Shown here: in pieces, positions 1 through 38,142 of the stretch
Numbering within the stretch: position 1 is the first letter of the stretch
Layout: every line of letters begins with the position of its first letter
From: a virus
IMG/VR virus record: IMGVR_UViG_3300009314_000252
Span: 1 to 38,142 of that record
Reading direction: 5' to 3' (one strand)
DNA: 38,142 nt
Translations under genes and position numbers: made by a program
Notes under the pieces: model-generated
The model's input: the letters and a program-made list of their open reading frames with translations, nothing else
What the model was told of the DNA's origin: nothing
The model's database searches: none

Positions 1-1
1 A

Positions 2-211
2 TTTACTTCTTGTACTATCTGTCAAGCTGAAAGCCAGCAGAAAAAGATAGCTCGTATAATAGATGATTTTAAGCAGATGAGACTCTGGATCTATATAATG
101 TATAGAATGGAAAGTGAACGTTATATAAAGGAGAATGGTTATGAAAAATACAAAACTCTTGTCTTTTCTTGCGAAGAAAAGCCGACTCTTATTCCTAATG
201 ATAGTGAATAA
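2..211 (+). CDS. C-terminal part of a hypothetical protein (5' end outside window)
   Basis: An open frame enters from the left edge and ends with TAA at 209-211, giving about 69 residues. It starts with a Cys-x2-Cys pair (SCTICQ), then a basic and aromatic helix-like stretch, and ends in an acidic tail. The CxxC may be half of a zinc site completed upstream, but this cannot be seen. It is followed 18 bases later by another short zinc-ribbon gene with its own ribosome site, so it fits a run of small phage accessory genes. No function is recognised. Confidence 0.5.
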   Translation, partial: FTSCTICQAESQQKKIARIIDDFKQMRLWIYIMYRMESERYIKENGYEKYKTLVFSCEEKPTLIPNDSE

Positions 212-229
212 CACTATAAGGAGAATGAA

Positions 230-493
230 ATGAAAACATTTTCTCGTATTGTTATAGGTGTGCTAATTGTAGGTGGTATAATCTGGTCAAGCTGGACATT
301 TAGGTATACTTGTGAAGCGTGCAATAAAGGTATAAATTCTGGCTATCAGTACTGGGATATATGGATATGCGATCCTTGCCACGATATATACGAGTATATG
401 ACAGATAAGCGCTGGACTTATAAAGGTTATACATATTGGGATTGTAATAGAAAGGTTTGGATATATGAAGCCATTACTGGACGAAAAAGGTAG
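230..493 (+). CDS. Small membrane-anchored zinc-ribbon protein
   Basis: This 87-residue protein has one N-terminal hydrophobic segment (about residues 7-24), which could be a signal anchor. It is followed by two CxxC pairs (CEAC and CDPC) about 17 residues apart, the usual layout of a zinc ribbon. The rest is rich in Tyr and Trp. The start is supported by AGGAGAATGAA just upstream. The gene overlaps the next one by 29 bases. No family was recognised; a membrane-bound metal-binding accessory protein is the most that can be inferred. Confidence 0.6.
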   Translation: MKTFSRIVIGVLIVGGIIWSSWTFRYTCEACNKGINSGYQYWDIWICDPCHDIYEYMTDKRWTYKGYTYWDCNRKVWIYEAITGRKR

Positions 494-779
494 ACTGTTC
501 GGGAAAATAAATCTAATAGACTTTATGGTTATAGTCTTTTTGATTAGTCTTACACCTATGCTTTATTATGGTTATAGAATATTAACCGCTAAGAAGAAAC
601 CCTACGAGGAAAAGTTCCATCGTTACTGGTTAGTAGATAGAGTAAGTAATCAAGAATGGAAAGTCTCAAGAGACTACTTTGAAATTATACACCACTACGA
701 AATTGTAGCGATGAAGAATCCTACTATTACAGAAATGTTCAAACATGATTTAAGAAAAATTAAAGAGAAAGAGAAATGA
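465..779 (+). CDS. Single-pass membrane protein, DUF4330-like N-terminus
   Basis: The 104-residue product begins with LLDEKGRLFGKINLIDF and then a hydrophobic segment (about residues 18-38). This combination, a D-x-K-GR-L-F-G-K-I-N-x-x-D motif before a transmembrane helix, recalls the start of DUF4330 proteins; that match is from memory and not searched. The C-terminal 60 residues are charged and probably cytoplasmic or periplasmic. The start overlaps the previous gene by 29 bases and has only a weak ribosome site. Its stop overlaps a 28-codon ORF in ATGA form. Confidence 0.55.
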   Translation: MKPLLDEKGRLFGKINLIDFMVIVFLISLTPMLYYGYRILTAKKKPYEEKFHRYWLVDRVSNQEWKVSRDYFEIIHHYEIVAMKNPTITEMFKHDLRKIKEKEK

Positions 780-862
780 TACTCATAGTATATTATATAA
801 TAGAACACTTTATCGAAGTAGGCGCAAAGATAGGCGCGTTTGTTAGAATGTTTGTTCTTTAA
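776..862 (+). CDS. 28-residue hydrophobic micro-protein
   Basis: The ATG at 776 overlaps the upstream TGA as ATGA, a translational coupling used repeatedly in this genome. The peptide is almost entirely hydrophobic or amphipathic (MILIVYYIIEHFIEVGAKIG and onward) and could lie in a membrane. It stops with TAA at 860-862, immediately before a structured intergenic segment. There is no homology evidence; the call rests on the overlap and the composition. Confidence 0.4.
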   Translation: MILIVYYIIEHFIEVGAKIGAFVRMFVL

Positions 863-863
863 T

Positions 864-1012
864 ATAGGGGTAGTGACGTTCTGGCGTCAGGTAAGAATAG
901 CATCCCGTGAGAAGAGCAGGTTGCTATCAAAGCACCCAGACAATCGCGTCTTCCCGAATAGGAGCACGTAAGTTATTGGAGCAGGGTGGGGAATCCTGCC
1001 TACCCCTTATAC
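864..1012 (+). ncRNA. Candidate structured RNA A (multi-branch fold)
   Basis: This gene-free stretch can fold into a closed multi-branch structure. AGGGGTAG at 866-873 pairs with CTACCCCT at 1000-1007. Directly inside the 5' strand is a hairpin TGACG/CGTCA (874-878 with 885-889), and directly inside the 3' strand is GCAGG/CCTGC (981-985 with 995-999). Between them lie ATAGCA/TGCTAT (897-902 with 922-927) and AGAC/GTCT (938-941 with 948-951). It lacks a T-run, so it is not a simple terminator. It matches no tRNA, tmRNA or riboswitch consensus that I know. It sits just before a lipoprotein gene and could be a leader or a stand-alone RNA. Confidence 0.4.
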
Positions 1013-1025
1013 AATGGGAGGAGAA

Positions 1026-1250
1026 ATGAAAAAGATATTGTTCTTGTGCTTAATGTGTTTAATTCTAAGCGGTTGTCATAGTGTTTCAGTTGATTATGAA
1101 GATGGAAAAACCATATTAAAAGTAGGAACAGTAGGTTGGGGTAATCTTGATTACAATGCTGTCAACGAGGGTTTGCTCAAGGAGAATACCACCTACGAAA
1201 TAATAGAAGTAAAAGAAATAGAAAAAAAGTATGTCACAAAAGAAGACTAA
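1026..1250 (+). CDS. Small lipoprotein
   Basis: From the ATG at 1026 the product is 74 residues. A GGAGGAG ribosome site 5 bases upstream favours this start over one at 1014. The N-terminus is a lipoprotein signal peptide: MKK, a hydrophobic core, then the lipobox LSGC with Cys17 as the lipidated residue. The mature part of about 58 residues is acidic and has no recognised domain. Phage lipoproteins of this size often act in superinfection exclusion or as outer spanins, but neither can be shown here, and the distance from the lysis-like genes argues against a spanin. Confidence 0.65.
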   Translation: MKKILFLCLMCLILSGCHSVSVDYEDGKTILKVGTVGWGNLDYNAVNEGLLKENTTYEIIEVKEIEKKYVTKED

Positions 1251-1274
1251 CCCACCTTTAGAAATGGAGAGGAT

Positions 1275-1520
1275 ATGAAGAAATGCCCTGAATGTAAAAC
1301 AGATATGATACTTACAGATATGCCACAAGCAATATTTACCATTCCCTTTACTAAGGGCAGATTTTGCATATGGGATTGGAACAAAAAAGAATACTGGTGT
1401 GAAGATTGTGCTATTTCCCAAGAAAATTCAAAACAAAAAGAATTACACGATAATATAGCTGACGACATTGGTAGAAAAGCGTATCAAGAAGGTTATGAAG
1501 ACGGAATAAATGAAAGATAA
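1275..1520 (+). CDS. Zinc-ribbon protein with two CxxC pairs
   Basis: The 81-residue product opens with MKKCPECKTDM and has a second pair (WCEDC) near residue 43, forming a classic zinc ribbon. The C-terminal part is a charged helix with the pattern AYQEGYEDGINER. A GGAGAGGAT ribosome site supports the start. The end of the gene overlaps the region upstream of the next start. Function is unknown; small zinc ribbons of this type are frequent in phage accessory regions. Confidence 0.6.
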   Translation: MKKCPECKTDMILTDMPQAIFTIPFTKGRFCIWDWNKKEYWCEDCAISQENSKQKELHDNIADDIGRKAYQEGYEDGINER

Positions 1521-1530
1521 AGGAGTAGCC

Positions 1531-1794
1531 ATGCCTAAACCGAAGAAGAAAGAACATTTTAAGAATAGCGATAGCGAGGCAGTAGATAGCTTTGCTTTCC
1601 GTGAGGGATATAATATTGCTTGTATGGACTGGCAGACCTATCTTGACCAATTTATAAACAGAATTAGTAGAACCGAATTATCTCGTATTGTCGGAAAATA
1701 TATCTATCTAAAAAATGGTGAATGGGTATTACACGACAACGGATGTGATAAAGTCGCCCAAGCTATCCACAATTATATAAAGGAGGGAAAATGA
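1531..1794 (+). CDS. Hypothetical basic protein
   Basis: The ATG at 1531 is preceded by AAGGAG at a normal distance and is preferred over the in-frame ATG at 1510. The product is 87 residues, with a Lys-rich N-terminus (MPKPKKKEHF) and a helical body containing EAVDSFAFREGYNIA. No domain was recognised. The FREGYN segment resembles the AYQEGYEDG segment of the gene just upstream, hinting that the two share a helical element. Its TGA overlaps the next start as ATGA, so the genes are co-translated. Confidence 0.55.
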   Translation: MPKPKKKEHFKNSDSEAVDSFAFREGYNIACMDWQTYLDQFINRISRTELSRIVGKYIYLKNGEWVLHDNGCDKVAQAIHNYIKEGK

Positions 1795-2069
1795 AACACA
1801 AACATGATTGGGAGCAAGGACAAGCAGACGACAAGAGATATATCAAGTGTAAGATCTGTAATAAAGTATCTTTTACGCATAGAGCATCTACGAAGACAAG
1901 AGGTGCCTTTGGTAGAAGCAGGTATAGCTCTGATCCTGTGCCAAAGAAGATCAAAATAAAACCACAGAGAGTTGGTTGGCTGAAGAGACTGTGGAGAAAA
2001 CTATTAAAATTGGCGCGTTGCCAAAAAAATATAGAGGGCAAAAGTGAAAACAGCAGGCCGCTAACCTGA
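1791..2069 (+). CDS. Small zinc-binding protein with basic C-terminus
   Basis: The 92-residue protein starts MKHKHDWEQG and has CKICNK near residue 22 followed by a His at about residue 31. HDW followed by CxxC is a common arrangement in small phage zinc proteins. The C-terminal half is strongly basic (Arg, Lys and Trp), which would suit nucleic-acid or membrane contact. It overlaps the preceding gene by four bases. Its last codons lie inside a predicted RNA hairpin of the following intergenic stretch. Function is unknown. Confidence 0.55.
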   Translation: MKHKHDWEQGQADDKRYIKCKICNKVSFTHRASTKTRGAFGRSRYSSDPVPKKIKIKPQRVGWLKRLWRKLLKLARCQKNIEGKSENSRPLT

Positions 2070-2157
2070 TTCTCCCACGCCTGACTCGCAAAGAGTCATC
2101 GGAGGAGGTCTCATACGCTTGGATAGGTGAGTTACTGATTTTGACCTGTCCGCCCTC
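2034..2157 (+). ncRNA. Candidate structured RNA B
   Basis: A second folded stretch overlaps the end of the upstream gene. GAGGGC (2034-2039) can pair with GCCCTC (2152-2157). Abutting the 3' strand is a long hairpin GGATAGGT/ACCTGTCC (2121-2128 with 2144-2151, one G-U). Inside are CAGG/CCTG (2054-2057 with 2065-2068) and a perfect TGACTC/GAGTCA hairpin with a GCAAA loop (2082-2087 with 2093-2098). There is no T-run. A tRNA was considered and rejected because there is no T-arm or acceptor end. It may be a leader of the exported protein gene at 2180 or an independent RNA. Confidence 0.35.
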
Positions 2158-2179
2158 GCACTAAAAAAAGGAGAAAAGC

Positions 2180-2596
2180 ATGAAGAAAACATTAGTATTG
2201 TGCGTAGTATTTGTAGTTTGTTTTAGTATGTTTGTTTTTGCAGAAGAAGTACCAAAGAACACTCTTGAGTTATCTATATTTGACCGTGTAAATATTATAG
2301 ATATACTCCCAAAACAAGAGGGCCGCATCAAGGCAGGTTTTGTTTCTGACATTGTAGAAAAGATAAAATTAACGAAAGAAGAAAGAGAGGAATTTACTAC
2401 AATAACACCTTCAGGTAGAATTAACTGGGATGAAGAGAGTGCTAAAAAGCATAAAGTAATATACGCTTTTACCAAACATGAAATACCTATCCTAAAAAGT
2501 AGTGTGAAAAAAGCTGACGATAAAAGGAAGATAATTCCTAATAAGGAATTTTTGGCATTACTAGATGCTATAGATGCATTAAAAAAACCAGAATAA
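2180..2596 (+). CDS. Exported hypothetical phage protein
   Basis: The 138-residue product carries a clear Sec signal peptide: MKK, a hydrophobic core to about residue 20, and a probable cleavage site after VFA. The mature part (FDRVNIIDILPKQEGRIKAG and on) resembles a family of small phage proteins whose usual form has an LPKEGN motif followed by helices and no signal peptide; this likeness is from memory. A strong AAAGGAG precedes the start. It is the last gene of the left + strand group and is followed by a bidirectional terminator. Function is unknown, but export to the periplasm is predicted. Confidence 0.65.
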   Translation: MKKTLVLCVVFVVCFSMFVFAEEVPKNTLELSIFDRVNIIDILPKQEGRIKAGFVSDIVEKIKLTKEEREEFTTITPSGRINWDEESAKKHKVIYAFTKHEIPILKSSVKKADDKRKIIPNKEFLALLDAIDALKKPE

Positions 2597-2606
2597 ATAT
2601 AGGAAT

Positions 2607-2640
2607 AAAGGCTGAGGTAATAACAAGCCTCAGCCTTTTT
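2607..2640. terminator. Bidirectional intrinsic terminator between convergent operons
   Basis: AAAGGCTGAGG (2607-2617) and CCTCAGCCTTT (2628-2638) form an 11-bp stem around a 10-base loop. The stem is followed by T's on the + strand, and the matching A's give T's on the - strand. It lies between the stop of the + strand gene at 2596 and the stop of the - strand gene at 2639, so it can end both transcripts. Confidence 0.85.
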
Positions 2641-3304
2641 AGTCTTTGTAAACAGTTACTACAGGACTTGAAGGCCACAAACTCCAAGCAGCCTCACGAG
2701 TTACTTCGCTTTTATAGGTAAGCTTTGCAACTGTTTTTGTAGTAACTCCATTTTCATCAGTTACGATGACAACACCCTCTTCTATAATTTCTTCTTTTAT
2801 CCCTGTATTTTGTATTCCCTTAGACTCAACATCTTCTATTTTTCCCGTAATAGGATTACGAAAGATATTTGTACTAGCACAACCAGTAAGGCCTAGCATT
2901 AAAATCAAAAAGATAATAGATAAAGTAGATGCATGACTTCTACCCTTTTTCCACGGAATCCATGCCCAGGCTCTAACACAATTATACATTGTACTTCGTT
3001 TCCACCAACCAACGCCTAAAACTTTCATGGCTTCTAAAAATATCTTGTCAGATTTCAAACGAGTATATTTCTTTGTAAAATAAAGATAATCATGCACTAC
3101 AGCAGCCTGGGTATACATACCATCAGGCGGGATTAATATCCAAGCAAATCTTGGTACACTAGCAAAGTCTGTTACAAATCCTTTAGGTATTGTTATTACC
3201 TCGGTTGACTCTTTAGAACCTACGTGGTAGTCAAATTCTTTTTCTATTTTCCATAAACGAGCACTAAGCTTTGTTACAGTTAAAGGTTCTGTAAAAGAAC
3301 TCAT
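2639..3304 (-). CDS. DUF1353 protein fused to a lipobox-containing C-terminal segment
   Basis: Residues 1 to about 120 match the DUF1353 family by the motif DFASVPR followed by VVHDYLY, typical of small phage proteins often found near lysis genes. The protein continues into a hydrophobic stretch ending in LTGCAST (about residues 128-144), a perfect lipoprotein box, and then about 75 further residues rich in Val, Thr and Glu. No in-frame ATG with a ribosome site begins a separate lipoprotein, so the read is a true fusion or a lost start. Predicted topology is a cytoplasmic N-part and a periplasmic C-part. The start overlaps the upstream stop as TAATG. Confidence 0.65.
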   Translation of the reverse strand: MSSFTEPLTVTKLSARLWKIEKEFDYHVGSKESTEVITIPKGFVTDFASVPRFAWILIPPDGMYTQAAVVHDYLYFTKKYTRLKSDKIFLEAMKVLGVGWWKRSTMYNCVRAWAWIPWKKGRSHASTLSIIFLILMLGLTGCASTNIFRNPITGKIEDVESKGIQNTGIKEEIIEEGVVIVTDENGVTTKTVAKLTYKSEVTREAAWSLWPSSPVVTVYKD

Positions 3305-3495
3305 TATTTCCCCCTATCTTCTTTTCTGTTCCGGAGTCGTTCTTCTTCTATACCTGCTTCTATCATATTTTTAAGAGCACCTATACTCTCATCAAAAAAA
3401 CTCTGTAATTCGTTAATATGACTGCGCATTTTTTTATAGCGTCTTACGGATAATCTTTTTAGAAAATTATCTTGTTTTATTTTCTTATCAGCCAC
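3304..3495 (-). CDS. Small charged helical protein, probable GTG start
   Basis: I choose the GTG at 3493-3495 because AGGAGG sits 6 bases upstream; longer starts (ATG at 3513 or 3543) lack such a site. The 63-residue product is rich in Lys, Arg and Glu and predicted helical, with no membrane segment. It overlaps the upstream holin-like gene by 19 bases and touches the DUF1353 gene. Its place in the lysis-like cluster suggests an accessory role, but no homology is recognised. Confidence 0.55.
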   Translation of the reverse strand: MADKKIKQDNFLKRLSVRRYKKMRSHINELQSFFDESIGALKNMIEAGIEEERLRNRKEDRGK

Positions 3496-3716
3496 CAGAA
3501 TCCTCCTATACATCCACCCACCATCATCAAAGTTAGAACCCAATTTATCCTTAGCGATTCACACAACTTAACCATCTTATCTCTAAAGTGTGGTCCGTCT
3601 TTGACGTGTTCATCAATGGGTTTTAGGCGGAGTCTTATCATTTCTTCTTGATGTTTAATATAGGTATCAAGTTTATCACCCAACACTTTGAACGCTTGCT
3701 TTATGTCAGGGTCCAT
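3477..3716 (-). CDS. Holin-like (XhlA-type) small membrane protein
   Basis: The 79-residue protein has a charged helical N-terminal part of about 50 residues and one C-terminal transmembrane segment (WVLTLMMVGGCIGGFWWLI) ended by Arg-Lys. This is the architecture of XhlA/haemolysin-like phage proteins that take part in membrane lesions at lysis. The start overlaps the upstream stop as TAATG. No endolysin was recognised nearby, so the lysis role is an inference from topology and position. Confidence 0.5.
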   Translation of the reverse strand: MDPDIKQAFKVLGDKLDTYIKHQEEMIRLRLKPIDEHVKDGPHFRDKMVKLCESLRINWVLTLMMVGGCIGGFWWLIRK

Positions 3717-4069
3717 TATTCCCCCATTTTTTCTTGTATCAAAGTTCTTAATGCCGGTTTATCTATACTGATCGTAGTCATAAAATCATCAAAGTCTGTA
3801 GTAGATTCATCTTCCGGTGTATTAGGGTTGTCGGGTAAATTTATAAAATTAAGTTCAATACTTTCTGTATGTACAAAATTACCATCTATATATCCCTTGC
3901 GAATAGATATATAAGCTGTTTTGTTTATAAAGTGAATTGTCATAGTATCAGCTTTCACCTTATTAACAGTCGGTCTTACTTCCTCTGGTATGTCAATTTC
4001 ATCTGCGCAGTAACCTATGTTAACCAAAAACAGGCAAGTTAACATAAGTAAACCTATAATCTTTTTCAT
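3716..4069 (-). CDS. Small exported protein
   Basis: The ATG at 4069 has a very strong AAGGAGGAGTT ribosome site, so it is preferred over upstream starts. The 117-residue product has a signal peptide (MKKIIGLLMLTCLFLVNIGY, cleavage probably just before CADE or after it). A Cys lies at the end of the core, but the lipobox is poor. The mature part looks beta-rich and acidic. It follows a stretch holding a strong + strand promoter and dyad sites and lies upstream of the holin-like gene. Function is unknown. Confidence 0.6.
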   Translation of the reverse strand: MKKIIGLLMLTCLFLVNIGYCADEIDIPEEVRPTVNKVKADTMTIHFINKTAYISIRKGYIDGNFVHTESIELNFINLPDNPNTPEDESTTDFDDFMTTISIDKPALRTLIQEKMGE

Positions 4070-4086
4070 AACTCCTCCTTTAGTAA

Positions 4087-4110
4087 ATTGTCCTTGACAA
4101 TACATTGTCA
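4087..4110. promoter_or_regulatory. Dyad operator candidate, three ATTGTC half-sites
   Basis: ATTGTC (4087-4092), GACAAT (4096-4101) and ATTGTC (4104-4109) form two overlapping inverted repeats. The right one, TGACAAT-AC-ATTGTCA (4095-4110), is a perfect 7-bp dyad. The site covers the -35 box and most of the spacer of the promoter at 4094-4121, which is where a repressor would act. The protein that would bind is not known. Confidence 0.55.
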
Positions 4111-4121
4111 TGTGGTATAAT
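4094..4121 (+). promoter_or_regulatory. Near-perfect sigma70 promoter facing antisense to the tail genes
   Basis: TTGACA at 4094-4099 and TATAAT at 4116-4121 are both exact consensus, with a 16-base spacer and an extended -10 TG at 4113-4114. It points rightward, and no + strand gene lies downstream, so a transcript would be antisense to the beta-helix protein gene (4157-5614). Chance occurrence is unlikely given the full match and the overlapping dyad, but the AT-rich DNA lowers certainty. Confidence 0.55.
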
Positions 4122-4156
4122 ATCTCCAACACATAATAGACTCCATAAATTTCTGA

Positions 4157-5614
4157 CTAATAGATAACTGTATCATATAAAACTACGTCATGTAATGTAG
4201 TATGAGTATAACTCATTGTTACAGTTAAAGATCTATCTTCAGTCATAGCGACTTCTTGTGTGCTTACTACATAGTCAGGATGGCTTACTGTTATGATATG
4301 AACTAAGTTTCCTGTGCCGTCTGACCATTGAGTAAAGTTTCCTACTGAGGTTTCTTCCTTTTCAACTAAGTATATACTTTCTTGATAACCACAACATTTA
4401 ACCTCACCATTAGCGTCAGTATGAAACGCCCATAATTCTCTTGTGGCATCTTTCTGCCTTATTGAAACACAAGCGTTCTCTAAGGGTGTTGTGCCATCAG
4501 GTTGGTAAACTGTTATATCTAACTTCCTTGTATGAAGCACAGTCCCTTGTCCTGAATATCTTATATTAGCTGTAGGTGCTACTGGATATGTCGTTGTGCC
4601 ATATAAAAGAGCAAGTCCTCCATTTACCCAAATAGGATAGGTCTGATTATCAAATGTACAATCTTTTAACAACAAGACACCTGTAAGACAAGATACTCCA
4701 TACACTCCTGCATCTACATTATCAAAGGTGCAAGTATCAAAGACAGTCATATATTGGTTTAGTTTTCCTGAAAATGTTACATTATCTTTAGAAGTATCAT
4801 AATGTGAAAATGTTGGTTCAGCAGATGACCCACCACCTACTACTACTTCTCCAGCCATATCTGTAAATGTGCAATTTGTAAACTTAGCAGAAGTCCCATA
4901 ATAAAGAAGAACTCGATTTATCCCGTCAAAAGTGCAATCTTCAAAAGTCCACTTTGACATATCCGTATAGTAAAGTAGCATTGAACCAAACCCTGCTGTC
5001 GCACCGCTACCCTTCCAAGTCACATTATTAAAAGTGTGTGCAACAGAAGGGCCTTTACAACTGGAATTACCCCCTTGAAATGTATAAATTATATAATGAG
5101 TATTAAGTATCATATCTTGAAATGTAACATAATCCCAATCCCAAGGAGTTGTGTCATACATATACCAGTAGACGTGACTCATATTTTGGAAGATTATCTC
5201 GTTACCAGCCGTGCCGTTACAATGAATTGTTCCAAAGAAAAATATTCTACCTTGATTACTTCTATTCGTATCAAGGTCGTGAGTTGTATTAGGGGCTATG
5301 TTGTAAGTAGATCCACTACCTATATCCAAACAAGGTGAAACATTTGCAGTAATGTTCCAGTTGATCGTATCTCCGTCTGTTGAGGTTAGCACCACCCCAC
5401 TTGATAACTCTATCTCTCTATTTCCACCGACAGTAAAAACTTGTCCAGCACTTCCGAATACACCAGCGTCGTTTACAGCAGTAACTAAGTCGTCCCAAGT
5501 TCCTGTGCCTGAAGTTATATCTATCTTAGTCGCTGTTACCGTGACATTAAAAGCTGCGTGGGCTGTCGCTGTCAGCATTACTAAGAATATGATAGTTAAA
5601 ACTGCCTTACGCAT
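4157..5614 (-). CDS. Exported parallel beta-helix protein (tail-spike-like)
   Basis: The 485-residue protein starts with a Sec signal peptide (MRKAVLTIIFLVMLTATAHA, cleavage after AHA). Residues of about 90-345 show repeating short strands with Asn, Thr, Cys and aromatic stacks (patterns like FTNCTF, FEDCTF, FDTCTF) typical of right-handed beta-helices in pectate-lyase-fold tail spikes. Residues of about 370-475 look like an Ig-like or carboxypeptidase-regulatory domain (VYQPDGTTPLENACVSI). It directly follows the large fibre-like gene and is likely a surface adhesin or spike. A cleavable signal peptide is odd for a virion protein assembled in the cytoplasm. Confidence 0.65.
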   Translation of the reverse strand: MRKAVLTIIFLVMLTATAHAAFNVTVTATKIDITSGTGTWDDLVTAVNDAGVFGSAGQVFTVGGNREIELSSGVVLTSTDGDTINWNITANVSPCLDIGSGSTYNIAPNTTHDLDTNRSNQGRIFFFGTIHCNGTAGNEIIFQNMSHVYWYMYDTTPWDWDYVTFQDMILNTHYIIYTFQGGNSSCKGPSVAHTFNNVTWKGSGATAGFGSMLLYYTDMSKWTFEDCTFDGINRVLLYYGTSAKFTNCTFTDMAGEVVVGGGSSAEPTFSHYDTSKDNVTFSGKLNQYMTVFDTCTFDNVDAGVYGVSCLTGVLLLKDCTFDNQTYPIWVNGGLALLYGTTTYPVAPTANIRYSGQGTVLHTRKLDITVYQPDGTTPLENACVSIRQKDATRELWAFHTDANGEVKCCGYQESIYLVEKEETSVGNFTQWSDGTGNLVHIITVSHPDYVVSTQEVAMTEDRSLTVTMSYTHTTLHDVVLYDTVIY

Positions 5615-5622
5615 TATTCTCC

Positions 5623-8433
5623 TTATTGGTAAAGTGCTACTACATCTACATCTAAATCATCACTTGTATTACCGTTGCCATTAAAAGTATGACGAATCCT
5701 AACATTTACATTTCCACCACTTATATAATTCGTATCATCAGGAACAAAGAAATCGCAGTTTTTAAGAGTGTATTCCCCTGCTGTAGCAACTTCTGCTCTA
5801 CCTGAAGAATGGAGAGCATCAAAGCAATCCCAAGTGGTAGTACTGTTATTATACACCGATATTTGAACCATGTGTGAGGCTTGACCTTTATATGTAGCGA
5901 GTATCTTAACCCAATTAAATGCTGTTACGCTTGTAAAATGTATCGTCAGTTCAAAGCCGGGGTCGGCATGTTGTTCGTCTATATGGTAGAAGTTTCCATC
6001 TCCGGCAGTCTGTATATCGCCAACTTCGCCGCCTTGTCCACCAACCGTACCACTATGAGTTCCGTTGCCTTGAGTAATACTATTAGCTGTAATCTTAGTC
6101 CAGTCAATGCGAGCTGTGCCTGACTGCGATATATCTCCGTCTACGTCAAATATAGTATAGTTAGTAGATCCACCATCGCCAAGATATGTTATGCCATTTA
6201 CTTGTAGGGCATTTGTACCATCGCACAATTCTACCCAGCGTGTTCCATCTGTTGCGTATGCTGCTGCCGTTCCTGCACTTCTATACATGACCCACGCATA
6301 CGAGCTATCCTGATAAGCGTAATCCGAACCGTTGTATACATACCACGAATAACTATCGTCCATATAAGCATAGTCGCTTGTGCTACTATTAGAAAGGTAC
6401 AATACGTAGGTGTGATCCATCGGTACATAATCACCACCCGTACTTGAGTTGTAAGCATAAAATACCGTGCTTCCTGTTAGTGCATAAAAGTTATCGCTAG
6501 CAGAATCTTCAAGATATAGGGCATAAGACAAACCACTTCTATAAGCGTACAAACATCGAGAAGTATCTACCAAATAAACAAAATTACTACCATCCGTAGC
6601 ATATCCTGCACCTGAACCACTTGACCTGTACATATTCCAAGCATAGCTTGAGTCTTGAAAAGCATAGTCGCTACCGTTGTAGACATATAAAGAGTAGCTA
6701 TCGTCCATAAGAACATAATCACTTGTGCTTGAATTGTACATATAAAATACATAACTACTGTCAATGCAGGAAACGTAGTCAGAACCGTCTGTAAAATATC
6801 CCGCGTAAGAACTACTCGACCTATAACTGTAGATGTTATAGCTGTCGTCCATTGTTACATAAGAACTGACGCTTGAGTTATATGCGTAAAATACCGTTGA
6901 ACTGGAAATGGTGTAAAAGTAGTCTGAGGTTGCACCTGTATCGTAAGACGCGTATGAAAGATTTGAATTATAAACATACATAACTTCGCTACCGTCAGTC
7001 ATTTGAATATAATTGCTGGTATCTGTAAAATATCCAGAATAAGAGTTGTTTCCTTTTTGAACGTACCAAGAATAGGTATCGTCTATATAGGCATAAGCAG
7101 ACGTTGAGCTATTATAGAAATGTGCAGGGTAGGTGCCATCGCAGAAAGCTGCTGTATCAGAACTATCTGTTACATAGAGTTTACCTGCTCCTGTACCGCC
7201 GATGTCTACGTCACCTGTTGTTGCAAAGTCACCGTCTAATAAATCCAAGTTGCCAGCCGAGGTTAGTTTCATCTGGACTGTACCAGTTCCTGTACCAGTA
7301 TAAAACCATAACGCACCTCTTACTCCGTCGTGTCCTCCGCCAAAGTCAGTTACCCAATCTATGCTTGCGGGAGTGCTAGAGCTGTCATCAGAATAGAAAT
7401 CTATTGCTCCTAAGACTTGGTTTCCAGAAAATCCATCAACTTTCTCACTATACAATGTTAAAGTTGAAGTCGTTGTTGCTTTTATTTTGACATCTTCACC
7501 GGCGGTGCTAATGATTAAGTCACCTGCTCCTACATTGAATAAAGCATCTGTTTGATTATGAGTTAATTCCCAATAATCTGCTGCTACTGTTTCATCTGCG
7601 GAATATCCACGCACTACAGGGTTAGCACTTGTACCGGAAGGAGAACGATTAGCATTACCCATATCAGCTTTTTGCATAAATGAGAAATATCCAGAGCCGT
7701 CTGCTGTTCCTACATTAGTTCCAAATTGCCAGTTATCATTACCCGTAGTTTCCCAAGCCCAAGCTGCGTCTTGTCCTGTACCTACGAGGAAAATAACATC
7801 ATCAAATAAATAAGGTGAGGCTGTCCACTTGCAGAGGACTTCTATTTTTAACCCTGCACCTGTGGTAGAATTTATTAAAACATCATCAGGGTCAGTTTCA
7901 AAATCGAGTGTAAGATTTTCATTATTTGCCCCGCCAACCCCACCGATAGTTAATATTCCAGAAGAAGCTGCACCTGCCAAGAAATCGACATTAACATATA
8001 TATTATCAGCACTTGCGTCTACTACAAAAGCATAAGCTTGATTATTAGTTTCTACTCGAAAGTCATCGTTGCCAGTATTACCACCTGCTTCATTTACCGT
8101 AAGACCTGCGTCTATCGTTGATATACCTGCTGAACCTGTTGTTACTATAATAGCACCAGTAAAAGGCATATTAGCAGCATCTAGACGTGCATATATGGTA
8201 TCTCCCTCAGTCTCGTTTATATAATCAAGAGTACAGGTTAGATCTCCATTATCGGTAAGAGTAGAATTAGGTACTAGTAGTGTAATGGGTGTGTAAACTG
8301 TAGGACTACCGTCTTCCTCTGCTACATCTAACATTAGCTGTAATTCGCCTGTATGCGGATTATTAACATCGCCAGCAAAAGCAATACTACTAATCGCAAA
8401 CAAGAAAACTACAGCTAATAATAGTTTTTTCAT
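5623..8433 (-). CDS. Large exported fibre-like protein with Tyr/Ser repeats
   Basis: This 936-residue protein has a signal peptide (MKKLLLAVVFLFAISSIAFA, cleavage after AFA). Residues of about 40-420 are beta-rich and fibre-like. Residues of about 430-735 are an array of short imperfect repeats with the core YNSSTSDYxxMDDSYSxY. The last 200 residues contain a beta-sandwich-like domain (FNWVKILATYKGQASH). Fibre proteins of phages often have this N-shaft-repeat-C-head design. It lies at the end of the tail block after a coiled-coil gene, so receptor binding or surface display is the likely role. Export would put it in the periplasm or on the cell surface. Confidence 0.65.
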   Translation of the reverse strand: MKKLLLAVVFLFAISSIAFAGDVNNPHTGELQLMLDVAEEDGSPTVYTPITLLVPNSTLTDNGDLTCTLDYINETEGDTIYARLDAANMPFTGAIIVTTGSAGISTIDAGLTVNEAGGNTGNDDFRVETNNQAYAFVVDASADNIYVNVDFLAGAASSGILTIGGVGGANNENLTLDFETDPDDVLINSTTGAGLKIEVLCKWTASPYLFDDVIFLVGTGQDAAWAWETTGNDNWQFGTNVGTADGSGYFSFMQKADMGNANRSPSGTSANPVVRGYSADETVAADYWELTHNQTDALFNVGAGDLIISTAGEDVKIKATTTSTLTLYSEKVDGFSGNQVLGAIDFYSDDSSSTPASIDWVTDFGGGHDGVRGALWFYTGTGTGTVQMKLTSAGNLDLLDGDFATTGDVDIGGTGAGKLYVTDSSDTAAFCDGTYPAHFYNSSTSAYAYIDDTYSWYVQKGNNSYSGYFTDTSNYIQMTDGSEVMYVYNSNLSYASYDTGATSDYFYTISSSTVFYAYNSSVSSYVTMDDSYNIYSYRSSSSYAGYFTDGSDYVSCIDSSYVFYMYNSSTSDYVLMDDSYSLYVYNGSDYAFQDSSYAWNMYRSSGSGAGYATDGSNFVYLVDTSRCLYAYRSGLSYALYLEDSASDNFYALTGSTVFYAYNSSTGGDYVPMDHTYVLYLSNSSTSDYAYMDDSYSWYVYNGSDYAYQDSSYAWVMYRSAGTAAAYATDGTRWVELCDGTNALQVNGITYLGDGGSTNYTIFDVDGDISQSGTARIDWTKITANSITQGNGTHSGTVGGQGGEVGDIQTAGDGNFYHIDEQHADPGFELTIHFTSVTAFNWVKILATYKGQASHMVQISVYNNSTTTWDCFDALHSSGRAEVATAGEYTLKNCDFFVPDDTNYISGGNVNVRIRHTFNGNGNTSDDLDVDVVALYQ
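6245..7130 (-). repeat. Imperfect protein-coding repeat array in the fibre gene
   Basis: The segment codes for about 17-20-residue units rich in Tyr, Ser, Asn, Asp and Gly. A larger block is duplicated: the stretch from SDYVLMDDSYSLY to AGYATDG (around 6590-6735) recurs almost unchanged around 6250-6395, about 340 bases apart. The STVFYAYNSS unit also occurs twice. Synonymous codons differ between copies, so the duplications are not very recent. Confidence 0.65.
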
Positions 8434-8703
8434 TTACCCCTCGGCAAAAGCTGTATTTGGATTATTATAACTAAGAGCTGCTCTACCAGTCCAACCAGTT
8501 GCGGCACTTGTATTTACCGGTGTTGTATAAGTATAGGTTGTAGTATTCGTAGATCTTACCTGCTTCATAATATACCAATACCCAGTGCTATTCATATACT
8601 GGTAATACGAGGTGGCAGCTACTTCTTGTTTAATCGCAAACCAAGTAACTAGGGTACCACCTCTGTTATGGTATTGAAATAAATGGTCATTTATTTCGGG
8701 CAT
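8434..8703 (-). CDS. Small Tyr/Thr-rich structural protein
   Basis: The 89-residue product contains WYIMKQVRSTNTTTYTY and other beta-strand-like aromatic and Thr-rich stretches. It has no signal peptide or membrane segment. It lies tightly between a coiled-coil gene (stop just upstream) and the fibre-like gene. Position and composition suggest a small tail or fibre-associated protein. No family was recognised. Confidence 0.55.
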   Translation of the reverse strand: MPEINDHLFQYHNRGGTLVTWFAIKQEVAATSYYQYMNSTGYWYIMKQVRSTNTTTYTYTTPVNTSAATGWTGRAALSYNNPNTAFAEG

Positions 8704-9153
8704 TTAGCTTACTCCAAACTTCTGTTTCATCTCCTCAATAAACTTAGCTTTCCAAGTTTTCTTTTCTGCATCAAGACTAATCCACTCACCTTGAATCATC
8801 TTTAGTGCATCTTCAGATTTCTTAAAGTTAATAGCTGTCTGTTTCTTAGATGTTTCCGTAGCTTCTTTATCGGCTTGGACATTTGCTGCATGAGTATCCT
8901 TTGCCTTTGCAAGAGCTTTTTGGTCTAATTCTAGTTTTTTAATATCTTCGTCAATTCTCTTTCTTAAAACAACTACGTTTTCTATACCTTTTATTTCGTT
9001 TTCTCTTTTTACTAATTCTCCTTCTTTGGAAGTAACTTCTGCAGTACGCAAATCTAGTTTTTCGGTACGTTCTTTTTCTAGTTTATTATACTGAGTAACT
9101 TTTTCCTTAAGAAGTCTTAGTAATTCTTCAATACCTCTTAGTAATTCTTCCAT
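8704..9153 (-). CDS. Coiled-coil protein in tail block
   Basis: The 149-residue protein is a nearly continuous heptad-patterned helix, rich in Lys, Glu and Leu (EELLRLLKEKVTQYNKLEKE near the start), ending in EEMKQKFGVS. It has no membrane segment or catalytic motif. It lies between two genes for beta-rich proteins in the late operon. It may act as a stalk, linker or fibre chaperone. Coiled-coil proteins with no other signature cannot be assigned further. Confidence 0.6.
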   Translation of the reverse strand: MEELLRGIEELLRLLKEKVTQYNKLEKERTEKLDLRTAEVTSKEGELVKRENEIKGIENVVVLRKRIDEDIKKLELDQKALAKAKDTHAANVQADKEATETSKKQTAINFKKSEDALKMIQGEWISLDAEKKTWKAKFIEEMKQKFGVS

Positions 9154-9162
9154 AAACCCCCC

Positions 9163-9600
9163 TTACTTATCTTCAACTACAGTTACTGTTATATCAGCAT
9201 TCTCGCCTATAGCTCCAGTTGACGTTGCTCTTATCCTAATATGTGGAGCTGTAATTTTTGTATCCAACCATCCAGCATAAGTAGCATCATCAGTAAGCTC
9301 TTCTGAAGTTTGAGCTGTTGCTCCACCTGCTACGTCAAACCAAGAAACATCATGCCAGTTTGTTCCATCTGCTGAAATTGCTACTGTTATGGTAGTAGTT
9401 ATACCAACAGTAGTACCGTCTTGATCGTAAGTAATAAAAAATGTTACTCTTTTAGAATCACCTACATAAATGTCTCCTGAAGTCGTATCGGAAACACCCG
9501 TTAGAGTTTCAGTTTCTATTACCTCTGTCTGAAGCTGATTAGCAAAAGACAGATTTGCTATGAAAACCAGTGCTAACAAACAAATTACTAACTTCTTCAT
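9163..9600 (-). CDS. Small exported beta-sandwich protein
   Basis: The 145-residue product has a signal peptide (MKKLVICLLALVFIANLSFA, cleavage after SFA) and a Thr- and Asp-rich beta domain with SADGTNWHDVSW and APHIRIRATSTG. This pattern appears in small phage and bacterial surface domains of the jelly-roll kind; the likeness is from memory. A GGAGGGTAGC-type ribosome site precedes the start. It sits directly downstream of the giant ejection protein gene, where a virion or tail decoration protein would be expected. Confidence 0.6.
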   Translation of the reverse strand: MKKLVICLLALVFIANLSFANQLQTEVIETETLTGVSDTTSGDIYVGDSKRVTFFITYDQDGTTVGITTTITVAISADGTNWHDVSWFDVAGGATAQTSEELTDDATYAGWLDTKITAPHIRIRATSTGAIGENADITVTVVEDK

Positions 9601-9613
9601 GCTACCCTCCTTT

Positions 9614-12600
9614 TTATCGTAAACTTAAATACTTCCTATATAGTGTCTGCGTTAACAGTTTATCTTCTACCATTTGCGCTAGAACTTTCTTCAATGCTTC
9701 GCCTTTTAACTTAGCTGTCTTTTCTATAGCAATAGCAATCCTAGCAGTATTTTGAGCATCGGTTATAAACTTGTTTATTCTTTTAGTTTTAATATCATCC
9801 GGTATTGCTTCGTAATTCTCATCGCTCATAAATTCTAATATTCTTTCGTAAGCAACTCTTCCAGATTCTTTCCACAGTTTAGTATTCTCTTGTTGTGTCA
9901 ATGATTTGTAACCAAACTTAGTACCTAGTTGTGTAGTTTTAATTTTGTTATCATTATTTACTAATCTACGTATTTCTTCTACAACTGGGTCATGTTTTAT
10001 CTTAGATGGCCTTGTAGGGTCAACCATAGATTCAATAAAATGCGTAGTTCTTTCTACTTCTCTACCAAATACATCTATTCTAGGTTCGAGTACTTTTCTT
10101 AATATAGGAATCCTAGAAATAAGTCTTTGCGTTAATCCTTGCGCCACTCTTATTTTTGGGTCAGTAGATACAGCAACATCTTTTACTATTGTAGGTACTA
10201 CAGAAGATACAAAACTACTTACAAAATTACCGGCACTTCTTTTTGGATCGTCTATAGCATTTAGAAATCTATTTACACTTTGCAAGAAAGTCTGTTCTGT
10301 AAATGACCTTATTCCACCAAATGTGCCTTGTGCTAAAGCTCCTGCTATACTTCCTTTATCTTCGTATGCCTTAGCAAAATGCCCACCTATTAAAATAACA
10401 TTACCTAACGGCCCAAAGGTTTGTACAGTACGCCACTTGCCACCTACTTTTATAGAATTAGGTTTTTTACCTTCAAGATGCCATAAACGCCGTTCTGCTT
10501 CAGTTTTAGGTCTATCTAAACTTACCATACCTTTCTTATATAAGTATGCGCCAAAGCCAAGTATAGCAGTTCCTATAGCACCTCTACCCATACCCTTAGA
10601 AAAATCTCTTTGATCGAACTTACCTTTACCCATATTCTTGAATAAAGTCTTAAATACTCCAACTGGAGTATAGTTTAGAATCTGCGTAGCTACAGCTGAT
10701 GGTGTTCTTCCAAACGGTAATATAAGGTGAGCACCAGGGCCTAAGTTCTGGAATTTCTTAGCTAAATTACCAAGTGCAGTTTCATTCTGATATACTGCGA
10801 TCTTAGCATCTTCTATAGAATATAAAGCCATTTCTTCTGTAGGATTCATTACTAGATTATCAATAAAGTCTTGAGCTTCTTTACCTTTTAGGCCTTTATT
10901 AATCGCGGCTACTTTCGCTTGTTCATATAGTGAGCGCATTTTAGCGCCATAATAAAAAGGTTGGTCTTCAGTTCCCAATATATTAAAGATAGTTTCTTCA
11001 TACTTTTGCAAACCCTTTGCAAATTTACTCGAACCCATATTAACACGCTTATAATCATATTTAGACAATACATTTCTTTCATCGTATCCTGTTTTTAAGA
11101 ATCGCCAACCTTTATCCGCACCCTCTTTAGTACCTTTGAATATTCCTTTAATAGTAAAAGCCACTGACCTTTTACCGGTTCCCACAGAGGCTATAATATC
11201 TATAACTGTAGCTGGAAAGTCTTTAATAGTTTCTGATATTGCATGGGCTATATTTGAGAATATATTTAAGCCGCTAGTTTTAATTCCAGTTAAAAGTCCT
11301 GCTTTCCATACAGTAATTATTTTTTCTATCAAAGGCGTAGGTACAAGATCCGTAATATAGTCTTGCAGCTTCTTAAACTGTATTCCTTTTTCTTCACCTG
11401 CGGGCATCTTTTCTATAGCATTCATTCTAGTAATAATTTCTTTTGTCTGCGCTGGAGTTAATTCTGGTATTTTCTTTCTTAAACCAAGAGCACCACCTTT
11501 TGTCTTTTCTATTTGTTCGTTATATTTTTGTATACCCTTAGCTGCGAATCTTATCTGTCCTTCTGGTGTAAGTCTAGCTACAATAGAGGCCGCTTGAACT
11601 GACCTACCTAGTTCAGTTAATCTATGCGCCATTGAATGGGCTAATTCTGCAGCTTTCTCATATACGGCATCTTTAATCGTTTCGTCGGTTACGCCTTCTG
11701 CGTCTTTTGCATACTTCTTTAATAGCTCGGCACCTACTGCTATAGAAGCGTCATCAGTTCCTGTAGCTGCCATTTTTTGAGCTGTAGTTAAATTGTCTTT
11801 AATTAAATTCTTCGCCTTTATAGCAAGAGCATCTGTTTCTCTTGGGATATATTGTCCTGCTACTTTTATAGATGGTAATGCTCCCTTTACTGTTGATACA
11901 AAGCCACGTTCTTTAGGTTCTGGTTTTACTATAGTTTCTTTAGGTACTTTTGTAGGAGTAATACCAAGAACGGTTAATTCTCCTATAAGTTGTTTAGATA
12001 ATCCTTGTAAATTACCACTCTCAATAGCCGATACTTGTTTAGGTGTAAGATTATATTTCTTAATTAAATCTTTTCCTATAAATACACCTCGTTGACTTCC
12101 TAGCTTAGAGTTTTTATATAATCTACCTACGTGCTTGTATATAGATTCTCTAGTAATTTTTATTAGCTTATATGCTTCTGTAGTCTGACCAAACTTAACT
12201 GGATCTCCGCCTCTATCTGGGTGTTGTTCTAAAGATAATTTCCTATATTGTTTCTTGATTTGAGTTTCAGAACTTTTAGGATCTATACCTAGAGTCTTAA
12301 ATGCTTGATTAAGTTTTACTTTATTGCCACCTATTTCTTTTGTGAGTAGATTATACAAATCTGGATTCGTAGATCTTAGTCGTGTTAATGCTGCAGGTAT
12401 CTTTTTGAATCCTGCTCCTATTGTCCACGCGATTAGCAAAGCTGTAGGATCAGTAACAAATTCAGTTAAACTTTCAGCTAGTTCTATTGGTAGATTCTTT
12501 AATGTTTCTTTATTTATTCCCTCTGGTACTTTTAACTTATCCAAAAATGGTTGCAAAGCAGGATTAGCACCAACTAGAATAGATCTTAATCCAGCATCTA

Positions 12601-12997
12601 AAGTTTCTCCTATAGCAGTTCGCATATCTTCTGACCAAGAACTCTTATAAATTAAATCTGCCCAACTAGAACTTTCAGCTTTCTCTATACTTTCTAAATC
12701 TTTTGGCATACCCATAGCAACCCACTTAAACGATGCAGCTCGTTCTGCATTAGGCCCAACAAGAAAGTTTGCAGTTTCTATTTGTCTTGGAGAAAATGCA
12801 CCAAGTATCGGCATATTATATAACATATCCATAGTAGTTTTTACAGCAGTTTGTAAGACTGTAGGTTTTACTGGCTTTTCTACTAGCTCACCCTCATATA
12901 CTGGTTCTGCCGTAGCCAAATCGATAGTCTCAGATGGTTCGATAATACCACCTGTTCGTTCTACTACCGGTTGAGCTGTTTTTAGATTAAAACCCAT
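9614..12997 (-). CDS. Giant internal/ejection protein with an embedded DnaJ J-domain
   Basis: At 1127 residues this is the largest of three ejection-type proteins (compare T7 gp16). Residues of about 225-285 form a J-domain: LGIDPKSS at the start, then YRKLSLEQHPDRGGDP, with the diagnostic HPD at residues 259-261. Residues of about 555-600 contain WKAGLLTGIKTSGLNIFSN, a motif found in large polyvalent phage proteins. Several amphipathic and Gly-rich helical stretches follow, which could cross membranes during ejection. The start ATG overlaps the stop of the upstream gene. A J-domain suggests recruitment of host DnaK (Hsp70) during ejection or assembly. No transglycosylase motif was seen. Confidence 0.75.
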   Translation of the reverse strand: MGFNLKTAQPVVERTGGIIEPSETIDLATAEPVYEGELVEKPVKPTVLQTAVKTTMDMLYNMPILGAFSPRQIETANFLVGPNAERAASFKWVAMGMPKDLESIEKAESSSWADLIYKSSWSEDMRTAIGETLDAGLRSILVGANPALQPFLDKLKVPEGINKETLKNLPIELAESLTEFVTDPTALLIAWTIGAGFKKIPAALTRLRSTNPDLYNLLTKEIGGNKVKLNQAFKTLGIDPKSSETQIKKQYRKLSLEQHPDRGGDPVKFGQTTEAYKLIKITRESIYKHVGRLYKNSKLGSQRGVFIGKDLIKKYNLTPKQVSAIESGNLQGLSKQLIGELTVLGITPTKVPKETIVKPEPKERGFVSTVKGALPSIKVAGQYIPRETDALAIKAKNLIKDNLTTAQKMAATGTDDASIAVGAELLKKYAKDAEGVTDETIKDAVYEKAAELAHSMAHRLTELGRSVQAASIVARLTPEGQIRFAAKGIQKYNEQIEKTKGGALGLRKKIPELTPAQTKEIITRMNAIEKMPAGEEKGIQFKKLQDYITDLVPTPLIEKIITVWKAGLLTGIKTSGLNIFSNIAHAISETIKDFPATVIDIIASVGTGKRSVAFTIKGIFKGTKEGADKGWRFLKTGYDERNVLSKYDYKRVNMGSSKFAKGLQKYEETIFNILGTEDQPFYYGAKMRSLYEQAKVAAINKGLKGKEAQDFIDNLVMNPTEEMALYSIEDAKIAVYQNETALGNLAKKFQNLGPGAHLILPFGRTPSAVATQILNYTPVGVFKTLFKNMGKGKFDQRDFSKGMGRGAIGTAILGFGAYLYKKGMVSLDRPKTEAERRLWHLEGKKPNSIKVGGKWRTVQTFGPLGNVILIGGHFAKAYEDKGSIAGALAQGTFGGIRSFTEQTFLQSVNRFLNAIDDPKRSAGNFVSSFVSSVVPTIVKDVAVSTDPKIRVAQGLTQRLISRIPILRKVLEPRIDVFGREVERTTHFIESMVDPTRPSKIKHDPVVEEIRRLVNNDNKIKTTQLGTKFGYKSLTQQENTKLWKESGRVAYERILEFMSDENYEAIPDDIKTKRINKFITDAQNTARIAIAIEKTAKLKGEALKKVLAQMVEDKLLTQTLYRKYLSLR

Positions 12998-14514
12998 TAT
13001 TTTCCTTTTAACTCCTTAAAGGTAAAATCTCCAAGTTCTTCTTTTGTTTCTTGCTTAGGTTTTTTTATTGCTTTGTTTTCTACATCTTTTAATTCGCCTG
13101 TAGGAAAACCAATTTTCATATTACCATTTTTATCTATTAACATTTGTCCTTCTTTGGGGTAGTTTGCCATTCTAGGATTAAGTTTTAGATTTGCTTCGTT
13201 AGTTACTCTCTTATAAGCATTTAGAGGAGTTTCGTTTTTCTCTAAACCTTTCATATATTCCGATATTACAAAACCATGTTGATCTTCAGTAACAGACCCA
13301 TCCCTGGCCCAACGTGCTATTGCATTGATTCCATAGTCTACTTGTTTCTGATAAATTTCAGCTTCTGTAGTTTCGTCACCTATTGGGCCAACTAGCTTTT
13401 CTGATAACTGAAGATTAACTGATTTCTTTCTAGCATAAAATAATATAGCACCTAACTTATCAGCGCTAATATTTTTATTCCTATATATAGCACTTGCTGC
13501 AATTCTACTTAAAGAATCTCTAGTCTCTGCTTTGCTGGCTTCCTTAAATACTTTTACAATACCCTCGTTTGCTGTGTCAGCGTAATAGCCAGTTCTAGAC
13601 CTTGTGGCTTTACTTACAGCTTCTGCAAGAACATCGTCGCTGTTAATTAACTCTTGTGCCTCTGGACTTAGTTCATAAAGAGATTCTTGGCCGGTTGCTA
13701 TAGCTTCTACTAAATCATATCTACCATTTACTTTATTCAACATTACGTCTTTATCTTCTAAATTTTTATAATGGTTCAAAGTAGATAATGCTGTATCAGT
13801 TTCTTTTTGGTCAAACCCAAATTCTCCATTTTCTAACATTTGCTTTGCTTTATCTCGGTCTATCTTAGCAGTACGTCTAAACCAATTCTGGTTACCTAGC
13901 TTTAATGCTTTCTGTTCTTCATCATAAGCTTTTTTGGTATCCCATATATTACTTGCTACTGCTTCTGCGGTTAAATCTTTTATTCCTTTAATAGCTTCTT
14001 TAGAGCCATCAAAAAATTCTGACTTCTTTTGTAAGGCACTTCTTGTATTTACATCACCAACAACGGCCATATTTTTGTAGCGTTCTTTTATTACGTCATT
14101 AGTTAAAACTATACTATCTTTATCCCAATTAGCTTGAGCTACAACTAAATCAGTACTATCTGTATAAATAGTTGTAAGATTTTCTCTACCTCTATTTAAT
14201 CCCTCTTGAAAATCTGATAAATCTAAATCAGTTAAAGGTGTTCCATCCGCATTACGTTTCTGACTTTCTGATAATCTTAATTGAGCCATATAATCTGTTT
14301 TATAAAGATCAGCTCTTGAGTTTTCAGTAAACCTTCTAGAGTCGTCTAGTTTCTTATAAAGTACATTAGCGGTTTGTGCTATAGTTCCACCAAGCGACTT
14401 TAGGCCACCACTTATACCTATAGGTCTTCCTTGTTTAGCTTGTGGCGATTGAGTTGATACTTGAGGACTTACTAATTGCGCTGAGCCTGGTCTTATTACG
14501 GGTATTCTAGCCAT
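12997..14514 (-). CDS. Internal virion protein (T7 gp15-like position)
   Basis: The 505-residue protein is mostly helical, charged and without signal peptide or membrane segments. The N-terminus is Pro- and Gln-rich (PVIRPGSAQLVSPQVSTQSP), then a long helical body with many Lys/Asp/Glu pairs. It lies between the gp14-like and gp16-like genes, the place of the T7 gp15 ejection protein, and its length is similar to that of other podovirus gp15-like proteins. The gene shares one base with the downstream gene (TAATG). Function is inferred from synteny. Confidence 0.65.
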   Translation of the reverse strand: MARIPVIRPGSAQLVSPQVSTQSPQAKQGRPIGISGGLKSLGGTIAQTANVLYKKLDDSRRFTENSRADLYKTDYMAQLRLSESQKRNADGTPLTDLDLSDFQEGLNRGRENLTTIYTDSTDLVVAQANWDKDSIVLTNDVIKERYKNMAVVGDVNTRSALQKKSEFFDGSKEAIKGIKDLTAEAVASNIWDTKKAYDEEQKALKLGNQNWFRRTAKIDRDKAKQMLENGEFGFDQKETDTALSTLNHYKNLEDKDVMLNKVNGRYDLVEAIATGQESLYELSPEAQELINSDDVLAEAVSKATRSRTGYYADTANEGIVKVFKEASKAETRDSLSRIAASAIYRNKNISADKLGAILFYARKKSVNLQLSEKLVGPIGDETTEAEIYQKQVDYGINAIARWARDGSVTEDQHGFVISEYMKGLEKNETPLNAYKRVTNEANLKLNPRMANYPKEGQMLIDKNGNMKIGFPTGELKDVENKAIKKPKQETKEELGDFTFKELKGK

Positions 14515-14521
14515 TATTCAC

Positions 14522-15076
14522 CTATCCTATCGTTTCTTTTGGCGGCTGCGGAGCTGGTTTAGTTACAGCTGCTTTAGGTTTTAAGAATTGTGCAGAACTT
14601 AACAATGTTCCACCTGCTTGTAAAGTAGCAGAAGTAGCCATAGCTCTACCAGTTAATCTGGTTATTACTGCACTTGATCTTTTACTACTTGCTGCTATAT
14701 CCGCATTATATTTAGCAATAGCTATTTGATTTTTTGCATTAAATTGTCCTATAGCAATTTCAAGTTCCGCGTTAGATATTGAATCGGCAATTACATCTAC
14801 AGGACTTCCAGTTTCTACGGCTACACCACTGGCCGCAAATGCACTGACTTGTTCTCCTGTTGTAGTTGCTAAATTTTTTCTTTGTCGATATTCATTGAGT
14901 GCTGCATTTTCTTTTACTATTTTTGTTTCTCTTTCTACGCCAGCTAATATAAGTTCCACATTCTGTTCGTCAATTCTAGCATTGTATTCTGCTTGTATCT
15001 TAGCTTCTTGTCCAGCTGTATATTGTCCTATAGCCGTTAATCCTATTCCTGCTACTGCTATATAAGTAAATGACAT
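14522..15076 (-). CDS. Internal virion protein B-like (T7 gp14 position)
   Basis: This 184-residue protein starts with a short hydrophobic segment (MSFTYIAVAGIGLTAIGQY) and continues as an Ala-, Glu- and Gln-rich helix. It contains AFAASGVAVETGSPVDVI, a motif typical of podovirus gp14-like internal core proteins, followed by AELEIAIGQFNAKNQIAIAK. In T7-like phages this protein helps to form the channel through the outer membrane. It follows the nozzle gene with almost no spacing, and the two larger ejection proteins come next. Confidence 0.75.
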   Translation of the reverse strand: MSFTYIAVAGIGLTAIGQYTAGQEAKIQAEYNARIDEQNVELILAGVERETKIVKENAALNEYRQRKNLATTTGEQVSAFAASGVAVETGSPVDVIADSISNAELEIAIGQFNAKNQIAIAKYNADIAASSKRSSAVITRLTGRAMATSATLQAGGTLLSSAQFLKPKAAVTKPAPQPPKETIG

Positions 15077-15077
15077 A

Positions 15078-18000
15078 TTACCCCTCTTCCACGGCGCTTC
15101 TAAGTATAATTGCCAGAATATTCGCCGGTAATGGTTTAGTTTGTTTTATGTATATCTCATCTTCTCTATTCCATGTAGTCTGAAATACTTCAGCCATATC
15201 CCCTGTAAATAAAGCTTCGTCATCTGTTTCGTCGACATAACTTAAACTTTCTAGTTGATCTTCATCTCTACCTATAGATAATCCTTGAGTACGATCTAAT
15301 CTTAAAGTACCCTTAAAGATTCTACGCATTCTTGATTGACCAGTTCCAGTAGGACTACCATCTGATAACTTCAATAGCTGTATAGTTCCAACATAACGAA
15401 GTCCTACGTGTACTACAGCGGCAGCAGCCGATAAAGTAATACCTCCACCAGATACAAGATAAGTTTCTGTTGAAGGAATATATCCGTCTACTTGAGCATA
15501 TACAGTTTCTCCCTCTAGATGATCAAGACCTGTTATAGCAGTTACCATCTTTCTTACTTCGCCACCAGAAATATAAGTAGTATAAGCCGAGCCGTCTAAG
15601 TCAACTCCAACTGAAGTCTGTAATTCAAAAGTGTCATCTGTTTTATCGGCTACATAGTAAGTATTACCATTTAACTCCGTCATACCCACAATACCATTTA
15701 TCTTAACCTGGTCTCCGTTAGAGAAACCATGGCTTACTGCCGTTACAACCACAGGGTCAGCTACTGTAGCACCGGTAATAGTTATTGGACTATCTAGCGT
15801 TAATGAGGAGTCAACTCTTACAGCATCCCAATCTTCATCAAAATCTTCGTTAGAGAAATATTCAATAAACCTTTTATCTGTACCATTTATATTACGTTTA
15901 ACCACAACCCAAACTTGATCAGCTTCTTCTGATTTTGGTATTACTGCTACTGATTCAAAAGTACCATTTCCTTGAGCATCAGCTCCTGCTACAAATCTAC
16001 ACCAACCCATAACTTCTTGTTCTGGATTGCGCGTTAAAACAGACATCTCGCCATCTTCCCTTACGCAGTAAATTCTATCGTTAGGTGATTGCTGGTGGTC
16101 TAAGTCTACTACAGTTCCACCGTCTTTTAGAATATGCTCTGCTAACAAAGTCATATCGCTTGAGATAGTAGAGTCTACTTGAAAAGAATAAGACAATTCT
16201 CTTAACCTTGAAAAATCTCTTTGTATATAATATAAATAAGAAGATATTCTTTTTGGTGGAAAACTTGCTACTCCATAATTGGTGTCTCTTTTTACTACTA
16301 TATTTGTAGGTGAAATTGAAGCTGTAGTATCTCCAGCAGAAGCAGAAAAAGTTCCACCTATAGTACCTAAAGACAATACTCTATTGCCAGAGGACAACCA
16401 TCTAATAGCATTTCGTTGTTCGGTAGCAACTTCAAAAGTCAAAGAATAATTAGCTGTTGTAGCTGTAGTATCAAAACTATCATAAGCTTTTGTATATGAA
16501 CCCCAAAACTTTTGTGGCTCATGGTCTGTATTAGCATAATATAATTTCTGTTCGTGAAAAGCAATAGCTGACGGCCATCCTCTGTAATCCGAGAAAGCAC
16601 CCTCAGCCCAATCTGTTACAGCGCCAGGGCCTGTATTCAAATCTCCTGCAGTTCCATCTGGTTCTGCTTCTACATCACCAGTTACAACAGTAGTAGAAGT
16701 ATATGCCGTTATCTTTACCATACCCTCTTTAACTCTAAAAAAAGCGCCTATATGCAAAACATCAAAGATAGCTGTAGAAGCAGTTAAAGTTATACCGGCG
16801 CCGGTGTCGGCTGAAGGCGTTATAGTTGTAGCAGTAGTGTTGGTATCCTTTAGTGGAGCTCTAACAAAAGATACAAGAGATAAGCTAAAAGCACTAGCAC
16901 CAGTTCTTGATAACTTTCTAGGAGCATAGTCTGGGTGAACTATATACATAACATCGTTATACTGCGCTACCTGTAAATCAAAGACATCAGCTACAACATA
17001 GGGAGTAGAAATTTCTGTTTGTTGTGAAGCAGCAGCCGTATGAGCAGAAGTAGGAATTACTATAGTATCCGTATTGTCTGCGTTGGGGTCTGCGCTAAAA
17101 GCATTTGAATTGATAATCCTTACATCGTCTATACTTCCCTGGAAATAATCACCTGGTACTCCTGTAGCACCTATATATACGTCACCAGCAAATGTATCGG
17201 TACTACTATCCTGCACGTATGCGACTTGAGTTCCATCCTTATAAAGACCATATTTGTCTGCCCTTTTGCAAACAGCTATATGATGAAAAGTGGTATTATC
17301 TGTAATCTCGCCACCGTAACCCGTAGTTATAATCGTCACTCCACCTGAAACCGCAATAAATCTAAGACCGGACCCGTGAACATGCTGCAATAGCCAGTAG
17401 TTATTAGCGTCCTCCCACTGTACGATTAAAGTTTCTGTTCCAACATGGTCCGCAAATTTCACCCATAAATCAATAGTCCAGTTATCATCAGCAGATTTTA
17501 TTACGTCAAATTCCGCGCTATCGGATATTTGCAGATAATCGGAATCACCATCGAGAAGAAGCGAAGCTGTACCAAATTTCTTAGCGTCTGTATCTAACAA
17601 AGCCGTTCCTTGAAATTGCGTTCTATGAAATGAAGCTGAAGCATCCTGAGAGTTGCAGTGAAGCAATAACGAAGTATTAGCATCAGAGGTATGCGCTGCT
17701 GTTGGTGCTGTAAAATCAGTAGACCACCTCGCTACACCTTTTGATACACGGATTTCGTCCATATATCCATCCATATATCGAGCTGATGTATTTCCTAATC
17801 TACCTATAACTAAATCAGCAGCCGTTCCGCCTATATCATAAGCAACAGCCCAAGTAGCGCCTATCTGCGTACCGTCTATAAACACCTTTACATTTGCGCC
17901 GGTTATTCCTACTACTGTTACATGATACCAAGTATCTACAACAGGAGACCAAGCAAAGTTCTGATTATCACCTTCTAAATCTACTCGAATGCCAGTACCA

Positions 18001-18629
18001 GAAATAAATCTTACACCCCAAGAGTTTCCCCAGTCACCATCATAGTTGGTAATAAACGCATATTCTATGGCTGCTACGACGTCCATACGAATCCAAAAGT
18101 CAACTGTAAAACTACCTGTTCCAAAATCCCAGTCAGCGTGGTCTGGTACTGTTAGATAGTCACTATTTCCGTCAAGAAGAAGTGAACCGCTACCAAATTT
18201 CTTTTGAAGGGTAGACATCTGTGCAGTAGCAACAGTTGAAACAACGTGTCCTGTATTTCCACTGTCTATGAACTCTTTTGAACCGTCTACGCCTGCATCG
18301 TTAGGCAATAATAGTTTCGTTAAGTCAACTGTCTGTTCGATAAGGTCTGCACCATTAGAATATAGCCTAAAATACTGGTCTCCTGCTTCTACTACATAAT
18401 CTTGGTCAGCAGAATATTGAAAAGGAAATATCTTAGCTACTCCATTATCTTTAGTTGAAGCAAGATATTTAAGGCCTGGCCGAAAAGAAACTCCACCTAA
18501 TTGGTTTATTAAAAAATTCTCTATCTTAGCTGCACCAGAAGAATATTTGGCTAAATCAAACCGGCCTTTACCTTTAGGCGACCATTCTCCACTTGTTAAA
18601 GCATTTACTACACTAGTTGCTTTAGGCAT
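15078..18629 (-). CDS. Tail tubular protein B (nozzle) with inserted LamG and FCCH-like domains
   Basis: The ATG at 18629 has GAGG 5 bases upstream and overlaps the upstream stop as TAATG, so it is preferred over a GTG at 18650. The 1183-residue product starts with the nozzle signature (LTSGEWSPKGKGRFDLAKY, then GLKYLAST). Two concanavalin/LamG-like domains follow (about residues 110-313 and 313-510), each containing a FGSGSLLLDG- or FGTASLLLDG-type strand. The nozzle fold resumes with VAQYNDVMYIVHPDYAPRKL. An FCCH-like module lies at about 946-1026. T7 gp12 is about 790 residues, so the extra length equals the inserts. It forms the tail tip and contacts the host surface. Confidence 0.85.
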   Translation of the reverse strand: MPKATSVVNALTSGEWSPKGKGRFDLAKYSSGAAKIENFLINQLGGVSFRPGLKYLASTKDNGVAKIFPFQYSADQDYVVEAGDQYFRLYSNGADLIEQTVDLTKLLLPNDAGVDGSKEFIDSGNTGHVVSTVATAQMSTLQKKFGSGSLLLDGNSDYLTVPDHADWDFGTGSFTVDFWIRMDVVAAIEYAFITNYDGDWGNSWGVRFISGTGIRVDLEGDNQNFAWSPVVDTWYHVTVVGITGANVKVFIDGTQIGATWAVAYDIGGTAADLVIGRLGNTSARYMDGYMDEIRVSKGVARWSTDFTAPTAAHTSDANTSLLLHCNSQDASASFHRTQFQGTALLDTDAKKFGTASLLLDGDSDYLQISDSAEFDVIKSADDNWTIDLWVKFADHVGTETLIVQWEDANNYWLLQHVHGSGLRFIAVSGGVTIITTGYGGEITDNTTFHHIAVCKRADKYGLYKDGTQVAYVQDSSTDTFAGDVYIGATGVPGDYFQGSIDDVRIINSNAFSADPNADNTDTIVIPTSAHTAAASQQTEISTPYVVADVFDLQVAQYNDVMYIVHPDYAPRKLSRTGASAFSLSLVSFVRAPLKDTNTTATTITPSADTGAGITLTASTAIFDVLHIGAFFRVKEGMVKITAYTSTTVVTGDVEAEPDGTAGDLNTGPGAVTDWAEGAFSDYRGWPSAIAFHEQKLYYANTDHEPQKFWGSYTKAYDSFDTTATTANYSLTFEVATEQRNAIRWLSSGNRVLSLGTIGGTFSASAGDTTASISPTNIVVKRDTNYGVASFPPKRISSYLYYIQRDFSRLRELSYSFQVDSTISSDMTLLAEHILKDGGTVVDLDHQQSPNDRIYCVREDGEMSVLTRNPEQEVMGWCRFVAGADAQGNGTFESVAVIPKSEEADQVWVVVKRNINGTDKRFIEYFSNEDFDEDWDAVRVDSSLTLDSPITITGATVADPVVVTAVSHGFSNGDQVKINGIVGMTELNGNTYYVADKTDDTFELQTSVGVDLDGSAYTTYISGGEVRKMVTAITGLDHLEGETVYAQVDGYIPSTETYLVSGGGITLSAAAAVVHVGLRYVGTIQLLKLSDGSPTGTGQSRMRRIFKGTLRLDRTQGLSIGRDEDQLESLSYVDETDDEALFTGDMAEVFQTTWNREDEIYIKQTKPLPANILAIILRSAVEEG

Positions 18630-19450
18630 TACAACCTCGCTTCTTCCCACTCAGACATTTCTAATTCTTCTGGGCTACCCTGCGAGCTATCGGCTCCCAT
18701 AGCTCTTGGTAAATCTATATTCTCATATTTTGCTACAAGATCTTTTGTTCTATTGGCAGACTGTGTAAGCGAGAAACATATCTCCGAAGCAATTTTAGTA
18801 GCCAGCGCCGTAACAAACTGTGATGAATAAAGTGTAGGGTCTTCATTTCTATAGGTGTATATCATTTTTAAGCTATTAGTATCAGAATAAATATAACCGG
18901 CTTCTACAGTCCAATAAGCATCTCTATTTGAAAGTATATTCACTCTTATAAAGTCAGTAGGTAAAGTATATTGATAAGTAGATTCGTCGTCGTCCATTGA
19001 AAGGTCAGATAACTTTGTTATGTAACCATTTTCGGTATAAGCGGTATAACCCGAACCATCTACATCTGTACCTACCGCTGACTGTAGCTCAAAAGTATCA
19101 GCTGTTTTACTTGCTACAAAATAAGTCTCACCGTTTACTTCTGTCATACCATCAACTGAAGTTATTATTACTTCGTCTTCATCGGAAAAACCATGCGCCA
19201 CAGAAGTTACTACTGGTGGGTTAGCTGCTGTTATACCAGTAATTACTTTAGCTAAATTCATTCTTTTCTGAGCAAAAGTCCATGGGTGTTCTGATAAGAC
19301 TTGATCTAAAGCATAGGCATAGCTATCCTCAATACGTTTACTTTCTTGAGATACAGGTGTAGTTAATTCAGCAGAGGTTATTCTCTTTGATCCTATCATA
19401 CTTAAAGCTAAGTTACATATTTGTAATTTAGTTACAGTTCCTGTAGCCAT
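18629..19450 (-). CDS. Tail tubular protein A (adaptor) with FCCH-like insert
   Basis: The 273-residue protein opens with LQICNLALSMIGSKRI and ends with helices typical of T7 gp11-like adaptors, which bind the portal and hold the nozzle. HPWTFAQKRMNLAKV at about residue 55 is a family hallmark. Between about residues 68 and 147 there is a beta-module (VTSVAHGFSDEDEVIITSVD to DTFELQS) like the FCCH domain of E1 enzymes, which is known in phage tail proteins. T7 gp11 is about 196 residues, so the insert explains the difference. The stop overlaps the nozzle gene start. Confidence 0.85.
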   Translation of the reverse strand: MATGTVTKLQICNLALSMIGSKRITSAELTTPVSQESKRIEDSYAYALDQVLSEHPWTFAQKRMNLAKVITGITAANPPVVTSVAHGFSDEDEVIITSVDGMTEVNGETYFVASKTADTFELQSAVGTDVDGSGYTAYTENGYITKLSDLSMDDDESTYQYTLPTDFIRVNILSNRDAYWTVEAGYIYSDTNSLKMIYTYRNEDPTLYSSQFVTALATKIASEICFSLTQSANRTKDLVAKYENIDLPRAMGADSSQGSPEELEMSEWEEARL

Positions 19451-19453
19451 AAT

Positions 19454-19819
19454 TTACTCCTTATTCATTTCACGCCATTTATCAGCTAGTGCTTTATTGT
19501 TATTACAAAATTCTATTGCCAACGCTATATCTTCTATCCTTAATGCGTTGCCGCCACCTGCGGCCATACGTAATTTTTCTTGTATTGAAAATTTATCCCA
19601 TGGTACATCAGTTACTATATATGTTTTGCCACCTCTGCCATCTGCAACAACAGGTACTTCGCATCCTCTAAATTCTTCGGTTCCCATAGGTGTTCCTGCA
19701 GCTGGATAATTATTGTATACTACCTCAACTTTTTTTGGTTGTAACAAAAAATATGTTGACAAAGATAAACTTATAATAAGCATCACAAAAATAATAATAT
19801 TTCCCCATTTATTAAACAT
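19454..19819 (-). CDS. Single-pass membrane protein with soluble domain
   Basis: The ATG at 19819 has AAGGAG 8 bases upstream and is chosen over a GTG at 19840. The 121-residue product has one N-terminal transmembrane segment (IIIFVMLIISLSLSTYFLL) and an outside domain with VADGRGGKTYIVTDVPW. It overlaps the end of the O-antigen ligase-like gene, so the two are translationally linked and may act together at the inner membrane. No family was recognised. Confidence 0.6.
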   Translation of the reverse strand: MFNKWGNIIIFVMLIISLSLSTYFLLQPKKVEVVYNNYPAAGTPMGTEEFRGCEVPVVADGRGGKTYIVTDVPWDKFSIQEKLRMAAGGGNALRIEDIALAIEFCNNNKALADKWREMNKE

Positions 19820-20876
19820 AATATTCTCCTTGTTTAGCACAATAAGCTAAAAACATTATAATAATCAGCACCGACTGACACATTCTATCTGGAAAATGAA
19901 CTGCCATATTTACACCTACAACAATAAGACCAGACTGCTTTACTGGGTCTCTTGTTCGCCAGGCAATAGTACCTATTAAACCTAGTAATAAAATAAACCC
20001 TGGTACACCTATTTCAAAAGGTATTTGCAACCAAGAGTTATGCGCTCTTGCCCATTTAGCACCTACTTGCTGACCTCTTACAAAGTTACTACAAAGATAT
20101 TGAAATAATATTTTATATGTAGCTATACCATAACCCATAGGATTTTTAACTACTAATTCTGCTGTTTCTTTCCATACAGGTCCTCTGCCAGCTACGGTAA
20201 ATACCCTAATGTCGTCGGTCTTATAAGCAAACAATAAAGGAAAAACAATAGCAACTATTATTATAGGAATCCTAAGCTTTCTAACTGTTCTAAATAAAAA
20301 GTATCCAGCGCCTAAAACTATCGATAGCATCATGCCGCTTGAACCAGATATAAATGCTATAATAGCTATGGGGAGCCAGTTTAATTTCTTATGTATAAGG
20401 AAAGGTGTTAATATACAAACAAAAGAAGATAACATCATCTTGTTACCTATCGTACCTAATATAACCGGTGTTTTTAATCCAAAATTAAGAAGTGTATCTT
20501 TACCAAATAATTGCATTATGATAAGTAAGGTTATAAAAAAGAATATAGCTTGAATAGTTCTTTTGACTGGTTCAAAATCTTCTATCTTAGTACAGGCCAC
20601 GTAGTAATAAGTACAAACTACTACCGTCCAAAACATTGTAAAAGACATGTAAGGTGCTCTTGAGATAAAACAAGATACAAAACACCATATCAAAAGTAAC
20701 TTAAGAAAAACATTTGTCTTAAAGTTTATTAGCGCAAAAGAAAGGAATCCAGAAGTAAATACTGTCCATACCCAAACCAAAGAGTTAAAACTACAATCAA
20801 GCTTAAACTCCCAGGGCGGAGTAAGAGCAAACAGTACTAGAGGAAATAATAATATATGAGTCAAGTATTTTTTCAT
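19812..20876 (-). CDS. O-antigen ligase/polymerase-like membrane protein
   Basis: The 354-residue protein has about 10 predicted membrane segments. It carries the periplasmic-loop signature of the WaaL/Wzy (Wzy_C) superfamily: GRGPVWKETAELVVKNPMGY at about residue 228 and RAHNSWLQIPFEIGVPGF at about residue 277, with the conserved Arg, the P-x-G-Y-G-type turn and the HN pair. Family members join or polymerise lipid-linked sugar chains. Phage-encoded relatives are known to change O-antigen and block superinfection (Wzy of phage D3), but they usually lie in lysogenic modules. Here the gene lies between capsid and tail genes, after a terminator-like hairpin. Confidence 0.75.
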   Translation of the reverse strand: MKKYLTHILLFPLVLFALTPPWEFKLDCSFNSLVWVWTVFTSGFLSFALINFKTNVFLKLLLIWCFVSCFISRAPYMSFTMFWTVVVCTYYYVACTKIEDFEPVKRTIQAIFFFITLLIIMQLFGKDTLLNFGLKTPVILGTIGNKMMLSSFVCILTPFLIHKKLNWLPIAIIAFISGSSGMMLSIVLGAGYFLFRTVRKLRIPIIIVAIVFPLLFAYKTDDIRVFTVAGRGPVWKETAELVVKNPMGYGIATYKILFQYLCSNFVRGQQVGAKWARAHNSWLQIPFEIGVPGFILLLGLIGTIAWRTRDPVKQSGLIVVGVNMAVHFPDRMCQSVLIIIMFLAYCAKQGEYYV

Positions 20877-20886
20877 ACTTAAAAGT

Positions 20887-20908
20887 GAGGGTGTTAAGGC
20901 ACACCCTC
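20887..20908 (-). terminator. Hairpin/terminator between head genes and the O-antigen ligase gene
   Basis: GAGGGTGT (20887-20894) and ACACCCTC (20901-20908) form a perfect 8-bp stem with a 6-base loop. On the - strand it is followed by ACTTTTAAG, a weak T-run. It may lower transcription from the head genes into the O-antigen ligase gene or act as an RNA end. Confidence 0.65.
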
Positions 20909-20922
20909 GGAAGCCTTGATGG

Positions 20923-21456
20923 TTATGTTACAGTTACCCCAGTCTGGCCGATAATTATCCAACCAGTAGTGTCGTCTGCATATAAAAGAGTCACTGTATC
21001 TAATATTGAATCAAAAGCAATATCATCCCAGCCAGTCTCAACAACTGCTGCTTGACCCGAACCGCCCAGGCCATCATCTGAGATGGTGATAGCTGCACCT
21101 ATGGAATCCAAGGTAATGGTAACCATTTGTCCAGCTGTACCTGCTGCAAGCGATATTGTCTTAGGTGCTCCTACCCCCTGAAGTTTTATAACTCCATAGG
21201 CTAAGGAGGCAGCAGTCAACCCAGATGCTGTTGAGGCATGGGTTGTAACCCCGTCCTTGTGTCCATTTGCAAGTATGGTTACTCGTGAACCATCTAAGGT
21301 AAGATCTTGACCTTCGATATTTAGCTGGATAGCTTCTCCAACGTAAGTCTCGACACTAGCATCAAATTCTTCCTCGATTGAGACCGTCCCTGCAAATGCT
21401 ACATTAACAAAGGATAGGAGAGCGATACACATCGCTATTCCGATAAATTTTCGCAT
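20923..21456 (-). CDS. Exported beta-rich protein next to capsid genes
   Basis: The 177-residue product has a Sec signal peptide (MRKFIGIAMCIALLSFVNVA, cleavage after AFA). The mature part is Gly-, Thr- and Ile-rich, with TISLAAGTAGQMVTITLDS and VTLLYADDTTGWIIIGQ. The last motif resembles beta-modules seen in phage head-fibre and tail-spike proteins; this is from memory. An AAGGAGAATAAC ribosome site precedes the start. Its neighbour upstream is a capsid-linked protein without a signal peptide. A decoration or surface protein is plausible, but the export signal is unusual. Confidence 0.6.
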   Translation of the reverse strand: MRKFIGIAMCIALLSFVNVAFAGTVSIEEEFDASVETYVGEAIQLNIEGQDLTLDGSRVTILANGHKDGVTTHASTASGLTAASLAYGVIKLQGVGAPKTISLAAGTAGQMVTITLDSIGAAITISDDGLGGSGQAAVVETGWDDIAFDSILDTVTLLYADDTTGWIIIGQTGVTVT

Positions 21457-21470
21457 GTTATTCTCCTTCG

Positions 21471-21887
21471 TTATTCTACTGTGTAAAATACTATTAACGT
21501 AATAACGCCAGCACTTGTAACCGCTGCGTCAAGAGTTAATGTAAACTGTGTAGTCGTCGATGCGATTTCTTTGTTTATACTATCAACAGCTGTAAACGGT
21601 GTAACTGTGTTATCCGTAGCTTCGTCAAGATATAAAGCTGCGGTTACACCATCGCCCAAGTCGGGTGTGTTGCCAGTGGTATCTAGTCCTAGCATTCCGT
21701 ATAGAACCTTTGCACCTACTGGTAAAGCTCCACCCAGAGCAATTGTTTCAGCTGCACTTTCGGTACCTAGACCTACATAGGTATCGACCAAACATCTTAC
21801 ATTTCCACCTTGTTCTCCTGGATCAAGAACGGTGGCCGGTGTAATAGCCGCAATCTTTGCTGCATTTACTCCATTATACGTTGCCAT
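21471..21887 (-). CDS. Probable capsid decoration/head protein
   Basis: The 138-residue protein (MATYNGVNAAKIAAITPATV) is beta-rich with Thr and Val strands and has no signal peptide or membrane segment. It follows the major capsid gene after 34 bases with its own GGAGG site. Small Ala/Thr/Val-rich proteins in this position are commonly minor capsid, head-fibre or decoration proteins. No family was recognised with certainty. Confidence 0.6.
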   Translation of the reverse strand: MATYNGVNAAKIAAITPATVLDPGEQGGNVRCLVDTYVGLGTESAAETIALGGALPVGAKVLYGMLGLDTTGNTPDLGDGVTAALYLDEATDNTVTPFTAVDSINKEIASTTTQFTLTLDAAVTSAGVITLIVFYTVE

Positions 21888-21921
21888 TAAAAACCTCCTG
21901 TTTGTATTTTACTAACTTAAA

Positions 21922-22785
21922 TTATGCTTCGTAGCATGCAATTTCTACACATTTCGCCTCGTCCATACGAGTCGCGCCGGCAGATAACGATGCATACGCC
22001 TGCGTTGCATGATGCTTCGTAGGAATAATATCTAGCTTGGCTACCATGCCTGTACGCTTTGCTAGAGTTACACCTGACTTTGCCCATGCAAGAACAGTTC
22101 TTGTCGTGCCAGAAAGTACAATCCTCTGGGTTCTAACAAACTTGAAGCCCATGAATGTGTCTACTCTGCCTTCAACAAGCGCTTTGATAGAATTATAATC
22201 GATTGATTTAACTTCAGCGGTGTTTAATAGGTTGGAAATCTGTGCTGCAGAACAGGCAATATATCTTTCCTCGTCAGGATCTACTTCAGCTGCGTCAAGT
22301 AACTGCTTCGCGCTGATAAGTTTTGCTAAAGTAAGCCCTGCTGTTCCGTTAATTGCTATCTGGTTTGCTGATGTAAACGTGGTAGAAGTTCCACCTGCTT
22401 TGCCAGTATAAGCAGTACCGGAAAAAGCTGCTATAATCATGTCGTCTATCTTTCTTCCGATTGCCCATGCGCCGGCTTTCATCAACCCTGAAGTTGGGTC
22501 AAGAAGCATAGCAAGCTTATCTTCTTTGTCAATAAGCTTTGACCAGTATACATCTATAAACGATACTCTACGTCTCTTATAATCGTCTGCTGCATACTTT
22601 ACATCTACATTACGCGTGTCCTTTTCACTTGCTGTATCTTCGCCGTACTGGTCGAAATACTCTTCCTCACCATACGAACCAGTCTCAACATTTACGCAAT
22701 CGGTGAGTCTTGAGCCTTTTTGCTGTGAAAGCAAATCCATCGTACTACCGAATTGCTTCACAAAGGCAGTGGTTATATTAGCCAT
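21922..22785 (-). CDS. Major capsid protein
   Basis: The 287-residue protein contains TDCVNVETGSYGEEEYFDQ near residue 28, then DDYKRRRVSFIDVYWSKLID and LMKAGAWAIGRKIDDMIIAA, which place it in the phage capsid family with an HK97-type fold that is common in BPP-1-like podoviruses (Phage_capsid_2). The length suits the family. The start has an AAAGGAG site. The scaffold gene is directly upstream in transcription order, separated by a 136-base leader. It forms the shell of the head. Confidence 0.85.
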   Translation of the reverse strand: MANITTAFVKQFGSTMDLLSQQKGSRLTDCVNVETGSYGEEEYFDQYGEDTASEKDTRNVDVKYAADDYKRRRVSFIDVYWSKLIDKEDKLAMLLDPTSGLMKAGAWAIGRKIDDMIIAAFSGTAYTGKAGGTSTTFTSANQIAINGTAGLTLAKLISAKQLLDAAEVDPDEERYIACSAAQISNLLNTAEVKSIDYNSIKALVEGRVDTFMGFKFVRTQRIVLSGTTRTVLAWAKSGVTLAKRTGMVAKLDIIPTKHHATQAYASLSAGATRMDEAKCVEIACYEA

Positions 22786-22921
22786 TAGATACTCCTTTTT
22801 TTTATGCTACACTCTTTCAAATACTACAGGGTATCCGTAAGGGCCTGTTACTACTTTGCGAAGCGTCGTTTAGTTAACTTCGGGCCATAGGGTTATCCTA
22901 GGTTAACTTCAGCGGGTAGCT
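22786..22921 (-). promoter_or_regulatory. Leader before the major capsid gene
   Basis: This gap is unusually long for the late operon. It holds a direct repeat GTTAACTTC (22873-22881 and 22902-22910) and an ACAGG/CCTGT hairpin around 22836-22856. No strong sigma70 promoter was seen. A 10-codon ATG frame starting in the scaffold stop and a 4-codon frame look like chance. It could stabilise or boost capsid mRNA, but that is not shown. Confidence 0.35.
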
Positions 22922-23764
22922 TCATTTTCCTGCGCTAAAATCGATGTCAGGGTTAGCGATTGCCTGAAGTGCTTTCATTTCTTCTATCGCTTCTTGATGT
23001 CCTACACCCTGTTTCCAATAAGCATGTTCCTTATTGAGTAATATATCGTTAATCTTTTTCTGAGCGTCTTTTATTGCAGTTTGATCTTCTGGGCCACCTT
23101 TTATAAAACCGTCTTCAGAAAAACTGCCTGCTATTTTAGCTAAAATTCTTAATGCTCCAGGCTTACCACCTAGGTCTCCAAAATCAACTATTCCAGTATC
23201 TCCGCCAAACTTCTTGATTAACCTACTAGCTTGGTTAAGTTTAGTTTCGTAATCAGCACCCCATTCTGTTTTGAGTGTCGCTACTGCTTCGTCAAATGCT
23301 TTCTTTGACGTTTCATCCTTCTTAGCTAACTTACCAGAAACACCAGTATACAAATCTTTATATAAACCATCAGCAGCTTTTTGCGACAAGCCATGCTTAT
23401 GGGCTAATTCTTTGAATGCTTTATTTGCTTCGTCGTCGAGCTTCATTGACGGATGTAATCCCTCTATTGGTGTCAGTTTATAGTCATCTGACTTTACTGG
23501 CCTACCTAAAGAGTTATGGAATTTGTCTACTTCTTCTTGTGAAGCGTTTTCTGCTGGTATTACTACACCTTTAGCGCCTATTAACTTTTGAGCTTCTCCG
23601 TAACCTTTGAAAACTTCCCCAATTGTTTTATATTTACCTACTGCTGTATCTTTGTAACCCTCTGGTATTGGAGTTCCCTCGAACTCGTCATTTCCAAAGT
23701 TAAAACCCATGAATAGAAAGGGCATAAGGTATGGGAGCATCCCGCTTATGGTATCCTTAAACAT
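22922..23764 (-). CDS. Capsid assembly scaffold protein
   Basis: The 280-residue acidic and Lys-rich protein lies directly before the major capsid gene, the standard place for a scaffold. It has the pattern PEGYKDTAVGKYKTIGEVFK, then LGRPVKSDDYKLTP, which is typical of phage scaffolds, and a C-terminal helical end (IEEMKALQAIANPDIDFSAG). The N-terminus carries a short hydrophobic stretch (MLPYLMPFLFMGFNF), which is unusual. A GGAGGATTAAC ribosome site supports the first ATG over a later Met. It should leave the head during maturation. Confidence 0.75.
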   Translation of the reverse strand: MFKDTISGMLPYLMPFLFMGFNFGNDEFEGTPIPEGYKDTAVGKYKTIGEVFKGYGEAQKLIGAKGVVIPAENASQEEVDKFHNSLGRPVKSDDYKLTPIEGLHPSMKLDDEANKAFKELAHKHGLSQKAADGLYKDLYTGVSGKLAKKDETSKKAFDEAVATLKTEWGADYETKLNQASRLIKKFGGDTGIVDFGDLGGKPGALRILAKIAGSFSEDGFIKGGPEDQTAIKDAQKKINDILLNKEHAYWKQGVGHQEAIEEMKALQAIANPDIDFSAGK

Positions 23765-23765
23765 G

Positions 23766-24023
23766 TTAATCCTCCTTCTTTATTTCTGGCGCTACTGCGC
23801 CAAGTAACCGCGTATGGATTGTGAGCCACGCAGCTCGCATTCCCTCTTTAATATCGCTACCGTTTGTAGGTTCGAATATATAACATCTGTCAGCTAGGTC
23901 TTGCATAACCAATTCACCATTAGATGTTGTAAATACTTGCTGATATATTTTCTGTAAATCTTCAACAGACATTTTCTTTAGCTTTTCTCTGCGGTCATTT
24001 ATATCTTTTAAGCTATCTATCAT
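23766..24023 (-). CDS. Bbp19-like small head protein
   Basis: The 85-residue protein has the compact pattern YQQVFTTSNGELVMQDLADR-CYIF, then an Arg-x2-Trp-x3-His helix, which matches the small Bbp19-like proteins encoded next to the portal in podoviruses related to Bordetella phage BPP-1. The start overlaps the portal stop as TAATG, and the scaffold gene follows closely. The precise role is unknown; portal or head assembly is likely by position. Confidence 0.7.
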   Translation of the reverse strand: MIDSLKDINDRREKLKKMSVEDLQKIYQQVFTTSNGELVMQDLADRCYIFEPTNGSDIKEGMRAAWLTIHTRLLGAVAPEIKKED

Positions 24024-25651
24024 TATTTACCTTTCTGTGCATTAGCTATATCACTAGCTGCAGCTGCCGCTACTGCACCAGTATCTACTTGCTGTTTCCT
24101 GGCTTGTGCTTCTGCGTCAGCTATTGCAGCTTCGGCTCTAAGCTTTCGAATTTTTCTAACTACGCTGTCTGATTTTATAATCTCTGGAGTAATACCTCGT
24201 ATCTTAGCTACTTGATTTAGAGCTTCATCTGCATCAAACTTGTCCGTTACGTCAGGAGCTATAGCACCTATCGAGCCTAGATCCTGCATAAAAGCTTGTA
24301 GAGAGAATACTTCGCTTTCTTTCTGCGCCCTTGCCAAAGCAGAGATATAGACTATCTCTAGTTCTTGATCTTGAACACTTAAAGGTGGCTCTGGTATCTC
24401 GCCTTGAGCAAATAGAAGATCGAATACCCTTAGTATAATAGGGTCCATTACTTCTTGGGTAAATCTACCTACTACTGGCCCTAAGAGAACCATATTCTCA
24501 GATACTCGCCTTTGTACTTCTGGGATAGTCATCTGCTTGGTAATATTTGATATAGCCTGGAATAAAGGTACAAAGTATGCCTTCTCAATATTCCTTTGTG
24601 TCTCTTGAATCATCTCTAGGGTTAAGTTCGCATTAGAACCAGTAGGAAAAGCCGCAATAGCATCACTCTTAGTTTTTGAGTCGTAGTAATTAATCTTGCT
24701 AGGGTTAGCATTAAGCGGTGCTATAAAACCTCTACGTGGTGCTATTAGAGGTGGATCAGCTTGTTTCATAGCGCTACGCAGTAGTGTTTTAACCATAGCG
24801 TTTACAAGTTTAACATCAGGTAGTATATCCATAGACGGGGAGTAACCAAATACATCGCTTGTGTCTTTAGAAAATCTACCTACAGCAAACGGGTTACTTA
24901 GGTACCCGCCCTCGCCTATAAGGTGTCTTTTGGACTTCTCAACCCATACGCTCATCCAGGGCATGTTAAGATTATCTTCTTTGCTAGGGTCTCTTTTGTC
25001 GCGTGGCCCAACGTAGTGCATAAACTTCATTTTCTCGTTAGGCTTCTTTACATACGTCTTTAACACTTCTTCGCCGGCCTGGTCTCCCCATAAGTCGTAA
25101 GCCTGTTGTGCCGTTAAAGGAAATGTCCTGTAAACTCTATTTACTCTACCATAGGCATCTTCTTCAAATACTATCTGGTCTATGGGTATTTCAGTAAAGC
25201 GTATCTTTTCTTTAACATCTTCAAGGGTTAATATTGCACTGGTACCAAAGCAGCCGGAGTTAACATAAAACTCTTGCATAGTAGTATCAAAGTTAGAATT
25301 AGATAACGCTGCAAATATAATATCCTCGACGTCCTTAAACCATATTTGGACTTCTTTTTCTTTCATTGTATCTTTGTTCTGTATTCTTAGGTTAAACCAC
25401 TTACTTACAGGATTAGTCAAATGCGAGTGAAAACCAGCAGCCATCATCTTTAATCCCCTAGGTGCCGTAGAATCATAAAGCTTAGTGGCATCGGTCTTTT
25501 GTCCTTTAGACTTGGTGCGAGTTACATAAGACTTTCTAGGCAATACCCATTCGGCTAGTTCTTGAAATAAAGACTTCCATGGCGCATTAAGGTCAACTAA
25601 CTCTTGCTCTCTGGTACAAAGCTTTTCAATATCTTTTTTACCCATTGACAT
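24023..25651 (-). CDS. Portal (head-tail connector) protein
   Basis: The 542-residue protein has the hallmarks of T7-type head-tail connectors: LFQELAEWVLPRKSYVT near the N-terminus, YDSTAPRGLKMMAAGFHSHL, then SGCFGTSAIL and, in the second half, ADPPLIAPRRGF and GPVVGRFTQEVMDPIILRVF. It forms the 12-fold ring through which DNA is packed and ejected, and to which the adaptor binds. Length and order (terminase upstream, Bbp19-like downstream) agree. A GGAG site precedes the start. Confidence 0.9.
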   Translation of the reverse strand: MSMGKKDIEKLCTREQELVDLNAPWKSLFQELAEWVLPRKSYVTRTKSKGQKTDATKLYDSTAPRGLKMMAAGFHSHLTNPVSKWFNLRIQNKDTMKEKEVQIWFKDVEDIIFAALSNSNFDTTMQEFYVNSGCFGTSAILTLEDVKEKIRFTEIPIDQIVFEEDAYGRVNRVYRTFPLTAQQAYDLWGDQAGEEVLKTYVKKPNEKMKFMHYVGPRDKRDPSKEDNLNMPWMSVWVEKSKRHLIGEGGYLSNPFAVGRFSKDTSDVFGYSPSMDILPDVKLVNAMVKTLLRSAMKQADPPLIAPRRGFIAPLNANPSKINYYDSKTKSDAIAAFPTGSNANLTLEMIQETQRNIEKAYFVPLFQAISNITKQMTIPEVQRRVSENMVLLGPVVGRFTQEVMDPIILRVFDLLFAQGEIPEPPLSVQDQELEIVYISALARAQKESEVFSLQAFMQDLGSIGAIAPDVTDKFDADEALNQVAKIRGITPEIIKSDSVVRKIRKLRAEAAIADAEAQARKQQVDTGAVAAAAASDIANAQKGK

Positions 25652-25667
25652 AATTAACTCCTACTGG

Positions 25668-25835
25668 TTAACTTCCTACACTGTCTGCTACATAATGAGA
25701 TTTACAAACCAAAGTATCCATTCCTTTATATTTAGTCATCTTAAACTCGGTTTGGTAATTTTCATCGGTAATTAACTTCATGCAAATAGGACACAAACCT
25801 CTGTTTCTTCTAACAAGTATTATATCTATCGCCAT
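25668..25835 (-). CDS. Small zinc-finger-like protein before the portal gene
   Basis: The ATG at 25835 opens a 55-residue frame with GLCPICMKL and, 26 residues later, VCKSHY, so a C-x2-C plus C-x2-H zinc site is likely. A GGATAAGGAT sequence precedes the start, and the frame fills the gap between its neighbours. Small zinc-binding proteins occur in packaging modules of related phages. No specific function can be given. Confidence 0.6.
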   Translation of the reverse strand: MAIDIILVRRNRGLCPICMKLITDENYQTEFKMTKYKGMDTLVCKSHYVADSVGS

Positions 25836-25843
25836 AATTATCC

Positions 25844-26146
25844 TTATCCTAGTAGCGTTTTAACGCCACTCCCTGTAGGTGCTACCTCTGTAGTAAGTAT
25901 AGTCTTGCCACCAGATAAATCTACTAAACGTCTACGTTTCTTTTCTGCTTCCCTTGCTTTAGCTTTGGCATCTTCCGGTGTTGGTGCCTTTGGGCCAGTT
26001 AAAAGAGTTTGCATAAATTTCCTTTGTTCTGTTTCCCTTTGCTTCGTAGTACGTATTGCTTTAGTCTTTTTTGCTTCAGAACTAATAATAGCAGTAGCAA
26101 TACCGCCTGCCGCTAACCAGCCTAATGCCGAATATACAAAGCTCAT
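25844..26146 (-). CDS. Conserved small protein of the packaging module
   Basis: The 100-residue protein has an N-terminal hydrophobic helix (VYSALGWLAAGGIATAIIS), a basic coiled middle and a C-terminal GGKTILTTEV...VKTLLG tail. The tail pattern (TILT, then KTLLG) is shared by small proteins next to the portal in other podoviruses, as I recall it. The start overlaps the cupin-like gene's stop as ATGA. Its role is unknown. Confidence 0.6.
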   Translation of the reverse strand: MSFVYSALGWLAAGGIATAIISSEAKKTKAIRTTKQRETEQRKFMQTLLTGPKAPTPEDAKAKAREAEKKRRRLVDLSGGKTILTTEVAPTGSGVKTLLG

Positions 26147-26622
26147 TTCATCTCCTTGACTTTATCTAACTCATCAAAGTCTTTAGCAATTATGTCTTTC
26201 TCTATCTCTGCTATGTCCGTTTTCTTGGTAACGTGTACAGTTACCCAAACAGTATCTTCATGCATATATAAAAGACGCTTCGTACCCGCTGGAGTCATTC
26301 CAGAATATGGCGCTTTAATTTGTATAACGCCCTTTTCGGTTAAGACCGAGACCTTCCCCTTGAGTACGAAGTACGGATGCTTTATTTTATGAATCTTACT
26401 TACGATTAGGGTACCTTTAGGCATAAAGATTTCTCTTATATAACAGCCATCACCAAACGAATGTTTTAACGGGCATAAACCATTAGCGCTATCACACTCC
26501 GGTGTACCACCCATTACTGCGTTAGGATGCTTGATCATACGATCTTGAAAAGCCATCAACAAAGCTCTTGCTTCTTGAGTTGATAAATCTCTAGGCATTT
26601 TGCTAATTAATACCTTATTCAT
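26143..26622 (-). CDS. Cupin-like phage protein
   Basis: I take the ATG at 26622 because GAGGTG lies 4-5 bases upstream, giving 159 residues. The middle has alternating short strands: YIREIFMPKGTLIVSKIHKI, PYFVLKGKVSVLTEKGVI, then GTKRLLYMHEDTVWVTVH. This fits the double-stranded beta-helix of small cupins, including the G-x5-H-like spacing. Such proteins recur near terminase and portal genes in podoviruses. Metal binding is possible but not shown. Confidence 0.65.
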   Translation of the reverse strand: MNKVLISKMPRDLSTQEARALLMAFQDRMIKHPNAVMGGTPECDSANGLCPLKHSFGDGCYIREIFMPKGTLIVSKIHKIKHPYFVLKGKVSVLTEKGVIQIKAPYSGMTPAGTKRLLYMHEDTVWVTVHVTKKTDIAEIEKDIIAKDFDELDKVKEMK

Positions 26623-26744
26623 AAACACCTCAAGTACCAAGTACCACATTGAGAATATATTATAAAAGCTGGTATATCGCAGAATATAACAAAGCGTGTT
26701 TGCATTGTTATTTCGGGTGCTTTATATCCTTGACGCTTGTTCAT
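26619..26744 (-). CDS. 41-residue micro-protein
   Basis: The ATG at 26744 shares its A with the upstream stop (TAATG), and the TGA overlaps the cupin gene start (ATGA). The peptide begins MNKRQGYKAPEITMQTRF and then has a hydrophobic end (VIFCDIPAFIIYSQCG). Coupling at both ends makes translation plausible, though no homologue is known to me. Confidence 0.5.
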   Translation of the reverse strand: MNKRQGYKAPEITMQTRFVIFCDIPAFIIYSQCGTWYLRCL

Positions 26745-27001
26745 TATGCACTCTCATAAGTTTGTTCGAATATATCAGGTTTGCAAGGATAAAACTCACC
26801 CTTGACACCTTTGATAACATAGTCGCCAAACCGAACTATCATATCACCTTCTAAAGTTTGTATAATCAATTTATTCGTAGTTGTAATACTTGCTACCTTA
26901 GAAAACTCATCTCCCCAGTCTGCTTGCATTTCTCGGAAAGAAATAACACCCATAAATCTTGAAGCTTCTATTACAACTGGTTTCTTTCTAAACTTTTTCA
27001 C
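26744..27001 (-). CDS. Conserved phage protein (KGEFYPCKPDIFEQTY family)
   Basis: The 85-residue protein starts MKKFRKKPVVIEASRFMG and ends with VKGEFYPCKPDIFEQTYE, two motifs very common in a small phage protein family of unknown function. It overlaps the terminase stop as ATGA. No enzymatic motif is visible. Confidence 0.7.
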   Translation of the reverse strand: MKKFRKKPVVIEASRFMGVISFREMQADWGDEFSKVASITTTNKLIIQTLEGDMIVRFGDYVIKGVKGEFYPCKPDIFEQTYESA

Positions 27002-28326
27002 ATTCCATCCTCTGTCATAGCGTATTCAGCTGGCATTGAAGTATCTACTTTATCAGTAGGGTTAAGCGACTCATCCTTATAACACACAGCCATGGCTAAA
27101 GCATCGGCCCTGTCTGGGGATTTAACCTGCAGCTTGCGCATTTCATCTTTAGTTAGGATAGCTTTCTTGCCGCCTTGTGAATAGTATTTATACCGGATAG
27201 ATAATAGCTGGGTTTGAAGTATATTGTCTCTAAGTATCTTTAGGTTTTTAGCTGCAAGCATATCTTTTAGCTTAAAGAAAGCATCACTGCGCAAGTTTGT
27301 GTATAGTTCATTAGAGGATTTACCAGCACCAACAAACGGTGTAACCGGTATGCGCAACTCGCCAAGCCTATCTGTTACACCACCGCCTACCCCTGTGTCA
27401 TCTACTACAACATGGTCTAAATCCCAATCCCTAGTCAACTCTACTATTTTACCTACTGTTTCCATGGTTGATTTGTTCTTCCAGGTGTCTTGGTATATTT
27501 GTACCCACTTGGTCACGTTGTAGCTCTCTATTATGGAAAATACAGTTTCGTTATCCCCAAACCTTGCTACGTCTACCCCTAGTATGCGTTTTCTTGCACC
27601 TGGGTGCATAAACACAAGCTTAGGCGAGCCATATACCTCCTCTGTGGTATACAGGTTGTCAGCACCCTTTTTAAGCGGCTGGCCCAACCAAATATGATTA
27701 TAGTCATCTATGTTTTGTGCCTTACATTCCTCTGCTTCTTTAACCATTACTGCTGGGCAAAATGGGTTTTCGTGGTAGTCAATGTGTATATGTAAACAAT
27801 CCTCTCTGCCGGCCATAGCTATGTAAACAGGGTCATGCTCTACATGCCGGTTCATAGACCAGATAACTTTGGAGTTTGTTTTACGTATGGTAGGTATAAT
27901 AACGTCTAGCGTTCTTTTGGTAATGGCCTGGGCTTCTTCAACCCATAGTATATCAACACCCTCAAGGCCCTTAATATTCAAAGCGCCTTGCTCCCTAAAA
28001 CCTCTAAAGTTAATGGCTGAACCGGTTTCTGTGTGGTTAATCTTTGTTCTACCAACCCTGTAGTGATGCAGCTTAAAGTCACGTATTAAGTCGCTAAATA
28101 TTGTATACACAGATTCATCTATAGTGGTTTGTGTTTCTCTGCCGCATACTGTTCTTAATAGCTTTTGAGCTCCCAGGTAAAGTATTAACCTGGCAATAGA
28201 CTGCGATTTAGCGCTAGTTCGCCCACCCTCTATAAGAAAATATCTATACTTATCCAACTCCGTTATAAGCGGGTGTAGTTTTTCTGGTATGTTAAGTATG
28301 GCTGGTACTTCGCTAAGTGCCGACAT
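26998..28326 (-). CDS. terL: Terminase large subunit (PBSX-like)
   Basis: The 442-residue protein has a Walker A (LIEGGRTSAKSQS, residues 31-43), a Walker B (VDILWVEE, 124-131), a coupling motif (KVIWSMNR, 153-160) and an RNase H-like nuclease domain with GVDVARFGDN (Asp252), VVVDDTGVGGG at about 311 and RADALAMA at about 415. It translocates DNA into the prohead using ATP and cuts the concatemer. The length suits PBSX-type large terminases. It overlaps the small-subunit gene upstream and a conserved phage gene downstream. Confidence 0.9.
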   Translation of the reverse strand: MSALSEVPAILNIPEKLHPLITELDKYRYFLIEGGRTSAKSQSIARLILYLGAQKLLRTVCGRETQTTIDESVYTIFSDLIRDFKLHHYRVGRTKINHTETGSAINFRGFREQGALNIKGLEGVDILWVEEAQAITKRTLDVIIPTIRKTNSKVIWSMNRHVEHDPVYIAMAGREDCLHIHIDYHENPFCPAVMVKEAEECKAQNIDDYNHIWLGQPLKKGADNLYTTEEVYGSPKLVFMHPGARKRILGVDVARFGDNETVFSIIESYNVTKWVQIYQDTWKNKSTMETVGKIVELTRDWDLDHVVVDDTGVGGGVTDRLGELRIPVTPFVGAGKSSNELYTNLRSDAFFKLKDMLAAKNLKILRDNILQTQLLSIRYKYYSQGGKKAILTKDEMRKLQVKSPDRADALAMAVCYKDESLNPTDKVDTSMPAEYAMTEDGM

Positions 28327-28603
28327 TAGTTTCTAACTCCTTACCATCTTTAAGCTTTACTTTGGGCATTACCACAATTTCACCCTTTACTTCGGCTTCT
28401 ACCGAGTGTTTATCTGCTATAAGCTTCCTAGCAAGAGCTGTAGCAACCGAGGTATTATCATACGCTGTTCTTACAAAATGCTCCAGAAATTCTACACCTT
28501 TTTCTTGGGCTACTTTATCGAGAGCGTCGCGCAAAGCTTGGATTTCTGGCTTACGTGGTCGACCATTGCGATTTATATTAGGATCGTCTTTCTTAAACGG
28601 CAT
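28313..28603 (-). CDS. Terminase small subunit-like protein
   Basis: The 96-residue protein begins MPFKKDDPNINRNGRPRKPE, a motif common to small DNA-binding proteins next to large terminases (DUF5681-like), followed by helices that could recognise the packaging start. It overlaps the large terminase gene by 14 bases. It is shorter than most TerS proteins, so the assignment depends on position and the N-terminal motif. Confidence 0.65.
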   Translation of the reverse strand: MPFKKDDPNINRNGRPRKPEIQALRDALDKVAQEKGVEFLEHFVRTAYDNTSVATALARKLIADKHSVEAEVKGEIVVMPKVKLKDGKELETNVGT

Positions 28604-28605
28604 AT

Positions 28606-28770
28606 CTATTGTTTCCTATTGTTTAGTAATGGCTTGATAAACTTGTTGAAATACTGGGTTTCTGTATAAAACTTGTTACCTTGTAAGATTAGGAATGGTC
28701 TATCTGGTTCAAACTCGTTTAGATACTTCGAAGCTTCCCATATTTTCGCAACTGTTAGATCGCTACTCAT
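28606..28770 (-). CDS. 54-residue hypothetical protein before the terminase genes
   Basis: The ATG at 28770 overlaps the upstream TGA as ATGA and has GGAAG upstream. The product reads MSSDLTVAKIWEASKYLNEF, then a short strand-rich middle and a KPLLNNRKQ end. It has no Cys or membrane segment. The stop is two bases before the terminase small subunit start. Length and coupling make it a real gene, without recognised function. Confidence 0.6.
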   Translation of the reverse strand: MSSDLTVAKIWEASKYLNEFEPDRPFLILQGNKFYTETQYFNKFIKPLLNNRKQ

Positions 28771-28889
28771 TTATGCTTCCTTTTTTGAGTCTTTGAGTTT
28801 AGGGTTGGTGCTTCGCAGGTACAAGAGGTATATCGCTGACAATCGCAGTTTTCGCAAGCAGATAGTAGTCTACGGTTTCTTTTGTTCAT
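28767..28889 (-). CDS. 40-residue Cys-rich micro-protein
   Basis: The ATG at 28889 overlaps the upstream TGA, and its own TGA overlaps the next ATG. The peptide has five Cys within 14 residues (ACENCDCQRYTSCTC) and a basic N-terminus, so metal binding is likely. It belongs to a chain of three coupled micro-genes before the terminase genes. Confidence 0.55.
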   Translation of the reverse strand: MNKRNRRLLSACENCDCQRYTSCTCEAPTLNSKTQKRKHK

Positions 28890-29047
28890 TTGACCACCTT
28901 TTTCGCGCCGGCCCTCTTTACGGGTAACTGCCAAGCTTCTAGGGTAGCTACCTTATTGGGCTTTTTCCCGTTTATAGTGACATCGTAGTTCTTAGGTGGT
29001 TCACCCCCAAAAACTATATTTACTTGAATGTGGCCTTTATCTTTCAT
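28886..29047 (-). CDS. 53-residue hypothetical basic protein
   Basis: The ATG at 29047 overlaps the stop of the winged-helix gene as ATGA. The product has a beta-like start (MKDKGHIQVNIVFGGEPP) and a basic tail (KRAGAKKVVK). The stop overlaps the Cys-rich micro-gene. No function is recognised, but continuous coupling in the operon supports expression. Confidence 0.55.
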   Translation of the reverse strand: MKDKGHIQVNIVFGGEPPKNYDVTINGKKPNKVATLEAWQLPVKRAGAKKVVK

Positions 29048-29559
29048 TTCATATTACCTATAGTCTTACCAAGTTTGAGTACATCTTCATGCATCTTCTT
29101 TGGATCGACTTTACTAAAACGCTTCTTTTGTTTATTCTTTATACTTACTATTGACTGTTCATTTTGACGGGTTTTTGTGTGTAAACCATGTCTTGTAAAC
29201 CCTTCATTTTGACTACGGAAACCCATCATTTTGAAGGGTTTCTTTAGCTCAGGTGCTAGTTCTGTTTTTAAGATAAGGTAATCTACTGCCTTACCTCTAC
29301 AGTGATGAGCGCGAAATTCTATTATACCTCTTTCTTGGAGAGTTTGTCTTGATCTACGGAGTGTACTTGTTGATAAAGATAAATCTTGCATTATTATAGA
29401 ATCTAGGCAATAAAAAGCAGGTGTTCTAAACCTGCAATATAAACCACGTAAATAGATTAGGACTAGCATTGTAGCGCCTTTAATCTTACGTATCCTACAT
29501 AACCTAAAAAAGTCTTGTTCTAATCTTTGGTAACCGGTAAGCTTTTCGTTATCGCGCAT
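29044..29559 (-). CDS. Winged-helix DNA-binding protein, first gene of the late operon
   Basis: The 171-residue protein has a helix-rich N-terminal half containing LDSIIMQDLSLSTSTLRRSR followed by a Gly-linked wing (RGIIEFRAHHCRGKAVDYLI), typical of winged-helix domains in phage replication or regulatory proteins. The C-terminal 70 residues are basic and probably disordered. It is the first gene after the divergent control region. It could regulate the switch to late transcription or initiate replication. The position at the head of the late operon favours a regulator; a replication-initiator role cannot be excluded. Confidence 0.6.
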   Translation of the reverse strand: MRDNEKLTGYQRLEQDFFRLCRIRKIKGATMLVLIYLRGLYCRFRTPAFYCLDSIIMQDLSLSTSTLRRSRQTLQERGIIEFRAHHCRGKAVDYLILKTELAPELKKPFKMMGFRSQNEGFTRHGLHTKTRQNEQSIVSIKNKQKKRFSKVDPKKMHEDVLKLGKTIGNMK

Positions 29560-29593
29560 GCTTCTCTCTCTCTTTTTTCTCTCTTAGGTTGGG

Positions 29594-29630
29594 AGCTGCC
29601 GGAGCGGGAGAGATTCCACTCCGGTCAGCT
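29594..29630. promoter_or_regulatory. Strong hairpin at the head of the late transcript
   Basis: AGCTGCCGGAG (29594-29604) pairs with CTCCGG-T-CAGCT (29619-29630) in an 11-bp stem with one bulged T and a 14-base loop. On the - strand it lies in the 5' leader of the winged-helix gene. It lacks a T-run, so it is not an ordinary terminator. Attenuation, RNase processing or antitermination are possible. Confidence 0.5.
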
Positions 29631-29705
29631 TTGGTGGCACTAAAAAATTCACGAAATACTTTTCTATTTACCACAGAAAGTCTTTCTATATTATCAAATA
29701 AACTA

Positions 29706-29717
29706 AATGTATACATT
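29706..29717. promoter_or_regulatory. Palindromic operator candidate AATGTATACATT
   Basis: This is a perfect 12-bp palindrome located just downstream of the - strand promoter, at about +10 to +21 of its transcript. Related GTATAC cores occur in the -10 region of both divergent promoters (29735-29740 and 29881-29886), the latter as AAGTATACTT. Confidence 0.45.
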
Positions 29718-29733
29718 AGATTGCCATGTGATA

Positions 29734-29762
29734 AGTATACGCTACTTCTTGTAAAAAGTCAA
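29734..29762 (-). promoter_or_regulatory. Late-operon sigma70 promoter
   Basis: On the - strand TTGACT (29762-29757) and TATACT (29739-29734) are separated by exactly 17 bases. It reads into the winged-helix gene and the whole structural operon. The -10 box contains a GTATAC core shared with the opposite promoter. Confidence 0.7.
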
Positions 29763-29858
29763 ATTATATTTTTTGGACTTTTAGATCGATTTTCGACAGA
29801 GATATATTTTTCCAATATACCTATATATACACGCACAAAAAAAAAAGTAAAAAAAAAC

Positions 29859-29887
29859 TTGACAAATGGAGAAAGTTCAAGTATACT
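29859..29887 (+). promoter_or_regulatory. Early-operon sigma70 promoter
   Basis: TTGACA (29859-29864) and TATACT (29882-29887) have an optimal 17-base spacer. The -10 is embedded in the palindrome AAGTATACTT (29879-29888). It drives the + strand genes from 29926, and an A-tract upstream may act as an UP element. Confidence 0.8.
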
Positions 29888-29925
29888 TAATAAATAAATA
29901 GATAAATAAGAAAGGAGACAAGGCA

Positions 29926-30234
29926 ATGAGAATTACAAAAGCATATCCAGAAGATCTAACAGGCTCAGCACTTCAGATTCATATAACCTGCCGTTTTAGC
30001 GAACTTGTAAAAGTCTTTGGCAAACCAGAATACTTCGATGAGGGTTGTAAACAAGCAGTAGAGTGGATTGGTAGACTAGATGGAGAACCTTTCTGTATAT
30101 ACAACTACGGCGATGCCAAGAACTATATAGGAAAGCGTGGTTTAGCGATAGATGATATACAACACTGGCATATCGGTGGATTCAAGCGTAACATAGCAGA
30201 TAGAGTAGCGACATATTTTCTAATGAAAAAATAG
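29926..30234 (+). CDS. Early hypothetical phage protein (WHIGG motif)
   Basis: The 102-residue product has SELVKVFGKPEYFDEG, then EWIGRLDGEPFCIYNYGDAK and ends with HWHIGGFKRNIADRV. These motifs (FGKP, IYNYxD, WHIGG) recur in small conserved proteins of many phages, with no known function. It is the first gene after the strong early promoter and has an AGGAGACAAGG ribosome site, so it is probably made early and in quantity. This would suit a host-takeover or anti-defence role, which is speculation. Confidence 0.6.
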   Translation: MRITKAYPEDLTGSALQIHITCRFSELVKVFGKPEYFDEGCKQAVEWIGRLDGEPFCIYNYGDAKNYIGKRGLAIDDIQHWHIGGFKRNIADRVATYFLMKK

Positions 30235-30243
30235 GAGACAATT

Positions 30244-30444
30244 ATGGAAAAGATACTAGAAAAGACTAAGAAAATTATTGAAGTAATATGTAGTATTTGC
30301 GAAGAAAAGACAACTGATTTCTTTATATGCGATGGCTGTGGTAAGCCAGTATGTTCTCTTTGTGCAGAAGACCACTTACAAGAAAGAGGAAATGGTATAG
30401 ATGATGTTGTTCAGCTATGTTCAACCTGTGTAGGTATGAAATGA
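30244..30444 (+). CDS. Small double zinc-ribbon protein
   Basis: The 66-residue protein has four CxxC-type pairs (CSIC, CDGC, CSLC, CSTC) with DHL, like a treble-clef or B-box-type two-zinc module. An N-terminal Lys-rich helix precedes it. AGGAGACAATT supports the start. Its stop overlaps the next ATG (ATGA). Confidence 0.6.
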   Translation: MEKILEKTKKIIEVICSICEEKTTDFFICDGCGKPVCSLCAEDHLQERGNGIDDVVQLCSTCVGMK

Positions 30445-30749
30445 CTAAATATACTAAAGCACCGTGGGAGTTTGGTAATACGTCAGATGATAAAAGGCTT
30501 ATTTTGGGAGGAGAGGGCAGAAGATATGTTTGTTCTGTTCAAATTTGGCAAAACCCAAGAAGGCTAGGTTTAATTGATGAGCCTGAAAGAGAAGCCAACG
30601 CCCAACTCATAGCATCAGCACCAGAGCTTTTGGAAGCACTCAAAAGATTTGTTGAAAATTCACCTTGCACTAATGGGTGTGACAAAAACGATATGACTTG
30701 TGATACTCAATTTGCAAAGAAAGCTATCGCAAAAGCAGAGGGGAAATGA
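30441..30749 (+). CDS. Conserved phage protein of the APW...ANAQLIASAPELLEAL family
   Basis: The ATG at 30441 overlaps the preceding stop, giving 102 residues. KAPWEFGNT near the start and EREANAQLIASAPELLEALK in the middle are hallmarks of a widespread small phage protein family with no assigned function. The C-terminal KKAIAKAEG helix also fits. Three Cys residues near 80-95 could bind metal. The next gene start overlaps this stop. Confidence 0.7.
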   Translation: MTKYTKAPWEFGNTSDDKRLILGGEGRRYVCSVQIWQNPRRLGLIDEPEREANAQLIASAPELLEALKRFVENSPCTNGCDKNDMTCDTQFAKKAIAKAEGK

Positions 30750-30934
30750 GAAAGCTTACCTGTATTATAGTAGCCATTACGTTTCTTGTGTTTCTACACG
30801 GCAAGTCTGTAAATATAGGTAAAGCCATATCCTTAACTAAGAACGAGATCAAATACCAAAGCGTTAAAATGGTAAAGGGCGAAACCTTTGCTGATGTATA
30901 CTGTATAAGGGATGGGGAAAAATGGAGCGATTAA
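30746..30934 (+). CDS. Small exported or membrane-anchored protein
   Basis: The 62-residue product starts MRKLTCIIVAITFLVFLHGK, a hydrophobic segment that could be a signal peptide or anchor, followed by a short mature region with one Cys. It overlaps both neighbours (ATGA with the previous gene and 13 bases with the next). No function is recognised. Confidence 0.5.
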   Translation: MRKLTCIIVAITFLVFLHGKSVNIGKAISLTKNEIKYQSVKMVKGETFADVYCIRDGEKWSD

Positions 30935-31200
30935 GAGAATTAGAATGTAGCATAACAAAAACAGATGGCGTAGTAACTACCGTAACGCTTATAGGCTGCA
31001 GCGCAGTATGTAATTATCGTAACCCAAAGGATAAACACATGCACGGACAGTTTTGCCGGTGGGGTTACGAAGATAGTTTAAGCGAAACCCAGTGTATACA
31101 TTACAGGGGTGGTAAAATTAAAACAGTAGACGGTATAGAAACTGTATTTGTAAAATGTGCTTTAGTACCAGGGGAAGATAATGCCAATAAAAACCAGTAA
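30922..31200 (+). CDS. Cys-rich hypothetical protein
   Basis: The 92-residue protein has six Cys and several His (IGCSAVCNYRNPKDKHMHGQ, then FCRWGYEDS and TQCIHYRGG), so metal binding is likely. The layout does not match a family I know. It overlaps the upstream gene by 13 bases and the next gene by 20 bases, as usual in this compact operon. Confidence 0.55.
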   Translation: MERLRELECSITKTDGVVTTVTLIGCSAVCNYRNPKDKHMHGQFCRWGYEDSLSETQCIHYRGGKIKTVDGIETVFVKCALVPGEDNANKNQ

Positions 31201-31369
31201 ATGCAGAAGCTGTGGCGCTGAAATTGTTTGGCTCAAAACTGACAGGGGTAAGAATATACCGGTAGACGCAGAAGATGTTGTAGACGAACAACAGGAAGTT
31301 TTCGATCCAGATACACAGACAACACACTTTGCAACTTGCCCAGATGCAAAGAAGTGGAGAAAGAAATGA
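31181..31369 (+). CDS. Small zinc-binding phage protein (GKNIPVD family)
   Basis: The 62-residue protein has KCRSCGAEIVWLKTDRGKNI, then PVDAED and a final HFATCPDAKKWRKK. This is a well-known pattern of small phage proteins with a CxxC...HxxxC zinc site and a GK-x-x-PVD turn. Function is unknown. The stop overlaps the next micro-gene. Confidence 0.65.
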   Translation: MPIKTSKCRSCGAEIVWLKTDRGKNIPVDAEDVVDEQQEVFDPDTQTTHFATCPDAKKWRKK

Positions 31370-31467
31370 CAAACCACGATTGTCAATGTCTATGTTGGGA
31401 TTGCCAAATCTTTATAGCGACTACGCCTAAAGACGTAGGTGAGATTATAGGAAAGGAGATAAAATGA
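31366..31467 (+). CDS. 33-residue Cys-rich micro-protein
   Basis: The ATG at 31366 overlaps the upstream TGA, and the TGA at 31465-31467 overlaps the next ATG. The peptide has four Cys and a His within the first 13 residues (MTNHDCQCLCWDC). Coupling at both ends and the metal-binding pattern support expression. Confidence 0.5.
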   Translation: MTNHDCQCLCWDCQIFIATTPKDVGEIIGKEIK

Positions 31468-31763
31468 AAGTAAGAGAGTTAATAGAAAAAATCAGAACAG
31501 TAACAGATGAATACATAAGAATATGTGCAACATTTTCTATGGTGGGGAGCAAAGATGTAGGGTTTGAATGGGAATTGTATATTGCTGATGTAACGAGTAA
31601 AACAGGGAACGCTTTTCCGAAATTCAGTACATTTGCACAGTTAGAAAGTTTTGTAAATATACTAGTCTTGGAATTAAAAAGAGTACACAAGGACGCAGTA
31701 AAGAACGCAGTAGAGAACGCTGTTGAAATTCTAAAAGCCGAAGAAAAGAAAGAGGGGAAGTAG
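31464..31763 (+). CDS. Hypothetical helical protein
   Basis: The 99-residue product has two helical ends (VRELIEKIRTVTDEYIRI and KRVHKDAVKNAVENAVEIL) around a short beta centre. No Cys pairs or membrane segments are present, and no family was recognised. GGAGATAAA precedes the start. The stop overlaps a GTG-start micro-gene by one base. Confidence 0.55.
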   Translation: MKVRELIEKIRTVTDEYIRICATFSMVGSKDVGFEWELYIADVTSKTGNAFPKFSTFAQLESFVNILVLELKRVHKDAVKNAVENAVEILKAEEKKEGK

Positions 31764-31885
31764 TGGAAAGATTATTAAAATTACATAAAGATTTTTGCGA
31801 ACTATACGAAGAAGGTATTATCGGAATATCAACGAGCCTGGATTTGTTACTACAGGCGATGGGAAGCGTAAGCCCAAGCCGCTAG
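31763..31885 (+). CDS. 40-residue micro-protein with GTG start
   Basis: GTG at 31763 shares its G with the upstream TAG and has GAGGGGAAG upstream. The peptide is helical (MERLLKLHKDFCELYEEGII) and ends SVSPSR. It is followed by 26 bases and the nuclease gene. The size and start make this a moderate call. Confidence 0.45.
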   Translation: MERLLKLHKDFCELYEEGIIGISTSLDLLLQAMGSVSPSR

Positions 31886-31911
31886 TATATCTAACATAAA
31901 GGAGAGGAAAA

Positions 31912-32751
31912 ATGAAAACTATTAGAATTTACGCCGGCATATCAGGGGTAATACCGAATGGGAGTTATCAGAATCTAAAGCCTAGCTTGCTTATAGAGGA
32001 AACAATAACCGACTGCGTTATGACAGATGCTGCGGTAGAGGCCAGGCAAAAGGAACTGTACAAAAAGTGTTACGTACAATTTACTGAAATTGAAACCCAA
32101 GCAGTAATTGACAGAATTAAAAGAGAAAGACAGGGCCTTAGATTTGTTAAATCTCCAAAAACCAATAGAATGCTTCCCTCGGTTACCTCTGTAATAGGGT
32201 GGGATGCTGACTTCTTTGTAAGCGCCGTAGAGCTTGTACAATACGCTTCTCAAGGTACCATTGTACATATTAGGGTGCAGCACTATATCAACACCGGCAA
32301 ATGGATTGATGCCAAACTATTAAACGACACCTGGGCCGATATAGTTATACTGACTAAAGGTTCTCTTAGGCTACCGGTTGATGTAGGAGATTTTCCTAAG
32401 TTTCTAGAAAAGCACCCGATTAAAGAAAAAGTAAACGCAGTACGCTTGTTTAACGATACAGACAAGTATACTGGTGAGCCAGACTTCTACGGAATACCAG
32501 ACTTCAAAGGAGCCTTACCTATATACACAGTATTTGATGTTAAGCGTACACCGGATAAAATTAAAGACGGCATGCAACTGGCTGCATACTGCAAAATAAT
32601 AGGCGCAAAGCAAGGTATAATAGTACCTATAAGCGGTAAAAACCAGCAAGGCTATAGTAAACCTGTAGTTTACAATGAAAAGCAGCTAGAGGGCTATTAT
32701 AAAATGTTTCTGCGTAAGAGAAACGACTTTAACAAAAGGTATGGAATATGA
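31912..32751 (+). CDS. PD-(D/E)XK nuclease-like protein
   Basis: The 279-residue protein has the PD-(D/E)XK core in its C-terminal half: GEPDFYGIPDF, then VFDVKRTPDKIKDGMQLAAY. This matches the motif II Asp, motif III D-x-K and the following Q-x3-Y of RecB/Cas4-like exonucleases. The N-terminal part (IYAGISGVIPNGSYQNLKPS, then RLPSVTSVIGWD-like) matches phage relatives of the family as I remember them. Together with the SSB-like and NinB-like genes it suggests recombination or DNA processing. Exact polarity and substrate are not visible. An AAGGAGAGG site supports the start. Confidence 0.7.
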   Translation: MKTIRIYAGISGVIPNGSYQNLKPSLLIEETITDCVMTDAAVEARQKELYKKCYVQFTEIETQAVIDRIKRERQGLRFVKSPKTNRMLPSVTSVIGWDADFFVSAVELVQYASQGTIVHIRVQHYINTGKWIDAKLLNDTWADIVILTKGSLRLPVDVGDFPKFLEKHPIKEKVNAVRLFNDTDKYTGEPDFYGIPDFKGALPIYTVFDVKRTPDKIKDGMQLAAYCKIIGAKQGIIVPISGKNQQGYSKPVVYNEKQLEGYYKMFLRKRNDFNKRYGI

Positions 32752-32858
32752 TGCACCTTATTGTAAAACGAGTAGTAAACGAAGATTATACACCAGGAAT
32801 AATTTGGAGAATAGAATATGGCAAAGCGCAATGCAGCAAAAGCTTACTTCAAAGATAA
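32748..32858 (+). CDS. 36-residue overlapping micro-ORF
   Basis: The ATG at 32748 overlaps the nuclease stop as ATGA, and the frame runs 41 bases into the methyltransferase gene. The peptide starts MMHLIVKRVVNEDYTPGIIW. The overlap favours coupled translation, but the long overlap with the next gene lowers confidence. Confidence 0.35.
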   Translation: MMHLIVKRVVNEDYTPGIIWRIEYGKAQCSKSLLQR

Positions 32859-33708
32859 TGGGTTTGAGTTATATTTGGATGATTGTCGAGATTTTTTAAA
32901 TAATCTTCCTAAAGAATCGGTCCATATGATATTTGCCGACCCGCCTTATAATTTATCCAATGGTGGCTTTACTTGTCATGCAGGCAAAATGGTATCTGTT
33001 AATAAAGGTAAATGGGATGAAAGTAAAGGCCTTGATGAAGACTTAAAGTTTCATCTCGAATGGATAAAGGCTTGTAGGAGAGTTTTAAAGCCAAATGGGA
33101 CGATCTGGATTAGTGGAACATATCATTCAATTTATCGTTGCGGATATGCCTTGGAATCAACCGGTTATCATATTTTAAATGATATAAGTTGGTTTAAGCC
33201 CAACGCCTCTCCTAACTTAAGCTGTCGATTTTTTACCGCAAGTCACGAAACCATGCTTTGGGCGAGAAAAGAAAAAAAAGCAAAGCATGTTTTTAATTAC
33301 AAAACAATGGTTGATTGGAACAAAAACTATGAAAAAGATTTCAAATGTAAAAAATGTAATTCAATAAGTTCACATGAAATTTTACATGAAAAAGGAAAAC
33401 AAATGCGTTCCGTATGGGCTATTAACACACCTAAACCGATCGAAAAGACATTCGGTAAACATCCTACTCAAAAGCCAGAAGAATTGCTAAAAAGAATTGT
33501 TCTAAGCAGCACGCACAGAGGGCAATTAGTGCTAGACCCATTTACCGGTAGCTCAACGACGGGTTTAATTGCGCATTTATATGGTAGAAAATTTATTGGA
33601 ATCGATAATGAAAAAAACTATCTTGATCTATCTAAAAAACGATTTAAATTACTAAAAAGCAACATGGATAAAAAAAGAAATAAAAGACTTGAGACGGTGT
33701 CTGCGTGA
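32818..33708 (+). CDS. Orphan DNA methyltransferase (DPPY, beta-type)
   Basis: The 296-residue protein has the catalytic motif ADPPYN at about residues 40-45, before the S-adenosylmethionine motif LDPFTGSSTTGL at about 240, which is the beta arrangement. DPPY suggests N6-adenine methylation. HPTQKPEELLKRI is motif X-like. A CKKCN pair in the target-recognition part (about 178-182) may bind zinc. No restriction enzyme is nearby, so it likely protects phage DNA. Base use (many ATT and TTT codons) seems to differ from its neighbours, hinting at separate acquisition. Confidence 0.85.
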   Translation: MAKRNAAKAYFKDNGFELYLDDCRDFLNNLPKESVHMIFADPPYNLSNGGFTCHAGKMVSVNKGKWDESKGLDEDLKFHLEWIKACRRVLKPNGTIWISGTYHSIYRCGYALESTGYHILNDISWFKPNASPNLSCRFFTASHETMLWARKEKKAKHVFNYKTMVDWNKNYEKDFKCKKCNSISSHEILHEKGKQMRSVWAINTPKPIEKTFGKHPTQKPEELLKRIVLSSTHRGQLVLDPFTGSSTTGLIAHLYGRKFIGIDNEKNYLDLSKKRFKLLKSNMDKKRNKRLETVSA

Positions 33709-33784
33709 AAAAAGTTGGACATGGCACCTACAGCAAATGGTGCTTAAAGAAGAACCATTAAAGTACCTGGAGAAATTTCTATGA
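33689..33784 (+). CDS. 31-residue micro-ORF with TTG start (uncertain)
   Basis: A frame from TTG at 33689 ends in a TGA that overlaps the NinB-like ATG (ATGA), the usual coupling here. The peptide is helical and basic (MRRCLREKSWTWHLQQMVLK). There is no good ribosome site, and the start overlaps the methyltransferase end. It could be chance. Confidence 0.25.
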   Translation: MRRCLREKSWTWHLQQMVLKEEPLKYLEKFL

Positions 33785-34179
33785 AATACAAAGGCAAAGT
33801 CTTACATTTCAACAAGTACGTAACCAATATACAAATAGCCAATCCTAAGTTTACGATAGGCGAAGTCGTTACTATTAAGCGCGGGCATAATAGAACACTT
33901 AGCCAGAACTCTTTATACTGGGTATTTTTAACCTGGTGCATAGAAAATGGCCTAAAAGACGAAGGCCACTTCTCGCCAGAAGCTTTACACCAGAACCTTA
34001 AAGCTCACTTTATAGCAGAAAAGAAAATGGAAAGAAAACAGTTTATGGCAATAGAAGAAGCAACAACTACGCAATTAACTAGGATAGAGTTTGGCGAGTA
34101 TATAGAGAATGTTAATCAGTTTATGCTAGAGTATTTTCAATTAGATACTGGGCCATTTTGGAGTGTACATAAGAAATGA
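33781..34179 (+). CDS. NinB-like recombination protein
   Basis: The 132-residue protein has RTLSQNSLYWVFLTWCIEN, the R-x-x-x-QN-x-x-Y/F-W signature of the NinB/Orf family, then SPEALHQNLKAHFI and a C-terminal helix ending in WSVHKK. NinB of lambda (Orf) helps load the recombinase by binding SSB. This agrees with the SSB-like and nuclease genes nearby. The family match rests on the short QN-W signature and the size, so it is moderate. The stop overlaps the next ATG. Confidence 0.55.
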   Translation: MKYKGKVLHFNKYVTNIQIANPKFTIGEVVTIKRGHNRTLSQNSLYWVFLTWCIENGLKDEGHFSPEALHQNLKAHFIAEKKMERKQFMAIEEATTTQLTRIEFGEYIENVNQFMLEYFQLDTGPFWSVHKK

Positions 34180-34337
34180 AAAAAGAAGAAATTCATTATA
34201 TCAAATGGTGGGAATGGGTTTTATTATTTTTTAGACCTAGTATAATTTCAGCAGAATATGGTAGCGATGAAGAAAAAGTACATGGAATTATTTGCAAAGA
34301 ACTCTTTGGACACCACTACATTATCAACGAATTTTAG
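34176..34337 (+). CDS. 53-residue hypothetical protein
   Basis: ATG at 34176 overlaps the NinB-like stop as ATGA. The product has WWEWVLLFFRPSIISAEYGS and a C-terminal ICKELFGHHYIINEF. The aromatic stretch may lie in or at a membrane. The full-length frame fills the gap to the next gene, but no homologue is known to me. Confidence 0.5.
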   Translation: MKKEEIHYIKWWEWVLLFFRPSIISAEYGSDEEKVHGIICKELFGHHYIINEF

Positions 34338-34350
34338 GTAGGTGATAAAT

Positions 34351-34569
34351 ATGTTACCAAGTTTTAAGAAGTTTTTAGAACCAGAAAAGAAAGGAGTTGC
34401 TATGGAAAGAGGATGCATAGTTCCTGTATCTTTTAGAGCAAAAGATAAAAAAATACTGGACTGGGCATTGAAAACTAAAGACAAGTTAAAGATAAAATCG
34501 TTTTCAGAGTTTGTGCGTTTAGCACTTGAAAAAACTAGAGACAATAACCTATTTATAAAAAGGAGATAA
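34351..34569 (+). CDS. Ribbon-helix-helix DNA-binding protein
   Basis: Residues of about 25-65 fit a ribbon-helix-helix fold: a short strand (CIVPVSFRAKD), helix A (KKILDWALKTKDKLK) and helix B (SFSEFVRLALEKTRD), like Arc/MetJ-type repressors. ATG at 34351 has AGGTGAT upstream. An internal ATG at 34402 has AAGGAG upstream and would leave the domain complete at 55 residues, so two forms are possible. RHH dimers bind short palindromes, so this is a candidate reader of the dyads in the control region. Confidence 0.65.
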   Translation: MLPSFKKFLEPEKKGVAMERGCIVPVSFRAKDKKILDWALKTKDKLKIKSFSEFVRLALEKTRDNNLFIKRR

Positions 34570-34571
34570 TC

Positions 34572-35054
34572 ATGGTAAAAAGTGGACCATCAAAAACAAC
34601 AGAGTTCGAAAAAGTAATAGTAGACGAATGGATAAATGGCGAAATAGTAGACGTTCAAGAATTTAAGAACGTAACTAGAGACTATACTGACAAGGATACT
34701 AGCGAAAAGAAAACTAGAGTAATCGATCAAGTAAGATTCGCCACTCAGCTAGATGGGTACGAGTTTAAGCATTACTCACGAAAGATGACAAACTCAACAA
34801 ATGAAAATGCTAACCTGTTTAAGTTCTTGCTACAGCTCTATCCTAACCTAGCGCCGGATAGCTATTTGAATCTTGACAAACTGAAAGGTTTGAAAATCAA
34901 GACTATGTGGATCAATGTTACTCTAAAGAACAAGAAAATCTTTCAAGCTCTAGATAAGATTAGAGCCTTAGGTGAGTTACCTAACTTGACAATCGATCCA
35001 CCAGTAGAAAATGATACAGTACCAGCAGATCCAGGCGAGGAGATACCATTCTAA
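34572..35054 (+). CDS. SSB-like single-stranded DNA-binding protein
   Basis: The 160-residue protein is basic in the middle, with strand-rich segments (VDVQEFKNVTRDYTD, QVRFATQLDGYEFKHYSRK), and ends in an acidic tail closing with DPGEEIPF. The D/E-rich tail with terminal IPF is the hallmark of SSB and many phage SSBs, used to recruit partners. The N-part may be an OB fold, though this is not proven. It follows the RHH gene with an AAGGAGATAATC site, and a NinB-like gene is close by. It could also be an SSB-like replication accessory. Confidence 0.65.
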   Translation: MVKSGPSKTTEFEKVIVDEWINGEIVDVQEFKNVTRDYTDKDTSEKKTRVIDQVRFATQLDGYEFKHYSRKMTNSTNENANLFKFLLQLYPNLAPDSYLNLDKLKGLKIKTMWINVTLKNKKIFQALDKIRALGELPNLTIDPPVENDTVPADPGEEIPF

Positions 35055-35311
35055 TGGACAAAGTAGCAGAAGATAGGAAAGTAAGATGCTACGATGCTTT
35101 CCAAGCTTGTACTACAGTTGAAGGGCTGAGGGTCGTGGCAGAGACTCTCAGCCTTATCATCAAAAAGCTCTCGCCAAAAGACAAAGAGTGGCTAAGAGAC
35201 ATTTACGAATCAAAGAAATTTGTCCTAGAGAACCCTGGACTATCCCAAGAAGAAGTCGATAAACTTGTAGAAAAAACCAAGAAAGCTGAGGAAAAGAATG
35301 GATCTAAGTAA
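35054..35311 (+). CDS. Hypothetical helical protein
   Basis: The start shares one base with the SSB-like stop (TAATG). The 85-residue product is helical and charged (TVEGLRVVAETLSLIIKKLS and DKLVEKTKKAEEKNG), possibly a coiled-coil dimer. No metal or membrane motif is seen. It is co-translated with the SSB-like gene and may work with it. Function is unknown. Confidence 0.5.
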   Translation: MDKVAEDRKVRCYDAFQACTTVEGLRVVAETLSLIIKKLSPKDKEWLRDIYESKKFVLENPGLSQEEVDKLVEKTKKAEEKNGSK

Positions 35312-35696
35312 AATATATATAAAAATGTGTGAAGAAGCAAGAGAAATACAAAAACCTATATCTAAATTAAAAGACGGAGATTTCATTACAGACTGGCGAT
35401 TTAAGGAAAATGAAGTTATTGTATACTCCTCTTTAATGCACGATGTAGGGTTTGGAGAAGAAGGCCCTGACAACGAATTTACTTGGTGGATTCCTCGCCA
35501 AGATCAGTTGCAAGATATGGTAAGAGTTAAAACAGAAACCGATGCTTGGTTATTAAGAGATTTTTATATTTTTGTATCTAACGATAAATTACTCCATAAT
35601 CCTATGCTTTATTTTTCTATGGAAGAACTATGGCTTATATTTGTAATGAGACGTAAATATCAAAAGATTTGGAATGGAAAGGAGTGGGTGAAATGA
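35298..35696 (+). CDS. Conserved phage protein with WIPRQDQLQDMV motif
   Basis: The 132-residue protein has FTWWIPRQDQLQDMVRV and a Tyr- and Trp-rich end (MEELWLIFVMRRKYQKIWNG). The PRQDQLQ motif is common in small phage proteins of unknown function, often near recombination genes. It overlaps the upstream gene by 14 bases. The next gene starts inside its stop (ATGA). Confidence 0.6.
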   Translation: MDLSKIYIKMCEEAREIQKPISKLKDGDFITDWRFKENEVIVYSSLMHDVGFGEEGPDNEFTWWIPRQDQLQDMVRVKTETDAWLLRDFYIFVSNDKLLHNPMLYFSMEELWLIFVMRRKYQKIWNGKEWVK

Positions 35697-36013
35697 AGAC
35701 TAAAATGCAATCTACTTCCTTAATAGCATACAAAGATCTTAAAAATACTATAGGCGCTAAACAAAAAACAGTTCTTACTATGTTATTCAATTTAATAAGC
35801 GCTACCAATACCGAACTAGCAGAAGCTCTAAACTGGCCGATTAACTGCGTTACAGGTAGAGTAAACGAACTAGTCAAGCAACACCTCGTAAAAGAACTAG
35901 ACAAAGTAAAGTGTACATCAACAGGACGTACTGTAATAGAGTGGATCCCAACTACCGAAGAAGAATACAAAGCACTTAATAGTAATCAAGGACAGGGAGA
36001 GTTATTCAAATGA
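35693..36013 (+). CDS. Phage winged-helix (MarR-like) protein
   Basis: The ATG at 35693 overlaps the preceding TGA and has GGAGTGGG upstream, giving 106 residues. The sequence has KTVLTMLFNLISATNTELAE, ALNWPINCVTGRVNELVKQH and a C-terminal STGRTVIEWIP, the usual form of small phage winged-helix proteins of the MarR-like class (TNTELA, WPIN-VT-RVNEL). They bind DNA, probably as regulators or replication-linked proteins. The gene overlaps the methyltransferase start. Confidence 0.7.
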   Translation: MKTKMQSTSLIAYKDLKNTIGAKQKTVLTMLFNLISATNTELAEALNWPINCVTGRVNELVKQHLVKELDKVKCTSTGRTVIEWIPTTEEEYKALNSNQGQGELFK

Positions 36014-37515
36014 AAATACTACAAGGCGACGCTTTAACGGTATTAAAGACTTTAGATAGTGAAAGTATAAACTGCTGCGTTACTTCTCCGCCTTATTGGG
36101 CTTTAAGAGATTATGGGACAGCCACTTGGGAAGGAGGAGATCCTAAGTGTAATCATAAAAAAAATCCGAAACCTCTATCAAAAAGAGCTATGGCAAAATC
36201 TACGATAGGTGCTTATGCAGGAACGGGTCATGCTCTTGAAGGGTATAAGGAAATTTGTGGCAAATGCGGTGCTAAACGAGTAGATCAACAACTCGGCCTT
36301 GAACCTACATTCCAAGAGTATATCAGTAAGCTCTGCGATATATTTGACGAAGTAAAACGGGTGCTACGGAAAGACGGAACTATATGGGTTAATCTCGGGG
36401 ATACTTATTCTGGTTCAGGCGTAGGACAAAAAGATACAGGCAAAGCAGTTTATAATGAAAGCGATTTTAGGAAAAGACCCACAAAGACTAATTTATTTGA
36501 TAAATGTTTAATCCAAATCCCCCAACGTTTCTCAATAGAAATGTGTAATCGTAGGGGTTTTAAGATTAAAAATGGACTGGATAGGGCGTGGCTTGCAGGA
36601 ATTGTTGAAGGCGAGGGATGTATCCACATACACAAACGAGAAAAAGGAAGGTTGAATGCATCTTATTCACCATTGCTATCGATTCATAATGCCAATGAAC
36701 GAATGATAACAAGGGTTAAGGAATTGGTGGGGTGTGGGAATATACAGACAACTCATAAAGACAGAAACCTCAAACTATTTAGATTTAATTCTGTATCAGA
36801 TGACGCAAGGATGATACTGCGAGAAGTTTATCCTCATCTTATTACAAAAAGAGACCAAGCGAGATGTGCTTTGTATTGCCCGACTAATGGAAAAGATGCT
36901 GATGAAGCGTGGCAAAATATAAAAAGAATGCACCACCTTGAACCAGCCACAAGAAATTATCCAGAACCTAAAGTGGGTGGTATAGACCCGTGGATTTTAA
37001 GAAATACGATTATATGGAAAAAGCCCAACTGTATGCCTTCGAGTATTGAAGATAGGTTTACTGTGGACTTTGAGTATGTGTTCTTTTTCGTAAAGAGTAA
37101 AAAATATTGGTTTGAAACGCAATACGAAAAGTTGCAAGGAGATCCTAAAGATAAAGAAAGACAACGAAGAACCGGAAGCCCAAATCAAAAATACGCAACA
37201 ATTCACGGTAATAAACCATCGAGCGGTGGTGTAGGGTATAGTAAGCAAGGTCGTAACAAACGCTGTGTATGGAAGATAACCACTAAACCTTTTAAGCAAG
37301 CACATTTCGCAGTATTTCCAGAGGAACTCATAGAAACACCTATCAAAGCCGGCTGCCCTAAAGGTGGGGTAGTGCTTGATCCTTTTTCCGGCTCCGGTAC
37401 AACAGGTGTTGTAGCAAAGAAACAGAATAAAGATTTTATCGGAATAGAGCTTAATCCGGAGTATATTAAAATGGCAGAGAAGCGAATTGCTAATACAATG
37501 GGAAGTTTATTTTGA
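36010..37515 (+). CDS. Cytosine-N4-type DNA methyltransferase with LAGLIDADG insert
   Basis: The 501-residue protein is a beta-type methyltransferase: TSPPYWALRDYG near residue 25, then the S-adenosylmethionine motif VLDPFSGSGTTGVV at about 456-470. TSPPYW suggests N4-cytosine methylation. Two CxxC pairs (about 49-85, CNHKK and ICGKCGAK) are present. Between IEMCNRRG and WILRNTIIWKKP (residues 184-327) lies a LAGLIDADG endonuclease domain (WLAGIVEGEGCIHIHK). In relatives these flanks join directly. The gene overlaps the previous stop. It is likely a phage self-modification enzyme. Whether it is active with the insert is uncertain. Confidence 0.85.
   Translation: MKILQGDALTVLKTLDSESINCCVTSPPYWALRDYGTATWEGGDPKCNHKKNPKPLSKRAMAKSTIGAYAGTGHALEGYKEICGKCGAKRVDQQLGLEPTFQEYISKLCDIFDEVKRVLRKDGTIWVNLGDTYSGSGVGQKDTGKAVYNESDFRKRPTKTNLFDKCLIQIPQRFSIEMCNRRGFKIKNGLDRAWLAGIVEGEGCIHIHKREKGRLNASYSPLLSIHNANERMITRVKELVGCGNIQTTHKDRNLKLFRFNSVSDDARMILREVYPHLITKRDQARCALYCPTNGKDADEAWQNIKRMHHLEPATRNYPEPKVGGIDPWILRNTIIWKKPNCMPSSIEDRFTVDFEYVFFFVKSKKYWFETQYEKLQGDPKDKERQRRTGSPNQKYATIHGNKPSSGGVGYSKQGRNKRCVWKITTKPFKQAHFAVFPEELIETPIKAGCPKGGVVLDPFSGSGTTGVVAKKQNKDFIGIELNPEYIKMAEKRIANTMGSLF
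36559..36990 (+). mobile_element. LAGLIDADG homing endonuclease domain inserted in frame
   Basis: Residues 184-327 of the methyltransferase form a 144-residue insert with one LAGLIDADG motif (WLAGIVEGEGC) and a C-terminal helical part. A single motif implies action as a dimer. No intein splice motifs are clear: there is no block A Cys/Ser with its usual context, and no terminal HN. There is also too little non-coding room for a group I intron. So an in-frame invasion at a loop of the methyltransferase is preferred. Confidence 0.65.
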
Positions 37516-37528
37516 AAAAGGAGAAATA

Positions 37529-37675
37529 ATGAAAAAAGAACTTAAGACTGCAGCTAAGATCAAGAAAGACTACACATGGCCAGCCTTCTCAATGTTTATA
37601 CGAACTAGAGATTGCCTAAGAACTACCGGCTGTGCTTCGTTTGGACTCTGTATAACGTGTGGAAAAAGGTATTGA
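37529..37675 (+). pseudogene. N-terminal fragment of a NinG-like protein
   Basis: From ATG 37529 (AAAGGAGAAATA upstream) 48 residues read like the start of lambda NinG/Rap-type proteins: TWPAFSMFIRTRDCLRTTG, then GLCITCGKRY. NinG proteins continue after this zinc pair with a GH-containing nuclease part, but a TGA stops the frame here. A second NinG-like frame begins one base later with its own N-terminal part. So the fragment may be exon one of an interrupted gene or a degraded copy. Confidence 0.6.
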
Positions 37676-37676
37676 C

Positions 37677-38142
37677 ATGACACATGGACTAAAAGGATTC
37701 CAAAAAGGTGACCTAAATCCTTCAAGAGATCCTAAAAGAAGAAAAGCAATAAGCGAATGGAGAAAAAAACAAATATTATCAGAAACTACAAAAAAAAGAA
37801 TTAGTCATAGTATGAAAAAAAGATTGCAAGAACCAGCACTGAGAAAAAAATGGAGCTCAAAACAAATGGGTGTAAAACTAAGTAAAAAAACTAAGAGAAA
37901 AATCCTGGAAGTAAAGTTCAAAAAACCTAAGTCTATAAAAAGGTTAAAGCAAATGGCAGATTCAGTATTTAGTATATATATAAGAAAAAAATATGCTGAC
38001 AGAAATGGATATGTTCGTTGCGTAACATGTGGTAGAGTATATTTTTGGAAAGAATTACATAATGGTCATTATGTTTCTCGTATATATAACTCGTTACGAT
38101 ATGATGAAAGAAATTGTCACCCACAGTGTGTAGGGTGTAATG
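37677..38142 (+). CDS. NUMOD3-like / NinG-HNH-type nuclease (3' end outside window)
   Basis: The ATG at 37677 lies one base after the TGA of the NinG fragment, and the frame is open to the window end (155 residues). Residues of about 1-100 are basic repeats with KKRISHSMKKRL and QMGVKLSKKTKRKI, like NUMOD3 DNA-binding motifs of homing endonucleases. Then comes a NinG-like nuclease core: VFSIYIRKKYADRNGYVRCV, TCGRVYFWKELHNGHYVSR and CHPQCVGCN, with four Cys and a GH. This is either a whole NinG variant or a homing endonuclease derived from NinG. The end is not seen. Confidence 0.6.
   Translation, partial: MTHGLKGFQKGDLNPSRDPKRRKAISEWRKKQILSETTKKRISHSMKKRLQEPALRKKWSSKQMGVKLSKKTKRKILEVKFKKPKSIKRLKQMADSVFSIYIRKKYADRNGYVRCVTCGRVYFWKELHNGHYVSRIYNSLRYDERNCHPQCVGCN

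Follow-up and report, generated by a model that had tools for sequence, protein, structure and literature searches.

The window analysed here is the complete record of a linear virus contig, 38,142 bp long, and the features under study occupy its last 614 bp. Two open reading frames lie there on the same strand: ORF1, the 5' part of a ninG gene, and ORF2, which encodes a NinG-type nuclease and inside which the record ends. The features are as follows (coordinates, strand and description).

37529..37675, + strand: ORF1, ninG 5' fragment of 48 codons plus TGA (37673-37675), last residues LCITCGKRY
37665..37669, + strand: AAAGG, putative SD-like motif within the ninG fragment, 7 nt 5' of the ORF2 ATG
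37673..37677, + strand: junction (TGA-C-ATG), with the TGA, one base and the start of the ORF2 ATG in a different frame
37677..38142, + strand: ORF2, NinG-type nuclease gene, 155 aa visible, open at the contig end; Pfam NinG, PHROG NinG/Rap
37677..37931, + strand: N-terminal extension of ORF2 (residues 1-85), basic and helical, presumed to bind DNA
37932..38141, + strand: NinG/HNH catalytic core of ORF2 (residues 86-155), with conserved Cys, His, Arg, Glu and Asn retained

ORF1 was compared with the N-termini of ten intact NinG proteins from other phage contigs and was 43-76% identical to them (76% for the closest intact relative). In the intact relatives the frame runs on past the GHF motif and the second CxxC to the C-terminus; after KRY they read HIKLLQAGHF, where the window frame has a stop. 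Homology to intact ninG ended at the codon for Y51 (L004 numbering), the TGA being the next three bases, and the ORF1 frame was undamaged up to the break. Only the first CxxC of the NinG Cys pairs is present in ORF1, which alone gave no Pfam match. An earlier reading of this DNA, made from the sequence only, had described a ninG start fragment ending in CITCGKRY, a new frame one base later and a cut at the Cys-x2-Cys hairpin. Both ORFs were present as described, and the break was located directly after LCITCGKRY, where the intact relatives carry on. Among other viral contigs, none was found with codons for C[IV]TCGKRY followed immediately by a stop. The idea that the record is circular and that ninG resumes at its start was rejected, bases 1-214 having no NinG C-terminus in the frames read. 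A TTGACA hexamer is present at the junction (37672-37677), with no -10 box. The TGA-C-ATG spacing suggests that translation of ORF2 is coupled to that of the ninG fragment.

ORF2 matched the Pfam NinG family (PF05766) with 43.3 bits, above the cut-off of 25.4, and gave two NinG/Rap matches in PHROGs, including phrog_5034 at E 1.9e-17. The zinc/HNH residues C115, C118, H131, N146, C151 and C154 were retained in the visible part. In the AlphaFold model, residues 81-155 had block means of 92-98 pLDDT and the N-terminal part was helical, with lower certainty. Comparison of the structure with the PDB returned mostly HNH nucleases as best matches, at middling Z of 5-6; with Foldseek no PDB match was obtained at E<=0.001 and the HNH matches were again middling, and the sequence of ORF2 had no match in the PDB. 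Since ORF2 lies in a different frame and restarts with a NinG core of its own, ORF1 and ORF2 are not one gene. Nor does the nuclease appear to derive from the gene that it interrupts: a tree built from 59 NinG cores placed ORF2 well away from the ORF1-type clade, nearest to the NinG proteins of L082 and L003. The GC content of ORF2 was 30.7%, while ORF1 had 40% and the overall value was 38%; a value as low as that of ORF2 was reached in just 0.3% of equal-sized windows.

The sequence-only reading had also seen NUMOD3-like repeats ahead of a second NinG core. The core was confirmed by the Pfam match above; significant NUMOD3 similarity was not, the N-terminal part scoring 8.3 and 6.6 bits against NUMOD3 (PF07460), below the cut-off of 20.4. 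In PHROGs, a match to the homing endonuclease family phrog_314 (E 0.003) backs the NUMOD3 likeness weakly. The ORF2 N-terminus gave nothing significant when searched against phage records. A search of viral and species genomes for close homologues of ORF2 gave either ordinary NinG cores or nothing, and no second gene of the ORF2 type was found. A search with the ORF2 clade found no members with the N-terminal extension, and the extension was also absent where NinG loci have a long open frame at the N-terminus (L058, L076, L052, L074 and L043). Among the papers searched, no relevant one connecting NinG to NUMOD3, inteins or homing endonucleases was found. An intein at the window junction was rejected on account of the stop codon and frame change there.

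An empty site was found in L004, where a methyltransferase gene is followed by ninG, as in the window, and both genes are uninterrupted. A profile of the ninG N-terminus matched 68 viral and 4 species-genome loci; 64 of these matches were read, plus ten earlier loci, partly on the same contigs. In nearly all of the loci read, ninG was intact. Two were broken. In L132/L025 the ninG frame stops after LCITCG and one further residue, and in L139/L026 the homology stops after LCISC; both breaks fall at residue 47-48, compared with 51 in the window, and lie within four codons of it. By a rough estimate, the chance of two coincidences within four codons of a 145-codon gene is ~0.4%, and the position of the window break is therefore beyond chance. 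In both loci the break is followed by a nuclease ORF of 174-175 aa (Pfam HNH_3; 63% mutual identity) and then by a complete ninG, which overlaps the end of the nuclease ORF. The two elements are as follows.

L025, 2699-3876: ninG 5' fragment, HNH_3 nuclease gene, complete and apparently chimeric ninG
L026, 3269-4420: ninG 5' fragment, HNH_3 nuclease gene, complete and apparently chimeric ninG

Since the breaks in ninG recur at the same place and nuclease genes are found there, homing is supported. The terminases of the window phage and the L026 phage are 45-47% identical, and the two phages also have a NinB-like match, which is weak. The insert of L025 starts with a consensus sigma-70 promoter, TTGACA-18-TATAAT (hexamer at 2896), and the equivalent place in L026 carries TTGGCA-17-TATAAT (hexamer at about 3441). 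A TTGACA-like hexamer is thus found at the ninG/insert junction in the window, L025 and L026, as part of a strong promoter in the latter two. The HNH_3 family of L025 and L026 also occurs away from ninG, which it adjoins in only three contigs among the 80 closest loci. In L008, a relative of this nuclease (3475-4011) is located directly 3' of an intact ninG.

The ninG genes that follow the nucleases in L025 and L026 were compared in halves. The displaced fragment of L025 was 63% identical to the ORF1-type group, equal to the identity of the members among themselves (63%), whereas the full ninG of L025 reached only 53% in its N-half and 73% in its C-half. By their N-halves, L025, L026 and L151, a locus that has no nuclease, formed one clade (aLRT 88). 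For the C-halves the same clade was rejected (AU p 0.040); there L026 grouped with L011 (99/100) and L025 lay among the ORF1-type genes. For the N-half of L025, a position inside the ORF1-type group was disfavoured, not rejected (AU p 0.074). As judged from these comparisons, the two ninG genes are apparently chimeric. At the break site, the N-half common to L025, L026 and L151 reads LPDYGxC..C...VPR, in place of LCITCGKRYH, and with this change it could be resistant to cutting. The likely target is CITCGKRYH, and the likely resistant version is CITCxKxVPR. L025 and L026 are candidates for homing elements in phages that resemble the WHO elements of yeast (see below). Of such an element, the window shows at the same site the displaced 5' end of ninG and the nuclease gene, which are its first two parts, but the nuclease is of a different type.

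Other insertions and losses were recorded in ninG and in the neighbouring gene. Intein-like LAGLIDADG insertions of 285 aa were found at the second Cys pair of Bacteroides-type ninG genes in L038 (1920-3251; MT840030.1) and in L189 (from 2501). In L183 (2232-2449) a deletion that sets in near the first Cys has removed the catalytic core of ninG, and a C-terminal remnant persists in another frame; this could represent a break repaired by deletion. The methyltransferase gene adjoining ninG in the window (36010-37515) carries an in-frame LAGLIDADG insertion of ~144 residues (36559-36990), located just 5' of the conserved WILRN motif. An N-terminal intein splicing domain was not recognised in this insertion, which was absent from the homologues in L004, Drs3 and MW202482; among 234 phage records that encode a related methyltransferase, not one matched more than 80% of it in one place. 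With the insertions in the methyltransferase gene and in ninG, two neighbouring genes appear to carry nucleases of different classes.

Taken with the intact relatives, the nucleases at the same spot and the foreign composition of ORF2, the data uphold the earlier view that ninG is interrupted by a NinG-type nuclease, with homing the likely cause. ORF2 is probably a free-standing homing-type nuclease with a NinG-type core, in either a simple split or a WHO-like arrangement. It would have invaded ninG at a target in the DNA for the conserved CxxC/His active-site hairpin. The basic N-terminal part is predicted to recognise the ninG site and the C-terminal NinG/HNH domain to cut it; repair from a phage carrying the insert would then copy the nuclease gene into the break, and translation of ORF2 would be coupled to that of the ninG fragment. 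After ORF2 we expect, with about equal likelihood, either the 3' half of ninG, as in the split of nrdA by MobE, or a replacement ninG whose site is altered, as in WHO elements; a full replacement ninG was considered as the alternative to a simple split because the elements of L025 and L026 suggest it. For a simple split, the 5' part of the host gene should be intact up to the insert, and ORF1 is conserved through KRY. For a WHO-like element, a displaced fragment should adjoin the nuclease gene, and one does so in the window, L025 and L026. A more far-reaching proposal is that ORF2 founds a family of NinG/Rap-based homing endonucleases and also acts as a WHO-like element of phages, which cuts the active-site codons of ninG, brings a resistant ninG part and leaves the old 5' end behind. 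On this proposal, the recombination gene ninG would be attacked repeatedly by nucleases, one of them from its own family. We regard this as possible but, as a whole, on the unlikely side.

The strongest rival to a homing nuclease is gene replacement without homing, by which ORF2 would be the current NinG of the phage, acquired from another phage through recombination, and ORF1 a decaying remnant of the old one. It would account for the catalytic NinG residues conserved in ORF2 and for the grouping of its core among ordinary NinG proteins, but not for an N-terminal extension absent from the other NinG loci read, for a break at the site of other nuclease insertions or for an ORF1 frame still intact to that break; we consider it rather improbable. 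Misassembly, with sequence of another phage joined to ninG at the contig end, is very improbable: the junction is 466 bp from the end and base composition changes sharply there (a misjoin could explain the low GC of ORF2), but the ATG at the join follows the stop by one base and an SD-like motif by 7 nt, the join falls within four codons of the breaks in two other contigs, and no common sequence is present there to account for it. Group I introns prefer an upstream exon that ends in T. An intron of this type, with its homing nuclease starting at the 5' splice site, is hardly credible: the upstream part does end in T and the core could be located past the contig end, but no Rfam group I/II intron match was obtained in the visible part of the insert, which the contig end cuts off, so that the intron raised in the sequence-only reading was not borne out, and the four bases between the last ninG codon and the ORF2 start leave no space for a 5' structure outside the ORF.

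The ninG loci of L025 and L026 suggest that the active-site codons of ninG are a recurrent homing target. On the preferred reading, that ORF2 is a homing-type nuclease, ORF2 would be another junction resolvase turned homing enzyme, after Endo VII/F-CphI. The replacement-exon (WHO) class was described in yeast, and comparable mobile ORFs in the mitochondria of fungi; L025 and L026 are candidate phage cases, and phages permit easy crosses for such loci. Because both a likely target and a likely resistant form of the site can be named, the idea of homing is directly testable.

Free-standing HNH homing nucleases lie inside phage genes that they split, MobE in Aeh1 nrdA and MobA in T4 gene 60, and the nrdA split by MobE still encodes a functional enzyme (PMC2988022). 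Like these, the nuclease gene of the window lies inside a functionally critical phage gene, and, as with T4 mobE, the ORF2 start codon adjoins the upstream stop; unlike them, its core is of the NinG type and the visible host gene is the 5' part. F-CphI is a phage homing endonuclease with a C-terminal Endo VII resolvase motif and proven cleavage (PMC6083498). In ORF2, too, the junction-nuclease domain is C-terminal and preceded by a different part, in a phage homing context, but its motif is that of NinG, not Endo VII, and its cleavage is a prediction.

The WHO elements found at FBA1 in yeast bring along a resistant version; one end of their host gene is replaced, and the old end is displaced (PMC7282813). 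L025 and L026 resemble them in the nuclease gene, the host gene of two lineages with an altered site and the displaced host fragment, and the window in the displaced fragment and the nuclease gene. In the phage loci, however, the 5' end of the host gene is displaced, whereas WHO elements displace the 3' end, and the nucleases are of the HNH or NinG type, against LAGLIDADG in yeast. In fungal mitochondria, mobile ORFs with duplicated C-termini were described in atp6, atp9, cox2 and nad3 (PMC3630166); there too the nuclease ORF moves together with a piece that replaces part of the host gene, but the C-terminus is what is replaced, by LAGLIDADG or GIY-YIG nucleases. Finally, lambda Rap, the NinG protein of that phage, cuts both Holliday junctions and D-loops (PMC2082072). 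ORF1 resembles it in its N-terminus and ORF2 in its core with the catalytic residues, but ORF2 differs in having ~85 extra basic N-terminal residues and in being located inside another NinG gene.
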